The translations under genes and the position numbers were made by a program. Positions 1 to 64,000 of a stretch of 64,000 nt of DNA are shown here, one piece after another; the first letter of the stretch is position 1; every line of letters begins with the position of its first letter. A model generated the notes under the pieces. The model was not told the origin of the DNA. It ran no database searches and saw nothing but the letters and a program-made list of their open reading frames with translations. This DNA is from Pseudoxanthomonas sp. PXM01 (lineage in GTDB: Bacteria > Pseudomonadota > Gammaproteobacteria > Xanthomonadales > Xanthomonadaceae). Where the stretch lies: NCBI RefSeq assembly GCF_014851815.1, contig NZ_JACVAJ010000001.1:868001-932000 (forward strand), read 5' to 3'.

Positions 1-1
1 C

Positions 2-526
2 GTACTGCGCCCCTTCGCATGGGGCGGCGCCATGCTGTTGCTGCCCGCGCCCTGGGTGGCGATGCAGTTCACCCACGAGGTGGCCTGGACCGGCAGCGAT
101 TTCATCGTCTTCGGCGCGATGCTGCTGACCGCCTGCGTGGCCTTCGAGATGGCGACGCGTGTGGCGCGCGTGCCCAGCTACCTGCTGGCCAGCCTGATCG
201 CGATCGGCGCGGCCTTCCTGCTGCTGTGGGCGAACCTGGCCGTCGGCATCGTCGACGAGCCCGAACATGCCGCCAACCTGCTCTTCCTCGGCGTACTGGC
301 CGTCGGCGCCATCGGCAGCGGACTGGTCCGTCTGCAGGCACGCGGCATGGCCTGCGTGCTGGCGGCGATGGCGGTCGTCCAGATGGTGGCAGGCGGCATC
401 GCCATGCGGATGGACACGCAGGAATCGCCTGCCTTCGTGCTGGCCTTCACCGGCCTGTACGTCGTGGCGTGGCTCTCGTCCGCCCTGCTGTTCCACAAGG
501 CGGCGAAATCATGCCTCGCGGAGTGA
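2..526 (+). CDS. Integral membrane protein, 5' end cut by the window
   Basis: The reading frame is open to the left edge, so the true start lies outside. The visible part (about 174 residues) has four to five hydrophobic segments separated by short polar loops, with FGAMLLTACVAFEMATR, LLASLIAIGAAFLLLWANLA and LLFLGVLAVGAIGSGL as the clearest helices. An internal ATG exists at 32, but the codons upstream of it (LRPFAWGGA) read through in the same frame and look like the end of an earlier helix or loop. I recognise it only as a small conserved-looking inner-membrane protein of unknown role. Its stop codon touches the stop codon of the convergent gene on the other strand, leaving no room for a terminator between them. 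Confidence 0.6.
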   Translation, partial: VLRPFAWGGAMLLLPAPWVAMQFTHEVAWTGSDFIVFGAMLLTACVAFEMATRVARVPSYLLASLIAIGAAFLLLWANLAVGIVDEPEHAANLLFLGVLAVGAIGSGLVRLQARGMACVLAAMAVVQMVAGGIAMRMDTQESPAFVLAFTGLYVVAWLSSALLFHKAAKSCLAE

Positions 527-958
527 TCACCGCGGCTTCATGTGCCACAACGCATTGACGATGATCCAGCGGTCGCCGTAACGGCCCATGTGGAAATGGT
601 CGACGAACCACGGCGTCTCGAGGCGCACGACGGCGGTCTCGGCGGTGACGTCGAGGATGCGGCAGCTGCGGTTCCACTGGTCCTTCGGCGTCTTCAGCGC
701 GCCCTGCCGGGTCAGCGAAACCAGTTCGTCCTTCGACATGCGGCGCAGGCCGAGGCGTTCGTCCGGCGTATCGCCGATGACCGAGCGCTTGGCCAGGTCC
801 GGGTGCAGCGCGCGCGCCACGCGGGCGGGGTCGCCTTCCAGCTGGCCGTCGACGTAGTCGAAGCAGGTCGCCTCGATCGCGGCCAGGGTGGTGGCGTCGG
901 CCATGGGCACGGGTGCCGTGGCGGCGGTGGCCGCCATGACCAGGGACAGCAGGGACAT
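527..958 (-). CDS. Exported NTF2-like (putative lumazine-binding, Lumazine_bd_2) protein
   Basis: 143 residues. The start was chosen at 958 because AAGGAGAT lies a few bases upstream; longer open frame upstream lacks such a site. The N-terminus (SLLSLVMAATAATA) looks like a short signal peptide. The mature part follows the pattern of the NTF2-like fold family often annotated as putative lumazine-binding: an early helix with CFDYVDGQLEGDPARVARALHP, a middle MSKDELVSL segment, and a C-terminal strand with HFHMGRYGDRWIIVNALW. Family members are small, single-domain, and mostly of unknown substrate; the lumazine name is historical and not evidence of ligand. It is convergent with the preceding membrane protein and separated from the next gene upstream by a 128-bp gap with a hairpin. 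Confidence 0.7.
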   Translation of the reverse strand: MSLLSLVMAATAATAPVPMADATTLAAIEATCFDYVDGQLEGDPARVARALHPDLAKRSVIGDTPDERLGLRRMSKDELVSLTRQGALKTPKDQWNRSCRILDVTAETAVVRLETPWFVDHFHMGRYGDRWIIVNALWHMKPR

Positions 959-996
959 CGGGATCTCCTTCGCGTGGAATGGCCTGGGGCACATCG

Positions 997-1020
997 CCCG
1001 TTCCCTGACACGGGAACGGG
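997..1020. other. Perfect 9-bp inverted repeat (hairpin) between two minus-strand genes
   Basis: CCCGTTCCC and GGGAACGGG form a perfect stem around a six-base loop. It lies downstream of the GFA gene that ends at 1087 and upstream of the NTF2-like gene. No T-run follows on the minus strand, so it may be a weak terminator, an attenuator or an operator. Confidence 0.4.
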
Positions 1021-1086
1021 TGCACCGACGGGCCATGCTCTCCGCAGGCCGACGCACAGACACGTGCCGGAAGTCCGGCTGTCGCC

Positions 1087-1512
1087 TCACAGATGCCGCA
1101 GATAGGCCGGCGCGTGGTCCCAAACGTCGTGGCGGCCGTCTTCGTACTGCACGGGAACCGCAGCCAACTGCGCATCGTCCAGGCCGTCCAGGGTGGCGAC
1201 GTTGACCGCATGGAACCAGCCGTTGAATGGTGCCATCGCCAGGTATCCCTTGCTGAAACCGCGCACGCCGCAGTGGCGGCAGAAGTAGTGGTGCACGTGG
1301 CCTTCGGGCCATCCGGAATCACGGGCGCGGTAATCCGACAGTGCCTCGGCGCCCTGCAGCAGGCGGAAACTGCCCTCCCCCAGCACGAAGGCCTTCCACA
1401 TGCGGGTCTTCAGGCAGAAGCTGCAGTTGCAGCGTCGCGTGCCGGCGGTCAGGTCCAGGTCGCACTCGTAGCGCACGGCGCCGCAATGGCAGCTGCCGGT
1501 ATGGGTCTGCAT
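1087..1512 (-). CDS. GFA-family (glutathione-dependent formaldehyde-activating enzyme/CENP-V fold) zinc protein
   Basis: 141 residues, the normal size of a single GFA domain. The zinc-binding cysteines are all visible: GSCHCGAVRYEC near the N-terminus, CNCSFCLKTR around residues 28-37, and FCRHCGVRGFSKG around residues 77-89. In the founding member these bind structural and catalytic zinc and were linked to S-hydroxymethylglutathione formation; most bacterial paralogues have no proven substrate, so I do not assign one. A second GFA protein of similar size is encoded at 2930-3334 on the other strand, on the far side of the HD-GYP gene. The two share the CxC/CxxC pattern but differ considerably elsewhere, so they are paralogues and not a recent duplication. 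Confidence 0.85.
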   Translation of the reverse strand: MQTHTGSCHCGAVRYECDLDLTAGTRRCNCSFCLKTRMWKAFVLGEGSFRLLQGAEALSDYRARDSGWPEGHVHHYFCRHCGVRGFSKGYLAMAPFNGWFHAVNVATLDGLDDAQLAAVPVQYEDGRHDVWDHAPAYLRHL

Positions 1513-1583
1513 GGCACGCTCCTTTCATCCAGTCAGGGTCTGTCAGGACGACGAACCGGAGCGACGTGAATCGACACGCCCCG

Positions 1584-2825
1584 TCAGGGCAGCCAGACCT
1601 TCTCCAGGTCGCGGAAGCCCCACTTCTCCGGCGACTCCACGCCGACGATGCGTTCATGCTCGCCCGCGGTCGCTAGGTCGAGGTCGGTCATCAACACATG
1701 CTTGCGCAACCTGACCGAGTAGAACACGCGCACCCGCGGTGCCAGCAGCGTGGCGGGATTCTGTTCCACCACCACCGCAAGCCGCTCGCTGGAGAGTCGC
1801 ACGAGCGCACCGATCGGGTAGATGCCGACGCTGCGCACGAACGATTTCATCAGCGTCTCGTCGAAATGGCCCTGCCAGCTGGCCATGCGTCGCAGCGATT
1901 CGGCCGGGTCCCAGCCCGTCTTGTAGGGCCGGTTGGAGGTGATGGCGTCGTAGACGTCGCAGATGGCGCTCATGCGGGTCAGCAGCGGCAGTTCGGCACC
2001 GGACAGACGCTGCGGATAGCCGGCGCCGTTGACCTTCTCGTGGTGGTGGCGGGCGATGTGCAGGATCGCCTCCTGGGTGATGCCGCCGTCGCGCAGCAGG
2101 CGTTCGCCATGCACGGGATGCTGACGGACGATGGCGAACTCGTTATCGGTCAGCTTGCCGGGCTTGTTGAGCACTTCCAGCGGCAGCATCGCCTTGCCCA
2201 TGTCGTGCAGCAGGCCGCCCAGAGCGGCCTCCCGCACCTGGTCGTCCGGCAACTGCAGCTGCCGGGCGAGCATGGCCATCAGCGCGCCCACGGCGACCGA
2301 GTGCAGGTAGGTATAGCTGTCGGCGTCCTTCAGTCGCGCCACGCTGACCAGGGCGGTCGGGTGACGGTCGACCGAGCCGGTGATCTCATCGAGCAACGGC
2401 AGTACGTGGCCGGCGTCCACGCCCCGACCCAGCCGGACTTCCCGGAACATCGCCTCCACGGCGTCGCGGCCTTCATCGCAAATGCGGCGGGCGCGCGAGA
2501 TCTCGGACGCCAGGCTGACGGTGCCGTCGGCCACGATCACCCGGCGACGGTCCGCATCCGCGCCCGTGTCCGACGAGGGCGTCGCGGCCGGCTCCGCGTG
2601 CACCGGTCCTGTCGCGTCCTGGGTCGGGACATCGACGTCGCCAGCCAGCTCGCTCCGGGACAGGTCCACCAGCACCTGCTCCACTCCGCTGTCCTGCAGT
2701 TCCGCGACGCGCTCGGCATCCAGCAGGAACGACGTGCGCCAGAACGGGTGCTGCATCCACGGGCCGAGCAGCTTGTGCACGTACATGCCGGGCCGGAGGT
2801 CGGCGACATCGACGGTCTGCAGCAT
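1584..2825 (-). CDS. HD-GYP domain cyclic-di-GMP phosphodiesterase with DUF3391 N-terminus
   Basis: 413 residues. Residues 1-60 (MLQTVDVADLRPGMYV onward) match the DUF3391 region that precedes many HD-GYP domains; residues 65-95 are a variable linker. The HD-GYP domain spans about 155-345: HSVAVG at 175, the metal-binding HD in GLLHDMGKAM (207-208), the second histidine cluster at 260-262, and the GYP signature at 269-271 in NGAGYP. All the usual metal ligands appear to be present, so it should hydrolyse c-di-GMP, acting in the cytoplasm on biofilm, motility or virulence traits. The C-terminal 70 residues form a PilZ-like or beta-rich tail with no motif I can name. It is divergent from the GFA gene at 2930, about 100 bp away. 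Confidence 0.92.
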   Translation of the reverse strand: MLQTVDVADLRPGMYVHKLLGPWMQHPFWRTSFLLDAERVAELQDSGVEQVLVDLSRSELAGDVDVPTQDATGPVHAEPAATPSSDTGADADRRRVIVADGTVSLASEISRARRICDEGRDAVEAMFREVRLGRGVDAGHVLPLLDEITGSVDRHPTALVSVARLKDADSYTYLHSVAVGALMAMLARQLQLPDDQVREAALGGLLHDMGKAMLPLEVLNKPGKLTDNEFAIVRQHPVHGERLLRDGGITQEAILHIARHHHEKVNGAGYPQRLSGAELPLLTRMSAICDVYDAITSNRPYKTGWDPAESLRRMASWQGHFDETLMKSFVRSVGIYPIGALVRLSSERLAVVVEQNPATLLAPRVRVFYSVRLRKHVLMTDLDLATAGEHERIVGVESPEKWGFRDLEKVWLP

Positions 2826-2929
2826 GCACGGCTCCGGCAGGTGGAGGGTCCGATATGCTCACGCCCCAGTACCGGGTGCGGCGGGGCGACCCCGTCAGCC
2901 CCCGGATCGATATCGGCACCGGAGGCTCC

Positions 2930-3334
2930 ATGCTGAAGACCTACCAGGGCAGCTGCCACTGCGGCGCCGTCCGTTTCGAGGCGGAGATCGACCTCACCCA
3001 GCCCACCTACCGCTGCAACTGCTCGATCTGCCGGCGCAACCGGTTCTGGCCGGCCATCGCCACGGCCGACCGGTTCCGCCTGCTGTCCGGGGACAGCGAG
3101 CTGACCGAGTACCGCTTCAACACCCTGCGCAACTCGCACCACTTCTGCCGCACCTGCGGGGTGCGCCCCTTCGGCATCGGCAACAACATGCCGGGTGAAG
3201 AGCGCATCTACGGCGTGAACCTGGGCTGCCTGGAGGACGTCCCGCCCGAAGAACTCGACGCCGCCCCGGTCGTCCATGTGGATGGCGCGCACGATCGCTG
3301 GCAGGAGGCACCCAGGTTCACGCGTTACCTGTAG
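2930..3334 (+). CDS. GFA-family zinc protein (second paralogue)
   Basis: 134 residues. The ATG at 2930 was chosen because GGAGG lies immediately upstream (2921-2925) and the protein then begins MLKTYQGSCHCGAVRFEAEI, exactly where the GFA domain starts; an ATG further upstream (2855) would add a proline/arginine-rich stretch with no family resemblance. Zinc ligands are seen as SCHCGAV, RCNCSICRRN and FCRTCGVRPFG. Function is as uncertain as for the paralogue at 1087-1512: a small cytoplasmic zinc protein possibly acting on thiol adducts. It lies just upstream of, and on the same strand as, the TetR regulator, but a promoter-like stretch between them suggests separate transcription. Confidence 0.85.
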   Translation: MLKTYQGSCHCGAVRFEAEIDLTQPTYRCNCSICRRNRFWPAIATADRFRLLSGDSELTEYRFNTLRNSHHFCRTCGVRPFGIGNNMPGEERIYGVNLGCLEDVPPEELDAAPVVHVDGAHDRWQEAPRFTRYL

Positions 3335-3433
3335 CGGATGTCGAACAGACCGCTTACGCCGTTGCCACGGCACGACGGCCTTTTTGCTAGGCTGGCGACA
3401 ACATCACTACCCAGCCGCGCGCAGGGACTTTCC

Positions 3434-4126
3434 GTGAGCATCCCGTCCGACTATCTGGAAACCGTTTTCAGCGATGCTTCCCCGAGTAGCCTGCCCCTGC
3501 GACCCCGTCCACAGGTGGAACTGTGCCGTCGTGGCGAGATCCGGGCAGAGAAGTTCCTGGACGCCGCCACCGAGGTGTTCGCGGAAAAGGGCTACCAGCA
3601 CGCACGGCTGAGCGAGATCGTGGCGCGGGCAGGCGGATCGCTGGCGACCCTGTACCGCATCTTCGGCGACAAGGAAGGTCTGGCCTGCGCCATTCTCGAA
3701 CGCCGCATGGACCTGCACATCCATGTGCTCAGCGACCTCAACCTCACCGAACTGTCGCCCGAGCAGGCGCTGCGCCGCGTGGCGATCCGCATGGCGCAAC
3801 TGATGGCGGGCACCGACTCGCAGGTGGTCTATCGCATCGTGATCGGCGAAGGGCAGTCTTTCCCCGCCCTGCGCGACTGGTTCTTCGACCATGTGGTGGC
3901 CTCCATCCGTCGCACCCTCGAGGACTACCTCGAACAGCAGGTGGCGGCCGGTCGTCTGCAGCTGCCGTCGCCCAAGGCCGCGGCCGCGCAGTTCTACATG
4001 AGCCTGTTCGGCGACCAGGTGCTCCGCCTGGCTGCGGGCGGACCGCATCTGCCCGATGTCGACACGCTGGAGGCGCAGGCCCTCGCGGCCGTCGACGTGT
4101 TCCTCAAGGGTGCCCTGCCGCGCTGA
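3434..4126 (+). CDS. TetR/AcrR-family transcriptional regulator (AefR-like C-terminus)
   Basis: 230 residues from the GTG start at 3434. That start has AGGGA eight bases upstream; an in-frame ATG at 3338 would add 32 residues but has no ribosome site and would put a TGCTAGGCT promoter-like element (3385-3393) inside the gene. The N-terminal TetR helix-turn-helix is clear: FLDAATEVFAEKGYQHARLS then EIVARAGGSLATLYRIFGDKEGL. The C-terminal part (RIVIGEGQSFPALRDWFFDHV and following) resembles the AefR-like ligand domain. It would repress or activate neighbouring genes on binding a small molecule; the FAD oxidoreductase 70 bp downstream in the same direction is the obvious candidate target, but no operator could be recognised. 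Confidence 0.85.
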   Translation: MSIPSDYLETVFSDASPSSLPLRPRPQVELCRRGEIRAEKFLDAATEVFAEKGYQHARLSEIVARAGGSLATLYRIFGDKEGLACAILERRMDLHIHVLSDLNLTELSPEQALRRVAIRMAQLMAGTDSQVVYRIVIGEGQSFPALRDWFFDHVVASIRRTLEDYLEQQVAAGRLQLPSPKAAAAQFYMSLFGDQVLRLAAGGPHLPDVDTLEAQALAAVDVFLKGALPR

Positions 4127-4195
4127 CGCCGGCCTTCACCCCTCCCTGTCGGGCGGCTTGCGAGCATGTCCGCCTCGTGACGGGACCGGGTGCGC

Positions 4196-5410
4196 ATGGA
4201 CCTGAAAAGTGGTTACCCCTTCTGGGCAGTCAGTAATGGCCTGATGCAGGCGTTCCCGCGCCTGGCCTCCGATCACCGGTGCGACGTCGCCGTGCTTGGC
4301 GGTGGCATCACCGGCGCGCTGATCGCCGATGAATTGGCCCGCCATGGCCTCGACGTGGCGGTGCTGGAACAGCGCGACATCGGCTGGGGCAGCACCGCCG
4401 CCAGCACGGCGCTGCTGCAGTACGAAATCGACACGCACCTGGTCGACCTGGCCAAGCGCCATGGCGAAGCCGATGCCGCCCTCGCCTACCGCGCCTGCGC
4501 CGAGGCCATCGACCAGTTGCAGGCGGTCGCGTCGGCATGGCGCGACGTCGGCTTCGCGCGCAACCGCAGCCTGTACTACGCCAGCCGACGCCGCGACGTG
4601 CGCACGCTGGAGGACGAGCATGCGGCGCGACGCCGGCACGGGCTGCAGGTCGAACTGCTTTCGTCGACGCGCGTGCGCGACGACTACGGCTTCGACGCGC
4701 CCGCCGCCCTGCTCAGCACGCAGGCGGCACGCGTGGACCCGTACCGCCTGACCCACCGCCTGTTGCAACGACTGCGGAAGCAGGGAGCATCGATCTTCGA
4801 TCGCACCTGCGTCGTCGACATCGCGACCACGTCGCGCGGCGTGACCCTGCGCACCGATACCGGCCTCGCCGTGCGCGCCTCGCACCTGGTGCTTGCCGCC
4901 GGCTACGCAAGCCAGCACTGGCTGAAGCAGCGCGTCGCACGCAACCGCAGCAGTTACGCCGTCATCAGCGACCCGCTGCCCGAGGCGGACCTCGGCTTCC
5001 TCGCCGATACGCTGCTGTGGGAGACCGCCCGGCCCTACCTGTACGCACGCAGCACCTCCGACGGACGCCTGCTGCTTGGTGGCGAGGACGACGCCGTGGA
5101 TATCCCCGCCAAACGCGATGCGCGTGTGCAGAAGAAGGCGCGTACCTTGCTGAAGCGGCTGGAGGAGCTGTTTCCCGGCATGGCGATCACACCGGCGTTC
5201 TCTTGGGCCGGCACGTTCGCCGAAACCGAAGACGGGCTGCCCTTCTTCGGCCCGCATCCGCAATGGGGGCCGCGCGTGCATTTCGCGATGGCCTACGGCG
5301 GCAACGGAATAACCTACAGCATGCTCGGCGCCGGGTTGCTGCGAGCGCTGATCGAACGGAAACGGCATCCGCTGTGGCCGCTGTTCTCGTTCGAGCGCCT
5401 GGAGCGCTGA
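4196..5410 (+). CDS. FAD-dependent oxidoreductase, DAO (D-amino-acid oxidase-like) family
   Basis: About 404 residues. After a short N-terminal lead (MDLKSGYPFW), the dinucleotide-binding motif CDVAVLGGGITGALIADELA is at residues 30-50, followed by VLEQRDIGWGSTAAS, the typical region contacting the FAD pyrophosphate in the DAO family. Near the C-terminus SWAGTFAETEDGLPFFG and AYGGNGITYSMLGA form the second FAD contact region. Substrates of this family are amines, amino acids or glycerol phosphate; nothing here fixes which. A GTG at 4190 two codons upstream is an alternative start; neither has a strong ribosome site. No signal peptide, so cytoplasmic. The TetR gene upstream may control it. Confidence 0.82.
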   Translation: MDLKSGYPFWAVSNGLMQAFPRLASDHRCDVAVLGGGITGALIADELARHGLDVAVLEQRDIGWGSTAASTALLQYEIDTHLVDLAKRHGEADAALAYRACAEAIDQLQAVASAWRDVGFARNRSLYYASRRRDVRTLEDEHAARRRHGLQVELLSSTRVRDDYGFDAPAALLSTQAARVDPYRLTHRLLQRLRKQGASIFDRTCVVDIATTSRGVTLRTDTGLAVRASHLVLAAGYASQHWLKQRVARNRSSYAVISDPLPEADLGFLADTLLWETARPYLYARSTSDGRLLLGGEDDAVDIPAKRDARVQKKARTLLKRLEELFPGMAITPAFSWAGTFAETEDGLPFFGPHPQWGPRVHFAMAYGGNGITYSMLGAGLLRALIERKRHPLWPLFSFERLER

Positions 5411-5480
5411 CGCTGCATTGACGGCATCGTCATGCAGTGCGCGCGACGCTGCGCTTCCCTATCCTCAGGAAGACAGCGTC

Positions 5481-5807
5481 ATGCCACGCGGAGACAAGTC
5501 GGCCTATACCGACAAGCAGAAGCGGCAGGCCGAGCACATCGAAGAAAGCGAGCTGGATCAGGGTCGTTCACGCGAGGCCGCCGAACGCATCGCCTGGGCT
5601 ACCGTCAACAAGCAGGATGGTGGCGGCAAGAAGTCCGGCGCCGGCCGCAAGACGGCGAAGAAGGCCACAAAGAAAGCAACCAGGAAAGCCACCGCCAAGA
5701 AGGCGGTAAAGGCAGCCACGAAGAAGGCCCCTGCCAAGAAGGCAGCAAAGACGCCGGCCACCCGCAAGACCACGAAGAAAGCGGCGAAGAAGACCTCACG
5801 CGACTGA
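5481..5807 (+). CDS. Small basic protein with histone H1-like lysine/alanine-rich tail
   Basis: 108 residues. Start at 5481 chosen for the AGGA about ten bases upstream and because the protein then begins with the conserved-looking MPRGDKSAYTDKQKRQAEHI. The N-terminal 45 residues (with HIEESELDQGRSREAAERIA and WATVNKQDGGGKKSG) look like a small helical module found in stress- or plasmid-stabilisation-annotated proteins of Xanthomonadaceae. From about residue 48 the chain is almost only K, A, T, R and P, as in bacterial histone H1-like proteins, so binding to DNA or another polyanion is likely. The role is not known. Low-complexity tails of the same kind are also present on PhaE and RimP in this window. 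Confidence 0.75.
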   Translation: MPRGDKSAYTDKQKRQAEHIEESELDQGRSREAAERIAWATVNKQDGGGKKSGAGRKTAKKATKKATRKATAKKAVKAATKKAPAKKAAKTPATRKTTKKAAKKTSRD

Positions 5808-5825
5808 TGTCCCGCCCATTGAGAA

Positions 5826-5864
5826 GGCCCAGTCACGGCGGGATGTCTCCCGGGTGGCTGGGCC
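5826..5864 (+). terminator. Probable terminator after the basic protein gene
   Basis: GGCCCAG at 5826-5832 pairs with CTGGGCC at 5858-5864, with CAC/GTG extending the stem past a mismatch. It starts 18 bp after the stop codon of the basic protein. The following bases (CTCCTT) are only mildly T-rich. Confidence 0.45.
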
Positions 5865-5970
5865 CTCCTTGCCGGGTCGCATCGAAGCGTATTCGGTGCG
5901 TTTTCCGGACGCGATCAGGTTACGCGCGACGGCGTCGGCAACAGGTGAAAAGACCGCGACCGTCCGTCGG

Positions 5971-6411
5971 TCAGCCGCCCGGCCACCACCCCTTGCCCGT
6001 CAGTGCGTAGCGATCCGCTGCGCGCTCGAACGGATTGCGTACGCTGACGCCACCGCACAGCAGGTAGACCGGCAGGAACAGTGGACCCAGCACCATGTAC
6101 TGGTAGACGTGCGCGCGCTCGTGATCGCCCAGGCGGATGCGCGGATGTTGCGTCCGGCCTGCGCGATGCTCGTAGGTGATGCATTCGGACTCCAGCGTAT
6201 CGCCGGTATGCAGGATGCTGTTGCCGAACGTGATGGCGCCGCCGGGTCCCCATGGCCAGCGATGGAAGACGATGGCGAAATCGCGACGGTTCCACTCAGC
6301 GCGCGCGCCGAACGCCATGCCGGCGGCACCGGCCAGCAGGCCGATCAGCGTGTTGGGCACCGCCCAGACGACACCGAGCACGCGCGCGATCCACAGTCCT
6401 GCCGACGCCAT
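5971..6411 (-). CDS. Conserved membrane-associated protein with HExxH motif
   Basis: 146 residues with two hydrophobic N-terminal stretches (LWIARVLGVVWAVPN, TLIGLLAGAAGMAFGA) and a third near residue 106-122 (MVLGPLFLPVYLLCGG). Between them is GDHERAHVYQY, an HExxH motif with H97, E98 and H101, followed 28 residues on by NPFERAADRYA, which could offer a third ligand (E129 or D133). This spacing resembles zinc metallopeptidases, but I know related small proteins only as uncharacterised, so proteolysis is a hypothesis. It is three bases downstream of the PspC-domain gene on the same strand and is likely co-transcribed with it. Confidence 0.6.
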   Translation of the reverse strand: MASAGLWIARVLGVVWAVPNTLIGLLAGAAGMAFGARAEWNRRDFAIVFHRWPWGPGGAITFGNSILHTGDTLESECITYEHRAGRTQHPRIRLGDHERAHVYQYMVLGPLFLPVYLLCGGVSVRNPFERAADRYALTGKGWWPGG

Positions 6412-6414
6412 GGA

Positions 6415-6621
6415 TCAATCCTGTTCGTTGGGCATCAGCAGCCAGAGGATCAGGTAGACCAGGATGCCGGGGAACGCGGCCGAGGCGATCGAGACGATGA
6501 CGAAGATCACCCGCAGCAGCGTGGCGCTCCAGCCGTAGCGATGGGCGATGCCACCCATCACGCCGGCGATCATGCGGTCGTTCAGCGAGCGGGCGAACGG
6601 TTTGGACGTCGTGTTGTTCAT
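6415..6621 (-). CDS. PspC-domain small membrane protein
   Basis: 68 residues. The PspC pattern is clear: an N-terminal basic segment (FARSLNDRMIAGVMGGIAHR) with the conserved AGVxGGIA, then YGWSATLLRVIFVIVSIASA as the first helix and FPGILVYLILWLLMP as the second. In Enterobacteria PspC takes part in the phage-shock response to inner-membrane stress by sequestering PspA; many stand-alone short PspC proteins, such as this, have no psp operon nearby and their role is unproven. It ends three bases before the start of the HExxH protein, so the two form a probable operon linking membrane stress with that protein. Confidence 0.85.
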   Translation of the reverse strand: MNNTTSKPFARSLNDRMIAGVMGGIAHRYGWSATLLRVIFVIVSIASAAFPGILVYLILWLLMPNEQD

Positions 6622-6663
6622 CGCCGGCTGCTCCCCACGGTGGTCTGGGCCGAGTCTAGCGCG

Positions 6664-7041
6664 TCAGCGGACGGGCGCGCCTGAACCGCGCAGCGCGTCG
6701 AGCTTTGCCGCGAACCACGTAGCCGCCGGCTGCGCAGGCTGGCCCGGACAGCGCACCTGGTAGGCACGTCCGCTCATGCTGCTCTTGCTCGCCGCGCGCT
6801 CGATGAACTGTTCCGCGGTATCCACGAGATTCTTCTTCAGCAGGTAGTCGTACTTGCGCTGCAGGTGCTTGCGCGCCTCGTCACGGCCATGCCATGTCCC
6901 ATTGCGCTGAAATTCGCACGACGACGCGGACAGCGCATCCATCAGGCCCTGGATCTCGCGTTTGGCCTGTGCGGACGGCGCGGCGTACGCCGCCCAAGGC
7001 AGCGTGACCAGCAACAGTACGGCAAGGCGACGCATCACCAT
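6664..7041 (-). CDS. Periplasmic DUF5329-family protein
   Basis: 125 residues. A signal peptide is obvious (MRRLAVLLLVTLPWAAYAAP). The mature domain contains KREIQGLMDALSASSCEFQR, RKHLQRKYDYLLKKN, AEQFIERAASKSSMSG and AYQVRC, the pattern of the DUF5329 family, with two cysteines that may form a disulfide. No activity is known for the family. Its ATG at 7041 shares one base with the phaC stop codon (TGATG), so translation is probably coupled to phaC; a second ATG two codons later is an equally good start. Sitting as the last gene of the phaE-phaC transcript suggests expression under PHB-forming conditions, although an envelope protein has no obvious role there. Confidence 0.75.
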   Translation of the reverse strand: MVMRRLAVLLLVTLPWAAYAAPSAQAKREIQGLMDALSASSCEFQRNGTWHGRDEARKHLQRKYDYLLKKNLVDTAEQFIERAASKSSMSGRAYQVRCPGQPAQPAATWFAAKLDALRGSGAPVR

Positions 7042-8111
7042 CACCGCGCGCGCTGGCCCAACCAGTGATGGATCGCCGTCGGCACCTCGCGCTGCGCACG
7101 GCTGGACACATAGATACCGATATGGCCGCCCTTGAAACTCAACTCGGTGTAGTCGGACGTTCCCACGACATCCTTCAGTGCACGCGAGGCGTCCGGCGGC
7201 ACCAGGTGATCCTGTTCGGCGTAGATGTTCAACACGGGCATGTCCACGAAACCGAGATCCACCGCTTCGCCGCCGATCTCGATGCCGCCCTTGATGAAAC
7301 CGTTGCGCTGGTAGAACTGGGTGATGAACTGCTTGAACGCCTCGCCCGCCAGGTCCGGCGAGTCGAAGATCCACTTCTCCATGCGCAGGAAGTCCTCGAT
7401 CGCCCGCTTGTCGTCGAGGATGTCCACCAGCCCCACGTACTTCTGCAGGTTCAAGCGGAACGGCTTCAGCATCAGGTAGCAGGCGTTCATCATGTCGGCG
7501 GGCACGTTGCCCAGCGCATCGACGAACAGGTCCACGTCCAGCTCGCGCGTCCAGTGCGAAAGCATGTTGTCCGGCGTGTGGAAATCCACCGGCGTGACCA
7601 TCGTGATCAGGTTCTTGACCTTCTCCGGGTGCAGCGACGAATAGCACAGCGAGAATGCGCCGCCCTGGCAGATGCCCAGCACGTTGATCGCGTCGCGATT
7701 GCTGCTGTCGCGCAGGTGGTCCACCGCACCGTCGATGAAGCGGTTGATGTAGTCGTCGAGTTCGAGGAAGCGGTCGGAGCGGTCCGGATAGCCCCAGTCG
7801 ATGACGTAGACGTCCTCGCCCTGCGCCAGCAGGCCCTTCACCAGCGAGCGGTCGTGCTGCAGGTCCACCATGTACGGCCGGTTGACCAGCGCATAGACGA
7901 TCAGCAGCGGAACTTTCGCCGTGGGCGCCTTCTCGCCGATGAAGCGGTACAGCACGACCTTGCCGTCACGCCAGACTTCCTGCTTCTGGGTGGCGCCGTA
8001 GTGGACGTCCTCGACCTCCGGCAGCGTGTGCAGGCCGGCGGAGAGTTTCTGCGTCAGCGTGGCGGCTTCCTGCACCAGCGTCTCGGCGCTGAAATTGAGC
8101 GGCCCGTTCAT
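7041..8111 (-). CDS. phaC: Class III poly(R)-hydroxyalkanoic acid synthase, catalytic subunit PhaC
   Basis: 356 residues, the usual length of class III PhaC (class I enzymes are near 590). It polymerises (R)-3-hydroxyacyl-CoA, chiefly 3-hydroxybutyryl-CoA, on the surface of PHB granules, as a complex with PhaE. The alpha/beta-hydrolase triad is visible: C148 in the lipase-like box GICQGG (146-151), D301 in YAEQDHLVP and H330 in FKGGHIGIY. VYVIDWGYPD at about 101-110 is the conserved oxyanion-side loop. Its ATG overlaps the phaE stop by four bases, implying coupled translation and equal amounts of both subunits. The order phaE then phaC places the accessory subunit first. Confidence 0.96.
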   Translation of the reverse strand: MNGPLNFSAETLVQEAATLTQKLSAGLHTLPEVEDVHYGATQKQEVWRDGKVVLYRFIGEKAPTAKVPLLIVYALVNRPYMVDLQHDRSLVKGLLAQGEDVYVIDWGYPDRSDRFLELDDYINRFIDGAVDHLRDSSNRDAINVLGICQGGAFSLCYSSLHPEKVKNLITMVTPVDFHTPDNMLSHWTRELDVDLFVDALGNVPADMMNACYLMLKPFRLNLQKYVGLVDILDDKRAIEDFLRMEKWIFDSPDLAGEAFKQFITQFYQRNGFIKGGIEIGGEAVDLGFVDMPVLNIYAEQDHLVPPDASRALKDVVGTSDYTELSFKGGHIGIYVSSRAQREVPTAIHHWLGQRAR

Positions 8112-9499
8112 TTGCCCTTACCCCGCTTGGTCTTCTTGCCCGCGCCCGGCGCTTCGGCGGCGGCGCCACGCGTGGCGTTGCGCGCCACCCAGTCCTTCAT
8201 CGAGACGACCGAGGTCGGTTTGGCGATGGGCGCGGCAGCTTTCTTCGGCGCTTTCGGGGCCGCCGCTTTGGCCACCGTCTTGGCGGTGGGCTTCTTGCCC
8301 TTGGCCGGCTTGCGCGCGACCCGTTTGGTCGCTGCAGGCACGCGTTCCTGCTTGGTGGCGGCCGGCGCTGCGGCGGCTACTGCGCGTCGCACACGCTTCT
8401 TGGCTGCCGTCTTCTTGACCGCTACGCGCTTCTTCGGCGCAGCTTTCGGCGCCGGTGCGGGCTTGCGACGGGCAGGCGGACGCTTCTTCGCCGCCTTCGG
8501 CTTCGCCGATACAGGTGCGGGCGGCGGCGCTTCAGCGACGACCGGTGCTTCCACCGGCGCGGCGGCGCGAGCCGCCGGCGCGCGACGGGCGGGCATCGCC
8601 TGCGCGCGCGTCAGCTTGCGCAGCGCACGCTCCAGTTCGACGATCTTGCGATGGGCGGAATCGACTTCGGTCCGCGTCGGCATGCCGAACTGCGTGCAGA
8701 CCTGTTCGACTTCGCGCTGCACACCCAGGCGCAGGCGCGCCTGCGCATTGGCCAGGCCACCGTAGGCGTGGCGGAAGTCGTTCGACATGGCGACCTGCGC
8801 GTACGCCTCTTCCGCGGCGTCGATCCACAGGTCGAACAGCGCGCGCGCGTTCTGCAACTGGCGACCAGGTTCGGTGTGCTCTTCCAGCTTGCGCTCGAAG
8901 CGTACGAACGCGTCCTGCGCCACCTGCAGCATCAACTGATCGTATTCGCCGACCTGCCGCTGGTAGTCCTGATAGGCCTGCAGCAGATGCTGCCAGCGTT
9001 CCTGGTGCTCCCGCGACAGACCGAAGGTCGGCAGGTGCGTCCAGCGATCGCCATCGCGCTGCAGGTTCTCCAGCCAGGGGCGCATCTGCTGGATCCAGCC
9101 GTCGAGTCCGTGCGCGCCGCCCTGCATGCTGCGGAAGATGTCGGCGAACGGGTTGTGGGCGGCCGTAGGTTCGGCCATGCCGAGCGCCGAGCGCCAGGCA
9201 CGGCCGATATCGGTGGCATCGTGATCGCGGCCAGTGAACTGCCCGGCGACCTGCTGCATCTGCCCGAACCACTGGCTGGCCTGTCGCTGGAAGCGGCCAA
9301 CGGCCTCGTCGACCTGCGGCTGACCGCCGGGCACCAGCTTCGACCACCAGTCGACCGTCTGCTGCCAGCCCGGCGCGGCGCCAGGCATGGACATCGTCGG
9401 CGTCGCGCCGGCCTGCCGCAGGGCATCGCCCCACAGGCTCCAGTACTGCTGGGCCACCGACTCGAAATCGCCCGGCCACGGTGGAACGGAATTTGCCAT
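8108..9499 (-). CDS. phaE: Class III PHA synthase accessory subunit PhaE with a long Lys/Ala/Pro tail
   Basis: 463 residues, about 100 more than typical PhaE. Residues 1-300 are the family domain: PWPGDFESVAQQYWSLWGDA at the start, NPFADIFRSMQGGA at 116-130, and a C-terminal helical coiled region ending in HRKIVELERALRKLTRAQ. PhaE has no catalytic residues; it activates and stabilises PhaC. Residues about 302-463 are a low-complexity tail rich in K, A, P and R (for example KPKAAKKRPPARRKPAPAPK), very basic, ending in GAGKKTKRGKGK. Similar tails on the Pseudomonas phasin PhaF and Ralstonia PhaM bind DNA and tether granules to the nucleoid, so this PhaE may do so as well (inference). First gene of a phaE-phaC-DUF5329 unit. 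Confidence 0.94.
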   Translation of the reverse strand: MANSVPPWPGDFESVAQQYWSLWGDALRQAGATPTMSMPGAAPGWQQTVDWWSKLVPGGQPQVDEAVGRFQRQASQWFGQMQQVAGQFTGRDHDATDIGRAWRSALGMAEPTAAHNPFADIFRSMQGGAHGLDGWIQQMRPWLENLQRDGDRWTHLPTFGLSREHQERWQHLLQAYQDYQRQVGEYDQLMLQVAQDAFVRFERKLEEHTEPGRQLQNARALFDLWIDAAEEAYAQVAMSNDFRHAYGGLANAQARLRLGVQREVEQVCTQFGMPTRTEVDSAHRKIVELERALRKLTRAQAMPARRAPAARAAAPVEAPVVAEAPPPAPVSAKPKAAKKRPPARRKPAPAPKAAPKKRVAVKKTAAKKRVRRAVAAAAPAATKQERVPAATKRVARKPAKGKKPTAKTVAKAAAPKAPKKAAAPIAKPTSVVSMKDWVARNATRGAAAEAPGAGKKTKRGKGK

Positions 9500-9569
9500 G
9501 TACCCTCCCTTTCCCGACCGATTCTAGCCGCGGCCGGCGGCGCGTGCATGACGCGCCTTCACCTCACGG

Positions 9570-10184
9570 TCAAGGCTTGGGAATGCGCAACGTCTTGCTG
9601 ATCATCAACGTGCCGGACACCGCGAACAGCAGCACCAGCGGATGCAGCAGCCAGGGTCCCAGCTTCAGCGATCCAAGCCACAGGTCCGGCCCCACGTGGC
9701 CCAGGTAGGCCGCAATCGCCAGCAGCACCACCAGCAGCAGGCTGGTCGGGATCGGCGTGCCCTCGAAATACTTCACCTTGTCGCCGCCGTCGGCCAGCGA
9801 CTCGGCGGTGACGTTGTAGCGCGCCAGGCGACTGACGCCGCAGGCGACGAAATACGACAGCACCAGCCAGTCCCAGCCGCCCTGCATGCCGCAGGCGTAG
9901 GCCAGCGCGGCGGGCGCGACGCCGAAGGAGATGACATCGGCCAGCGAATCGAGCTCGCGCCCGAGGACGGAGGCCTGGTTGCGCCAGCGCGCGACGCGAC
10001 CGTCGAGCGCATCGAAGATGAAGGCCAGCGGGATCAGCGCCATGCCGATCATCAGGTCGCGCAGGATGCCTTCCTGCAGGAAGCGCATCGACGCGAAGAT
10101 GGCGCCTGTGCCGCAGAAGGCGTTGCCCAGCGTGAACCAGTCGGCTAGCTGGAAGTCGCGGATCATCGAAAAGTGTCGGGACAT
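9570..10184 (-). CDS. pssA: CDP-diacylglycerol-serine O-phosphatidyltransferase
   Basis: 204 residues from ATG at 10184 (MSRHFSMIRDFQLADWFTLG). The enzyme joins serine to CDP-diacylglycerol to give phosphatidylserine, the precursor of phosphatidylethanolamine, in the inner membrane. The CDP-alcohol phosphotransferase signature DG-x2-AR-x8-G-x3-D-x3-D is complete: FDALDGRVARW, then LGRELDSLADVISFG. Hydrophobic helices follow, and ECPTS-type specificity residues GTPIPTSLLL near residue 150 match the serine transferase branch. The open frame extends further upstream through a repeat element, but that part has no family similarity. It lies 70 bp beyond the phaE start and transcribes in the same direction; no functional tie to PHB is implied beyond granule-membrane lipid supply. 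Confidence 0.9.
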   Translation of the reverse strand: MSRHFSMIRDFQLADWFTLGNAFCGTGAIFASMRFLQEGILRDLMIGMALIPLAFIFDALDGRVARWRNQASVLGRELDSLADVISFGVAPAALAYACGMQGGWDWLVLSYFVACGVSRLARYNVTAESLADGGDKVKYFEGTPIPTSLLLVVLLAIAAYLGHVGPDLWLGSLKLGPWLLHPLVLLFAVSGTLMISKTLRIPKP

Positions 10185-10254
10185 GGTGGCATGAATGTCG
10201 GGCCAGTCCCAAGAGTAAGGCCAAGTGGGTGAAGGCGTCGCGGCGTATTGCTGT

Positions 10255-10396
10255 CCCCTCTCCCCGCTGGCGGGGAGAGGGTGCCGAAGGCGGGTGAGGG
10301 GCGAACGGAGACCGGATAGACCGACGCACGCGGTCAACCCGCACCCTGCCCCTCATCCGCCCTCCGGGCACCTTCTCCCCGCGCGCGGGGAGAAGG
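10255..10396. repeat. Inverted pair of intergenic palindromic repeats (REP-like)
   Basis: Copy A (10255-10301) starts with the hairpin CCCCTCTCCCCGC / GCGGGGAGAGGG and continues GTGCCGAAGGCGGGTGAGGG. Copy B (about 10347-10396) is the same element on the opposite strand (CCCTCATCCGCC then CTTCTCCCCGC / GCGGGGAGAAGG). The two are separated by about 45 bp. I recognise the motif as a dispersed element common between genes in Xanthomonadaceae. It fills the gap between pssA and the oligomer hydrolase and could also end transcription from the latter. Confidence 0.75.
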
Positions 10397-10401
10397 CTCA
10401 C

Positions 10402-12237
10402 TCAACGAGGAATCGCCAACTGGCTCGCTTCCACGCTACCCGCACCCCGCGGCTGCGCGCTGATCAACGCATTGGCCGGCAGCTCGCGGCTGCCATCCAG
10501 CGTGGCATCGACCTGGTCGAGCGCGGCGTAGACGTAGGGCAGCAGCGGCACGTAACGCGCACCATAGACCGGCAAGGCAAGGAACCCATCGAAATGCTGC
10601 GCATGGCGCACCTGCCAGTAGCGCACGTCGGGATTGGCCGCACGCGCGGCTTCCACGTAGGGCGCGCTGGAGAAGGCCGGCGGCACCAGCCCGTCATCCA
10701 GGCCATGGATCACCACGACCGGACGGCGGGTTTTCGGGAAGCGGGCGGCGGTCTGTGCGATGCCGGCCTGCACGCGACGCGCATCGTCGCTGCTGCCGCC
10801 CTGCAAGGCACGCAGGCACTGCAGTCCGGGCAGGGTGAAGTCCGGCGCTGCCAGCTTCGTGTCGACGATGCCGACACCTGCACCCGGCGGGATGCCACTG
10901 CCCTCGGACCACCAAGCGGCCCGCTCGGTGGCGGTAGCCGCACGTGCGGAGAAGTCGGCGTTCTGCGCGGAGAACGCGAAGCCGCAGGGATGCTCACCCA
11001 CGCCGTAACGCCCGTAGGCGGACGCATACGTCACCGCGACCGCGCGCCACAGGTCGAAGCCCGCGCTCAGCGCACCAGCCACCAGCGCTTCATCGGTCCA
11101 GCCGTTCGCCTTCAGCTGCGCGCGCGCCGACGCGGCCTGTGCCTTCGCATCCGCGCCCGTGACGAGCCCGGCCGCCTTCAGCGTCGCGCAGCGCGCCGTC
11201 CACAGCGGTTCGACCTGTGCGCGCAGCGGCGGTTGCGGCAGCGTCTCCGCCGGCAGGTCCAGCAATGCGCACGGCATCAGCAATGCGGCTTCGGTCGTGT
11301 AGTCGTACAGCGAACGCGCGCCCGGCGCGTCGGCCGCGTAGATGTTCGGTTCACCGGCGACCACCGCATCCAGCCAGCCGCCCTCCTCCTCGCTGGCGCG
11401 CAGCACGGCGCCACCGCCGTTGGAGATGCCGACCGCGATGACGCGCGTATTGTCGAACCGGAACGGCGCCGCTTGCGGGAAGGCCTGATCCAGCGAGGCC
11501 AGCGCGAATTCCGCCGCCTGCTTCACGTGGCGGCCCCAATCGGCCTCCGGGTTGTCCTTGGAATGCGCGTGCTTGAACGCTACGCCGCTGGCGCCAACCG
11601 GTGCGTCGGGCGCGAAGGCCAGCGCATCGGTCCCGAGTGCGCCGATCGTGCCGTCCTCGCGCACGCCGCGCTGTTCGGTCAGGTCGAAGTAGTCCGTGCC
11701 TGCGCCCTTGTCGGTGTAGGCGACGGCGCAGCCCTTCGGCAACGCCCACGGCGCGGCGACCGCGATGGCGCCATAGACGCCGCGCGAGCCCGACGAGGCG
11801 GTGACGACGACGCAGCGCTTGGCCGCATCGAAGTTGTCCGGTACCTGCACCAGCACGCGGTGCGGCTGTTTCGCGCCGGCGACCGTCGCCAGGGCCGAAT
11901 ACTCACGGCCGGGCACGCTTCCCACGTTGCCGTACGCCTGCCCGTAGCCGCCGGTCAGCGAGAGGTCGGCGATGCCGCGCCAGTTCGCCCAGATTGCGCG
12001 GCGACGCAGTTCGGCCGGCGTCGGATGGGCGGGATCGGCGAACGCGGGCGCCGCCATCGCGCGCAATCCGTCCAGGCCGAGGCCGGCGGTGAGCAGGTCA
12101 TCGCCGCCACGGTGTTCGGTAACGCGCTGGGGCTGGATCATGTGGGCCACCGCTTCGGGCTTGGGCGGCGTGCTGCTGCAGGCGGCAAGTGCCGCGCCGA
12201 GCAGGAGGCCGCAGGAAATGCGCGTCGTCGCGTTCAT
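10402..12237 (-). CDS. 3-hydroxybutyrate oligomer hydrolase, predicted lipoprotein
   Basis: 611 residues. The N-terminus is a lipoprotein signal with lipobox LAAC (C20), so the protein should be anchored in the outer or inner membrane facing the periplasm. The body matches the 3HB-oligomer hydrolase family (3HBOH): ASSGSRGVYGAIAVAAPWAL near 148-167, ADWGRHVKQAAEFALASLD at 232-250, and the nucleophile S272 in GISNGGGA. VVVIHGLDDGLVPPAF and VRHAQHFDGFLALP near the C-terminus supply the likely Asp and His. It cleaves soluble oligomers of 3-hydroxybutyrate to monomers. The gene is divergent from 3-hydroxybutyrate dehydrogenase, 133 bp apart, so hydrolysis and oxidation are likely induced together. 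An envelope location suggests use of external oligomers. Confidence 0.88.
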   Translation of the reverse strand: MNATTRISCGLLLGAALAACSSTPPKPEAVAHMIQPQRVTEHRGGDDLLTAGLGLDGLRAMAAPAFADPAHPTPAELRRRAIWANWRGIADLSLTGGYGQAYGNVGSVPGREYSALATVAGAKQPHRVLVQVPDNFDAAKRCVVVTASSGSRGVYGAIAVAAPWALPKGCAVAYTDKGAGTDYFDLTEQRGVREDGTIGALGTDALAFAPDAPVGASGVAFKHAHSKDNPEADWGRHVKQAAEFALASLDQAFPQAAPFRFDNTRVIAVGISNGGGAVLRASEEEGGWLDAVVAGEPNIYAADAPGARSLYDYTTEAALLMPCALLDLPAETLPQPPLRAQVEPLWTARCATLKAAGLVTGADAKAQAASARAQLKANGWTDEALVAGALSAGFDLWRAVAVTYASAYGRYGVGEHPCGFAFSAQNADFSARAATATERAAWWSEGSGIPPGAGVGIVDTKLAAPDFTLPGLQCLRALQGGSSDDARRVQAGIAQTAARFPKTRRPVVVIHGLDDGLVPPAFSSAPYVEAARAANPDVRYWQVRHAQHFDGFLALPVYGARYVPLLPYVYAALDQVDATLDGSRELPANALISAQPRGAGSVEASQLAIPR

Positions 12238-12273
12238 GCGTGGAAAGCGTCCAGGGTTCCGGTCAGTGCCACG

Positions 12274-12345
12274 AAACTACCCTCCGGGGAAAGCGCCGTC
12301 ATCGTACTTTGGTACCACGAACCGCGCGCGCCTGCCTGCTACGCT
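12274..12345. promoter_or_regulatory. Divergent promoter region with GTAC-N4-GTAC operator (oligomer hydrolase / bdh)
   Basis: GTAC TTTG GTAC occupies 12304-12315. On the plus strand an extended -10 (TGCTACGCT, hexamer 12340-12345) lies 24 bp after it; on the minus strand TAGTTT (12279-12274) lies 24 bp from the other side. The site is thus placed just upstream of or over the -35 of both genes, as for an activator. The same arrangement recurs at 21133-21207. The hexamers are weak matches, so only the operator is well supported. Confidence 0.5.
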
Positions 12346-12370
12346 AGCCGCGACACGCAGGAGTGCCCCC

Positions 12371-13138
12371 ATGCAGCCCACCCATACCCTTCTCATCACC
12401 GGCGCAGCCAGCGGCATCGGCGCCGGCATCGCCGCGCAGCTGGCCGAAGCCGGCCGCCACGTGATCGTCAGCGACCTCAACCTCGACGCCGCCGAAGCCG
12501 TGGCGACGCAGATCCGCAGCGAAGGCGGTTCCGCCGAGGCGGTCGCGCTGGACGTCACCTCGCAGGAAAGCATCGACGCCGCCCTGGCGACGATCTCCCG
12601 CCCCATCGACGTGCTGGTCAACAACGCCGGCCTGCAGCATGTGTCGCCGCTCGAGGACTTCCCGATCGAGAAATGGGATTTCCTGGTGCAGGTGATGCTG
12701 GTCGGCGTGGCCCGCCTGACCCGCGCGGTGCTGCCCGGCATGCGCGAACGCGGCTTCGGCCGCATCGTCAATATCGGCAGCATCCACGCGCTGGTGGCCA
12801 GCCCGTACAAGAGCGCCTACGTGGCCGCCAAGCATGGCCTGGTCGGCTTCTCCAAGGTGCTGGCGCTGGAAACGGCGGACACCGACATCACCATCAACAC
12901 GGTCTGCCCCAGCTACGTGAAGACACCGCTGGTCGACAAGCAGATCGCCGACCAGGCCCGTACACGCGGCATCTCCGAAGCCGACGTGGTCAGCCAGGTG
13001 ATGCTGAAGCCGATGCCGAAGGGCGTCTTCATCGGCCTGGATGAACTGGCCGGCATCACCGCGTTCCTCACCTCGCCCGCCGCACGCAACATCACCGGCC
13101 AGACGATCGTGGTGGACGGCGGCTGGACGGTGCAGTAA
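12371..13138 (+). CDS. bdhA: D-3-hydroxybutyrate dehydrogenase (short-chain dehydrogenase)
   Basis: 255 residues, standard length. The enzyme oxidises (R)-3-hydroxybutyrate to acetoacetate with NAD+, feeding PHB breakdown products to acetyl-CoA. The Rossmann motif TGAASGIG is at 10-17, the NNAG motif at 84-87, and the catalytic set S137, Y150 and K154 appears in NIGSIHALVASPYKSAYVAA. KQIADQARTRGISEADVV and MLKPMPKG toward the C-terminus are features I associate with the bacterial 3HB dehydrogenases and not other SDRs. Start at 12371 has AGGAG eight bases upstream. Ten bases downstream begins the response regulator, so the two are one operon under the GTAC operator. Confidence 0.9.
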   Translation: MQPTHTLLITGAASGIGAGIAAQLAEAGRHVIVSDLNLDAAEAVATQIRSEGGSAEAVALDVTSQESIDAALATISRPIDVLVNNAGLQHVSPLEDFPIEKWDFLVQVMLVGVARLTRAVLPGMRERGFGRIVNIGSIHALVASPYKSAYVAAKHGLVGFSKVLALETADTDITINTVCPSYVKTPLVDKQIADQARTRGISEADVVSQVMLKPMPKGVFIGLDELAGITAFLTSPAARNITGQTIVVDGGWTVQ

Positions 13139-13148
13139 GCGATACCGC

Positions 13149-13814
13149 ATGCCCAACCTGCTGATCGCCGACGACCACCCGCTGTTCCGTGCCGCCCTGC
13201 GCGGTGCGGCGGCCGATGCCGTCGCGCAACTGTCGGTGCGCGAAGCGGAGTCGCTGGACGGCGTCATCGCCACGCTGGAAGCGCACGACGACATCGACCT
13301 GGTACTGCTCGACCTGCACATGCCCGGCAACCATGGGCTCGCGGGCCTGGCGGCGATCCGTGCGCAGTTCCCGGCGGTCGCGGTGGTGGTGGTGTCCGCC
13401 AACGACGATCCGCGCGTGGTCCGCCGCGCGCTGGACCATGGCGCGGCCGGCTATCTGCCGAAGAGTTCCGGGCTGGATGAACTGCGCGACGCCATCCGCA
13501 GCGTGCTCGCCTGCGAGCAATGGCTGCCGGCATCGCTGCGTGGCGCGGTAGCGCGCTCGCAGTCCTCCGAACACGACACCGAGCTGGCGGGCCGCCTGGC
13601 CAGCCTGTCGCCGCAGCAGTTCCGCGTACTGACCCTGGTGGCGCAGGGCCTGTTGAACAAGCAGATCGCCGATCGCCTGGACGTACAGGAACGCACGGTC
13701 AAGGCCCACCTCTCCGCGATCTTCGACCGCCTGGGTGTGCGCAACCGCACCCAGGCCGGCGTGGTGCTGCGCGAACTGGAACTGGCAGATCCGGCGCGGC
13801 AGATCGAGGGCTGA
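13149..13814 (+). CDS. LuxR-type response regulator, CrbR/ErdR-like
   Basis: 221 residues. REC domain at 1-120 with acidic pair D8-D9 and phospho-acceptor D55 in LVLLDLHMPG, and K at about 105 in GYLPKSSG. The NarL/LuxR helix-turn-helix is at about 153-205 (LSPQQFRVLTLVAQGLLNKQ, IADRLDVQERTVKAHLSAIF). The opening MPNLLIADDHPLFRAALRGA resembles CrbR of Vibrio and ErdR of Pseudomonas, which work with symporter-fused kinases (CrbS, MxtR) to turn on acetyl-CoA synthetase and related genes. A kinase of that type is encoded 1 kb away at 14899-18240. Co-transcription with the dehydrogenase suggests control of 3HB use. The precise family assignment is inferred from architecture and context. Confidence 0.82.
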   Translation: MPNLLIADDHPLFRAALRGAAADAVAQLSVREAESLDGVIATLEAHDDIDLVLLDLHMPGNHGLAGLAAIRAQFPAVAVVVVSANDDPRVVRRALDHGAAGYLPKSSGLDELRDAIRSVLACEQWLPASLRGAVARSQSSEHDTELAGRLASLSPQQFRVLTLVAQGLLNKQIADRLDVQERTVKAHLSAIFDRLGVRNRTQAGVVLRELELADPARQIEG

Positions 13815-13888
13815 GGTTCCACGTATCCACGCAGGATGCCGGGACGTCGTGGAACGCATGCGTGGATCAGTGATGTCACGCCGCGGTC

Positions 13889-14112
13889 ATTTTTTCGCCA
13901 CCCGTCTTGACAGCATTGCGCCACAACGCGTGCCGACGCTTATCCACATGTTCGTCGACAGATCATCCACACCCGGTGTGGACAACCTCGACACCGGCCC
14001 GTCATGCACTGGTCAAATTTTCGCCACACATCTTGACAGGCCTGCGGCGCAAGGCGCCGACGCGGTTATCCACACGGTTTCCCCAGCGTCATTCCACAGG
14101 GGATGTGGAAAA
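13889..14112. repeat. Two imperfect ~100-bp direct repeats carrying DnaA-box sequences
   Basis: Module 1 (about 13889-13985) and module 2 (about 14015-14112) share, in order: TTTTCGCCAC, CTTGACAG, a GCG/CAA-rich stretch with CCGACGC, a perfect DnaA-box-type TTATCCACA (13940-13948 and 14066-14074), a TCAT(C/T)CCACA, and a closing palindrome (TCCACACC/GGTGTGGA in module 1; TTCCACA/TGTGGAA in module 2). A third box match, TTTTCCACA on the minus strand, lies at 14104-14112. The whole 500-bp gap 13815-14314 lies between convergent genes, so these are not promoters of the flanking genes. No open frame there looks like a protein. Confidence 0.6.
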
Positions 14113-14136
14113 GTCGTGTCGTGGAACACGCACCTG

Positions 14137-14294
14137 CCTCTGTAGGAGCGACGTGAGTCGCGACCGCAGACCGGAACTGCCTTGATCTGTCGATAGCGGA
14201 GAGCCACAAGACTATCGTCGTCTCGCCCCTGACTCATCCACGGTGCATTGCCCGTCGCCCATTCCGGTCGCGACTCACGTCGCTCCTACAGAGG
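14137..14294. repeat. REP pair: perfect 30-bp inverted repeat around a 98-bp spacer
   Basis: The 30 bases at 14137-14166, with core GTAGGAGCGACGTGAGTCGC, recur exactly on the opposite strand at 14265-14294. The core is the REP motif widespread between genes in Xanthomonadaceae and Pseudomonas. It lies just downstream of the NUDIX gene (minus strand) and next to the DnaA-box modules. Folding of the pair could act as a terminator or RNA stabiliser for the convergent transcripts. Confidence 0.8.
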
Positions 14295-14314
14295 AAGCAT
14301 GCAAACGGACAACT

Positions 14315-14803
14315 TCAGATCCGCGAGTAGTCCCAGGAGACCATGCGGCCGTCGCGGTACGGCATGACGCCGTGGAAGCCGCGCGGGTCGTCGTCGAATA
14401 CCAGCGGCAGGAAGTGGCGGTCGCCGTCCCACAACGGCAGCTCCATGATCTTCTCCACCGGCACCCATTCCAGCGTGCCCTCGGGGTTGGTCTCGAACGG
14501 CGTGCCGCTGTACGCGGTGATGACGAAGACAAAGCCCAGCCAGTCCTCGCCGTTCTTGCCGAAGCCCGGCCAGCTGATCGTGCCGCGCAGCGTCAGCGCA
14601 TCGCAGTCGATGCCGGCCTCCTCCAGGATCTCCCGACGCATGCCGGCCACGACGTCCTCGTCGCGCTCGATCTTGCCGCCCAGGCCGTTGTACTTGCCCA
14701 GATGCTGATCATCCGGACGCGCATTGCGATGGATCAGCAGGACCTGCGAACGGTCGGGCGACAGCACGTAACCGAGCGTGGCGACGATGGGGGTGTAAGG
14801 CAT
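14315..14803 (-). CDS. NUDIX hydrolase, 8-oxo-dGTP diphosphatase-like (MutT family)
   Basis: 162 residues from ATG at 14803 (MPYTPIVATLGYVLSPDRSQ). The Nudix box G-x5-E-x7-REUxEExGU is intact at residues 43-65: GGKIERDEDVVAGMRREILE then EAGI. KYNGLGGKIE just before the box and WPGFGKNGEDWLGFVFVI after it resemble the 8-oxo-dGTP diphosphatases of the YtkD/MTH1 type. It probably cleaves an oxidised or otherwise modified nucleoside triphosphate to the monophosphate and pyrophosphate. Single gene: it is convergent with the response regulator operon across a repeat-rich gap, and separated from the kinase gene by a second REP pair. Confidence 0.88.
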   Translation of the reverse strand: MPYTPIVATLGYVLSPDRSQVLLIHRNARPDDQHLGKYNGLGGKIERDEDVVAGMRREILEEAGIDCDALTLRGTISWPGFGKNGEDWLGFVFVITAYSGTPFETNPEGTLEWVPVEKIMELPLWDGDRHFLPLVFDDDPRGFHGVMPYRDGRMVSWDYSRI

Positions 14804-14847
14804 GCGAGGGTTCCGGAATGCAGGCGCGCATTCTAGCCTTGGCGGTC

Positions 14848-14914
14848 GTGGGAGCGGCGTAAGTCGCGATCGCCCGCCGGCACACCCGGGATCGCGACTT
14901 ACGTCGCTCCCCCA
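14848..14914. repeat. REP pair overlapping the 3' end of the hybrid kinase gene
   Basis: GTGGGAGCGGCGTAAGTCGC (from 14848) and its inverted partner GCGACTTACGTCGCTCCC (within 14890-14914) form a close pair with an 18-bp spacer. The right arm covers the kinase stop codon (14899-14901) and its last few codons, so a mobile repeat has supplied the end of the gene or has inserted very near it. Confidence 0.7.
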
Positions 14915-17900
14915 CCGGAGACCCGCGCCGCCAGCAACCGGTCGAGCACCGACTTCAGCGCCAGCGGTCGCACCGGTTTGGCCAGCAGCGGCAGATCGGC
15001 GTCGCGGACCGCACGACGCACCGCATCGGTCTGGTCGGCGGTGAGGATCAGGCAGGGACGCGAACCGTGCGAAGCGCGCAGCCGTTCGGCCAGCACGACA
15101 CCCGTGTCGCCGTCGTCCAGGTGGTAATCGAACAACCACAGGTCCGCCGCCTGGCCACGCAACGCAGCATCCGCCGCTACACCATCGCCGGCCGTCGCGA
15201 CACGACAGCCCCACCCTTCCAGCACCTGCCGCAACGCGGACAACGCGACCGGATCATTGTCGACAGCCAGCACATGCCGACCCGCGAGTCCGGGCTTGCC
15301 GACCATCGCCGGTACCGGTGCGGGCGTCGCGACCCGCGTCAGGTCGACCGCGAAGACGGCACCGCGCCCCACTCGGCTGCGCAGCGACAACGGTGCCGCC
15401 AGCAAGGCGGCGATGCGGTCGGCGATCGACAGCCCCAATCCCAGGCCCTGCCCCGGCACATCGTCACCACGCCGGAACTCTTCGAAGATCCGCCGCTGGT
15501 CCGCTTCGGCGATGCCCGGACCGGTGTCCCACACCTCCACGCGCACCCTCGCACCGACCCGGCGCACGCCCAGCAGCACGCCGCCGCGCCCCGTGTAGCG
15601 CACGGCGTTGGCGAGAAAGTTCTGCAGGATGCGGCGCAGCAGCTGCGGATCGGTGTGCACCCAAGCGCGTGTCGGCACGATGTCGAACGACAGGCCGCGC
15701 TCATGCGCCAGTACGCGGAACTCCGATGCCAGCGGCTCAAGCACCTCCATCAGGGGAAGGTCGCGCGGCTCCGGCACCAGCCCGCCCGCCTCCAGTCGCG
15801 ACATGTCGAGCAGGCCGGTCAGCAGGTCGGTGGTGGAATCCAGCGCACCGCGCACCTGCAGCGCGGTCTCGCGCTGGTGCGTTTCCGGCAGCTGTTGCGA
15901 TAGCGCATCGGTGAACAACTGCGCCGCATGCAATGGTTGCAGCAGGTCATGGCCGATCGCGGTCAGGAAACGGCTCTTCGCATCGTTCGCGTGTTCGGCC
16001 TCGCGCTTTGCGGTTTCCAGCAACGTGGTGCGCTCGGCGACGCGCTGTTCCAGCGTTTCGTTGGCCTGCTTCAGCGCCCGCTCGGCCTGGCGCGACGCGG
16101 TCACGTCGGTGTACGTGGCCACGAAACCGCCACCCGGCATCGGATTGCCGCGGATCTCGACGATGCTGCCGTCCGGGAACACACGCTCGGTCAGGTGCGG
16201 CGTGCCGGCACGCATGAACGCCAGCCGCCGCTCCAGTGCGCGTTCGTCGTCGCCCCGCTGCGGCATGCGCTGCAGCGCCCAGCGGGTCAGGTCGGCGATC
16301 GGCCGGCCCACCTGCAGCACGTCGGGCGGGAACCCGAACATCTGCGCATAGCGCCGGTTCCAGGCCACCAGCCGTTGTTCACGGTCGATCACGCTGATGC
16401 CCTGGCTCATGTTCTGCAGCGCGGCCTCCAGCACCTGCTGGTTGAAGCGCAGGTCCTGCGACGCCTCGCCGACGATCGCGGCCACCGTTTCCAGGTCGCC
16501 GCTCTCCCGGCGCGCAGCGTCGAGCAGCAGCCGTGCGGACGCCGAGCCCAGCACGGCGGCCAGTTCGCGCTCGAGCCGTGCCTCGATCAATGCCGGTACC
16601 GGACCGCTGCGGGGCGCATCGACCAGCAGCTCCTCCACCCGCTCACGCGGCAGGAAGCGTCGCCCGGCATCCCGCAGCGTCCTGGCGTCGAAGCCGCGGC
16701 TGTCGGCGCGTCGCGGCGCCGAACCGCGCCAGCCCATGACCACGAACGTCACCGCGGTGCCGAGGAACAGGCTGACGCCGACAGCACGGCCGAGCCGGCT
16801 CCAGCCGGTCAATCCGAAGAAGCCATCGGGTGCCAGTCCGGCAATGCCGAACGGACCGTGCGCCAGCCACGCCGGCGCAACGCCGCGCGCATCCATCGTC
16901 ACCGGCAGCAACAGCAGCCAGACCCACACCGCGAAGCCGGCGACGATGCCGGCGATCACCGCCCGAGGCGGCGTCTGCGGGCGCCAGATGGCGAAACCCA
17001 GTGCGGGTGCCAGCGTGGCCAGTGCCGAGAACGACACCGCCCCCACGTCGGCCAGCGCGTCGTTGCCTGCGACCAGCCGGCTGTACGCCCACGCCAGCAA
17101 CATCACCGCGACGATGCCGACGCGGCGTTGCATCAGCACGGCGCCACGCAGGTCGCCACCGCGGCCTCGCAGCCAGCCGCCGCGCAGCAGGCCAGGCGCC
17201 AGCCAGTGGTTGCCGATCATCAGGCTCAGTGTCAGCGTGCTGACCACCACCATGCCGGTGGCCGCGCTCAGGCCGCCGAGGAAGGCCAGCAACGCCAGCC
17301 CCTGGTGGCCTTGCGACAGCGGCAGCGCCAGCACGTAGAGATCGGACGGCACGGCATCGCCGAACATCGCACCGCCGGCACGCGCCAGCGGCAGCAGCGG
17401 CGCAGCCATCAGCACCATGTACAACGGGAACAGCCAGCGCGCGGTGCGTACATGGCGTTCGTCGCGGCATTCGACGACGCCCACGTGCACCTGATGCGGC
17501 AGCGTGAACATCGCCAGCACACCCAGCGCGACCAGCGGCAGGAAACCGTAGGTCGTGGACGCCGGCGCCGACACCGCAGGCACCGACGGCAGGTCCGGCA
17601 GTCCGAACCAGACGAACAGGCCCAATGCCAGCATCGCCGCCAGCTTGAACAGCGACTCGAACGCCATCGCCAGGATCAGCCCGCGGTTGTGTTCCACCGC
17701 ACTGGCGCGCCGCGTGCCGAACAGCATGGCGAACACCGCCATCGCCAGCGCCACGTACAGCGCGCTGTCCTGCCAGGCCGGCAGCGCTTCGTTGCCAGGC
17801 GATCGCGTCAGCAGCGCGAAGCTCATCGCCACCGCCTTCAGCTGCAGCGCGATGTAGGGAATCAGACCGAGTGCGGCGACCAGCGTCACCGCTGCGGCCA

Positions 17901-18240
17901 GCCAGCCGTCCTTGCCCAGCCGCGTGGCGATCAGATCGGCCAACGAGGTGGCGTTCGACTCGCGCGCCATCCGCACCAGCCGGACCAGCAGGAACGCGCC
18001 GAACACGTACAGCAGGATGGTGCCGACGAAGGTCGGCGGCAGCGGCCAGCCGTAGCGTGCGGCCTGGGTCACCGTGCCGAAGAAGGTCCACGAGGTGCAG
18101 TACACCGCCAGCGACAGCGCGTAGATGTACGGCCATTGCACCGCCAGCACGCGCGGGCGGCGCTCGGCGTAGAGCGCGGATCCGAACAGCACGCCCAGCC
18201 AGAGCAGGGCCGCCAGTACTACTACACCGATGCTCAGCAT
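14899..18240 (-). CDS. Symporter-fused hybrid sensor histidine kinase, CrbS/MxtR type
   Basis: 1113 residues. Residues 1 to about 520 are a sodium:solute symporter (SSSF) domain with about 13 membrane helices. A PAS domain follows (SQGISVIDREQRLVAWNRRY, VPDGS-type strand), then a coiled stretch, HisKA with phospho-acceptor H near 763 (GHDLLQPLHAAQLF), HATPase_c (NFLANAVRYTGRGGVLLG, DTGPGIAEADQRRIFEEF, GLGLGLSIADRI), and a C-terminal REC with acceptor D near 1038 (DLWLFDYHL). This SSS-PAS-HK-REC layout defines CrbS (Vibrio) and MxtR (Pseudomonas), which signal to CrbR/ErdR and control acetate use. The likely partner is the regulator at 13149. Whether the symporter moves substrate or only senses it is unknown. 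Confidence 0.9.
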   Translation of the reverse strand: MLSIGVVVLAALLWLGVLFGSALYAERRPRVLAVQWPYIYALSLAVYCTSWTFFGTVTQAARYGWPLPPTFVGTILLYVFGAFLLVRLVRMARESNATSLADLIATRLGKDGWLAAAVTLVAALGLIPYIALQLKAVAMSFALLTRSPGNEALPAWQDSALYVALAMAVFAMLFGTRRASAVEHNRGLILAMAFESLFKLAAMLALGLFVWFGLPDLPSVPAVSAPASTTYGFLPLVALGVLAMFTLPHQVHVGVVECRDERHVRTARWLFPLYMVLMAAPLLPLARAGGAMFGDAVPSDLYVLALPLSQGHQGLALLAFLGGLSAATGMVVVSTLTLSLMIGNHWLAPGLLRGGWLRGRGGDLRGAVLMQRRVGIVAVMLLAWAYSRLVAGNDALADVGAVSFSALATLAPALGFAIWRPQTPPRAVIAGIVAGFAVWVWLLLLPVTMDARGVAPAWLAHGPFGIAGLAPDGFFGLTGWSRLGRAVGVSLFLGTAVTFVVMGWRGSAPRRADSRGFDARTLRDAGRRFLPRERVEELLVDAPRSGPVPALIEARLERELAAVLGSASARLLLDAARRESGDLETVAAIVGEASQDLRFNQQVLEAALQNMSQGISVIDREQRLVAWNRRYAQMFGFPPDVLQVGRPIADLTRWALQRMPQRGDDERALERRLAFMRAGTPHLTERVFPDGSIVEIRGNPMPGGGFVATYTDVTASRQAERALKQANETLEQRVAERTTLLETAKREAEHANDAKSRFLTAIGHDLLQPLHAAQLFTDALSQQLPETHQRETALQVRGALDSTTDLLTGLLDMSRLEAGGLVPEPRDLPLMEVLEPLASEFRVLAHERGLSFDIVPTRAWVHTDPQLLRRILQNFLANAVRYTGRGGVLLGVRRVGARVRVEVWDTGPGIAEADQRRIFEEFRRGDDVPGQGLGLGLSIADRIAALLAAPLSLRSRVGRGAVFAVDLTRVATPAPVPAMVGKPGLAGRHVLAVDNDPVALSALRQVLEGWGCRVATAGDGVAADAALRGQAADLWLFDYHLDDGDTGVVLAERLRASHGSRPCLILTADQTDAVRRAVRDADLPLLAKPVRPLALKSVLDRLLAARVSGGGAT

Positions 18241-18351
18241 GCCGCCTCGAACGCTCCCTTACGCCCCCTCCCGATACTACCGCGACGCCGGCCGATCCCC
18301 ACGCCGCGCGCATGGCCTGGCCGTTGCGCTGCGGGCGGGCCGTTGACCCTC

Positions 18352-18400
18352 ATGACGGACGCCGCGCCACCCCGTCCCGGGGGTGGCGGCGCTCCGTCAT
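18352..18400. other. Strong near-palindromic hairpin upstream of a small secreted-protein gene
   Basis: ATGACGGA at 18352 pairs with TCCGTCAT at 18393-18400, and inside it GCCGC/CCACCCC pairs with GGGGTGGC/GGCG with small bulges, giving a stem near 20 bp. It lies in the 208-bp space between the divergent kinase start (18240) and the small gene at 18449, about 50 bp upstream of the latter. It could be a leader attenuator, an operator or a dispersed repeat. Confidence 0.45.
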
Positions 18401-18448
18401 CGCCGGGCCACAGGGGGTGCCCACACAAGGTCGAACAAGGAGATTGCC

Positions 18449-18790
18449 ATGCGTACCCGAACGTTCCTGCGCGCCACCGCGCTTGCCTTCGCAATGCTTA
18501 CCGCGTCCTCGCCCGCCTGGGCCACGCGCACCAGTACCGCCCTTGCGATCTGCGTCTCCCGCGGCGCGGACTGCAGCATCGCCAACAAGGGCAACGACTA
18601 CGAGATCTGCGTCAACAACACCGACGGCAAACAGTGCGTCAGCTGCCCCAATCTGACCCAGGACAAGCAGGAGTGCTCCGTCGCCCGGACCGGCAAGGAC
18701 ACGCCGCCGCCGACCACCGGCGTGGCCGGCCTGCTCACCGAGGAGTACGTGAAGGCGCCGCGCAAACCCGAGCGTCCGCGCAAACCCTGA
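18449..18790 (+). CDS. Small secreted cysteine-containing protein of unknown function
   Basis: 113 residues. The start at 18449 has AAGGAGA six bases upstream. A clear signal peptide (FLRATALAFAMLTASSPAWA) ends at AWA. The mature part holds six cysteines in ICVSRGADCSI, YEICVNNTDGKQCVSCPNL and DKQECSVA, then a proline/lysine-rich end (KAPRKPERPRKP). The even number of cysteines suggests disulfides in the periplasm or outside. I do not recognise a family. It is divergent from the kinase gene and convergent with the TonB-dependent receptor gene, 60 bp away. Confidence 0.7.
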   Translation: MRTRTFLRATALAFAMLTASSPAWATRTSTALAICVSRGADCSIANKGNDYEICVNNTDGKQCVSCPNLTQDKQECSVARTGKDTPPPTTGVAGLLTEEYVKAPRKPERPRKP

Positions 18791-18853
18791 CGCCCGGAAA
18801 CGCCGACGCGGCGGTGCGCATGCACCACCGCGTCGTCGGTTGCGACGCTCGAC

Positions 18854-21073
18854 TCAGAAGTCGTAGCGCGCGGTCAGGCTGTACTGGCGCGGCGGACCGT
18901 AGAAGCCGGTCAGCACGCCGTAGGCGGCGATGTTGTAGCCGGTGGTGCGGTATTCCTCGTCGGCCAGGTTGGTGCCCTGCAGCGACAGGCTCCACGCGTC
19001 GTTGACCTTCCAGATCACGCCGGCGTTGATCAGGCCATACCCTTCCTGCTTGATCACCGGGCTCAGGTCGGTGGTCGGCCACACTTCGGACTGGTAGGCG
19101 TAGCCCACACGCGCCGACAGGTTGCCGCCGTTGGCCAGGTCGGTGCGGTATTCCACGTTCAGCGCCCCGGAGAACTCTGGCGCATTGGTGAAGTACTGCG
19201 TGTCGGCGATGTTGACGCCGCTGCTGATGAACTCGTCGTACTTCGCATCCAGCCACGCCAGGTTGCCGCTGATCAGCCAGTTGGCGGTCGGCAGGAACTG
19301 GTACTCCACCTCCACGCCGTTGACCGTGCCCTTGCCGGCGTTGGTGAAGTCGCCGAAGAAGCTCTGCGAACCGTTCGGTAGCGTGTACGAGGTGAACACC
19401 GACAGCTGGATGTCCTCGTACTTGTTGTGGAACGCGGACAGGTTCAGGAACATCCGCTGGTCGAGGAACGACATCTTGCTGCCGATCTCGAAGCTGTCGA
19501 CCTGCTCGTCGTCGAAGGGCTCGCCCGAGCGCGGCACCGCCGTCGTGTTGGCGCGGATGTTGTAGCCACCGGACTTGAAGCCACGCGACGCCAGACCGTA
19601 CACCATGATGTCGGGGGTGATCTGGTAGTCCAGCGAGACCTTCGGCGAGACGTTCTTGAAGTTGACGGTCTTGTCGAAGTTCGCCGCCGCACCCCAGGAC
19701 GTTTCGTACTGGTTGCTGGTGTAGAAGCGGTTCAGCGCCACCGCGTGCTTGTCTTCGTCCGTATAGCGCGCGCCGACATCGAGCTTCAGGCGGTCGGTCA
19801 GGTCGAAGGTCCAGTCCGCATACAGCGCGATGCTCTTGGTGTTGACCACGCCCTGCGTGTCGCCGAACAGCGGATTGGTCAGGCTGGTGGCCAGCGCCGG
19901 GTTCCAGAAGTAGTTCAGCACCTGGCCGCCGGCGTCGCCGTTGAACCAGTACAGGCCCATCACGCCGCGGGCGCGACCGCCGCCGTCGTAATTGACCTGG
20001 AATTCCTGGCTGACCTGGCTGTCGCTGTAGAACGCGCGCACGTCGACCAGCGGCGAAGGAATCGTGTCGAAGTCGATGTTGGTCTCGGTGTCGGACTCGC
20101 GCTTGGCGGCCACGTACTTGAGCGCCCAGTTCTCGCTCGGCCGCCAGTTGGCGGTGATCGAGGCACCCTTCATCTCGGTGTCGTTGATGTTCTTCATGCC
20201 GCTGCGGATGTCGTAGCGGTCGTCGGTGGGCGGATACGCCGGCGCCAGCGGGTTCGGGGCGAGCATCTTCGCGCCGCGCACGCCGGACTGGTCGTCCATG
20301 TAGTCGAACGCGACCTGCACATCGAAATCGTCCTGCGAGTACGCACCCAGCTGCATGCGCACCGCGTTGATTTCCTTGTCGCTGACTTCCTGGCCGGTAT
20401 AGGTGTTGGTGCCGAAGCCGTCGCGGTTCATGCTGGCCACCGACACGCGGCCGCGCAGGCCGCTGTCCTTGCCGCCGATCTCGCCGCCCAGCGCGGCCTT
20501 CACGTCCAGCTGGTTGTAGTTGCCCACGGTGACCGAGGCGAAACCCGTGGTTTCCTGCGGCAGGCCACGCGAGATGTACTTGATCGCGCCGCCGATGGTG
20601 TTCTTGCCGTACAGCGTGCCCTGCGGGCCGCGCAGCACTTCGATGCGCTCCACGTCGAACACGTCCAGGAGCGCGCCCTGCGGACGGGCGATGTAGACGT
20701 CGTCCAGGTAGATGCCCACGCCCGGATCCACGCCCCACAGCGGATCGGCCTGGCCGACGCCGCGGATGTAGGCGGTCACGGTGCTGGTGGAGCCGCGCGC
20801 GGCGTAGATGGTCAGGTTGGGCACCTGCGCATCGAGGTCGCCGATATCCTCGATGGCCAGCTTGTCCAGCGTTTCCGCGGTGAAGGCGGTGACCGCCACG
20901 GGCACGTCCTGCAGGGTTTCCTCGCGCTTGCGTGCGGTCACCTTGACCGAATCGAGCGTGGTGGCGTTGGTGGCTGGCGACGCGGTGGCCGGCGCGGCGT
21001 CCTGCGCCCACGCCAGCGGCATGGACGACAACAGGACACAGCCGATGGCCAGGCTCAGGTGCTTGCGCTTCAT
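18854..21073 (-). CDS. TonB-dependent outer-membrane receptor
   Basis: 739 residues from ATG at 21073, preceded by GGAGGGGAG. Signal peptide ends about residue 23 (MPLAWA). A plug domain follows with VKVTARKREETLQDVPVAVT, IYARGSTSTVTAYIRGVG-like motif, and IEVLRGPQGTLYGKNTIGG. The C-terminal barrel ends in the aromatic signature QYSLTARYDF. This is the iron-siderophore-like receptor class widely expanded in Xanthomonadaceae, where many members import carbohydrates, aromatics or other carbon sources. It is divergent from the GntP permease with a shared operator-bearing promoter region, so a substrate linked to 3-hydroxybutyrate or its oligomers is plausible (inference only). Confidence 0.92.
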   Translation of the reverse strand: MKRKHLSLAIGCVLLSSMPLAWAQDAAPATASPATNATTLDSVKVTARKREETLQDVPVAVTAFTAETLDKLAIEDIGDLDAQVPNLTIYAARGSTSTVTAYIRGVGQADPLWGVDPGVGIYLDDVYIARPQGALLDVFDVERIEVLRGPQGTLYGKNTIGGAIKYISRGLPQETTGFASVTVGNYNQLDVKAALGGEIGGKDSGLRGRVSVASMNRDGFGTNTYTGQEVSDKEINAVRMQLGAYSQDDFDVQVAFDYMDDQSGVRGAKMLAPNPLAPAYPPTDDRYDIRSGMKNINDTEMKGASITANWRPSENWALKYVAAKRESDTETNIDFDTIPSPLVDVRAFYSDSQVSQEFQVNYDGGGRARGVMGLYWFNGDAGGQVLNYFWNPALATSLTNPLFGDTQGVVNTKSIALYADWTFDLTDRLKLDVGARYTDEDKHAVALNRFYTSNQYETSWGAAANFDKTVNFKNVSPKVSLDYQITPDIMVYGLASRGFKSGGYNIRANTTAVPRSGEPFDDEQVDSFEIGSKMSFLDQRMFLNLSAFHNKYEDIQLSVFTSYTLPNGSQSFFGDFTNAGKGTVNGVEVEYQFLPTANWLISGNLAWLDAKYDEFISSGVNIADTQYFTNAPEFSGALNVEYRTDLANGGNLSARVGYAYQSEVWPTTDLSPVIKQEGYGLINAGVIWKVNDAWSLSLQGTNLADEEYRTTGYNIAAYGVLTGFYGPPRQYSLTARYDF

Positions 21074-21132
21074 GGGTCTCCCCTCCTCCCGGGTATGACA
21101 TGGCGGCGGACGGATGCCGCCGATTGAAGCGA

Positions 21133-21207
21133 ACACTAGGGGGCGGGCGGCGCGGGCGGCATCGTACCTTCGTACAGTGGGCCGGCCGGCGTGGCGCTGC
21201 GGATACT
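21133..21207. promoter_or_regulatory. Divergent promoter region with GTAC-N4-GTAC operator (TonB receptor / GntP permease)
   Basis: GTAC CTTC GTAC occupies 21164-21175, preceded by ATC exactly as at 12301-12315. GATACT (21202-21207) lies 26 bp to its right for the permease, and TAGTGT (21138-21133, minus strand) lies 25 bp to its left for the receptor. The geometry matches the region at 12274-12345. Confidence 0.5.
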
Positions 21208-21244
21208 CGCCGCACTTGCAATCGGCGGTGGCCGAGGAGTGGTG

Positions 21245-22648
21245 ATGTCGTTCCTGATCGTGCTGGCCGCGCTGTGCTTCCTGATGTTCGTGGCCTACCG
21301 CGGCTACAGCGTCATCCTGTTCGCGCCCATCGCGGCGCTGGGCGCGGTGCTACTGACCGATCCCTCGCTGGTGGCGCCGATGTTCACCGGCCTGTTCATG
21401 GACAAGATGGTCGGCTTCCTGAAGCTGTATTTCCCGGTGTTCCTGCTGGGCGCGGTGTTCGGCAAGCTGATCGAGATCTCCGGCTTCTCGAAGGCCATCG
21501 TCGCCGGCACCATCAAAGTGGTCGGTGCGCAGCGCGCGATGCTGTCCATCGTGCTGGTGTGCGCACTGCTGACCTATGGCGGCGTGTCGCTGTTCGTGGT
21601 CGTGTTCGCGGTGTACCCGTTCGCGGCCGAGCTGTTCCGCCAGAGCAACATCCCCAAGCGGCTGGTGCCCGGCACGATCGCGCTGGGCGCCTTCACCTTC
21701 ACCATGGACGCGCTGCCGGGCACGCCGCAGATCCAGAACATCATTCCGAGTTCGTTCTTCGGCACCAACGGCTGGGCCGCGCCGGTGCTGGGCACGCTCG
21801 GCGGCGTGTTCATCCTGATCGTGGGCATGAGCTACCTGGAGTGGCGCCGCCGCGTCGCCGCGCGCAACGGCGAGGGCTATGCCGGCAGCGACGAACTGCG
21901 CAACGAACCCGAACCCTTCAAGGGCGACAGGCTCGCGCACCCGCTGGTGGCGATCCTGCCGCTGCTGCTGGTCGGCGTGGCCAATTTCCTGTTCACCCGC
22001 TGGATTCCCGGCTTCTACGGCGAGAGCCAGTCGTTCGTGCCGGCGGTCATCGGCAATCCCGCGCCCGTCGTGCAGGACGTCTCCAAGGTCGCCGCCATCT
22101 GGGCCGTGCAGGGCGCGCTGCTGGTCGGCATCGCCTCGGTCATCGTGTTCGCGTGGAAGCCGGTGTTCGCCAGCTTCGCCGAGGGCACGAAGAGCGCCAT
22201 TGGCGGCGCGCTGCTGGCGTCGATGAACACCGCCTCGGAGTACGGCTTCGGCGCGGTGATCGCCGCCCTGCCCGGCTTCCTCATCGTCGCGAATGCGTTG
22301 CAGGCCATTCCGAATCCGCTGGTCAACGAAGCGATCTCGGTCACCGCCCTGGCCGGCATCACCGGCTCGGCCTCCGGCGGCATGAGCATCGCGCTGGCGG
22401 CGATGGCCGACAGCTTCATCGCCAGTGCGAACGCCGCCGGCATCCCGATGGACGTGCTGCACAGGGTGGCCTCGATGGCGTCCGGCGGCATGGATACCCT
22501 GCCCCATAACGGGGCGGTCATCACGCTGCTGGCGGTGACCGGCCTCAGCCACCGGCAGTCCTACAAGGACATTTTCGCCATCACGCTGATCAAGACGGCC
22601 GCCGTCTTCGTCGTGATTGGCGTGTTCTACGCCACAGGTTGGGTCTGA
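21245..22648 (+). CDS. GntP-family permease, possibly for D-3-hydroxybutyrate
   Basis: 467 residues from ATG at 21245, which has GAGGAG about five bases upstream; an in-frame upstream start would add a non-hydrophobic arginine-rich lead. About 12-14 membrane helices are visible. Family motifs include LLTYGGVSLFVVVFAVYPFA, the loop TMDALPGTPQIQNIIPSSFF, and TGSASGGMSIALAAM near the C-terminus. GntP permeases are H+-coupled carriers for gluconate and related hydroxy acids; a branch next to 3HB dehydrogenase genes is annotated as 3-hydroxybutyrate permease. The regulatory site shared with the bdh operon supports that substrate here, but the sequence alone does not prove it. Confidence 0.85.
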   Translation: MSFLIVLAALCFLMFVAYRGYSVILFAPIAALGAVLLTDPSLVAPMFTGLFMDKMVGFLKLYFPVFLLGAVFGKLIEISGFSKAIVAGTIKVVGAQRAMLSIVLVCALLTYGGVSLFVVVFAVYPFAAELFRQSNIPKRLVPGTIALGAFTFTMDALPGTPQIQNIIPSSFFGTNGWAAPVLGTLGGVFILIVGMSYLEWRRRVAARNGEGYAGSDELRNEPEPFKGDRLAHPLVAILPLLLVGVANFLFTRWIPGFYGESQSFVPAVIGNPAPVVQDVSKVAAIWAVQGALLVGIASVIVFAWKPVFASFAEGTKSAIGGALLASMNTASEYGFGAVIAALPGFLIVANALQAIPNPLVNEAISVTALAGITGSASGGMSIALAAMADSFIASANAAGIPMDVLHRVASMASGGMDTLPHNGAVITLLAVTGLSHRQSYKDIFAITLIKTAAVFVVIGVFYATGWV

Positions 22649-22746
22649 CGCGCCGCATGGCGTGACCGGCCTGTGCGCGCGGTCCCAAACGGGGCACCGC
22701 GCTTGCACAATACTTCCCGCATTCCGGGGAAGTCAGGGAAATCCGC

Positions 22747-24621
22747 ATGGCGTACTACACCGTCCCGTGGCGTCGGCTCTTCGCGCGCGGCCCATGGCGG
22801 CGCAAGACCGTCGGCACGCGTGCCCGCCTGGACGCCCGTGTCCAGGCAAAACCGCAGCCGGCCCCGCCCAGCCTCGATACCCAGGTCCGCCAGCGACTGA
22901 ACCGCCTCTACGGCTGGAAGGGCGGCGAACGCGCCACCCCCAAGGACACCACCCCCGCACCGGAAGCCGTGGCCGCCGCACCAAGCGGTGGCCGCGTGAT
23001 GATGGGGCAGTCGAATCCCAGCCTGCTGACGATGGCGCGTCCGCCGTTCGCGGTGCAGGCGCTGAACAACCTCAGCTACGGCGCCACCGCCGCCACCGTC
23101 GCCGAGTTCAATGCACTGGGCAGCAGCGACCGCCAGCGACTGGCGAACTACGTGGACTGGCAGCTCAACTGGGACGCGATCGACGACAGCGCGGTGACCA
23201 ACCGTTTGACCGCGGGCGGCTACACCACGCTGAACAAGTCGCTGACGCAGCTCTGGGCGGACCACGTGGTGACGAATCCGGAGTACAGCATCCGCATCCG
23301 GCCCGCCAACGAAATCCAGCGCGCTGCGTTCGTGCGCGCGGTGTACTCGCGCCGCCAACTGCGCGAAGTGCTGGTCAACTTCTGGCACGACCACTTCAAC
23401 GTGCTGGGCAACGACTTCAACGCCGGCCCGGTGTTCGGCCACTACGACCGCGACGTGATCCGCGCCAATGCCAAGGGCAACTTCCGCGTGATGCTGGAAG
23501 CCGTGGCCCAGAGCACGGCGATGCTGTACTACCTGGACAACCTCAACAATTCCCGCTCGGGCCCGAACGAGAACTTCGCCCGCGAGCTGCTGGAGCTGCA
23601 CACTTTCGGCGCCGAGAACTACCTGGGCTTCATGGACCCGTTCCAGGTCCCGCCCTGCCCCGAGGACCCGGCCTACCCGATCGGCTACACCGACATCGAC
23701 GTGTACGAGACCTCGGCCGCGTTCACCGGCTGGTCGGCGAAGAACGGACATTGGCAGTTCCCCGCCGAGAACGACGGCACCTTCGTCTACCGGCAGTCGT
23801 GGCACGACGCCGGTCCCAAGTTCCTGCTCGGCATGCTGATCTATCCGGAACAGCCCGCGCTGAAGGACGGCCGCGACGTGCTGGACCGCCTGGCCAGCCA
23901 TCCGCGCGTGGCCAAGTTCATCTGCAAGAAACTGATCCGCCGCTTCATCAGCGATACGCCCAGGCAGGCGCTGATCGACAGCGCGGCGGCGATCTTCCGC
24001 GCCAACTGGCGCGCGCCGAACCAGATCGAACTGGTGCTGCGGCACATCCTGAATTCCGACGACTTCATCAACAGCTTCGGCCAGAAGAACCGCCGTCCGT
24101 TCGATACCGCCGTCGCCGCGATGCGCACGCTCGGCGGCGACTGGACGATCCGCCTGGATCACGGCCGCAGCGGCGACTTCATGTGGCTGTACGGCTTCAC
24201 CGGCCACACGCCATACAACTGGCCGGCGCCGAACGGCTATCCCGACAGCGGGCTGGCGTGGTCCGGTTCCAACTCGTTCGCGATGAGCTGGCGCCTGCTG
24301 GGCTGGCTGACCGAGAGCAAGGACGGCGACGTCCCCCTGCACCCGATCGTCGACACCACGCGCGCCAACGTCCCCGTCGCCACCTGGACCGCGAACACGC
24401 TGGTGACGTGGTGGTGCACACGCCTGCTGGGCTACCAGCCCGAGGCCGCACGCAAGCAGGCGCTGGTCGCGTTCCTGGCGCAGAACGGCGACCCGAACAC
24501 CTACGTCATCACCGACACCAATACGTGGCAGGGCAGCGACCTGAAGCGGCACTACAACCACGAGCGCCTGCGCAGCGTGGTGGCGCTGATCCTGATGACC
24601 CCCGAATTCATGAGCCGCTGA
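22747..24621 (+). CDS. DUF1800 family protein
   Basis: 624 residues. The N-terminal 80 residues are basic and proline-rich with no clear signal peptide. From about 90 the DUF1800 pattern runs: FAVQALNNLSYGATAATVAE, LREVLVNFWHDHFNV, FRVMLEAVAQSTAMLYYLDN and PNENFARELLELHTFG (the N-E/R-E-LLELH core), followed by FTGW and KFICKKLIRRFISD, and ending with LRSVVALILMTPEFMSR. The family is nearly always paired with a DUF1501 protein, as here (gap 7 bp). Function is unknown, though the two are thought to act outside the cytoplasm. With no export signal of its own, this protein may leave together with the Tat-targeted partner. Confidence 0.9.
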   Translation: MAYYTVPWRRLFARGPWRRKTVGTRARLDARVQAKPQPAPPSLDTQVRQRLNRLYGWKGGERATPKDTTPAPEAVAAAPSGGRVMMGQSNPSLLTMARPPFAVQALNNLSYGATAATVAEFNALGSSDRQRLANYVDWQLNWDAIDDSAVTNRLTAGGYTTLNKSLTQLWADHVVTNPEYSIRIRPANEIQRAAFVRAVYSRRQLREVLVNFWHDHFNVLGNDFNAGPVFGHYDRDVIRANAKGNFRVMLEAVAQSTAMLYYLDNLNNSRSGPNENFARELLELHTFGAENYLGFMDPFQVPPCPEDPAYPIGYTDIDVYETSAAFTGWSAKNGHWQFPAENDGTFVYRQSWHDAGPKFLLGMLIYPEQPALKDGRDVLDRLASHPRVAKFICKKLIRRFISDTPRQALIDSAAAIFRANWRAPNQIELVLRHILNSDDFINSFGQKNRRPFDTAVAAMRTLGGDWTIRLDHGRSGDFMWLYGFTGHTPYNWPAPNGYPDSGLAWSGSNSFAMSWRLLGWLTESKDGDVPLHPIVDTTRANVPVATWTANTLVTWWCTRLLGYQPEAARKQALVAFLAQNGDPNTYVITDTNTWQGSDLKRHYNHERLRSVVALILMTPEFMSR

Positions 24622-24628
24622 GGCCCCG

Positions 24629-26113
24629 ATGACCGACTTCCGACTCACCCGACGCGAATTCGTCAAAGGCTGCGGCGCAGCCGCCATCGTCGGCACCGCC
24701 GGCAGCAGCCTGATGTTCGCCGATCCCGTCGACGCCGCCGTCAACAGCTACGACACCGTGGTGCACCTGTTCCTGCGCGGCGGCATCGATGGCCTGAACC
24801 TGGTGGTGCCGATCGACGGCGTGGACCGCGGCTTCTACGAGGAAGCGCGCCCCAGCCTGAAGATCGACACCAGCGGTGCGTACGGCGCGTTGCCGCTGAC
24901 GCTGTCCGCCGGCACCGGTACCGGCTTCGGCCTGCACCCTTCGGCCAATGGCCTGCGCGACCTGTGGAACGACGGCAGGATGGCCATCGTGCACGCCTGC
25001 GGCATGGCGACGACGGTGACGCGCAGCCACTTCGACGCGCAGCTCTACATCGACCTGGGGACGCCGGGCAAATACGGCTCGCCGACCGGCTGGATGACGC
25101 GCGCGTGGGAAACGCGTCCCAACGGTACCGGCACCCTGCCCGCGCTGGGCGTGGGCGGCACGCAGCCGGCGGGCCTGATGGGCGCGATCGACGCGATGAC
25201 GATGAGCAGTCCGTCCGACTTCTCGCTCAACACCACGGCCTGGAGCTGGCAGCGCACGCGCACCGATTCGCCTGCCGGCCTGCGTGGCGTCAACGAAACC
25301 GTGGCCTCGCTGTGGAATGGCCAGACCGGCCTGGAAACCAGCGGTCGCCGTGCCGACGGCGCGCTGCGCCTGATCGGCCAGCAGGGTTACGCCAGCCTGC
25401 CGGCGACCTGGCCCAACAACGGCTTCGCGCAGCAGCTGTGGACCATCGCGCAGACCATCCGCTTCAACCTGGGCCTGCGTTACGCCACGCTGGATCTCGG
25501 TGGCTGGGATACCCACGAGGGCCAGGGCACGGCCGGCAGCGGTTACCACTACTACCAGAACAAGATCGCCGAACTCTCGCAGGCACTGTCCGCGTTCTAT
25601 GCCGAGCTCAACGGCACCGGCGAGATGGCGCGGGTGACGGTGGTGGTGCAGTCGGAGTTCGGCCGCCGCGTGCGCGCCAACGCCAACGGCGGCACCGACC
25701 ACGGCTACGGCAACCCTATGCTGGTGCTGGGCGGGCCGGTGAACGGTCGCCGCTTCTACGGCAGCTGGCCGGGCCTGAATCCGGAAATCCTGTCGCCGAC
25801 CTTCGGCGACGTGCCGGTGACCACCGACTATCGCCGCGTCATGTCGGAGATCCTGATCCGCCGCATGGGCAACGCCAACCTCAGTCAGGTCTTCCCCGGC
25901 TACACCGGCTATGCCCCGCTGGGCATCATGCAGGGCACCGACCTGGCACCGAAGGCAGACGACACGGCGGTCACCGCCACCTCGATCCCATCGTTGGTCG
26001 TACCGGACGCATCGTCACCGACGGCGCCCACGGAACCGCCCACCGAGCGCGCGGTGCCCGACTGGCAGCGCCGTGGCCCGGTGGACCGCATGCTGGTGCG
26101 GCGCGAGCGCTGA
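24629..26113 (+). CDS. DUF1501 family protein with Tat signal
   Basis: 494 residues. The N-terminus has a twin-arginine signal, TRREFVKGCGAAAIVGTAGS, with RR at residues 8-9, so it should be exported folded. The DUF1501 body shows VHLFLRGGIDGLNLVVPID, the catalytic-looking GWDTHEGQG, and VVQSEFGRRVRANANGGTDH (the sulfatase-like EFGR...DHG region), then MLVLGGPVNG. The family is related to alkaline phosphatase/sulfatase folds, with substrate unknown. The C-terminal 60 residues are a proline/threonine-rich tail. It forms a two-gene unit with the DUF1800 gene. Confidence 0.9.
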   Translation: MTDFRLTRREFVKGCGAAAIVGTAGSSLMFADPVDAAVNSYDTVVHLFLRGGIDGLNLVVPIDGVDRGFYEEARPSLKIDTSGAYGALPLTLSAGTGTGFGLHPSANGLRDLWNDGRMAIVHACGMATTVTRSHFDAQLYIDLGTPGKYGSPTGWMTRAWETRPNGTGTLPALGVGGTQPAGLMGAIDAMTMSSPSDFSLNTTAWSWQRTRTDSPAGLRGVNETVASLWNGQTGLETSGRRADGALRLIGQQGYASLPATWPNNGFAQQLWTIAQTIRFNLGLRYATLDLGGWDTHEGQGTAGSGYHYYQNKIAELSQALSAFYAELNGTGEMARVTVVVQSEFGRRVRANANGGTDHGYGNPMLVLGGPVNGRRFYGSWPGLNPEILSPTFGDVPVTTDYRRVMSEILIRRMGNANLSQVFPGYTGYAPLGIMQGTDLAPKADDTAVTATSIPSLVVPDASSPTAPTEPPTERAVPDWQRRGPVDRMLVRRER

Positions 26114-26188
26114 TTCGAAGGCGACTTGCCCTGGCTGCATCGTCGTGGTGAGCTAGGCGCTCGCCATGGATGCGGGGAGATCGCAAGG

Positions 26189-27208
26189 ATGCCTGTATCG
26201 CGTTCGTACCACCTGTGCTTCGTCTTGTTGCTGGTAGCCGCCGTAGGTGGCCTCGGATGGTGGATCGGGCGCACCCATTCCCCGGCGACCCGCGCCTCGG
26301 ATACCGCCGGTGCCGCGCCGACGGCCCAAGCGAACCCCGCGACGCCCGACCGCGCCGCGGGCAAGCCGCGACCACCCAACCGTCCGTTACCGGACCTGCA
26401 ACTGCCGTTGCGCGACGTGCTGCCCGACCTGCGTGCGCGCGCGAATGCGGGTGAGCCGGATGCCGCCTGCAGGCTCGCGGCCGAAATGGAGTACTGCGAC
26501 CGCATTGCGACACAGCTGTCCAGCCTCTCGGAGGCCATGAAATCGACGAACGTCCGCCTCCCGCAAGGCACCAGGATGACGCCCGAACTGCAGGCGACGG
26601 TTCGCCAGACGCAACAGGCGATGGCGGCCGGCGCAGAACGCATGCTGCAGGAAAGCGCGCACTGCGAGGGCGTCCCTGCGGTCAGTGCCAACCAACGCCT
26701 GCAGTACTGGCGCACCGCGGCCAGCGGCGGCAACGTGGTGGCGATGCGCCACTATGCGGTCGGCAACGCATTCCGGATGAACGAAATGCTGCAGAACCTG
26801 GACAATCTGCGCATCTACCAGCGCGAAGCGGAGACCTTCGCCAAGCGCGCGGTCGCCGAAGGCGACCTGTCTACGGTCCTCGCACTTGCCGCAGCCCACA
26901 ATCCCGCCCAACCCGGCCAACGCCACCTGCTGGCGCAGGCGGTGACGCCCGACCGGTCGCAGGCTCTCGCGCTCTATCTGTATGCGCAGTCGCTGATGCG
27001 CGATGACGAGCGTTTCGCCACGCCACGGACATTCATCGAGCAGACCGTGCGCAATCTGGAGCAGGATCTGGACGCCCCCGCTCTGGCCCGCGCGCGGGCG
27101 CAGGCGGCGGACCACATGCGCGCGCAGCCGACACTCTTCGCGAACGTGCAGGGTGCGATGTTCGGATACACCCGCGACGTGGAGCGCCAGGAGTGCGCAT
27201 CCCCATAG
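26189..27208 (+). CDS. Membrane-anchored helical-repeat (Sel1/TPR-like) protein
   Basis: 339 residues. One N-terminal hydrophobic segment (YHLCFVLLLVAAVGGLGWWI) anchors it, leaving the rest periplasmic after a proline/alanine linker (residues 35-75). The soluble part has pairs of helices with DAACRLAAEMEYC, LQYWRTAASGGNVVAMRHYA and QALALYLYAQSLMRDDERF, the A-x3-G-x2-A pattern of Sel1 or tetratricopeptide-type repeats, but not regular enough for a firm family call. Start at 26189 chosen for AAGG upstream and because it opens directly into the anchor. It follows the DUF1501 gene by 75 bp and is convergent with the epimerase-like gene (13 bp). Role unknown. Confidence 0.7.
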   Translation: MPVSRSYHLCFVLLLVAAVGGLGWWIGRTHSPATRASDTAGAAPTAQANPATPDRAAGKPRPPNRPLPDLQLPLRDVLPDLRARANAGEPDAACRLAAEMEYCDRIATQLSSLSEAMKSTNVRLPQGTRMTPELQATVRQTQQAMAAGAERMLQESAHCEGVPAVSANQRLQYWRTAASGGNVVAMRHYAVGNAFRMNEMLQNLDNLRIYQREAETFAKRAVAEGDLSTVLALAAAHNPAQPGQRHLLAQAVTPDRSQALALYLYAQSLMRDDERFATPRTFIEQTVRNLEQDLDAPALARARAQAADHMRAQPTLFANVQGAMFGYTRDVERQECASP

Positions 27209-27221
27209 CCGGTGCGCGGCC

Positions 27222-28364
27222 TCACCCCGTTCGCGCGTGCCACGCCTTCAGCAACTCCGCTTCCTTCTCGCGGGTGATACCTGCATTGAGCTTGGCCTGG
27301 CGCTCGGCCGGCAGGCTGCGGAACCACGCCAGCAGGTCCTGCACGGTGGTGGCCAGCGGACGGAACGTCAGGCCGGCGGCGATCGCGCGCTGGTTGCTGA
27401 CCGAGCCGTAGCCGGCGTATTCGCTGTCCTTGGACGGCACCCAGATCGGCAGGCCGACCTGCTGTTCTTCCAGGAACTTCGGCGTCACGTGCGTCAGCGT
27501 CATGCCGCCGCCGGTCACGGCCTGGCAGCCGTGCAGCATGGCGTCCATCGACAGCGTGTAGTCCGGGCCGCAGGCGTTGAAGACACCGAGGGTCTTCGCT
27601 TCGGCCAGGCGGATCATCCATTCGCCCAGGTCGCGGCCATCGATGATCTGGATGGGGTCGCTGCCCTCGCCCGGCACCAGGATCTCGCCACCCTGCGCCA
27701 CCCGGTGCGGCCAATAGGTGAAGCGGTCGGTCTCGTCGCGCGGGCCGACGATGTAGCCCGGGCGCACGATGGTGACGTTCTTGCCGAACTGCTTGTGCGC
27801 TTCGGCTTCGCTCAGCGCCTTCAGCGGGCCGTACAGACCGCCGATGTCGGCGCGCAGCGATTCCTGCGTCTCCGCCATCGCATCCTTGCCCTTGTACTGC
27901 GCCAGCGCCGAGGTCTCGTTGATGCCGGGCTTGCTGCCATCGGCATAGACCGAGATGGTCGAGATGAAAAGGTAGTGGCCCACATTGCCCTTCAGCACCT
28001 TGCCGGCGTCGCGCACCCAGAACGGCAGGCTGGTGGGGTTGTCGATGCAGACATCCCACTTCCGCCCCTTCAGCGCGGACAGATCGCCGGTGTTGCGGTC
28101 GCCGTGCAGTTGTTCGACCTCGGACGGCCACTCGGGCGAAGGCCGCTTGCCGCGGTTGAACAGCGTGACCTTGTGGCCGCGCTTCAGCGCGTAGTCCACC
28201 TGGAACGGCCCGGTGAAGCCGGTACCGCCGAGGATCAGGATGTTCAGCGGCTTGGCCGCCTTGCCGACGGGCTTGGCCTCGTTGGCAGCGGACGCGAACG
28301 ACGGCAACGCGGCCGCGGCAGCGGCCAATGCGCCCAGCTTGAACAGGTCACGACGGGTGGTCAT
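27222..28364 (-). CDS. Tat-exported NAD-dependent epimerase/dehydratase-like protein
   Basis: 380 residues from ATG at 28364. The protein opens MTTRRDLFKLGALAAAAAAL, a twin-arginine signal ending at ASA, so it should fold in the cytoplasm with bound cofactor and be exported. The Rossmann motif ILILGGTGFTGPFQVDYALK follows at about 42-61, with LFNRGKRPSPEWP as the NADP-type second strand, FISTISVYAD as the active-site Ser/Tyr region, and VRPGYIVGPRDETDRFTYW. The core is the extended SDR / NAD-epimerase fold. Exported SDRs of this kind are uncommon and have no known substrate. Reading further upstream stays open only through the 42-bp repeat and is unlikely to be coding. Confidence 0.85.
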   Translation of the reverse strand: MTTRRDLFKLGALAAAAAALPSFASAANEAKPVGKAAKPLNILILGGTGFTGPFQVDYALKRGHKVTLFNRGKRPSPEWPSEVEQLHGDRNTGDLSALKGRKWDVCIDNPTSLPFWVRDAGKVLKGNVGHYLFISTISVYADGSKPGINETSALAQYKGKDAMAETQESLRADIGGLYGPLKALSEAEAHKQFGKNVTIVRPGYIVGPRDETDRFTYWPHRVAQGGEILVPGEGSDPIQIIDGRDLGEWMIRLAEAKTLGVFNACGPDYTLSMDAMLHGCQAVTGGGMTLTHVTPKFLEEQQVGLPIWVPSKDSEYAGYGSVSNQRAIAAGLTFRPLATTVQDLLAWFRSLPAERQAKLNAGITREKEAELLKAWHARTG

Positions 28365-28620
28365 GCGGGTGCTCCCCAGCGGTGTCAGGAAAGCGACTAG
28401 ATAGCACTGCCATCGGCGTACTACCCCTGCCGGAAGTCGTTGTGACTTCCTGTGCGCCCACATGGACGGCCGGGGCACAGGTTCCGGAGGGCGGTGCACG
28501 AGGCGTCCGACGCGAGGATGCAAGGACGCAGCGGGCGGGGCCAGGGCGCCAAGCCCTGGCGCGACCATGACGGCCTCGGGGACCCCACGCCCACAGCTGG
28601 AGCACGGAAGAGGGCCGAAA
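28365..28620. other. Intergenic space with one clear hairpin, no gene seen
   Basis: Between the epimerase-like gene and the tandem repeat. GCCAGGGC (28540-28547) and GCCCTGGC (28553-28560) form a perfect 8-bp stem with a 5-base loop. Near 28411-28425 there is GGCGTACTACCCC, with a single GTAC half-site upstream of the epimerase gene. No convincing open frame or RNA gene was found. Confidence 0.4.
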
Positions 28621-28900
28621 ACATCCAGCGTTGGATCTCCCGGACGGAATGATGGATCCGAAACATCCAACGCCCGATCTTTTCGATGGAAAGGCCGATC
28701 AAAAACATCGAACGCTGGATCTTTCTGGTGCAACGACCGATCAAAAACATCCATCGCTGGATCTTTTCGATGGAACGACCGATGAAAAACATCCACCGCC
28801 GGATCTTTCTGATGGAACGACCGATCAGAAACATCCAACACCGGATCTTTTTGATGGAACGGCCCATCAGAAGGATGCAACGCCGAACCATTTTGTGAGA
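28621..28900. repeat. 42-bp tandem repeat, seven copies
   Basis: Units begin at 28621, 28663, 28705, 28747, 28789, 28831 and 28873, an exact 42-bp step; the last is strongly diverged. Consensus opens ACATCCAACGCTGGATCTTT and continues TCGATGGAACGACCGATCAA. Each unit holds the inverted repeat ATCCA/TGGAT and two GATC sites. The period is a multiple of three, so several frames stay open by construction, on both strands. Substitutions in units 2-6 fall 6:4:4 across codon positions, which gives no sign of selection on protein. Base composition is much richer in A/T than its surroundings. Confidence 0.85.
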
Positions 28901-29034
28901 GGAAGGGCTCAGGATCGGACCGGGCTCGGCGCACGACGGCGCCGCCTCATCGGACCCGCGGCGGTGGCCACGGCCGCCCTCCCCCGTCCCGTGCGTTGAA
29001 CCCTTCGGGGACCCCTGACCCATGGAGTGACGCG

Positions 29035-29928
29035 ATGCCCGCTTCCCAGTCGTTGATGACCACCCGCCGCGGCGAGTTCCGCACGCTGTACCGCGCCCTC
29101 GCCCGCAAGCCTGCTGCCTTCGCCTCCACGCCGATCGTGTTCTGCGAAGGCGACTCGTGGTTCTCCACGCCGCTGTCGATGAACCTGCTCGACTGGCTGG
29201 TGTACCCGGCACCGGAAGACGAGAAGAAAGGCGTGCCGCTGTTCGGCGCCGGCGGCCTGTTCTTCCGCACCGAAGACAGCGGCGACCTGGCCGTCGACAT
29301 GTTCACCGCACGCGGCATCCGCGACCTGTCCACGTGGTACCGCGGCTTCGAGTTCGACCTGGTGCTGATCAGCGCCGGCGGCAATGATTTCGTCGACCGC
29401 TTCCTGCAGACGACCTTCCGCGGCGCGGCACCGATGACCCCGGCCGCCGCCTTCCGGCGCGTCGTGGCCACCGGGCGCTACGACGAAGTGCGGGAGCGCT
29501 ACCGCGCCTTCATCACCGCCTTCCAGGCGATCCGCCCGCACACGCCGATCCTGGCCCATACCTACGACTACCCGCGCGAACTCGGCCGCGCCGCGCAGCT
29601 GACGCTGGGCAACCTGGGTGCTGCCGCGTTGCTGAAAAAGGGCGTAGGCCCGTGGATCGGCAACAACATTGCGCACGTGCTGCCGCGCATCGAACAGCAG
29701 CGCGAGTTCGCCCGCTTGATGATCGACGGCTTCGTCGACCACGTGCTGATCCCGCTGCGCGACGACCGCAGCACCGGCAAGGTGTTCGACTTCGTCGACC
29801 TGCGTGGCGTGCTGACCAGCAGCAATCAGTGGTTCGATGAGATGCATCCGACAGGCGCGGGTTTCGCCGCGCTGGCGACGAAGTTCCGCCAGCAAATGCG
29901 AGCGAAGCTGGAGATCAAGCTGGGGTGA
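29035..29928 (+). CDS. SGNH/GDSL-type hydrolase
   Basis: 297 residues from ATG at 29035, with GGAG eight bases upstream. The SGNH blocks are recognisable: block I as FCEGDSWF with nucleophile S41, block III as LISAGGND with N117, and block V as FDEMHPTGAGF with D268 and H271. The oxyanion glycine is probably G78-region GAGGLFF. Family members are esterases or acyl hydrolases. No signal peptide is seen, so it may act in the cytoplasm. The gene stands alone between the tandem repeat and a convergent MFS transporter gene; its substrate cannot be inferred from neighbours. Confidence 0.75.
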   Translation: MPASQSLMTTRRGEFRTLYRALARKPAAFASTPIVFCEGDSWFSTPLSMNLLDWLVYPAPEDEKKGVPLFGAGGLFFRTEDSGDLAVDMFTARGIRDLSTWYRGFEFDLVLISAGGNDFVDRFLQTTFRGAAPMTPAAAFRRVVATGRYDEVRERYRAFITAFQAIRPHTPILAHTYDYPRELGRAAQLTLGNLGAAALLKKGVGPWIGNNIAHVLPRIEQQREFARLMIDGFVDHVLIPLRDDRSTGKVFDFVDLRGVLTSSNQWFDEMHPTGAGFAALATKFRQQMRAKLEIKLG

Positions 29929-29986
29929 TGCGCCACATGGTTTCGCAGGATGGGTATCGCCTTCGGCTCCATCCATCCCGCATCCG

Positions 29987-31258
29987 CTAGTGCCAGGTAT
30001 CTTCCAGATACCGCGGCCGACACGCCAGGTAACCACCGATCACCAGCACCACGATGCACGCGCCGAGGAACGCCATCGGCAGTCCCCAGCCATGCGTGTA
30101 GTCGTGCAGCAGGCCGAAGGTCAGCGGGCCGGCGCAGGACAGCGAGTAACCCACGCCCTGCATGAAGCCGGACAGCGAGGCCGAACCCTCGGGCGTGCGC
30201 GTGCGCAGGTTGATCATGGTGAGCGACAGCGGAAACGTGCTGGGGCCCAGGCCCAACAGAGCCACCCACAACCACGGTGCCGCCATCGGCGCCAACAGCA
30301 GGCCGGCGAATGCCGCCGCATAGAAGCCTGCGCAAACCACCACCACGATGAAGGGATTGCGCATGCGCACGGCGATCTGTGGCATGGTCAGCGACGCCAC
30401 CAGTCCCAGTGCCGAGAACAGCGCGACCATCGTGCCGCCCAGCGCAGGCGTACCACCGGCTTCGACCAGCAGTTTCGGCAGCCAGGTGAACATCGAATAC
30501 GTCACCAGCGAGGTCATGCCGAACATCAGCGCCATGCCCCAGGCCACCGGCGAGCGCCAGGCGCGGCCGGTCGGACGCGGTGCCGCCAGTTCGGGCGCTT
30601 CGTCATCGACGGTCACCGCCGCGTCATGTACGCGTGCCAGCGGGCTTCTGTGTGCCCGCTCCTGCCAGAGCAGCAGGCACCACGGCACGGCTGCAGCGGC
30701 GGCGAACACCGCCCACAGGCCCAGCGAAACTCGCCAGCCGGCCGCGTCCATCACCGGCACCGCGACCAGCGCCGGCAAAATGGTGCCGGCCTGCAGCACG
30801 GTGATGTACAGCGTGCTGACCGTGCCGACGCGGTCGGCGAAGTAGCGCTTCACCAACGGCGGCAGCACGATGTTGCCGATGCCCATGCCGGCCAGCGCGG
30901 TCAGCGAGGCCGCCATCAATGCCGGCGTGTCGCCGGCCGCACTGCGCAGCAGCAGGCCGAGCAGCGCCAGCAGCATCGCCAGCAGCGCCGTCCGCTCCAG
31001 GCCGATGCGGTGCGCCAGCGCCGGCGTGGCCGCGCCGAACAGCGCGAACGCGGCGGTCGGCAGCATGCCGAACACCCCGGTCATGGTGGCACCGAAACCG
31101 AACGTATCGCCCAGCGTGCCAAGCAGCGGTGTCAGTGAGGTCACTGCGGTGCGCAGGTTGAAGGCCGACAGCACGATGCCCAGCAGCACCAGGCCACGAC
31201 CGGACCAGAGCGCGGCCGGCGCGGTGGGGAGTGTCTTCGTTGGATCCATGGCCGTCAT
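29987..31258 (-). CDS. MFS transporter, CynX/NimT (cyanate/nitroimidazole-type) family
   Basis: 423 residues with 12 membrane helices and a central cytoplasmic loop (about 205-235, with VDDEAPELAAPRPTGRAWRS). The CynX-type pattern is seen in LSAFNLRTAVTSLTPLLGTL at the first helix and loop, LAGMGIGNIVLPPLVKRYF around helix 4, and GLGPSTFPLSLTMINLRT in the second half, followed by LSGFMQGVGYSLSCAGPL. In this family CynX is linked to cyanate and NimT to nitroimidazole export; nothing here sets the substrate. Convergent with the SGNH gene. Confidence 0.85.
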   Translation of the reverse strand: MTAMDPTKTLPTAPAALWSGRGLVLLGIVLSAFNLRTAVTSLTPLLGTLGDTFGFGATMTGVFGMLPTAAFALFGAATPALAHRIGLERTALLAMLLALLGLLLRSAAGDTPALMAASLTALAGMGIGNIVLPPLVKRYFADRVGTVSTLYITVLQAGTILPALVAVPVMDAAGWRVSLGLWAVFAAAAAVPWCLLLWQERAHRSPLARVHDAAVTVDDEAPELAAPRPTGRAWRSPVAWGMALMFGMTSLVTYSMFTWLPKLLVEAGGTPALGGTMVALFSALGLVASLTMPQIAVRMRNPFIVVVVCAGFYAAAFAGLLLAPMAAPWLWVALLGLGPSTFPLSLTMINLRTRTPEGSASLSGFMQGVGYSLSCAGPLTFGLLHDYTHGWGLPMAFLGACIVVLVIGGYLACRPRYLEDTWH

Positions 31259-31398
31259 TATCGGCGATGGCGTGCGACAGGACGTCGCACCGCCGGGGAC
31301 GGTGTGTCCTGGACGCTCCGGCCGTTCACTTCCGGGCTGGACGCGCAGGAACCGTGGGGCGCCGCGCGCGCCCTGTCATCCCGGCGATGCCGCGCGTT

Positions 31399-31950
31399 TC
31401 AGTGGGCCGTCGCGGCCCGCGGTTGCGTGGAATGACACAGGCGGTTCAACGCCTGCACGAGGTCGCGGTTCGCGAACGCCAGGCCGCGCTGCAGTTCCGC
31501 ATGCAGTTCCTTCTCGCTGCCCGCCCAATTGAGGGTGGTGGCCTTGGGGCGGATGACGAACGCGGGATGGTCATCGACCGATACATCGAGCACCACGACC
31601 GGTGTGTTCACCTGATTGGTCTGGCTCATGTAGAGCCGCTTCAGCCGCACGGTGACAGCGAGTCCCTCCGCCGTCGGTGCCGCCGCCAGGCCGGACTGCA
31701 CCAGCTGCTCGCGCAGCAGCCGTGCGGCGTCCTCGAAGCGGAGGTCGAACTTTCCGTACATGCCGGCCGATTCGCCCTGTGGCCTGTCGTCGACAACCTC
31801 CACCAGGCGTGCAGGACACGCCAGTGCGGCGGTGGTTTCCGTCAGCGCGAGGCGGTCTGCCCGGATCGCCGTCGCCTCCATCGGCGTGATCGAGGCGCAG
31901 CCCGCCAGCAACGCCACGGCTGCCGCCATGGCGCTACGGACCAGGATCAA
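31399..31950 (-). CDS. Predicted lipoprotein of unknown function
   Basis: 183 residues. Signal peptide with lipobox LLAGC (cysteine at 18) and a following ASITPM, so outer-membrane retention is likely (no Asp at +2). The mature part contains CPARLVEVVDDRPQGESAGM, a beta-strand-rich middle, and SEKELHAELQRGLAFANRDL at the end. The fold could resemble YajG-like or DUF-type periplasmic lipoproteins, but I do not recognise a family with confidence. Its ATG overlaps the stop of the upstream exported protein by four bases, so the two are translationally coupled and probably work together. Confidence 0.7.
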   Translation of the reverse strand: MILVRSAMAAAVALLAGCASITPMEATAIRADRLALTETTAALACPARLVEVVDDRPQGESAGMYGKFDLRFEDAARLLREQLVQSGLAAAPTAEGLAVTVRLKRLYMSQTNQVNTPVVVLDVSVDDHPAFVIRPKATTLNWAGSEKELHAELQRGLAFANRDLVQALNRLCHSTQPRAATAH

Positions 31951-32957
31951 GGCGTGCCACCTGCGGTATCCGCGGCGGGAGCGGACGCAGGTTCCGGCGT
32001 CTGTTCGCCACCGCTCTCAGCGGGGGCCGCCGTGGCGGCATCCGCCTGCGCGGGCGTGGGCGCAGGGATCGGTCGCACGGTCGCGGAAACGGGGTAATAC
32101 CCGTGCAGCGCGTGCCCATAGCTCTTCCCCATGCGCGTCCACACCCAGTGGTCGCCGACGCGCACTTGCTGGCCGTCGAAGCTCTTGCCACCGAATGCGG
32201 TGGACCCGCGCTTCGGGATCATGCGCTCCGCGCGTCCCTCGCTGGAGAAATCGTAGACCACCATGTCCGTCACCTGGACGATGCCGAAATCCAGCATGGC
32301 CGGCAGCGCGCCATCGCCCAGCTGCGTCCACAGCTGCGCGTTCTGCTCCGGTTCGTTGTCCGGGGCGTGTTCGATCGGGAAGCGGTACTTGTAGAGGAAG
32401 GCATCCACCAGCTTGACCTTGGGCTTGCCATTGGAGCGCAGCGTGCGGTTGATGCGCTGCGCGTCCAGCCTCACCGTCAGATTCTCGAACTTGCTGTCCA
32501 TGCTGAGGGTCGGCGTGATCACCAGCACGCCGTCGGCGGGCTCGGCGCTGCAGCCGACCGGCAGCAGCGGGATGACGCCGCCCGGCGTCGTGCACACGGT
32601 GATCCGGGGAGCGGGCGACAGCCCGGCCACGGGAAGCTTGGCCCGCAGTTCCGCTTCCAGACGTGCGTTGGCGGGATAGTCGACCAGCAGGTCGCGGATG
32701 GCGCCGATGCGGCTCTCGCCCTTCTCCACGTTCGACTTGTCGATCGAGTTGCCGATCCACATGCCCAGCAGCCCTCCCACGCCCGCCGAGACGGCCTGGC
32801 CGGTGGCGGGAATCTCATAGTCCAGTTCCTGCTGCGCCAGCACGATCTCGATCTGCAGCGCCGGCGCCAGCGGACCCGGCGGAAGGCCCGCATCTGCGGC
32901 ATGCACGGGAAAACCGACGGCGGCCATGCATGCCACCATCCACATCGATGTCTTCAT
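31947..32957 (-). CDS. Exported protein with glycine-zipper-like segment, unknown function
   Basis: 336 residues from ATG at 32957, preceded by GGGGGAG. Signal peptide MKTSMWMVACMAAVGFPVHA. Early in the mature part, AVSAGVGGLLGMWIGNSIDK is a glycine-zipper-like hydrophobic stretch that could enter the membrane. Two cysteines near 130-150 (ITVCTTPGG, LLPVGCSAEP) may form a disulfide. The C-terminal 40 residues are proline/alanine-rich. I know no named family. It is coupled by a four-base overlap to the lipoprotein gene downstream, making a two-gene envelope operon that ends a short distance before the large outer-membrane gene's terminator. Confidence 0.65.
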   Translation of the reverse strand: MKTSMWMVACMAAVGFPVHAADAGLPPGPLAPALQIEIVLAQQELDYEIPATGQAVSAGVGGLLGMWIGNSIDKSNVEKGESRIGAIRDLLVDYPANARLEAELRAKLPVAGLSPAPRITVCTTPGGVIPLLPVGCSAEPADGVLVITPTLSMDSKFENLTVRLDAQRINRTLRSNGKPKVKLVDAFLYKYRFPIEHAPDNEPEQNAQLWTQLGDGALPAMLDFGIVQVTDMVVYDFSSEGRAERMIPKRGSTAFGGKSFDGQQVRVGDHWVWTRMGKSYGHALHGYYPVSATVRPIPAPTPAQADAATAAPAESGGEQTPEPASAPAADTAGGTP

Positions 32958-33088
32958 TGCTCCCCCTGGAGTCCTTGTCGGATGCCGTTCGAGCCCCGCC
33001 TGTCCTCCCCAGGACCATGGCGTGGCGGCCGTGGCGGAGTGTGCCGCCGTCGGCACGGGCTTGGCAATGGGCCTGCGGCGCCCGCCGG

Positions 33089-33118
33089 AAAAAGAAAAAG
33101 CGGGCCGAAGCCCGCTTT
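33089..33118 (-). terminator. Intrinsic terminator after the outer-membrane barrel gene
   Basis: GCGGGC (33100-33105), loop CGAA, GCCCGC (33110-33115). On the minus strand the stem is followed by CTTTTTCTTTTT. It lies about 40 bp beyond the stop of the barrel gene. The same 28-bp sequence appears after pnp at 47721-47748. Confidence 0.85.
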
Positions 33119-33155
33119 CCCATGTACCGCCCGATGACGTCCGCGGTTCGACCCG

Positions 33156-36100
33156 TCAGTAGGTACCGGTCATGTTGACGAACCAGCCCTTGTGGTCGAA
33201 GTCGAAATCCGTCAGGTCGTCGCTGAAGCGCGTGAAGTTGTAGCCCGCACCGAGGCGGAAGTGCTTGTTGAGGTCGCGGTCGACGCCGGCCAGGAACCCG
33301 TGCCGCGCACCGCCATCCTTGACGTCGAGCCAGCGGTACTCGCCCAGCGCGTGCCACTTGGTGCGCAGTTCGTAACGCGCCTGCACCGCGGCGAAGGTGG
33401 TGGCCGAATCCAACCACACGCCCGTGCCCCGCCCCATGCGCACCTCGCCTTCGCGACGCGACAGCTTGCCCGCGAACTCCCAGTGCTGGTCGTGCTTGTA
33501 CACGCCTTCCAGCGAGACGATCTGCGAACGCTGGTCGTACTCGGCGCCTCCCAGCTGACCCATGCTCGCCAGGTCGTACAGGTAGGTATAGCGGCCGAAT
33601 ACGCCCCAGCGCTGGCTGTTCCACGGGCGGTAGGCGAAGCCCAGGTTGCCTTCGATGAAACGGGCGCCTTCCTGCGGGTTGAGCCGGTCGTCGGTGTCGG
33701 CGTAGTTCAACCGCGCCGCGATGCGCCAGCTGTCGTTGATGCGATGGGTCAGGCGCGTGGTGCTGACCCACTGCTCGCGCTGCTCGGCACCGGTGTCCTC
33801 GCGCCACTCCAGCTTGCTCTGCCAGTCGGTCTCCGGCGAGGTGCGACCGCCGGACACGCTGACCGCGCGACGATCCACCACACCACCGGTCTGTGCGTTC
33901 TCCAGTTCGCCCTCGGACAGGGTGAAGCCGGTGTTCCAGCCGCGCGCCGGATAGAAATCCATGCCGAAGGTATGCGCCAGGCCGGACTCGTTGCGCTCCT
34001 TGAGGAACTGGCTTTCGTTGAACACGTTGACCTGGCTGGACAGGCGCCAGCGCTGGCCCAGCGTCCAGCCGTTCTGCCCTTGCGGGTTGAACAGCGAGTC
34101 GTACCCGGTGGTGTCGGTCGAGTGGGTGTAGCCGCCGTAGAACGTATGCTCCGGCGTGATGCGGTACTCGGCATTGACGGTCGCCGCATTGCCGCGGTCG
34201 CCATCGGTCACTTCCGCGCCCACCGACGAGTTGTCGCCGAACAGATGCTTGGCACCCAGGGTGAAAGCGTCGTTGTCGGCGTAGCGGCCACCGTCGTCGT
34301 CCACGGTCAACTGGGCGACGCCATACACTTCCCAGGCGCTGCCGATGCGGTGCTGGTACTTCAGCGCCGCCAGCGTACCGGCCGCGTCCAGCGTGCCGCT
34401 TTCCTCATCCACGCGGCGTACTTCGAGGCCCAGCGTACCGTCGTCGTTGAGGCGCCATTCCAGCGTGGCCTGCGCCTGTGTCAGCACGTCCGCACCGCGT
34501 TCGGCACGGGTGTAACGGCTGTACAGACGGATGCTCTCGTTGAACTGCCCCAGCACCTCGGCGCCGTACTCGGTCACCGGCAGGCCGTTGTCGTAGCGCG
34601 AGACCGAGTAACCGGCATCGGTGCGACGCCACCAGGTACCGGCGCTCCAGCCCTGCTCGGTCCAGCCCAGCTCCTTGAAGTTGGCGCGCGCTTCCAGCGA
34701 CTTGGCCTCGCCTTCCCGGTTCAGTGCGGTGCCGTTCTGCTGGATGAAGCTCAGGCCGCCGTTGTCGGAGAAGAACGCCGGCAGGCCGAACGATTCGCTC
34801 TTCGCGTATTCGGCCTTCACGAACGTGCCCTTGCCCGCCTGCAGGGTGAGGTCGCCGCCCTTCAGCGTGTAATCCTCGCCCGCGCGGCTCTCATCGATGT
34901 AGGTCGCCCCCACGCCGACATGGTCACCGAACCAGTGCTTGCCGCGCAGGCCCACGGTGAGTTCGTCCGCGTCGAAGCCGGATGGCACCCATTCGTAATC
35001 CACCAGCAGGCGCTGCTCGAAGCCGTCCAGCGGCGTGTCGCGGGTCAGCGTGGGATTGTTGTCGCGGCTGATCTGCGCCAGCGGACGCGTCAACAGGATG
35101 CGGCCCTGCAGTTCGTCGATCTCGTAGTCGGCGCCCCGCTGCAGCACCACGCGGTGCTCGGTGCGGCCGGTGGTGCGGTCGCGCGTTTCCAGCGTCACCA
35201 CGTCCGAGCCGGGCAGCAGGTCGGTGTGGCGCAGGTAGTACAGGCTGCCGCCGGTACCGATGAACTCGTTGTGCCCCGGCGCGCTTTCCGGCTGCGAGCC
35301 GAACACGCGCAGTTCGCTGCCGGCATCGCCCCAGCGGTTGCTGGCGTTGGAGCGCCAGTTGAGCGCCGCACCGTACAGCGAACGCTGGTACTGGGCGAAC
35401 TCGGTGCCGGTGATACCGGTGCTGTAGTTGCCCCACAGCGCCTGGTTCTTGTCCCAGTCCACGCGCAGATAGAAGCGGCCCATCGTGTCGACGTCGCGAT
35501 AGGTATTCGAATCGTCGCCGTAGACCGGGTAGTACAGGTCCGGATCGAGGCGACGGAAGATGTCCTGCGGATCGGCCTTGATGAAGCCGTCGAACAGGCG
35601 CTCAAGGTCGCGCTCGGTGGTGTCGGCCTGTGCGGTGACCAGATACTTGCCGGCGTACTTGGCCTTGCCGTAGAACGCGAGACGACCGTCGCTGATCACA
35701 TCGTCCTGGTAGCGCGCATCGTTCTGGAACGATGCCGACGAGCCGCTGATCCTGTTCTGCGCGATGGTCACGTCCGCCAGGCCGACACCGAAGAAGTAGC
35801 GGCCGGTGACGTCGACATCCAGCGTATGCCCGGGCGACGGCGCCTGTGCATCATTGCCGCGTCCGCCCAGTGCGATGTCGAAACGATGCCGGCCCACCGG
35901 GACCAGGTATTCGGCGACGAACTTGCGCTCCAGGTCGACCGGATAGTCCTGGCCGTTGATGCTCAACGACGCTTCGCCCGGCAGGTTGCGGCCCTGGATG
36001 CGGATGCGCGACCCGTACAGCGGGATGTTCTGCTGGCGCAGCCCGTTCTCCGCGAACACGCTGTCGATCAGGTTCTGGGCCTGCGCCTGCTCGACGCTCA

Positions 36101-36863
36101 GCGCACTGCCCAGCTGGCGCTCGGTCGCATTGCGCACGGCGGTCGCACCGCGTTCGGCTTCTTCCGGCGACACCAGTTGCAGCGTGCGCGGCAGCGTTTC
36201 GTCGACCTGGCCGTTGGCGCCCGTGGCGCGCAGCACGTAGACCAGTTCATCGCCCTTGCGGAAACGATACTTGCCCGGCAGTTCGCCGCTCCATTCGACG
36301 CGGCTCACTGCCGCCACGTCCAGCGGCACGGTGGCGAGCGGTTCGATCAGGTCCGCATCGGTGGCCCGATACAGACTGATCTCCAGGCGCTCGATGAAGG
36401 CCGGGTAGTTGCCACGCACATAGAACTGCACCGGCTTGATGACGTTCGTGCCGTCGAAGGCGGCGAACGACGGTGCGGACACCGACAGTTCCGGCTGGCC
36501 GAGGGTGGGATCCTCGGTCGCCCAGATCACGCCGCCACCGGGCAGGTCGATCGAGAAGTTTCCGGTCGCGACCGCCTTGCCCGGCGATGCCGTCTGCACG
36601 GTCACGCGCCGGTCCGGCTGCAGGGTGGCCGAGGAGGACCGTGCATCGGTCCCCGTGGTGGCCGGATTGTCGTAGCTGCGCGTGCGCACCGTGAAGAACA
36701 GCCCATCTTCACTGGTGCAGCGCTCCCCCTCGCAGCTCACGGTCGCGGTCGCCGCGTCCGCGGGCGCGCTCGTTGCCTCCTGCGCCATCGCGATCGGCGC
36801 GGCGCCGGCCAGCAGGGAGATCAACGTGTAGTCCAACAGCTTCATCTTCATGCGCTTGTCCAT
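33156..36863 (-). CDS. Large outer-membrane beta-barrel protein (TonB-receptor-like) partnered with the giant DUF11 protein
   Basis: 1235 residues from ATG at 36863. Signal peptide ends at AMAQ. Residues 30-330 are a beta-rich periplasmic region with VTVQTASPGKAVATGNFSID and PVQFYVRGNYPAFIERLEIS. From about 360 the sequence becomes a string of alternating strands with aromatic girdles (for example RFYLRVDWDKNQALWGNYST, HWFGDHVGVGATYIDES), ending in FDFDHKGWFVNMTGTY with a terminal tyrosine, as outer-membrane barrels do. A recognisable TonB plug is not clear to me, so export or assembly of the upstream protein is as likely as uptake. It starts 11 bp after the giant gene stop and ends at a strong terminator. 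Confidence 0.8.
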   Translation of the reverse strand: MDKRMKMKLLDYTLISLLAGAAPIAMAQEATSAPADAATATVSCEGERCTSEDGLFFTVRTRSYDNPATTGTDARSSSATLQPDRRVTVQTASPGKAVATGNFSIDLPGGGVIWATEDPTLGQPELSVSAPSFAAFDGTNVIKPVQFYVRGNYPAFIERLEISLYRATDADLIEPLATVPLDVAAVSRVEWSGELPGKYRFRKGDELVYVLRATGANGQVDETLPRTLQLVSPEEAERGATAVRNATERQLGSALSVEQAQAQNLIDSVFAENGLRQQNIPLYGSRIRIQGRNLPGEASLSINGQDYPVDLERKFVAEYLVPVGRHRFDIALGGRGNDAQAPSPGHTLDVDVTGRYFFGVGLADVTIAQNRISGSSASFQNDARYQDDVISDGRLAFYGKAKYAGKYLVTAQADTTERDLERLFDGFIKADPQDIFRRLDPDLYYPVYGDDSNTYRDVDTMGRFYLRVDWDKNQALWGNYSTGITGTEFAQYQRSLYGAALNWRSNASNRWGDAGSELRVFGSQPESAPGHNEFIGTGGSLYYLRHTDLLPGSDVVTLETRDRTTGRTEHRVVLQRGADYEIDELQGRILLTRPLAQISRDNNPTLTRDTPLDGFEQRLLVDYEWVPSGFDADELTVGLRGKHWFGDHVGVGATYIDESRAGEDYTLKGGDLTLQAGKGTFVKAEYAKSESFGLPAFFSDNGGLSFIQQNGTALNREGEAKSLEARANFKELGWTEQGWSAGTWWRRTDAGYSVSRYDNGLPVTEYGAEVLGQFNESIRLYSRYTRAERGADVLTQAQATLEWRLNDDGTLGLEVRRVDEESGTLDAAGTLAALKYQHRIGSAWEVYGVAQLTVDDDGGRYADNDAFTLGAKHLFGDNSSVGAEVTDGDRGNAATVNAEYRITPEHTFYGGYTHSTDTTGYDSLFNPQGQNGWTLGQRWRLSSQVNVFNESQFLKERNESGLAHTFGMDFYPARGWNTGFTLSEGELENAQTGGVVDRRAVSVSGGRTSPETDWQSKLEWREDTGAEQREQWVSTTRLTHRINDSWRIAARLNYADTDDRLNPQEGARFIEGNLGFAYRPWNSQRWGVFGRYTYLYDLASMGQLGGAEYDQRSQIVSLEGVYKHDQHWEFAGKLSRREGEVRMGRGTGVWLDSATTFAAVQARYELRTKWHALGEYRWLDVKDGGARHGFLAGVDRDLNKHFRLGAGYNFTRFSDDLTDFDFDHKGWFVNMTGTY

Positions 36864-36874
36864 GACCCGCCCCC

Positions 36875-39800
36875 TCATTTCCGTGCGCCGTTCGGCGCGA
36901 CCGGGTCGTTTTCGATTTCCACCCGCAACGTGGCGCGGGCCGATGCACCGAGTCGTGCGGCGAGGGCGTCGAACACGGCCTTCGCGCGCTGCATCCCGAG
37001 TGCGGTGTTGTAGGCATGCGAGCCGCGCCGGTCGGCGTGACCCACGATGACGACGTTGCCTCCCCCCTTCTGTTCCAGTGCGGCCGCCATCGCATCCAGC
37101 AGCGGCGCGAACTCCGCCCGGATCGTCGCCTTGTCGGTGTCGAACAGCACCGTGCCGAGCACGGTCGCGTCATCGCGCACGCCGGCCACCAGCGATGCCG
37201 GCTCCTCCGACCGGGCGCGGATGCTGACCACCAGGGACTGCGTGGCGGCGGCGTCGAGCTGCGACAGCAGGGCATCCCTGACCGCATTGGCGCGGTCCAG
37301 CGCCAGGCCTTCGCCCTCGCCATCGGCCTGGATCACCACCTCCCCGCCCTGGTGCTCGCGCACCTTGGCGGCCATGGCGGTGATCAGCGGCTGGTACCGC
37401 GGGGGCAGCGCGGCGCTGCCCGGTGCGAAGTGCACCTCACCCAACTCGAGTTCCAGCTGCTCGCTGCCACCTTCGATCACCTGCTCGGGCAGCACCACAC
37501 CCCAGTCGAAGCGCACCGGCACGCCCGGCGTGACACGGCGCAGCAGCGGGTTGTCGGTGGTCATGCGGGTACCAGCCGGCAGCGTGGACGGATCCACCTT
37601 CAGCACGACGTTGCGTCCCCGTTCCCACGCGCCACCGGACACACCGGCCAGGTGGTAGCGGCCGAACTGGTCGGTCTCGATCAGCAGGCCTTCCACCGTG
37701 GCGATGCGCACGCCCGGAACACCACGCTCCTCGATACCGGCGTTGCCGATGACGTAGTCGACGACGTAACCGCCCTCGCCCTGCGCGACCCGGCGCTCCA
37801 CGGTCGGCATCGCCGCCGTGAGGCCCTTGGCCGCTTCGCCGCTGGTCTCCAGCGAGGTCACGCCGTTGCGGTCCATCCGCAGCGTCACGCCCTGGTCGCT
37901 GGTCAGCACGAAGTCGTCGGTGAACGACAGCTCGCGCAGCGCCTGGCGGATCACCACCTGACGGCCCTGCACCGGATCGGCCTCGGACTGGCGTCCGGCC
38001 ATCGCGCCGACCTCGATGCCGTGCAGCAGCGGCGCGCTGGCATCGGCCTGCGGTTGCGGACCCGTACCGCGGTCCAGCGTCGTCGAGCCGGCGACATAGA
38101 CCTGCGGCGCGAAGCCACCCTGCACGCGGACGCCGCTCAGCGCCGCGCCATCCTGCCAACCGTCACCGTCGCGGTCGTTGAAGACCGTGCCGAACACCAG
38201 GCTGTCCTCGACCATCGCGTCGGCCACCAGCGCCACTTCGGCGGTCGCCACGTTGGACAGCGGCTCACCGGACGACGACACCGCCTGCGCCTGGTTGACC
38301 AGCGTGCCTGCGCGCGCACCGGCACCCACACGCATCATGTACACCAGCCTTGCCGTGCCGCCGACCGGGATGTCCAGGCCTTCGAAACGTACGGGATGCT
38401 GGCCGGACACCGTGGCGGCGTTGTCGCCATCGCTGACCGTCAACGAACCTTCCACGTAGCTGAGACCGGCCGCCGGCGTATCGACGATGCTGCCGCCGAC
38501 CAGCGGACCATCACCCAGGTTCTCCACCGTCACGGTGTAGCGCACCAGATCGCCGGTCTGCACATCGCGCACGCCTGCCGTCTTGGTCACGCGCAGCAGG
38601 GCCTCGCCACTGACCACCACGATGGCATCGGCCGTATCGCAGTTGGTCGGGTTCAACACTTCGCAGAGGGTGTACGGATAGCGATACGTCCCGGGCGGCG
38701 TGCCCGCGGCGATCGTCACCGTGCCGTCCGGATTCATCACCAGTCCCGCGTGCGGCGAACCGCCCGGCACCAGCGTGACCTGGCCGATCTGCGCCGGACC
38801 GCCACCCAGGGTGTCGTTGCCCAACACGCTGGGCGAGGTACCACCACCGCCGCTGCGGATCGGCACGAATGCGTCGTCCTCCGCGTTGATCGTGGTGGCC
38901 ACCACGGTCAGCGAGACCACGGCATCGTCGCAGTTGTCCGGATTCAGCGTTTCGCAGATGCGGTAGCCGATGGTGTACGTGCCCGCGGGCGTTCCCGCCG
39001 GCACGCTCACCACGCCCGATGCCGGATCCAGCGTCGGCACCGGACCCCCAGCGGGGGATGTGGCCGGCGTCGTCACCGTACCGGTGATCGCCGCGGGATC
39101 CACCCGCACGCCGTTGATCACGTCATTGTCGTAAGCGTTGCCCGCCGACGGCATGCCGGTGGCGCCGTTCACGGGAGCCAGGATGTCGTCCACCGCATCG
39201 ATCACCGGCAGGATGGAGGTATCCACCGTGCTGGGCGGGCTGCTGACATCCGGCGGCGACGTGCCACCCGGCGGTGTCGGCGGACGGCCCGTCACCGTTG
39301 CACTGTTGCGGACGTTGCCGGCCAGCACATCGGCAGGCGTCACGCTGTAGTTCGCGTTCGCCACCACCCGTTCACCGGGCAGCAGCTGCCCGGCCGCGGC
39401 CGGCCATGCGTACGTCAGCGGGCCCAGGCCGGCCAGCGCGTCGACCACCGACACATCCGTCAGGGTCACGTTGCCGGTGTTCTCCACCTCGAACTGGTAA
39501 GCGATCGTGCTGCCTGCGCGGTACGGACCGGTCGAGGTCACCGACTTCACCAGCGTGATGGCCGGCAGCTGTTCGGTTGCCGTATCCACCGTGCTCGGCG
39601 GACTGGTCACCGTCGGCGGCGTCGGGCCGCCTGGCGGGGTCGGCGGCTGGCCGGTCACCGTCGCACTGTTGTGCACGTTGCCTGCTGCCACTTCGGCCGC
39701 GGTCACCGTGTGCACGCCGGTGCAGGTCGTGCTCGCGCCCGGTGCCAGCGTCGTCGCGGCACAGGTCGCTGCCGTATCCAGCAGGGCGTCGTTCACCACG

Positions 39801-42800
39801 ATATTGCTCAGCGTCACGTTGCCGCTGTTGGTCACCGCGAACTGGTAGGCAATCACGCTGCCCACACCGTACGGACCGGTCGAAGTCACCGACTTCACCA
39901 GCGTGATGGCCGGCAGCTGTTCGGTCGCCGTATCCACCGTGCTCGGCGGACTGGTCACCGTCGGCGGCGTCGGGCCACCTGGCGGAGTCGGCGGCTGGCC
40001 GGTCACCGTCGCACTGTTGTGCACGTTGCCTGCTGCCACTTCGGCCGCAGTCACCGTGTGCACACCGGTGCAGGTCGTGCTGGCACCCGGTGCCAGCGTC
40101 GTCGCGGCACAGGTCGCTGCCGTATCCAGCAGGGCGTCGTTCACCACGATATTGCTCAGCGTCACGTTGCCGCTGTTGGTCACCGCGAACTGGTAGGCAA
40201 TCACGCTGCCCACACCGTACGGACCGGTCGAAGTCACCGACTTCACCACCGTCATCGCCGGCAGCTGTTCGGTCGCCGTATCCACCGTGCTCGGCGGACT
40301 GGTCACCGTCGGCGGCGTCGGGCCACCTGGCGGAGTCGGCGGCTGGCCGGTCACCGTCGCACTGTTGTGCACGTTGCCCGCCGCCACTTCGGCCGCAGTC
40401 ACCGTGTGCACGCCAGTGCAGGTCGTGCTGGCACCCGGCGCCAGCGTCGTCACCGGACAGGTGGCCGCGGCATCCAGCTGCGCATCGTTCACCACTACGC
40501 CCGTGAGGGTCACGTTGCCCGTGTTGGTCACCGCGAACTGGTAGGCGATCACGCTGCCCACGCCATACGGACCGGTCGAGGTCACCGACTTCACCACCGT
40601 CATCGCCGGCAGCTGTTCGGTCGCCGTATCCACCGTGCTCGGCGGACTGGTCACCGTCGGCGGCGTCGGACCACCCGGCGGGGTCGGCGGCTGGCCGGTC
40701 ACCGTCGCACTGTTGTGCACGTTGCCCGCCGCCACTTCCGCCGCAGTCACGGTGTGCACGCCGGTGCAGGTCGTGCTGGCACCCGGTGCCAGCGTCGTCA
40801 CCGCGCAGGTCGCTGCCGTATCCAGCAGGGCGTCGTTCACCACGATACTGCTCAGCGTCACGTTGCCGCTGTTGGTCACTGCGAACTGGTAGGCGATCAC
40901 GCTGCCCACGCCGTACGGGCCGGTCGAGGTCACCGACTTCACCACCGCAATCGCCGGCAGCTGTTCGGTCGCCGTATCCACCGTGCTCGGCGGACTGGTG
41001 ATGGGAGTAGGCGGCGTGCCACCCGGCGGGGTCGGCGGCTGGCCGGTCACCGTCGCACTGTTGTGCACGTTGCCCGACGCCACTTCGGCCGCAGTCACGG
41101 TGTGCACACCGGTGCAGGTCGTGCCGGCGCCCGGCGCCAGCGTCGTCACCGCGCAGGTCGCTGCCGTATCCAGCAGGGCGTCGTTCACCACGATACTGCT
41201 CAGCGTCACGTTGCCGCTGTTGGTCACTGCGAACTGGTAGGCGATCACGCTGCCCACGCCGTACGGGCCGGTCGAGGTCACCGACTTCACCACCGCAATC
41301 GCCGGCAGCTGTTCGGTCGCCGTATCCACCGTGCTCGGCGGACTGGTGATGGGAGTAGGCGGCGTGCCACCCGGCGGGGTCGGCGGCTGGCCGGTCACCG
41401 TCGCACTGTTGTGCACGTTGCCCGACGCCACTTCGGCCGCAGTCACGGTGTGCACACCGGTGCAGGTCGTGCCGGCGCCCGGCGCCAGCGTCGTCGCGGC
41501 GCACGTCGCTGCCGTATCCAGCAGGGCGTCGTTCACCACGATATTGCTCAGCGTGACGTCACCGGTATTGGTCACCAGGAACTGGTACGCAATCACGCTG
41601 CCCACGCCGTACGGACCGGTCGAAGTCACCGACTTCACCACGGTCATCGCAGGCGCCTGCGCAGTCGCCGTATCCACCGTGCTCGGCGGACTGGTCACCG
41701 TCGGCGGCGTCGGGCCACCCGGCGGGGTCGGCGGCTGGCCGGTCACCGTCGCACTGTTGTGCACGTTGCCCGCCGCCACTTCGGCCGCAGTCACCGTGTG
41801 CACGCCAGTGCAGGTCGTGCTGGCACCCGGCGCCAGCGTCGTCACCGGACAGGTGGCCGCGGCATCCAGCTGCGCATCGTTCACGACGACGCCCGTCAGG
41901 GTCACGTCACCGGTGTTGGTCACTGCGAACTGGTAGGCGATCACGCTGCCCACGCCGTACGGACCGGTCGACGTCACCGACTTGATGAGGCTCAGCGCGG
42001 GGTTCTGCGCAGTCGCCGTATCCACCGTGCTCGGCGGACTGGTCACCGTCGGCGGCGTCGGACCACCTGGCGGGGTCGGCGGCTGGCCGGTCACCGTCGC
42101 ACTGTTGTGCACGTTGCCTGCTGCCACTTCGGCCGCGGTCACGGTGTGCACGCCGGTGCAGGTCGTGCTCGCACCCGGTGCCAGCGTCGTCGCCGCACAG
42201 GTCACTGCCGTATCCAGCAGCGCGTCGTTCACCACGATATTGCTCAGCGTCACGTTGCCGCTGTTGGTCACCGCGAACTGGTAGGCGATCACGCTGCCCA
42301 CGCCGTACGGACCGGTCGAAGTCACCGACTTCACCAGCGTGATGGCCGGCAGCTGTTCGGTTGCCGTATCCACCGTGCTCGGCGGACTGGTGATGGGAGT
42401 AGGCGGCGTGCCACCCGGCGGGGTCGGCGGCTGGCCGGTCACCGTCGCACTGTTGTGCACGTTGCCTGCAGCCACTTCGGCCGCAGTCACGGTGTGCACG
42501 CCGGTGCAGGTGGTGCTCGCACCCGGTGCCAGCGTCGTCGCCGCACAGGTCGCTGCCGTATCCAGCAGCGCATCGTTCACCACGATATTGCTCAGCGTCA
42601 CGTTGCCGCTGTTGGTCACCGCGAACTGGTAGGCGATCACGCTGCCCACGCCGTACGGACCGGTCGAAGTCACCGACTTCACCACTGTGATGGCCGGCAG
42701 CTGTTCGGTCGCCGTATCCACCGTGCTCGGCGGACTGGTCACCGTCGGCAGCGTCGGGCCACCCGGCGGCGTCGGCGGCTGGCCGGTCACCGTCGCACTG

Positions 42801-45800
42801 TTGTGCACGTTGCCCGCCGCCACTTCGGCCGCGGTCACCGTGTGCACGCCGGTGCAGGTCGTGCTCGCGCCAGGCGCCAGCGTCGTCACCAGACAGGTCG
42901 CCGCGGCATCCAACTGCGCATCGTTCACGACGACGCCCGTCAGGGTCACGTTGCCCGTGTTGGTCACCGCGAACTGGTAGGCGATCACGCTGCCCACGCC
43001 GTAAGGACCGGTCGAGGTCACCGACTTCACCACCGTCAGCGACGGCGCCTGTGCGTCGACCGTCGTGGTCACCGGGGTGCTGTCGCAACCGGCGACACAG
43101 TCCGGATCGCCACCACCGGTCACGGTGGCCGTGTTGGCCGCACCGCCGGCCGCAAGGGGAGTCACGTTGATCGTGATCGTCACAGCGCCGCCCACCGTGA
43201 GGTCCGCCATCGCCACCGTGCAGGTCACGTCCCGCCCGGCGATCGCGCAGTTGGGCGTCGCACTGTTGACGGTCATGCCCACGGGCACGCTATCGGTCAC
43301 GACAGCATCAGCGGTCGCATCGGCGGTGCCGGTGTTGCTCACGCCGATGGTGTAGTCGAACGGAACACCGGTGATGGCTGTCGCCGGTCCGCTCTTGGTG
43401 ATTTCGAGGTTGGGGGCGTTGATCGTGGTGTCCACGGCCGGGCTGCTGCAGCCGGTCGCACAATCGGGGTCGCCACCGCCCACGACGGTCGCCGTGTTGC
43501 TGACGGCGGTGCCTGCGGCTGCCGTCGGCGTCACCGGGATCACGTAGCTCACGCTATTGCCCGGCGCGTTCGACAGACCCACCGCGATGGTGCACACCAC
43601 GGTCTGGCTGCCCGCCGGGTTCAACACGCAGTCCGCCGGCAAGGTGCCGATCGTCAAGCCTGCCGGCACCACATCGGTGACCGTCGCGGTCGCCGATGTC
43701 GCCGCCGTGCCGGTATTCGTCACGGTGATGGTGTAGTCGTACGCCACACCGACCACGGCGGTGGCCGGGCCGCTCTTCGCGATGTCGAGGCTCGGCGCAA
43801 CGACCGGCGTATCCACCGGCGCGCTGACGCAGCTGCCCGCGGTGGCGCAGGCGGGATCGCCACCGCCGGTCACGCTGGCCGTGTTCGACACCGTCGTGTT
43901 GTTGATGCCGCCCTGCGGCGTCACCGGAATCACGAAACTCACCGCATTGCCGGGTGCCACGTTCGACAGGCCCGCGGCGATGGAGCATTCCACCGTCTGG
44001 CTGCCCGACGGATTGGTCGCGCAGTTCGCGGGCAAGGTGCCGATCGTCAACCCGGTCGGCACCACGTCCGTGACCGTCGCCGTTGCCGACGTCGCGACCG
44101 TACCGGTATTGGTCACCGTGATCGTGTAGGTGTACGGCACGCCGACGACGGCCGAGTCGGGCGCGACAATCGATGCGGTCTTGGCGATGACCAACCGCGG
44201 CTGGCTGACGAACGCCACGTGGAACGCGCAATCCTGCGTCACCGGCGTCACGTTGTAGGTGTAGACGCCCGCCGTAGGACCACTCAATGTGGCCTGGCAG
44301 GTGTTCGCGCCGCCTGGCGTGGTGATGACCGGGATGTGCCCTGGCGTGGTGGGCGTGAGCGTGAAGCTGGTGCCCTGCCCGTCCTCGACCACCTGCGGCG
44401 ATGTGCTGTTGAGCGTGCCGCCGGTGATGCTGGGCGTCACGATCCAGACCTGGGCGAACTCGGCGGTCACGTTGAGGTCCTGGGTCCCCATCCGCACGTA
44501 GCACTCGTTGCCGGTGATCGTCGTGCAGCCGCCGGTCCAGCCCTTGAAGATGGAGCCGTTGTCGGCAATCGCGTTGAGATAAGCCTCCTGGTTTTCGCCC
44601 AGGTTGTCCGTGCTGCACGCGGTCCGCGCGCTGCCGGAGGGGCACGCGAACGCCGCGGGAACCGCACTGATGCGCCCGCTGCCGGCACCGATGGTGTTGG
44701 CGGTGAGGCGATGCTGGGCCGCGGTGACCGGCGTACTCACGCCATCGGTGTTGTTGGCGGCGACGCTGTCGGACATGCCGGCAGGCGGCGTGACGCTGAC
44801 GACGGTCACGACCGGCGTGCCGGCCGTGCCGGCGGTGATGCCGCTGACGGTGTAGACAAGCGATTGGCCCACGGGCAGGTTGGCCGTCGCGGTCGAAATC
44901 GGACCGGAACCACTGCTCGTCGCACCACAGCTTGCGGTGCTTCCGCCCGGCACGGCACAGGTCCAGCTGGCCGTGCCATTCGCGCCGCTTAGCGTTTGCG
45001 AAACAGTCGCACCGGTAGCGGCGACCGGACCATTGTTGGTCACCGTTACCGTGTAGGTGACCGCGCCACCGACCAGATAGGACGGTACGCCACCGTTGCT
45101 GACACTGACGCCGAGGTCCACCAGCGTCGTCGCTGCCGGCGAGATCGTGGTCTTGACCAGCGGCCCGATGAAGGGACTGACCGTATTGGCCCGAACGTCG
45201 TAGTCACCGTTGTTGATGACGTTGTTGGGTCCCGTGGTCGCCGCGTTGCTTGGCACGGTGAACGTCACCGGGAAGCTGCCGCCCGCACCCGCTACGAGGT
45301 CGCCTACCGGGCAGTCGATGTAACTGGCGCGCGGCGCGGTGCCGGCGTGCGGACCCGTGCACGTCGCGGGCCAGGAACCCTGCACGAACGACAGGTGCAG
45401 GCCATTCTCGGTGATCGGCGCCGCAAGGCGGACCGTCGCACCCAGCGCATAGACGCCCGAGTTGTTGACGTAGTTGTAGTTGTACGTAACCTGCTCGCCA
45501 GGCTTGGTCGTGGACGGACCGATGGCGGCCACGCTCAGGCCCGGCATCTTGGAGCCGAACACGTCCATGTAGATCTGGGCGGTGTGGTTGGCGGCGCTCG
45601 GGGAGCAGTTGGCCACGTAGACCTTCAACCGAATCTGGTCACCCACGTCCAGTCGACCGTTGCCCGGCGCGATATCGAAGCCCTGCCAGTTGGTGAACTG
45701 GTAGTTGTTGCCGCCCGTCGAGTACTGCTGCCAGGGGATACCCGGCTGGTTCGAGTAATTGAACGTATGGAAGAGCTGGGTGTTGCCCTTGGTGATGTTG

Positions 45801-46369
45801 ATGACTTCAACAAAGAAGAACGGCTGTTCTCCTGCGGCATGGTTCGGATTGTTGAGCACCGGCGCCATCGCGAAACGGATGTGCACCTTGCCATCCACCG
45901 GATCGACATCGCTCAGCGCCATGGTCGCTTCCTGCTCCATCGAGTACCCGGCGAGCGAACCGTTGCCGCCCAGCAGGGCTGACGCAAGCCCGGAGAATGG
46001 ATAGCGCGCACCCAGGTTGTTGGTGTTGGCTGCGGTGCCGGGCGTGGTCAGCACCCTTGCGTTGTTGGAAAAAGCCGTACTGACCGTGTTGGTCCTGGGA
46101 ATCGTCTCCAGGGGCGCGCTCAGCGTCAGCTGGCTGCTGCTGGTGGGCGGCACAGGCGATATCGCGGTGGAATTGCGCTGGTAACGCTCCAGCTTCCACT
46201 CGGAGAAGTTCTGCGTTTCGAAGCCGCCGTTCTTGATCTGCGCATGTACCGTCGGGACGAACAACGCCAGCAACGCCATCAATGCGAACGCGGCAAAGAC
46301 GCCGCTCCTGCCTTTCCGTCGATCGGTCGTCCCGACCTGTCGTCCCTGTAGTGCCGCGGCAATCTGCAT
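36875..46369 (-). CDS. Giant secreted DUF11-repeat protein with C-terminal OmpA domain
   Basis: 3164 residues from ATG at 46369. Signal sequence FAAFALMALLALFVPTVHAQ. Then an N-terminal adhesin-like region (IKNGGFETQNFSEWKLERYQ), a bacterial-repeat segment (IFKGWTGGC), four DUF11-type repeats around 700-1100, ten near-identical 116-residue repeats at 1109-2268, one divergent copy, two cadherin-like/VCBS-type segments with NDTLGGGPAQIG, an SdrD-B-like piece (FGTVFNDRDGDGWQDG), and two OmpA-like modules at about 2976-3164, the last with LFDTDKATI and IVGHADRRGSHAYN. The OmpA end would bind peptidoglycan while the repeats project as a stalk. An adhesion or matrix role is inferred. Forms an operon with the barrel gene downstream. 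Confidence 0.88.
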   Translation of the reverse strand: MQIAAALQGRQVGTTDRRKGRSGVFAAFALMALLALFVPTVHAQIKNGGFETQNFSEWKLERYQRNSTAISPVPPTSSSQLTLSAPLETIPRTNTVSTAFSNNARVLTTPGTAANTNNLGARYPFSGLASALLGGNGSLAGYSMEQEATMALSDVDPVDGKVHIRFAMAPVLNNPNHAAGEQPFFFVEVINITKGNTQLFHTFNYSNQPGIPWQQYSTGGNNYQFTNWQGFDIAPGNGRLDVGDQIRLKVYVANCSPSAANHTAQIYMDVFGSKMPGLSVAAIGPSTTKPGEQVTYNYNYVNNSGVYALGATVRLAAPITENGLHLSFVQGSWPATCTGPHAGTAPRASYIDCPVGDLVAGAGGSFPVTFTVPSNAATTGPNNVINNGDYDVRANTVSPFIGPLVKTTISPAATTLVDLGVSVSNGGVPSYLVGGAVTYTVTVTNNGPVAATGATVSQTLSGANGTASWTCAVPGGSTASCGATSSGSGPISTATANLPVGQSLVYTVSGITAGTAGTPVVTVVSVTPPAGMSDSVAANNTDGVSTPVTAAQHRLTANTIGAGSGRISAVPAAFACPSGSARTACSTDNLGENQEAYLNAIADNGSIFKGWTGGCTTITGNECYVRMGTQDLNVTAEFAQVWIVTPSITGGTLNSTSPQVVEDGQGTSFTLTPTTPGHIPVITTPGGANTCQATLSGPTAGVYTYNVTPVTQDCAFHVAFVSQPRLVIAKTASIVAPDSAVVGVPYTYTITVTNTGTVATSATATVTDVVPTGLTIGTLPANCATNPSGSQTVECSIAAGLSNVAPGNAVSFVIPVTPQGGINNTTVSNTASVTGGGDPACATAGSCVSAPVDTPVVAPSLDIAKSGPATAVVGVAYDYTITVTNTGTAATSATATVTDVVPAGLTIGTLPADCVLNPAGSQTVVCTIAVGLSNAPGNSVSYVIPVTPTAAAGTAVSNTATVVGGGDPDCATGCSSPAVDTTINAPNLEITKSGPATAITGVPFDYTIGVSNTGTADATADAVVTDSVPVGMTVNSATPNCAIAGRDVTCTVAMADLTVGGAVTITINVTPLAAGGAANTATVTGGGDPDCVAGCDSTPVTTTVDAQAPSLTVVKSVTSTGPYGVGSVIAYQFAVTNTGNVTLTGVVVNDAQLDAAATCLVTTLAPGASTTCTGVHTVTAAEVAAGNVHNSATVTGQPPTPPGGPTLPTVTSPPSTVDTATEQLPAITVVKSVTSTGPYGVGSVIAYQFAVTNSGNVTLSNIVVNDALLDTAATCAATTLAPGASTTCTGVHTVTAAEVAAGNVHNSATVTGQPPTPPGGTPPTPITSPPSTVDTATEQLPAITLVKSVTSTGPYGVGSVIAYQFAVTNSGNVTLSNIVVNDALLDTAVTCAATTLAPGASTTCTGVHTVTAAEVAAGNVHNSATVTGQPPTPPGGPTPPTVTSPPSTVDTATAQNPALSLIKSVTSTGPYGVGSVIAYQFAVTNTGDVTLTGVVVNDAQLDAAATCPVTTLAPGASTTCTGVHTVTAAEVAAGNVHNSATVTGQPPTPPGGPTPPTVTSPPSTVDTATAQAPAMTVVKSVTSTGPYGVGSVIAYQFLVTNTGDVTLSNIVVNDALLDTAATCAATTLAPGAGTTCTGVHTVTAAEVASGNVHNSATVTGQPPTPPGGTPPTPITSPPSTVDTATEQLPAIAVVKSVTSTGPYGVGSVIAYQFAVTNSGNVTLSSIVVNDALLDTAATCAVTTLAPGAGTTCTGVHTVTAAEVASGNVHNSATVTGQPPTPPGGTPPTPITSPPSTVDTATEQLPAIAVVKSVTSTGPYGVGSVIAYQFAVTNSGNVTLSSIVVNDALLDTAATCAVTTLAPGASTTCTGVHTVTAAEVAAGNVHNSATVTGQPPTPPGGPTPPTVTSPPSTVDTATEQLPAMTVVKSVTSTGPYGVGSVIAYQFAVTNTGNVTLTGVVVNDAQLDAAATCPVTTLAPGASTTCTGVHTVTAAEVAAGNVHNSATVTGQPPTPPGGPTPPTVTSPPSTVDTATEQLPAMTVVKSVTSTGPYGVGSVIAYQFAVTNSGNVTLSNIVVNDALLDTAATCAATTLAPGASTTCTGVHTVTAAEVAAGNVHNSATVTGQPPTPPGGPTPPTVTSPPSTVDTATEQLPAITLVKSVTSTGPYGVGSVIAYQFAVTNSGNVTLSNIVVNDALLDTAATCAATTLAPGASTTCTGVHTVTAAEVAAGNVHNSATVTGQPPTPPGGPTPPTVTSPPSTVDTATEQLPAITLVKSVTSTGPYRAGSTIAYQFEVENTGNVTLTDVSVVDALAGLGPLTYAWPAAAGQLLPGERVVANANYSVTPADVLAGNVRNSATVTGRPPTPPGGTSPPDVSSPPSTVDTSILPVIDAVDDILAPVNGATGMPSAGNAYDNDVINGVRVDPAAITGTVTTPATSPAGGPVPTLDPASGVVSVPAGTPAGTYTIGYRICETLNPDNCDDAVVSLTVVATTINAEDDAFVPIRSGGGGTSPSVLGNDTLGGGPAQIGQVTLVPGGSPHAGLVMNPDGTVTIAAGTPPGTYRYPYTLCEVLNPTNCDTADAIVVVSGEALLRVTKTAGVRDVQTGDLVRYTVTVENLGDGPLVGGSIVDTPAAGLSYVEGSLTVSDGDNAATVSGQHPVRFEGLDIPVGGTARLVYMMRVGAGARAGTLVNQAQAVSSSGEPLSNVATAEVALVADAMVEDSLVFGTVFNDRDGDGWQDGAALSGVRVQGGFAPQVYVAGSTTLDRGTGPQPQADASAPLLHGIEVGAMAGRQSEADPVQGRQVVIRQALRELSFTDDFVLTSDQGVTLRMDRNGVTSLETSGEAAKGLTAAMPTVERRVAQGEGGYVVDYVIGNAGIEERGVPGVRIATVEGLLIETDQFGRYHLAGVSGGAWERGRNVVLKVDPSTLPAGTRMTTDNPLLRRVTPGVPVRFDWGVVLPEQVIEGGSEQLELELGEVHFAPGSAALPPRYQPLITAMAAKVREHQGGEVVIQADGEGEGLALDRANAVRDALLSQLDAAATQSLVVSIRARSEEPASLVAGVRDDATVLGTVLFDTDKATIRAEFAPLLDAMAAALEQKGGGNVVIVGHADRRGSHAYNTALGMQRAKAVFDALAARLGASARATLRVEIENDPVAPNGARK
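39567..43046 (-). repeat. Ten 348-bp in-frame tandem repeats inside the giant gene
   Basis: Each unit encodes 116 residues beginning with PA(I/M)T(V/L)VKSVTSTG and ending STVDTATEQL. Units come in two core types, TGVVVNDAQLDAAATCPV and SNIVVNDALLDTAATCAA, and two linker types, GGPTPPTVTSPP and GGTPPTPITSPP, combined in differing orders. That mosaic indicates repeated gene conversion or unequal crossing over. Reading on the opposite strand stays open through most of the array, which is a side effect of the repeated composition. Confidence 0.95.
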
Positions 46370-46446
46370 GATCCGTCCCGTTCTGAAGGCAAAAAGGCTA
46401 GAAAGCGACACGGGCGATCGCCGTGCTGCTCGTGCAATAAGTGGTG

Positions 46447-46502
46447 GGCATGGCGCCATGCCGGGATGACGAGGCGGGCGATGCGGTGCGTTGCATCGCC
46501 CG
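46447..46502. promoter_or_regulatory. Palindrome and hairpin between the DUF3617 gene and the giant gene
   Basis: GGCATGGCGCCATGCC (46447-46462) is a perfect 16-bp palindrome. Twelve bases away CGGGCGATGC (46475-46484) and GCATCGCCCG (46493-46502) make a perfect 10-bp stem with an 8-base loop. Both are in the 152-bp gap just after the DUF3617 stop and 78-106 bp upstream of the giant gene. The hairpin may be a terminator or processing site that lowers read-through; the palindrome may be an operator. Confidence 0.5.
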
Positions 46503-46521
46503 TCCACGGCGTGGTGGCCGC

Positions 46522-47157
46522 TCAATGCGCGTGCTCGCTTGCGTGGCTCGCGTCGTCCACCGTGTTCACGGTGATGCCGTTCGGCAGCACCATGTCGCCG
46601 GCACGCTGGCCGGGCTTGCAGCGCCCCAGCCAACGTCCTTCGAAGGGCACCGGTCCGGTGTTGTTCGAAGGCGTCGCGGGATGCTGGATACGGTAGGTTC
46701 CGTGGTAACGGGCCTGCATGTCGCCGCGGAGGGTCAGCTGCATGTCGATGCGCTGGCCGTGGGTCTGGCACACGGTACTGACCTCGTGGCTGCCACCCGC
46801 GGCGTTCTTCTTGACCGTGATGCGCTGGCATCCTTCCCGTGCGGGAAGCAGGAACAGGGGAACGATGCGCTCCGCCTTGGCATCGGTGCACTGGAGCACC
46901 GTCATCGCGGGCTGCACGCGGCCGCCCGCACCCGACGGCGCGTGGGCCTGCAGCGCCACCTCCCACAGACCGGCTTTGCGCACCGGCAGGTCCGCATAGG
47001 GGTTGGCATGCGTATCGGCCGCCTGCGCGATGGCGGGCAGCACGGTCAACAGAAACAGCAACGTGGTCAGCCATCGACGATCGACGGCGCGCGCGGCAAT
47101 TTTCGAGCGCAAACTTCCCGCTCTGGCGCGCGTATGCGCACCGAGTAGTGAACTCAT
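46522..47157 (-). CDS. Exported DUF3617 family protein
   Basis: 211 residues from ATG at 47157, with GGGGGA eleven bases upstream. A long N-region precedes the signal core (WLTTLLFLLTVLPAIAQA). The mature part follows DUF3617: YADLPVRKAGLWEVALQAHA at the start (R/K-x-GLWE signature), a first cysteine in MTVLQCTDAKAER, and later cysteines in REGCQRITVKK, STVCQTHGQR and GRCKPGQRAGDM. Family members are small periplasmic proteins of unknown role. It is the first gene of the strand leading into the giant gene, but a 152-bp gap with a hairpin separates them, so joint transcription is possible but not certain. Confidence 0.78.
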   Translation of the reverse strand: MSSLLGAHTRARAGSLRSKIAARAVDRRWLTTLLFLLTVLPAIAQAADTHANPYADLPVRKAGLWEVALQAHAPSGAGGRVQPAMTVLQCTDAKAERIVPLFLLPAREGCQRITVKKNAAGGSHEVSTVCQTHGQRIDMQLTLRGDMQARYHGTYRIQHPATPSNNTGPVPFEGRWLGRCKPGQRAGDMVLPNGITVNTVDDASHASEHAH

Positions 47158-47340
47158 CGATGTCCCCCAGGCTCCCGAAAGCCCGTCGTTTGCCGCGATC
47201 GCCCAGGCGTTCCCGGACGACCCCATGAACCAGATCCGCCGCCGTCGCCGGAAGAGCGACTAGCAAAACCCGAAGCGAATCACCCCATCCCCAAGCGCGC
47301 GGACCCTCCGCCTACCTGAGTCTTCTTACCTACCCCTGCA

Positions 47341-47378
47341 AGGCGAACCATCGGTTCACCTCATGCATTCACATTATC
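47341..47378 (-). promoter_or_regulatory. Candidate promoter with 21-bp inverted repeat upstream of the DUF3617 gene
   Basis: On the minus strand GATAAT (47378-47373) matches the -10 consensus at five of six positions, in an A/T-rich stretch (about 47330-47435). No good -35 is seen. Immediately downstream, AGGCGAACC-ATC-GGTTCACCT (47341-47361) is an inverted repeat with one mismatch, placed at the expected start of transcription as a repressor site would be. The rest of the 47158-47776 gap holds no recognisable gene. Confidence 0.35.
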
Positions 47379-47719
47379 GTCACTTGACGGTAAAACTGAA
47401 ACCGAAATTTCGTTGGATTTGAGAAATCGCATTACGCCGGGATCGTGATGCAAGTCCGGTGCCAGAGTGCATTGCAAAACACGCACGGACGAACAGCGTC
47501 ACGCAAACCCACGGGATCTCCGTGCAGCGGATGCCCGGCAACGCGGGTACGACGGTCTTCTTGCGGCGTGCACATGACGCGCAACGTCCGAGAGAAAGGC
47601 GCCCTTCTGGCGCAACACGTCAACCGGGCGGCGCATTGCGACTGCCGGACGCCAATCGATTGGCGGGCGAACAGACATCAGCGCAGGAAACGCTTCCTCC
47701 CGCCGCCATGCCAGCGCCC

Positions 47720-47750
47720 CAAAGAAAAAGCGGGCCGAAGCCCGCTTTTC
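47720..47750 (-). terminator. Intrinsic terminator of pnp
   Basis: GCGGGC (47730-47735), loop CGAA, GCCCGC (47740-47745), with CTTTTTCTTT following on the minus strand. It is 27 bp past the pnp stop codon and ends the rimP-to-pnp operon. Confidence 0.88.
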
Positions 47751-47776
47751 CGTCACGCATCGCGATGTCGTGCGGC

Positions 47777-49885
47777 TTACTCGGCCGACACGCCCTCGCC
47801 TTCTTCCACGGCCTTGATCGACAGGCGGATACGGCCCTGCTTGTCGACTTCCAGCACCTTGACCTTGACCACGTCGCCTTCCTTCAGCGCGTCGCTGACC
47901 TTCTCGACGCGGTCGTTGGAGATCTGCGACACGTGCACCAGGCCGTCCTTGCCCGGCAGGATGGTGACGAACGCACCGAAGTCCATGATCTTGGCGACCT
48001 TGCCCTCGTAGATGCGGCCCGGCTCGACGTCGGACGTGATCTGCTCGATGCGGGCCTTGGCGGCCTGGCCGGCGGCGCCGTTCACCGAGGCGATGGTGAT
48101 GGTGCCGTCGTCCTGGATGTCGATCTGCGTGCCGGTTTCCTTGGTGATCGCCTGGATCACCGAACCGCCCTTGCCGATCACTTCGCGGATCTTGTCGGGG
48201 TGGATCTTGATGGTGATCAGGCGCGGCGCGAACTCGCTCAGTTCCTGGCGCGGTGCGGTCATCGCGTGGGCCATCTCGCCCAGGATGTGCAGTCGGCCGG
48301 CCTTCGCCTGCGTCAGCGCCTGCTTCATGATCTCTTCGGTGATGCCTTCGATCTTGATGTCCATCTGCAGCGCGGACACGCCGTTGGCGGTACCGGCGAC
48401 CTTGAAGTCCATGTCGCCCAGATGGTCTTCGTCACCCAGGATGTCGCTCAGCACGACGAAGTCGTCGCCTTCCTTCACCAGGCCCATCGCGATGCCCGCG
48501 ACCGGTGCGGTGATCGGCACGCCGGCATCCATCAGCGCCAGCGAGCTGCCGCAGACCGAGGCCATCGAGGACGAGCCGTTCGACTCGGTGATTTCCGATA
48601 CCACGCGAATGGTGTACGGGAAGGATTCCATCGTCGGCATCACGGCGAGCACGCCGCGCTTGGCGAGGCGGCCGTGGCCGATTTCGCGACGCTTCGGACC
48701 CATCATGCGGCCGGCTTCGCCCACCGAGAACGGGGGGAAGTTGTAGTGGAACAGGAAGTGGTCCTTCCACTCGCCGCCGACGGCGTCGATCACCTGGCCA
48801 TCGCGTGCGGTGCCGAGGGTGACGGCGACGATCGCCTGCGTCTCACCACGGGTGAACAGCGAGGAGCCGTGCACGCGCGGCAGCACGCTGACCTTGGAGG
48901 AGATCGGACGCACCTGGTCCAGCGCGCGGCCGTCGATGCGGACCTTGGTCTTCAGGACCGAGGCGCGCATGGTCTGGTATTCCTGCTCGCTGAATTCCTT
49001 CGACAGGTCGCCCGTGCTCCACGCATTGGTTTCGGCCTGCGGGGCCAGCGTGTTGAGGATGGCCTTCTTGAGGTTGGAAATGGTGTCGCGGCGCTCGATC
49101 TTGTCGCGCACCTGGAACGCACCGGCGAGGCTGTCGCCCACGGCGTGGCGCAGCGCGGCGATCAGGCCTTCGTTCTTGGCCGGCGGCTGCCAGTCCCACT
49201 TCGGCTTGCCGGCTTCGGCGACCAGTTCGTTGATCACGGCGATGACCTTCTGCATCTCGCGGTGACCGAACATCACGGCGCCCAGCATCACCTCTTCCGA
49301 CAGCTCGGCGGCTTCGGATTCGACCATCAGCACGGCGTTGGCCGTACCGGCGACGACGAGCTCCAGCTTGGAGTCCTTCAGTTCGCTGACGGTCGGATTC
49401 AACACGTACTCGCCGTTGATGTAGCCGACCTTGGCGGCACCGATCGGGCCGTTGAACGGCGCGCCGGTCAGGGCGACGGCGGCGGAGGCGCCGATCAGCG
49501 CCGGGATGTCGCCGTCGATTTCCGGGTTCAGCGACATCACCGTGGCGATGACCTGCACTTCATTGCGGAATTCTTCCGGGAACAGCGGACGCAGCGGGCG
49601 ATCGATCAAGCGGGAGATCAGCGTCTCCTTCTCGGTCGCGCGGCCTTCGCGCTTGAAGAAGCCGCCCGGGATACGGCCGCCGGCGTAGAACTTCTCCTGG
49701 TAGTCGACCGTCAGCGGGAAGAAGTCCTGGCCTTCGCGGGCCGACTTCGCCGCCACGGCGGTGACCAGCAGCACGGTGTCGTCGACCTTGACGATGACGG
49801 CGCCGCCGGCCTGGCGGGCGATTTCGCCGGTTTCCAGGGTGACCTGGTGCTTGCCGTACTGGAAGGTTTTGGTGATTTTTGCCAC
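47777..49885 (-). CDS. pnp: Polynucleotide phosphorylase
   Basis: 702 residues, full length for PNPase. It degrades RNA from the 3' end with phosphate and is part of the degradosome. Two RNase PH domains are present (first with [20 protein letters not shown] and [13 protein letters not shown]; second with [20 protein letters not shown] and [18 protein letters not shown]), then the KH domain with [20 protein letters not shown] and the S1 domain with [20 protein letters not shown] and [16 protein letters not shown]. It is the last gene of the operon after rpsO; a hairpin lies in the rpsO-pnp gap, a classic site of RNase III control of pnp in Enterobacteria. Confidence 0.98.
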
Positions 49886-50033
49886 GGGGGTTTCCTTGGG
49901 ATGCCTTGTGCGGGTTGGACCTCACGCGACCCTTGTCGCGTGTGGCTGGCCGGATGCGTCCGGCCGGTGGTGCTGTGTGGGGCGGGCCCGGTGCGGCCAG
50001 CGGATGCAGCGCATTCCGTTCCCTGAAATGCAA

Positions 50034-50059
50034 ACCGCGGCGCATCTCTGCGCCGCGGT
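50034..50059 (-). terminator. GC-rich hairpin in the rpsO-pnp gap
   Basis: ACCGCGGCGC (50034-50043) and GCGCCGCGGT (50050-50059) form a perfect 10-bp stem with a six-base loop, 10 bp after the rpsO stop. On the minus strand TTTGCATTTC follows. It is likely an rpsO terminator with some read-through into pnp, or an RNA-processing site. Confidence 0.7.
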
Positions 50060-50069
50060 CGGGGGTATA

Positions 50070-50330
50070 TCAGCGACGCAGACCGAGCTTTTCGATCAGG
50101 GTCTTGTAGCGCTCGTTGTCTTTCTTCTTGAGGTAATCAAGCAGGCTGCGGCGGCGGTTGACCAGCTGCAGCAGACCACGACGGCTGTGGTGATCCTTCT
50201 TGTGGGTCTTGAAGTGGCCGCTCAGGTGCTCGATGCGGGCGGTCAGCAGGGCGACCTGCACTTCCGGGGAGCCGGTGTCGTTGGCGCCACGGGCGTTGTC
50301 GGCAATCACTTTCTGGGTATCGACGGACAT
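50070..50330 (-). CDS. rpsO: 30S ribosomal protein S15
   Basis: 86 residues, standard length. Typical segments are [40 protein letters not shown] and [20 protein letters not shown], ending [10 protein letters not shown]15 binds 16S rRNA early in 30S assembly, joining helices of the central domain. In E. coli it also represses its own mRNA; the leader here was not examined for that fold. It sits in its usual place between truB and pnp. Confidence 0.98.
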
Positions 50331-50453
50331 GGTTTCTCTCTGTTGGATGCGTGGCCTGCAGGAACGCGGGCTGTCCTCCGCGCGCACCGCCTGGCTCGCC
50401 ATTGATGAAGCAAGGGAATGTAAATCACCGGTGAAAACCGGCGGCGTAGTGTA

Positions 50454-50478
50454 GCCCCGGGGGCCTTGTGAAACAAGG
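50454..50478. other. Two small adjacent hairpins between truB and rpsO
   Basis: GCCCC-G-GGGGC (50454-50464) and CCTTGT-GAA-ACAAGG (50464-50478) lie just after the truB stop. Neither has a T-run on the minus strand, so strong termination is unlikely. Confidence 0.3.
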
Positions 50479-50480
50479 TT

Positions 50481-51431
50481 TTATTGACCGTGCCCGGCCT
50501 TGGTGGCGGTGCCGGCGACCGCCCACGCGAACAATCGCTGCGGCGACAGGGTACCGTCGGCGTCCACCGTGCCGAGCCCCAGGACACGCGCTTCCGGCCC
50601 ATGGATCGCCACCGGACCCTCCCTGGGCGGGTACCCGCGCAGCCGCTGGCCCTGTGCCAGACGGCGTCCGCCGGCGGCATCGACGTCGACCCGCGGGAAC
50701 CCGCTCAGGCCAGCTTCGACCGGCAGCAGGCAGGCTTCCAGCGCGCTTTCACCGTCCTGTTCAGCCAAGGCCTGCAGCGCCTCCAGCGTATACATGCGCG
50801 GCTGCATGAACGGGTCCACCCAGAGGCGCCGCAGCGCCCCCACGTGCGCACCGCACCCCAGCGCCTCGCCCAAGTCGCGGACCAGGCTGCGCACGTAGGT
50901 GCCGGAGCCGCACGCCACCCGCAGCGCCAGGCGGCCGGGAGCGACGTCCAGGATCTCGATGCCGTGCACCTCGACCTCGCGCTCGGGTGCCTCGATGACG
51001 TCGCCGCGGCGGGCCTTGGTGTAGAGCGGCTCCCCGCCCTGTTTCAGCGCCGAGTAGATCGGGGCGCGCTGGCGGATCTTGCCGGTCAGCGACGCCAGCG
51101 CAGCCTTGATCGTGGCGATGTCCAGCGGCGGCACCGGTCGCTCGCGCAGCGTCGCACCATCGGCATCGTCGGTATCGGTGGTGCTGCCGAGCACGGCAAC
51201 CGTGTCGTAGGCCTTGCGTGAGCCCAACAGCAGCCCCGCGATCTTGGTCGCCTCGCCGAAGCAGAGCGGCAGCAGGCCGGTGGCGAGAGGATCGAGACTG
51301 CCGGTGTGCCCGCCCTTCTCCGCGCGGAACAGGCGCCGCGCGACCTGCAGGGCGCCGTTGGAGCTCATGCCCTGCGGCTTGTCCAGCAGCAGCAGGCCAT
51401 CCAGCGGGCGGAATTGGGTGCGTCCTGCCAT
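50481..51431 (-). CDS. truB: tRNA pseudouridine(55) synthase
   Basis: 316 residues from ATG at 51431 ([20 protein letters not shown]). It makes pseudouridine 55 in the T-loop of tRNAs. The catalytic aspartate is in [20 protein letters not shown], with further family motifs [38 protein letters not shown] and LRRLWVDPF. The C-terminal PUA-like part is present. It follows rbfA by 190 bp, a gap filled by a dispersed repeat. Confidence 0.97.
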
Positions 51432-51470
51432 ACAGTCCAGTTCAGGTGGTTTGGCGGGGAGTCGCCGCAT

Positions 51471-51612
51471 CGTAGCGTCGAGCTTGCTCGGCGTCTTCAC
51501 GCATCCGGGCATCGACGAAGCTGAGTCGTAGCGTCGAGCTTGCCCGACTTGCTTGCGAAGCAGACACCCGGACATCGAAGCGGAGAGCAGCGGAGCAAGC
51601 TCCGCTCGACGG
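51471..51612. repeat. Dispersed repeat cluster between rbfA and truB
   Basis: CGTAGCGTCGAGCTTGC occurs at 51471 and again at 51527, and an inverted relative, GAGCAAGCTCCGCTCGACG, at about 51594-51612. GCTTGCGAAGC (51551-51561) is a small hairpin. The motif resembles an intergenic repeat of Xanthomonadaceae. It interrupts the otherwise tight rimP-to-truB gene string. Confidence 0.6.
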
Positions 51613-51621
51613 CATGACGTA

Positions 51622-51993
51622 TCAGGTTTCGTCGTCGGACTCGGGGAGCAACGGATTGTCGCGCAGCAGGGTCTCGATGCGCTCGCCACGATCGACGGAG
51701 TCGTCGTAGTGGAAATGCAGTTCGGGCACGTGACGCATCTTCACGCGACGCGCCAACTCCATGCGCAGGCCCCAGGCCAGCTCCTTCAGGCCCTTCACCG
51801 CCTCGGCGGACCGCTCCTGCATCAGCGCGGTGACGAACACCTTGGCATGCGCCATGTCGCGGGTGACTTCCACGTCGGACACGCTGACCGACGGCAGGCC
51901 GTGCTCACGCACGGCCTCGTGCACCAGCGTACCCAGCTCGCGACGGAGCTGGGCGGACACGCGGTCGGTGCGATGGAACGACTTCGTAGGCAT
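51622..51993 (-). CDS. rbfA: 30S ribosome-binding factor A
   Basis: 123 residues. RbfA assists late maturation of the 16S rRNA 5' end and cold adaptation. Seen here are [20 protein letters not shown] at the start, [20 protein letters not shown] and [20 protein letters not shown], the conserved KH-type fold of the family. The gene begins six bases after infB ends, its usual neighbour, so the two are co-transcribed. Confidence 0.97.
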
Positions 51994-51999
51994 GTCAGG

Positions 52000-54651
52000 T
52001 CAGAGCGTGCGCTGGACTTCGATACGCTCGAAGCACTCGATCTGGTCGCCCGGCTGGACGTCGTTGTAGGCCTTCACGCCGATGCCGCACTCGGTGCCAT
52101 TGCGCACCTCGTCGACGTTCTCCTTGAAGCGGCGCAACGATTCCAGTTCGCCCTCGAACACCACGGTGCTGGCACGCAGCACGCGGATCGGCTTGTTCCG
52201 CTTGACCGTGCCCTCGACCACCATGCAGCCCGCGACCGCGCCGAACTTGGAGCTGCGGAACACGTCGCGCACTTCGGCGATACCGATGATCTCTTCGCGG
52301 ATCTCCACGCCCAGCAGGCCGGACGCCACCTGCTTCACCTGGTCGATCACGTCGTAGATGATCGAGAAGTAGCGCAGATCCACGCCGTTGGCTTCGATGA
52401 TGCGACGCGCGGAGGCGTCGGCACGCACGTTGAAGCCGATCATCGTGGCCTTCGAGGTGACCGCGGAGTTGGCGTCGGACTCGGTGATGCCGCCCACGCC
52501 GGAGTGGATGATGTTGATGCGGATCGACTCGTTGGACAGCGCGGTCAGCGAGTGACGCAGCGCCTCCACCGAACCCTGCACGTCGGCCTTGACGATCAGG
52601 TTGAGGCTGAGCTGGCCTTCGCCCTTGCCCAGCTGCGCCATGATGTCTTCCATGCGGCTGCCGGCAGATTGCACCAGGCGCGACTCGCGGCGCTTGGTGT
52701 CGCGCTGCTGCGCCACATCCTTGGCCAGGCGCTCGTCGGCGACCACCACGAAGTCGTCGCCGGCTTCCGGCACGCCGGACAGGCCCAGGACCTGCACCGG
52801 GATGGACGGACCGGCCGACGGCGGCTGGCTGCCGGTTTCGTCGAACAGCGCACGCACGCGGCCGTACTGGATGCCGCAGACCAGGTAATCGCCCTTCTTC
52901 AGCGTGCCCTGCTGCACCAGCACCGTCGCGACCGGGCCACGGCCCTTGTCCAGCGAGGATTCGATGACCACGCCGCTGGCGCGGCCGTCTTCCACGGCCT
53001 TCAGCTCCAGCAGTTCGGCCTGGATGGAGATGGCGTCCAGCAGGTTGTCGACGCCCTGGCCCGTCTTGGCCGAGATCTCGACCATCTGGGTGTCGCCGCC
53101 GAAGTCTTCGGCGACCACTTCTTCGGCCAGCAGCTCGTTCTTCACGCGCAGCGGGTCGGCGTCGGACTTGTCGATCTTGTTCACCGCCACGATCAGCGGC
53201 ACCTTGGCCGCCTTGGCGTGCTGGATGGCTTCACGCGTCTGCGGCATGACACCGTCGTCCGCGGCCACGACCAGCACCACGATGTCGGTCAGCTTGGCGC
53301 CGCGGGCGCGCATCGCGGTGAACGCGGCATGGCCCGGGGTGTCGAGGAAGCTGATGACGCCCTTCGGCGTTTCCACGTGGTAAGCGCCGATGTGCTGGGT
53401 GATGCCGCCGGCTTCGCCGCTGGCGATCTTGGTGCGGCGGATGTAGTCCAGCAGCGAGGTCTTGCCGTGGTCGACGTGGCCCATGATGGTGACCACGGGC
53501 GGACGCGCGACCTTGTCGCCTTGCTGTTCTTCCGAGTGCGCCAGCAGTTCGTTCTCGACGTCGTTGGCGTCGGCGCGCACGGCCTTGTGGCCCAGCTCTT
53601 CGGTGATCAGCGCGGCGGTGTCGTGGTCGATGCTCTGGGTGATGGTGGCCATCACGCCCATCTTGAACAGCGCCTTCACCACGTCGCCGCCCTTCAGCGC
53701 GAGCTTCTGCGCCAGGTCGGCCACGGTGATCGTCTCGCCGATCGCCACTTCGCGCACGATCGGTGCGGTCGGACGCTCGAAGCCATGCGCACCGCCACCA
53801 CCACGGCTCTGCTCATGGCGACGCGGCGGCTTGGGCTTGCCGCGCGAGGCACCGCGACGGGCACGATCGGCGGCCGACAGATGCAGCTGGCCGGCGAAAC
53901 GGCTGGTGTTGTCGTCGTCCTCGACGCCGGCGACCATCGCGTGCGAACCGCGGGTCTTGTGCTTGGCGGCGGCCGCAGCGTTGTTGCGGTCGTCGGTACG
54001 CGGCGGATCCTTGCGCACGACCATCTTCGGCACATGGTGGCCCTGCGTGGCCGGCTTGGCCGGACGCGCGGTTTCGTCGCCATCGACAGCGACGGCCCCG
54101 GCTGCGAGAGCAGCGGCTTCGGCATCGGCCTGTGCACGTGCGGCTTCGGCCTCGGCCCGGGCAGCGGCTTCTTCCTGGCGGCGACGCTCGAGCTCCTCGG
54201 CACGCTTGGCGTCTTCCTGCGCCAGGCGTTGCTGCTCGTCGAGGTTGCGCTGGCGGGATTCCTCCAGCTTGCGCAGGATCTCGGCACGCTCCGGATCGGC
54301 TTCGTTCTGCCAGTTGGTGCTGACGGACTCGGCATCGGTCGGCTTCGTGTAGGTGCGCTTCTGGCGCACCTCCACGTTCACCGTGGTCTTGCTGCGACCG
54401 GCCGCGACGGTGACTTCCTGCACCTTGCGACGGTTCAGCGTGATCTTCTTGGGCGCAGCCTCATCCGTCGCAGCATCGCTCTTGCCGTGCGAGCGCTTGA
54501 GGAAGCCGAGCAGCTTCACTTTTTCCATGCTGGTCACGACCTGGTCGGGACCACTGAAGCTCATGCCGGCCTCGGCCAGCTGCTCCAGGAGTTTCTCGAC
54601 CGGCGTGTTGACCAGTTCAGCGAGCTTGCGGATGGTGGTTTGCTGCGACAT
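52000..54651 (-). CDS. infB: Translation initiation factor IF-2
   Basis: 883 residues from ATG at 54651 ([20 protein letters not shown]). IF-2 is the GTPase that brings initiator tRNA to the 30S subunit. Residues 1-50 are the IF2_N module, followed by a charged Glu/Arg/Ala-rich linker (about 130-200) and a Gly/Arg-rich region ([16 protein letters not shown]). A second IF2_N module precedes the G domain, with G1 GHVDHGKT near 391, G3 DTPGHAAF and G4 NKIDKSD. The beta-barrel and C-terminal tRNA-binding domains complete it. An alternative start upstream would add a proline-rich lead and is not favoured. Confidence 0.98.
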
Positions 54652-54793
54652 TCGGATCCTAGGTTGGGTTTTGCGCCCCCCCGGTGGTGGTGGGGCAACC
54701 CTGTTCAAGAGGGTGAATTCTAAGCCCTGAGGGTGCCAGGGCGGTGTTCATGGGTGACTCATGCGCCGGGTTCCATGCGGGCCCGGGCGGCGC

Positions 54794-56305
54794 TCATGCG
54801 CCGCGCTCCAGACGTGCGATTTCCTCGGCGCGGGCGGCCAGGATCAGCGCCGCGGCGCGGCCCTCGTCCAAGCCCTCGATACCGAACTCGACCACTTCGT
54901 CGGCGGCCAGGTCGGACAGGTCCTCGCTGGTGCGGACGCCGTGCGAGGCCAGCGCGAACGCGGTCTCCTCGTCCATGCCTTCCAGTGCCAGCAGGTCCTC
55001 GGCCGGGTGGTCCTCTTCCAGGCCCTCTTCCTCGGCCAGCGCCTCGTTCAGCAGGGCGTCGCGGGCGCGCGAACGCAGTTCCTCGACGATGTCCTCGTCG
55101 AAGCCCTCGACCGCCAGCAGCTCGCCGACGGGCACGTAGGCGATTTCCTCGACCGTGCTGAAGCCCTCGGCGACCAGGATGGCGGCGATTTCCTCGTCCA
55201 CTTCCAGCTTGTCCATGAACAGCTGACGGGCCACGGCCTGCTCGGCCTCGCTCTTGGCCTGCACCTGGTCGGCGGTCATGACGTTGAGCTGCCAGCCGGT
55301 CAGGCGGCTGGCCAGGCGCACGTTCTGGCCGCCCTTGCCGATCGCCTGCGCCAGGCGGTCTTCCGCCACGGCCAGATCCATCGAGTGCTTCTCTTCATCG
55401 ACGATGATCGACTGCACCTCCGCCGGCGCCATCGCGTTGATGACGAAGGTGGCCGGGTTGTCGTTCCACAGCACGATGTCCACGCGCTCACCGTTGAGCT
55501 CGTTGCTCACGGCCTGCACGCGCGAACCGCGCATGCCGATGCAGGCGCCGATGGGATCGGTGCGGGTGTCGTGCGCCAGCACCGCGATCTTGGCGCGGTC
55601 GCCCGGATCGCGTGCGCAGGCCTTGATCTCGACCAGGCCCTGGCCCACTTCCGGCACTTCCAGCTTGAACAGCTCGATCATGAATTCCGGGGCGGCGCGG
55701 CTGATGAACAGCTGCGGGCCGCGCGGTTCGTAACGCACGTCGAACAGGTAGCCGCGGACGCGGTCGCCGGCTCGCAGCACGTCGCGCGGGATGCCCTTGT
55801 CCTTCGGGATGAAGGCCTCGGCGTTGCCGCCCAGGTCCACGTAGATGTTGCCGCGCTCGGCGCGCTTGACCACGCCGGTCACCAGCTCGCCCACGCGGTC
55901 CTTCCAGGCGTCGACCACCTGCGCGCGTTCCGCTTCGCGGACGCGCTGCACGATGACCTGCTTGGCGGCCTGCGCGGCAATGCGGCCGAAGTCGGGATTC
56001 TCGATCTTCTCTTCGATCCAGTCGCCCACTTCGGCGCCTTCGGCTTCGTCCTCGGCGTCCATCAGGCGGATCTGGCGGTCGGGCGATTCCATCACCACGT
56101 CGTCGGCCACCACTTCCCAGCGGCGGAACGTTTCGTAGCTGCCATCCTTGTGGTCGATGGTGACGCGCACCTGCACGTCCTGGTCGAGGTAACGCTTCTT
56201 GGCGGCGGACGCCAGGGCGGCCTCGATGGCATCGAAGATGACTTCGCGCGGCACGCCCTTCTCGTTGGCCACCGCATCCACGACCAGCAACAGTTCCTTA
56301 CTCAT
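54794..56305 (-). CDS. nusA: Transcription termination/antitermination protein NusA
   Basis: 503 residues. The N-terminal RNA-polymerase-binding domain begins MSKELLLVVDAVANEKGVPR, then the S1 domain (VTGVVKRAERGNIYVDLGGN), KH1 (DPIGACIGMRGSRVQAVSNE) and KH2 (AIGKGGQNVRLASRLTGWQL), and two acidic C-terminal helix-hairpin-helix repeats as in gammaproteobacterial NusA (LLAVEGFDEDIVEELRSRAR, LLALEGMDEETAFALASHGV). It binds nascent RNA and polymerase to regulate pausing. It begins three bases after rimP stops. Confidence 0.98.
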   Translation of the reverse strand: MSKELLLVVDAVANEKGVPREVIFDAIEAALASAAKKRYLDQDVQVRVTIDHKDGSYETFRRWEVVADDVVMESPDRQIRLMDAEDEAEGAEVGDWIEEKIENPDFGRIAAQAAKQVIVQRVREAERAQVVDAWKDRVGELVTGVVKRAERGNIYVDLGGNAEAFIPKDKGIPRDVLRAGDRVRGYLFDVRYEPRGPQLFISRAAPEFMIELFKLEVPEVGQGLVEIKACARDPGDRAKIAVLAHDTRTDPIGACIGMRGSRVQAVSNELNGERVDIVLWNDNPATFVINAMAPAEVQSIIVDEEKHSMDLAVAEDRLAQAIGKGGQNVRLASRLTGWQLNVMTADQVQAKSEAEQAVARQLFMDKLEVDEEIAAILVAEGFSTVEEIAYVPVGELLAVEGFDEDIVEELRSRARDALLNEALAEEEGLEEDHPAEDLLALEGMDEETAFALASHGVRTSEDLSDLAADEVVEFGIEGLDEGRAAALILAARAEEIARLERGA

Positions 56306-56308
56306 TGA

Positions 56309-56923
56309 TCACTCCGCGCGCGGCTTGCGGGCCGCCGGTTGGTTGGGTTTTTTCTTGGCTTGTTTGGCCGGCGCACGCTTGGCGTCGCCCGCCTTCTTGG
56401 CGCCGGCCTTGCGGCCGCCACCGGGTTTCTCGGGCGCCAGGCCCAGCGCCGCCCAGTCGGGGACCAGGCGTGCCTTGTCGATGTTGTCGAACGCCACCGT
56501 CATCTCGGCGTCGTCCACGGTGAACACGATGCTGTCGCCTTCGATGCGGCTGATCGTGCCCTGCAGGCGACGGCGACGGTCCTGCGGCAGCTTCAGCACG
56601 ACCTTCGCCGATTCGCCGACGAAACGCGCGTAGTGCTCCAGCCGGAACAGCGGACGGTCCACGCCCGGCGAGGAGACTTCCAGCGTGTAGTTGCCGGAGA
56701 TCGGATCCTCGACGTCGAGCTGCGCGGACACTTCGCGGCTCACCGCTTCGCAGTCCTCGATATTGACGTGGCGCGTGGCGCGTTCGGCTTCCTGCACGTC
56801 GATATACAGGCGCACCGTGGCACCGCCGGGCGCCGGCAGGTACTCGATGCCGAGCAGTTCAACGCCCAGGGCCTGGACGGTGGGTGCCAGCAGGTTGGCG
56901 ATGTCGTTGGCCTTGTCGCTCAC
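56309..56923 (-). CDS. rimP: Ribosome maturation factor RimP
   Basis: 204 residues from a GTG start at 56923 ([20 protein letters not shown]). RimP aids 30S assembly. The family motifs [40 protein letters not shown]-type helix and [20 protein letters not shown] are clear, then the SH3-like C-terminal domain. The last 45 residues ([20 protein letters not shown] and on to KPRAE) are a lysine/alanine-rich extension beyond the usual length of about 150-160. First gene of the operon; a terminator lies just upstream, so the promoter should be between 56923 and 56960. Confidence 0.96.
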
Positions 56924-56959
56924 GGATTCGCTGCCGATGGTTCGTGTCGCTGAAACAAA

Positions 56960-56982
56960 CAAGGGGCCCGATGGGCCCCTTG
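56960..56982 (-). terminator. Terminator between the initiator tRNA and rimP
   Basis: CAAGGGGCCC and GGGCCCCTTG form a perfect 10-bp stem with a 3-base loop (56960-56982). On the minus strand TTGTTTGTTT follows. It would end the tRNA transcript about 100 bases past the tRNA and isolate rimP. Confidence 0.85.
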
Positions 56983-57078
56983 TCCGATACGCTGGATGTC
57001 GGTGCAACGACGGGAACATGCGTCGTTGCGTGCCCAGGCTTTTCGTCGGCCGCCGGTATCGGCGACCTCGGATAAACA

Positions 57079-57155
57079 TGGTAGCGGGGGCAGGATTTGA
57101 ACCTGCGACCTTCGGGTTATGAGCCCGACGAGCTGCCAGACTGCTCCACCCCGCA
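57079..57155 (-). tRNA. Initiator tRNA-fMet (anticodon CAU)
   Basis: 77 bases with encoded CCA (57081-57079). The anticodon CAU is at 57121-57119. Initiator hallmarks are present: three G-C pairs at the foot of the anticodon stem (GGG/CCC around CTCATAA) and an unpaired first acceptor position (U1 opposite U72). The T-arm reads GGTTCAAATCC. It sits between nuoN and rimP, the usual arrangement in Xanthomonadaceae. Confidence 0.97.
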
Positions 57156-57238
57156 GCAGAAGCGAAATTATGATGAATGCGCCGGTGCATTGCAAGCCTT
57201 GTCGTGCACCAACTTGAAACATCGCGTTCATCACGCGT

Positions 57239-57258
57239 GCCGGCAGTGCCCTGCCGGC
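57239..57258. other. Hairpin between nuoN and the initiator tRNA
   Basis: GCCGGCAG-TGCC-CTGCCGGC, perfect 8-bp stem, about 25 bp after the nuoN stop. The T-rich stretch on the minus strand precedes the stem and does not follow it, so it is not a classic terminator. Confidence 0.4.
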
Positions 57259-57283
57259 AGGAAAAACAAAGGGTTCTTCGACC

Positions 57284-58747
57284 TCAGCCGGCGAACGCCA
57301 GCTTGCACCAGGCCATGATCGGGTTCCAGGCGATGCCCAGCGCCAGCAGGGCCAGCGCGTTGACGCCGAACACCATCGGCACCACGCGGTCGGTACGCGG
57401 GGGCGGAATTTCGCCCACCGGCTCGTCGAAGTACATCACCTTGATCACGCGCAGGTAATAGAAGGCGCCGATGACCGCACACAGCACGCCGACGAGGGCC
57501 AGCCACAGGAAACCACCGTTGACGGCCGCACCCAGCACGACCAGCTTGGCCCAGAAGCCCAGGAACGGCGGCACGCCGGCCAGCGAGGCCATCACGCACA
57601 GCACGAGCCCGGCCTGCCAAGGATTGCGCGCGTTCAGGCCCTTGAAGTCGTCGATCCTGTCGGCTTCGAAGCCCTGCCGCGACAGCACGATGATGGCGCC
57701 GAACGCCGCCGCCGACATGATGGCGTAGCTGATCGCATAGAACAGCGCGGCCGAGTAGCCCACTTCGCCACCGCCGGCGAAGCCGACCAGCAGGAAGCCG
57801 ACATGCGACACCGTGGAATACGCGAGCATGCGCTTGAGGTTGGTCTGGGCGATGGCGATGACGTTGCCGATCACCAACGACGCAGCCGCCAGGCCGGCCA
57901 GCAACCACTGCCACTGTGCCGCCGCCGGACCCAGGCCGTCCTGCAGCAGGCGGAACGCCATGCCGAAGGCCGCCAGCTTCGGTGCCGCGCTGATGAACAG
58001 CGTCACCGGCGTCGGGGCGCCGTGGTAGACGTCGGGCAACCACATGTGGAACGGCGCCGCACCCAGCTTGAACGCCAGGCCCGCCACCACGAACACCACG
58101 CCCGTCAGCAGCAGCATGCGTGCTTCGCTGCTGCCGCCCAGCGCGGCGCCGGCGGCGTCGAAGATCGCCGGCAGGTGCAGCGAACCGGTCGCGCCGTACA
58201 CCAGCGACATACCGTAGAGCAGCAGGCCCGACGCCAGCGAGCCCAGCACGATGTACTTCATCGCCGCTTCTGTCGAAAGACCATCATCGCGATTCAACGC
58301 GACCAGCGCGTACGAGCACAGTGCCAGCAGCTCCAGTCCCAGGTAGACCATCACCAGGCTGCCGGCGGACACCATCATCATCATGCCGGCGGTGGCGAAC
58401 ATGACCAGCACCGGCGCTTCGCCCGGATACAGATTGCGCTCGCGCAGGTAAGGCCAGCCGTAGACCAGCGACAGCGCGCTGACCGCGACGATCACGACCT
58501 TGCTGACATCGGCCAGCGTGTCGCGCACGAACATACCGCTGAACACGGTGCCCTGCCCGCCCACACCCGTCGCGAGCATCCACACAACGGCCGCCATGAC
58601 GATCAGCGCGAGGGCGTGGGTGATGATGCGGCGGGAGTTGTCGAGGAACAGGTCCAGCATCAGCAGCGCGAAAGCGCCGCCGATCAGGGTCAGCTCGGGC
58701 AGCAGCGGCTGCAGGTCGGCGGCGGAGATGGGCATCGGCGTCGTCAT
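57284..58747 (-). CDS. nuoN: NADH-quinone oxidoreductase subunit N
   Basis: 487 residues, with about 14 membrane helices. NuoN is one of three antiporter-like proton-pumping subunits of complex I in the inner membrane. Family marks include LFATAGMMMMVSAGSL-type helix, LELLALCSYALVALNRDDGL, KYIVLGSLASGLLLYG (with a conserved lysine region), FKLGAAPFHMWLPDVYHGAP and KRMLAYSTVSHVGFLLVG. It starts nine bases after nuoM ends and is the last gene of the nuo operon. Confidence 0.97.
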   Translation of the reverse strand: MTTPMPISAADLQPLLPELTLIGGAFALLMLDLFLDNSRRIITHALALIVMAAVVWMLATGVGGQGTVFSGMFVRDTLADVSKVVIVAVSALSLVYGWPYLRERNLYPGEAPVLVMFATAGMMMMVSAGSLVMVYLGLELLALCSYALVALNRDDGLSTEAAMKYIVLGSLASGLLLYGMSLVYGATGSLHLPAIFDAAGAALGGSSEARMLLLTGVVFVVAGLAFKLGAAPFHMWLPDVYHGAPTPVTLFISAAPKLAAFGMAFRLLQDGLGPAAAQWQWLLAGLAAASLVIGNVIAIAQTNLKRMLAYSTVSHVGFLLVGFAGGGEVGYSAALFYAISYAIMSAAAFGAIIVLSRQGFEADRIDDFKGLNARNPWQAGLVLCVMASLAGVPPFLGFWAKLVVLGAAVNGGFLWLALVGVLCAVIGAFYYLRVIKVMYFDEPVGEIPPPRTDRVVPMVFGVNALALLALGIAWNPIMAWCKLAFAG

Positions 58748-58756
58748 GATTCTTCC

Positions 58757-60268
58757 TTACAGCTTGCTGTTGGCGAGCTGCATCGCCAGTTGCGCGATCG
58801 ACGGCTCCATCAGGTCCGTGAGCGGCTTGGGATACATACCCAACGCCAGCACGCAGACCGCGAACCCGCCCAGCACCACGGCTTCGCGCAGGGAAACATC
58901 TTTCAGTTCGGCGACATGCGCATTGGCCACGTCGCCGAGGATCACGCGCTTGACCAGCCACAACGTATAAGCCGCACCGATCACCAGCGTAGTGGCAGCG
59001 AAGAAGGCGATCAGCGGGTGCTGCTGGAAGCTGGCCAGGATGACCATGAACTCGCCGACGAAGCCGCTGGTACCCGGCAGGCCGGAGTTGGCCATGCCGA
59101 ACAGGATGAAGAAGGCGCCGAACCACGGCATCGTGTTGATGACGCCGCCGTAGTCCTTGATCATGCGGGTGTGCATGCGGTCGTACAGCACGCCGACGCA
59201 GGTGAACATCGCGCCGGAAATGAAGCCGTGGCTGATCATCTGCACCATCGCGCCCTGCAGGCCGAGGCGCGCACCATCCAGGTTGCCGTAGTCGCGCACC
59301 AGGCTGAAGGCGATGAAGATGCCGAGGGTGACAAAGCCCATGTGCGAGACCGACGAATAGGCGATCAGCTTCTTCATGTCGTCCTGCACCAGCGCCACCA
59401 GGCCCACGTAGACCACGGCGATCAGCGACAGCACGATGACGAACATGGCCCACTCGTGACCGGCATCCGGCACGATCGGCAGGCTGAAGCGCAGCAGGCC
59501 GTAGCCGCCGATCTTCAGCGCGATCGCCGCCAGGATCACCGAACCGGCGGTCGGTGCCTCGACGTGCGCATCCGGCAGCCAGGTGTGCACCGGGAACATC
59601 GGGATCTTGACCGCGAATGCGATCAGGAACGCGAAGAACAGCCACGTCTGTTCCTTCGCGTTCAAAGGCAGCGTGTACAGGTCGGCGAGCTGGAAGCTGC
59701 CGCCCTTGATGTACAGATACACCAGGCCGACCAGCATCAGCACCGAGCCGAGGAAGGTGTACAGGAAGAACTTCAGCGACGCGTAGATGCGGCGCGGACC
59801 GCCCCAGACACCGATGATCAGGAACATCGGGATCAGCATCGCCTCGAAGAACACGTAGAACAGAATCGCGTCGCTGGCGGCGAAGATGCCGTTGGTCAGG
59901 CCTTCCAGGATCAGGAACGCGGCCACGTACTGGGCGACGCGCTTGTTCACCGAACCCCATGCGCCGGCCAGCGTCAGCACGGTGATCAACGTGTTCAGCA
60001 ACAGCAGCGCCACCGCGATGCCGTCGGCACCCAGGTTGTAGTGGATGTCGAAGCTCGGGATCCAGGCGCGGGTCTCGATGAACTGGAGACCCGGATTCGC
60101 ATAGTCGAAGCCGGTCAGCAGGCCGATGCTGAAGACGAAGGTGAGCACCGCGACCGCCAGGCCCAGCCAGCGCGCCGCGTCGGCGCGGGCATTGCCCACC
60201 GCGAGCACCAGCGCACCACCCAGGATGGGCAGCCAGATCAGAACACTAAGCAGGGGCCAGTTCGACAC
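58757..60268 (-). CDS. nuoM: NADH-quinone oxidoreductase subunit M
   Basis: 503 residues. Second antiporter-like subunit of complex I. Seen are LFYVFFEAMLIPMFLIIGVW with the conserved glutamate, KIPMFPVHTWLPDAHVEAPT with the family lysine and TWLPDAH motif, KKLIAYSSVSHMGFVTLGIF, and SGLPGTSGFVGEFMVILASF near the end. About 14 helices. The start is 58 bp beyond the nuoL stop, the only noticeable gap in the nuo gene string. Confidence 0.97.
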   Translation of the reverse strand: MSNWPLLSVLIWLPILGGALVLAVGNARADAARWLGLAVAVLTFVFSIGLLTGFDYANPGLQFIETRAWIPSFDIHYNLGADGIAVALLLLNTLITVLTLAGAWGSVNKRVAQYVAAFLILEGLTNGIFAASDAILFYVFFEAMLIPMFLIIGVWGGPRRIYASLKFFLYTFLGSVLMLVGLVYLYIKGGSFQLADLYTLPLNAKEQTWLFFAFLIAFAVKIPMFPVHTWLPDAHVEAPTAGSVILAAIALKIGGYGLLRFSLPIVPDAGHEWAMFVIVLSLIAVVYVGLVALVQDDMKKLIAYSSVSHMGFVTLGIFIAFSLVRDYGNLDGARLGLQGAMVQMISHGFISGAMFTCVGVLYDRMHTRMIKDYGGVINTMPWFGAFFILFGMANSGLPGTSGFVGEFMVILASFQQHPLIAFFAATTLVIGAAYTLWLVKRVILGDVANAHVAELKDVSLREAVVLGGFAVCVLALGMYPKPLTDLMEPSIAQLAMQLANSKL

Positions 60269-60326
60269 GTTGTGTTATCCGTTGAGTTCTTCGCCAGGAC
60301 GCTCCGCTCGGGGCGGCGCCAGGTCG

Positions 60327-62576
60327 TTACTGCCAAAACTTGATGACCACGCCCAGCAGCAGGATCAGGCCGACGATCATCGCGAACGCGTAGTGGTACA
60401 GGTAGCCGGACTGGGTCTTGCGCAGCAGCTGCGCGCCCAGGTCGACCAGCTTCGCCGTGCCGTTCACCGCGGCGCCGTCGATCACATGCGTGTCGAAGGC
60501 GCGCGAGGCCTTGCCCAGCTTCACGCCACCGCCGGCGAATCCGTTGATCCACAGGTGGTCGGCCCAGTACTTCTTGTCCAGGATGTTGGTCAGGAAGGCG
60601 CCGATCTTGCTGTGACGGATCTTGCCAGGGACGTCCGGGAACACCAGATAGAGAAGCGTCGACAATACGAAGCCGGAGACCGCGAACCAAAGCGCCTTGG
60701 TTTGCCAGCTGTGCAGTGCGAACTTGATGGCGCCCGTCCAGTGTTCCTTCAATGCCATCACTGTGTCGCGCGCCGACACCGCTTGCGTGGGGTCGTTGCG
60801 GATGAAGTCGATCGCACCTTGAAAGAATGGCGTCACCAGCACTTCCGCATCATTCCAATGGGTGCCGAACAGCATCGGACCCGCGGTGAACATACCGATA
60901 AGGACCGACGGAATCGCCAACAACACCAGCGGGACCGTCACCACCCACGGCGATTCGTGCGGCTCATGGGCGCCGTGGTGTCCGTGATCGTCGTGTGCAT
61001 GATCGTCATGCGCGGCGTCATGATGTGCGTCGTGGCCATGACCATGGTCGGCGTGCGCGTCGCGGAAGCGCTCCTTGCCGTGGAAGGTCAGATAGAGAAG
61101 CCGGAAGCTGTAGAAGCTGGTGACGAACACGCCCAGCAGTACCGCCCAGTAGCCATACGTCGCCACCCACGCACTCGGATCCTGGGAGATGCCCTGCTGT
61201 GCTGCCATCAGGCCCATCTCGCTCACGTTATGCGCTGCTTCATGCGCGACTTCCTGATGCTTGTGCGCCGCCTCGATGATGATGTCCTTCGAGTAGAAGC
61301 CCGAGAAGAACGGCGTGCCGACCAGGGCCAGCGTGCCGATCAGGCTCGTGATCCAGGTGATGGGCATGTACTTGCGCAGGCCACCCATCTTCCGCATGTC
61401 CTGTTCGTGGTGCATGCCGATGATCACGGAGCCGGCCGCCAGGAACAGTAGCGCCTTGAAGAAGGCATGCGTCATCAGGTGGAACACGGCGGCCGAGTAG
61501 GCCGACACGCCGAGCGCGACGGTCATGTAACCCAGCTGCGACAGCGTGGAGTAGGCGACCACGCGCTTGATGTCGTTCTGCACGATGCCGATGAGGCCGG
61601 TGAACAGCGCGGTGGTCGCACCGATGAACAGCACGAAGTCCAGCGCGGTCTGCGACAGCTCGAACAGCGGCGACATGCGCGCCACCATGAAGATGCCGGC
61701 GGTCACCATCGTCGCGGCGTGGATCAGCGCCGAGATCGGGGTCGGGCCTTCCATCGAATCGGGCAGCCATACGTGCAGCGGCACCTGCGCCGACTTGCCC
61801 ATCGCACCGATGAACAGGCAGATGCAGGTCAGCGTGGCCATCGACCAGATCACCGGCTCATCGAACACCTGGAAGGTGCTGCCGAACAGGGTGACGGCGC
61901 CCGACCAGACCGGAATGGCTTTGCCGACGAGCAGCGACGCATTGGCGAAGACGGTGGCGTAGTCCAGCGTGCCGAACATCAGCAGCACGCAGCCGATGCC
62001 GAGCAGGAAGCCGAAGTCGCCGACGCGGTTGACCAGGAACGCCTTCATGTTGGCGAAGATCGCCGTCGGGCGCTTGAACCAGAAGCCGATCAGCAGGTAA
62101 GACACCAGGCCCACCGCTTCCCAGCCTAAGAACAGCTGCAGGAAGTTGTTGCTCATCACCAGCATCAGCATGCTGAAGGTGAACAGCGAGATGTAGCTGA
62201 AGAAGCGCTGGTAACCCGGGTCCTCGGCCATGTAGCCGATCGTGTAGAGGTGGACCAGCAGCGAGACGAAGGTCACCACGACCATCATCATGGCCGTCAG
62301 CTTGTCGATCATGAAACCGACGTGGCCGCTGATGTTGCCCACTTCGAAGAAGGTGTACAGGTTCTCGTTGAACGGCGACGCGCCCTGCGCCACCAGTTGG
62401 TACAGCACCCAGCACGACAGCGCGCAACTGGTCGCCACGCCCAGGATCGTCGCCGTGTGGGCGCCGGCGCGGCCGACGAAGCGACCGAACAGGCCGGCGA
62501 TGATGCTGCCCAGCAGCGGCGCCAGCACGATGGCCAGCAGCACGTTCTTGGAGAGGAGGACTTCCATACCGGTCAT
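60327..62576 (-). CDS. nuoL: NADH-quinone oxidoreductase subunit L with a His-rich loop
   Basis: 749 residues, about 130 longer than the E. coli protein. Third and largest antiporter-like subunit, with the long lateral helix at its C-terminus. Family motifs: FSMLMLVMSNNFLQLFLGWE, AQVPLHVWLPDSMEGPTPIS, KRVVAYSTLSQLGYMTVALG, and ALVGTPFFSGFYSKD. Between two late helices (about residues 500-540) lies a stretch with over ten histidines mixed with Asp and Ala (DHGHGHDAHHDAAHDDHAHD and on), part of the extra length. Start at 62576 is seven bases after nuoK; an ATG three codons later is also possible. Confidence 0.96.
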   Translation of the reverse strand: MTGMEVLLSKNVLLAIVLAPLLGSIIAGLFGRFVGRAGAHTATILGVATSCALSCWVLYQLVAQGASPFNENLYTFFEVGNISGHVGFMIDKLTAMMMVVVTFVSLLVHLYTIGYMAEDPGYQRFFSYISLFTFSMLMLVMSNNFLQLFLGWEAVGLVSYLLIGFWFKRPTAIFANMKAFLVNRVGDFGFLLGIGCVLLMFGTLDYATVFANASLLVGKAIPVWSGAVTLFGSTFQVFDEPVIWSMATLTCICLFIGAMGKSAQVPLHVWLPDSMEGPTPISALIHAATMVTAGIFMVARMSPLFELSQTALDFVLFIGATTALFTGLIGIVQNDIKRVVAYSTLSQLGYMTVALGVSAYSAAVFHLMTHAFFKALLFLAAGSVIIGMHHEQDMRKMGGLRKYMPITWITSLIGTLALVGTPFFSGFYSKDIIIEAAHKHQEVAHEAAHNVSEMGLMAAQQGISQDPSAWVATYGYWAVLLGVFVTSFYSFRLLYLTFHGKERFRDAHADHGHGHDAHHDAAHDDHAHDDHGHHGAHEPHESPWVVTVPLVLLAIPSVLIGMFTAGPMLFGTHWNDAEVLVTPFFQGAIDFIRNDPTQAVSARDTVMALKEHWTGAIKFALHSWQTKALWFAVSGFVLSTLLYLVFPDVPGKIRHSKIGAFLTNILDKKYWADHLWINGFAGGGVKLGKASRAFDTHVIDGAAVNGTAKLVDLGAQLLRKTQSGYLYHYAFAMIVGLILLLGVVIKFWQ

Positions 62577-62583
62577 CGGTGCA

Positions 62584-62889
62584 TCAGCCTTTGAGCGTAT
62601 CGACTTCGGCCACGTTGATCGTGCGCCGGGTGCGGAACAGGGTGACCAGGATCGCCAGGCCGATGGCGGCCTCGGCCGCGGCCACGGTCAGGATGAAGAA
62701 CACGAAGATCTGGCCGGCCGCATCACCCAGCTCGCGCGAGAACGCGACGAAGTTGATGTTCACCGACAGCAGCATCAGTTCGATCGACATCAGCAGCACG
62801 ATGACGTTCTTCCGGTTGAGGAAGATGCCGGCCAGGCTGATGCAGAACAGCACGGCGCCCAGCGCCAGCAGATGACCCAGGGAAATCAT
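62584..62889 (-). CDS. nuoK: NADH-quinone oxidoreductase subunit K
   Basis: 101 residues with three membrane helices. NuoK carries the conserved glutamates that link quinone reduction to proton movement: one in [20 protein letters not shown] and one in [18 protein letters not shown]. The start overlaps the nuoJ stop by four bases, so the two are translationally coupled. Confidence 0.98.
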
Positions 62890-63539
62890 GCCTTGCCCTC
62901 CCCTTCCGCCGGCGCGCTGGCCGGCGTTTCGCGCACCGGCTTCTCGGCCGGCATCGACACCATGCGGATGCGGTCGCGCGCCTTGACCCGCGACTGCTCA
63001 CCCGGGTCCTGCGTCTTGATGCCGGTGCGCTTGCGCAGCGTCAGCATCACGGCGGCCACCACGGCCACGGTCAGGATGACGGCGGCGAACTCGAACGGCA
63101 GCAGGAACTCGGTGAACAGCGTGCGCGCCAGCCACGCCGTATTGGACACATCGGCGGCGGCAGACGCGGCGTTGTCCGGGAACGGCACCGCCATCTTCGC
63201 CTTGATGCCGATCAGCACCAGCATCTGCGCCAGCATGACGACCGCGACCAGCAGGCCGACCGGCAGGAACTTGACCCAGCCTTCGCGCATGGCGGCGACG
63301 TCGATGTCGAGCATCATCACCACGAACAGGAACAGCACCATCACCGCGCCCACGTAGACGAGGATCAGGGCCACGCCCAGGAACTCCGCGCCTACCAGCA
63401 GCCAGATGCAGGCCACCGAGAAGAACGTCAGGATGAGGCACAGCACGGCATGCACCGGGTTGCGCACGCTGATCACCGCGCCGGCGGCGACGACCGCGAC
63501 GGTGGCGAAAGCGTAGAAACTGATCAGGACCCAATCCAT
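62886..63539 (-). CDS. nuoJ: NADH-quinone oxidoreductase subunit J
   Basis: 217 residues from ATG at 63539 ([20 protein letters not shown]). Five membrane helices of the complex I membrane arm, with [40 protein letters not shown] and [20 protein letters not shown]. The C-terminal 45 residues are a charged, proline/alanine-rich cytoplasmic tail. It starts ten bases after nuoI. Confidence 0.97.
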
Positions 63540-63549
63540 TCTTCGGACC

Positions 63550-64000
63550 TCAGCGGAAAGCGGCGTCGGCGGCGCGGCGCTCGGCGATCTCGGCTTCCAG
63601 CCGGTCTCCGATCGCCAGCAGCTGCGGCTTGGTGACGATGTTCTGCCCGCGCTTGTCGAAGTGGTACTCCAGCACGTGCGTTTCCACGATCGAGTCCACC
63701 GGGCAGCTTTCCTCGCAGAAGCCGCAGTAGATGCACTTGAACAGATCGATGTCGTAGCGCGTGGTGCGGCGGGTGCCATCCTCGCGCGGGGCCGAGTCGA
63801 TGGTGATCGCCAGCGCGGGGCACACGGCCTCGCACAGCTTGCAGGCGATGCAGCGCTCCTCGCCGTTCGGATAGCGGCGCAGTGCGTGCAGGCCGCGGAA
63901 GCGCGGCGACTGCGGGAACTTCTCCATCGGGTACATCAGCGTGTACTTCGGCTTGAAGGTGTACTTCAGCGTCAGCCACAGGCCCTGGAGCAGCTCCAGC
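63550..64000 (-). CDS. nuoI: NADH-quinone oxidoreductase subunit I (5' end cut by the window)
   Basis: The frame runs off the right edge; about 150 residues are visible ([20 protein letters not shown], then [15 protein letters not shown]), so only some ten residues are missing. NuoI carries the two 4Fe-4S clusters N6a/N6b that pass electrons to the quinone-proximal cluster N2. Both ferredoxin motifs are intact: [12 protein letters not shown] and [12 protein letters not shown]. An internal ATG at 63936 should not be taken as the start. Confidence 0.97.

Follow-up and report, generated by a model that had tools for sequence, protein, structure and literature searches.

What does a duplicated module crowded with DnaA boxes do in the gap between two convergent genes? 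We address this question for one locus of Pseudoxanthomonas sp. PXM01, within a window that comprises the whole 64-kb stretch of DNA analysed. An earlier sequence-only reading had suggested that the locus might titrate DnaA as datA does, help to reactivate it as DARS does, be a relic of a plasmid or phage origin, or be a dispersed element or structured RNA. Of these options, DARS-like reactivation gives the best fit to the sequence comparisons described below, and we lean towards the view that two DARS-like elements lie here in tandem, with a putative role in DnaA recharging.

Two tandem modules in a convergent gap

The element spans 13883–14116, so that the sequence-only reading had the locus right and the extent (13889–14112) somewhat too short. 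It consists of two non-coding modules of ~107 bp each, arranged in tandem at 13883–13989 and 14008–14116. The duplication of a ~100-bp unit proposed earlier is real, in that 74 nt at 13875–13948 are 72% identical to 14001–14074 at an offset of 126 bp. The gap is convergent, as had been stated, with a gene for a LuxR-type response regulator on the + strand ending at 13814 and a NUDIX gene on the - strand with its 3' end at 14315. A convergent setting is not a general rule, since the gaps around other copies are convergent, tandem and divergent as judged with a crude gene caller.

For comparisons among genomes we built a sequence-only model, R1, from an alignment (A1) of 42 modules of the same genus and without any enterobacterial sequence; the rows of A1 were chosen by a pattern that fixes a 5-bp spacer and allows up to three substitutions. 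The features of the two window modules are:

13883–13989, + strand: module 1; R1 match of 87.4 bits, with this copy partly used to build R1
13885–13899, + strand: Fis-like palindrome GGTCATTTTTTCGCC of module 1, 78 bp upstream of box II, 5/6 Fis consensus positions
13906–13913, + strand: CTTGACAG motif of module 1, read directly
13940–13948, + strand: perfect consensus DnaA box TTATCCACA of module 1, in the role of box III, 14 bp from box II
13963–13971, + strand: DnaA box II of module 1, TCATCCACA
13977–13985, - strand: DnaA box I of module 1 (TTGTCCACA on the - strand), head-to-head with box II, spacer 5
14008–14116, + strand: module 2; R1 match of 85.1 bits, with this copy partly used to build R1
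14011–14025, + strand: Fis-like palindrome GGTCAAATTTTCGCC of module 2, 79 bp upstream of box II, 5/6 Fis consensus positions
14032–14039, + strand: CTTGACAG motif of module 2, read directly
14066–14074, + strand: perfect consensus DnaA box TTATCCACA of module 2, 15 bp from box II
14090–14098, + strand: DnaA box II of module 2, CATTCCACA, weak, with two mismatches
14104–14112, - strand: DnaA box I of module 2 (TTTTCCACA on the - strand), head-to-head with box II, spacer 5

Each module reads in the order A/T-centred palindrome, CTTGACAG, a G+C-rich stretch, TTATCCACA, 14–15 bp, box II, 5 bp, and box I in the opposed direction. The closing palindrome noticed earlier is present in each copy, and is in fact the head-to-head pair of DnaA boxes, TCATCCACA-CCCGG-TGTGGACAA at 13963–13985 in module 1 and CATTCCACA-GGGGA-TGTGGAAAA at 14090–14112 in module 2; no other TCCACA-N0-12-TGTGGA pair occurs in the window, and each of the two has a spacer of 5. 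Near-matches to the DnaA box do crowd the ~220 bp in which they had been reported, as five of the six TTATCCACA matches with at most one mismatch in the 64-kb window fall within 13940–14112. A window total of six, compared with 2.9 expected, is reached by 5 of 100 shuffles, and it is therefore the clustering, and not the total, that is unusual.

An exact TTATCCACA is found in 38 of the 42 same-genus modules, CTTGACA in 31 and CTTGACAG in 22. A further motif of the sequence-only reading, CCGACGC, is common to the window copies but unconserved in the alignment. The best-conserved columns of this same-genus alignment, for which extraction allowed up to three substitutions in the boxes, are the DnaA boxes and the palindrome.

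Conservation of the modules and a related element upstream of priA

The earlier suggestion to look for the module elsewhere was followed with R1. At E≤0.01 the genome itself contains three modules, the two in the window and one at C4:32158–32263, and matches are present in 211 of 247 genomes of the family, representing 47 of 54 genera, with 1–13 per matching genome; the search at this threshold gave no match in the other 36 family genomes, including two of the same genus (G025 and G033). At E≤0.001, 107 of 200 genomes of the order are matched, in a sample that again includes family genomes. With matches in so many family genomes and genera, the proposed relic of a plasmid or phage origin is unsupported, and the same neighbourhood in many relatives also speaks against it. 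A decayed dispersed repeat, with many scattered copies and degenerate boxes, is similarly not what we see, because so much of the family is matched, the genome has only three modules at E≤0.01 and the boxes are among the best-conserved columns. We also agree that this is not the usual oriC, as dnaA is on another contig (C6) and no AT-rich stretch is seen beside the modules.

Several arrangements of the modules in other genomes deserve mention in their own right. In other genera, modules have folP (dihydropteroate synthase) on one side and the series miaA-hfq-hflX on the other, in the interval that ends at miaA (loci L228, L230, L232, L234, L236, L238–L240, L242, L245 and L251). In G260 two modules at a phoH/miaB-like locus (L218 3545–11880) flank genes that the crude caller reads as encoding a VgrG-like protein, a protein with a PLD domain and a third that has no Pfam match. 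Genus g35 has arrays of several diverged modules, with up to 13 matches per genome (G227:C1 near 5590000 [L229] and 5647000 [L230]; G194:C1:4160080–4162516 [L228]).

The head-to-head 5-bp pair is, to judge from its recurrence, a selected feature and not an artefact of copy selection, because scans with free spacers in the family and the class agree with loci found by BLAST alone. A search of 22 family genomes from 12 genera for ATCCACA-N-TGTGGA, with spacers of 0–12 permitted, gave 123 raw matches, compared with 7 for the reversed pattern, and the spacer is 5 in 77 of 86 places (tallied by hand). In a class sample of 66 genomes, for which the tally was recounted from the rows, the matches listed amount to 150 rows at 98 places in 48 genomes; among these matches the spacer is 5 in 55 of the 98 places, other spacers account for at most 7 each, and 32 genomes have a spacer-5 pair. 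No head-to-head match with spacers of 0–12 was found in 16 of the 66. BLAST alone led to 26 loci, and at these the NTCCACA-N-TGTGGA pairs close to the match have a spacer of 5 in every case (49/49).

Perfect TTATCCACA boxes are not in excess in the genome, which has 10, the same number as for the reversed pattern. Modules account for three of these and a site close to dnaA, at C6:87134, for one; two more are paired head-to-head at C6:548526–548548, where they belong to a related element adjoining priA (L259 4523–4628). This element has the form CCATGCACA-3-TTATCCACA-5-TGTGGATAA, with a palindrome at 78 bp (the start of the Fis 15-mer) and an IHF consensus matched at 8/9 positions at 111 bp. 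It is present in this genome and in the 22 complete relatives examined, and is located at 0.050–0.246 of the genome from dnaA (mean 0.119 in 22 complete genomes). PriA is encoded beside the pair at 14 of 14 further loci and likewise at eight others (PriA corresponds to cluster F14, and was identified by profile at L233 and L259 and by tblastn at L264–L277, other F14 members by blastp clustering); it is also within the 300-bp flanks of 5 of 20 class sites. Over 45 sites from family and class, the 9-mer at a gap of 3 from box II agrees with the DnaA box at 6.64/9 positions, compared with at most 3.84 at other gaps, a value that is inflated as the orientation of each site was picked by its gap-3 box III score. 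At 23 priA-linked sites, 5–7 of the 9 positions of box III agree with the DnaA box, and the IHF consensus at offset 111 averages 7.43/9, where the median over offsets is 2.78. The priA element resembles the modules in having a TGG-N11-CCA palindrome at 79 bp and head-to-head boxes with a spacer of 5, but differs in its III-3-II-5-I spacing, in a conserved IHF consensus at -111 and in lying nearer the origin (0.05–0.25). In two g70 genomes (L268 and L269), two head-to-head pairs ~360–370 bp apart are present upstream of priA.

The distance between palindrome and boxes is fixed in both types of element. From the palindrome start (TGG) to box II it is 79 bp in 32 of the 42 modules, 80 bp in nine and 78 bp in one, and TGG-N11-CCA is 79 bp from box II at 22 of the 23 priA-linked sites and 78 bp at the other. 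A free palindrome search returned exactly 80 bp at 15 of 43 sites (10 of 23 priA-linked and 5 of 20 class sites) with the others scattered, partly reflecting longer chance palindromes that win the search; the fixed-form test covers the priA sites. Binding of a dimeric protein to the palindrome is well supported as a prediction because of the symmetry and the fixed distance to box II, and the palindrome arms have no covariation above shuffles, which fits a protein site and not a hairpin.

Fis is the likeliest candidate for this protein. Scored against the Fis consensus GnnYAnnnnnTRnnC, as given in a portion of PMC4245941, the 42 modules score highest at offset 78 (4.21/6; median 1.95, next 3.81), as do the 23 priA-linked sites (3.78; median 1.96, with the next, 3.70, over DnaA boxes), and in the 20 class sites offset 78 ranks second (3.65 versus 3.80 over the boxes; median 2.00). 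The consensus is perfect at offset 78 in 4 of 42 modules, 2 of 23 priA-linked sites and 7 of 20 class sites, where arithmetic with equal base frequencies gives a chance of ~1 in 1024 per position; six of the 42 modules score just 2/6 there. A Fis homologue is encoded in 8 of 8 genomes tested, including this one, where the identity is 48%. Scoring the IHF consensus over offsets revealed no separate conserved IHF site in the 42 modules.

Relationship to the DARS sites of E. coli

DARS sites are described in E. coli, and the DARS2 form in E. coli-like species (sections of PMC4245941 and PMC8682772), and sequences similar to DARS1 and DARS2 are mentioned for many proteobacteria in a passage of PMC10380432. 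Both sites have three boxes, with box I opposed and equal spacing, and DARS1 works in vitro without added factors (both from a part of PMC5742627); ADP release requires the head-to-head I/II pair, according to excerpts of PMC10380432 and PMC8682772. In the orientation used for the modules, DARS1 reads TAATACACA-3-TTATCCACA-5-AGTGGATAA and DARS2 reads TTCTTCACA-3-CTATCCACA-5-GGTGAATAA. DARS2 needs IHF. We take DARS1 to lie in the bioD–uvrB gap, and the three-box layout found there supports this; DnaA boxes were also sought in the uvrB–ybhK gap, where none is present. The DARS2 core was placed at the earlier of two box groups, using deletion primers and the spacing rule (parts of PMC4585315 and PMC5742627, respectively).

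R1 matches DARS1 weakly, with 13.0 bits and E-values of 0.00089 in 11.5 kb and 0.0068 in an 88-kb search; the match begins at a CGCCA half-palindrome and runs through to box I, with much of the score contributed by the palindromic core. The DARS2 and datA stretches gave no match to R1 at E≤1. The modules share with DARS1 the head-to-head I/II pair with a spacer of 5 (in both window modules), a third box directed as box II, a CGCCA half-palindrome at the corresponding distance, a non-coding location and a length of ~100 bp. They depart from it in that box III is 14 and 15 bp from box II in the two window modules, not 3 bp, and is a perfect TTATCCACA (a gap of 2 from box II offers a weak 9-mer only, with a mean of 5.0/9), and in having a Fis-like palindrome and being tandem and multi-copy, with up to 13 per genome compared with the two DARS of E. 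coli. With DARS2 they have in common the orientation of the core, the I-II spacer and sites for nucleoid proteins upstream of the core, on the box III side. DARS2, however, has two IHF consensus sites at -83 and -99 and Fis matches elsewhere (as reported in part of PMC4245941), whereas in the modules a Fis-like site stands at -78/-79 and a separate conserved IHF site is absent. At offset 78 both DARS1 and DARS2 score 2/6 for Fis, and DARS2 has the IHF consensus there.

We regard the modules as a DARS-like variant and not as proven members of the DARS class, because the III-II gap is wider, the copies are multiple and no separate IHF site is conserved. The reactivation proposed in the sequence-only reading is favoured by the I-5-II pair, which is as in DARS1 and DARS2, and by the weak DARS1 match; the wider box III gap and the IHF result count against it. 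The priA element has the DARS spacing (III-3-II-5-I) throughout, and the window modules are looser relatives of it.

By analogy with the E. coli sites, we infer that the modules bind DnaA and Fis and support nucleotide exchange. The upstream TTATCCACA box, directed as box II, would recruit DnaA with high affinity, and DnaA would be seated head-to-head on boxes I and II. A protein on the palindrome, most likely Fis, would bend the DNA, with the fixed helical distance aiding assembly. Head-to-head contact between AAA+ domains could then loosen ADP from ADP-DnaA, as proposed for E. coli DARS, and the apo-DnaA set free would bind ATP and be able to start replication again.

The openly licensed PMC literature yielded no description of these elements that we recognised for Xanthomonas, Stenotrophomonas, Xanthomonadaceae or priA. 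A DARS-like element with a fixed sequence grammar is present in most sampled genera of a family distant from E. coli, and the bare head-to-head 5-bp core recurs in the class sample. These provide concrete sites for studying DnaA recharging outside the E. coli group, and their natural variation allows tests of what box III spacing, Fis and copy number each contribute.

Chromosomal position and competing explanations

In 30 complete genomes, R1 matches with E<1e-5 form 83 clusters, of which none is within 0.1 of the chromosome from dnaA, 3 are at 0.1–0.2, 18 at 0.2–0.3, 30 at 0.3–0.4 and 32 at 0.4–0.5; this cut-off omits seven weaker clusters at 0.07–0.12, mostly the priA element, and the set also omits some R1 rows with E-values of 1e-4 to 1e-3. 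The window locus is the main site; in each of the six complete genomes of the genus its distance from dnaA is 0.353–0.379 of the chromosome, in keeping with the conserved distance from oriC that characterises DARS. A bolder and rather unlikely reading is that the family uses a two-tier system of recharging, in which one canonical DARS of the IHF/Fis type upstream of priA, nearer the origin, would be accompanied by multi-copy, terminus-side, Fis-gated variants with a high-affinity box. Were this so, DnaA would be recharged more strongly late in replication, and the next initiation would depend on the previous round being almost finished, because terminus-side modules double only when the forks near the end of the round.

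The strongest rival to the DARS-like reading is titration, whereby the clustered boxes of the modules simply sequester DnaA, so that initiation is delayed by mass action and no nucleotide exchange takes place; we consider this unlikely, while according it real weight. It would be consistent with the presence of six DnaA boxes in 230 bp across both modules, with a consensus TTATCCACA in the box III role that is stronger than box III of either DARS1 or DARS2, and with the location in modules of three of only ten perfect TTATCCACA in the genome. Neither the fixed 5-bp spacer (77 of 86 places) nor the fixed distance of the palindrome, however, is explained by titration alone, and most strong copies are terminus-side, as opposed to the origin-side enrichment of DnaA boxes that a part of PMC12371093 describes for E. 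coli.

It is improbable that the modules act like datA in stimulating the hydrolysis of ATP bound to DnaA (DDAH). Like datA, the modules are a DnaA-box cluster outside oriC with one head-to-head pair, but the spacer of that pair in E. coli datA is 3 and not 5. Moreover, datA works with IHF (stated in a part of PMC5742627) and the modules have no separate conserved IHF site, such that the datA option of the sequence-only reading fits less well than the DARS-like one.

We think it more improbable still that the modules are terminus-side markers or replication-fork barriers, that is, polar nucleoprotein sites through which forks are affected or the terminus half of the chromosome is organised. 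The absence of clusters within 0.1 of dnaA (0 of 83) and the location of 62 of 83 beyond 0.3 (E<1e-5, 30 complete genomes) would be expected of such sites, although that cut-off leaves out the seven weaker clusters at 0.07–0.12. Polarity is similarly two-sided: 64 of the 83 clusters read against the fork, including every cluster of genus g26 on both arms, but orthologous copies are not independent, and counting by locus (by eye) gives ~9 loci against the fork and 3 with it. All clusters in g64 and most in g35 read with the fork, and in four g1 genomes (G014, G015, G018 and G291) two loci are opposed in direction. Because of this reversal in g64 and g35 and the non-independence of orthologous copies, we do not use polarity as support for any reading, and a fork trap, for which strict polarity towards the terminus would be expected, is not favoured on the same grounds, polarity being strong in some genera and reversed in others.

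An operator or structured RNA serving a neighbouring gene is the least probable explanation, and a very doubtful one. Some copies are in tandem or divergent gaps, and the sister element is upstream of priA, but the neighbours in the window converge; a consensus scan for promoter- or terminator-like sites in the window gap found none. The structured RNA suggested at the outset did not hold up, as the covariance analysis run on both palindromes gave nothing above shuffles, the fold z-score is -1.35, and an Rfam search of 13000–15000 returned no match at the gathering score and two matches far below it.

The same gap also contains, adjoining the modules, a 33-nt inverted repeat of the GTAGGAGCGACGTGAGTCGCGACCG type at 14134–14166 and 14265–14297, with arms that are 97% complementary and 98 nt apart. 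It looks like a REP-type repeat, and GTAGGAGCGAC-like sequences are present beside several same-genus orthologues.
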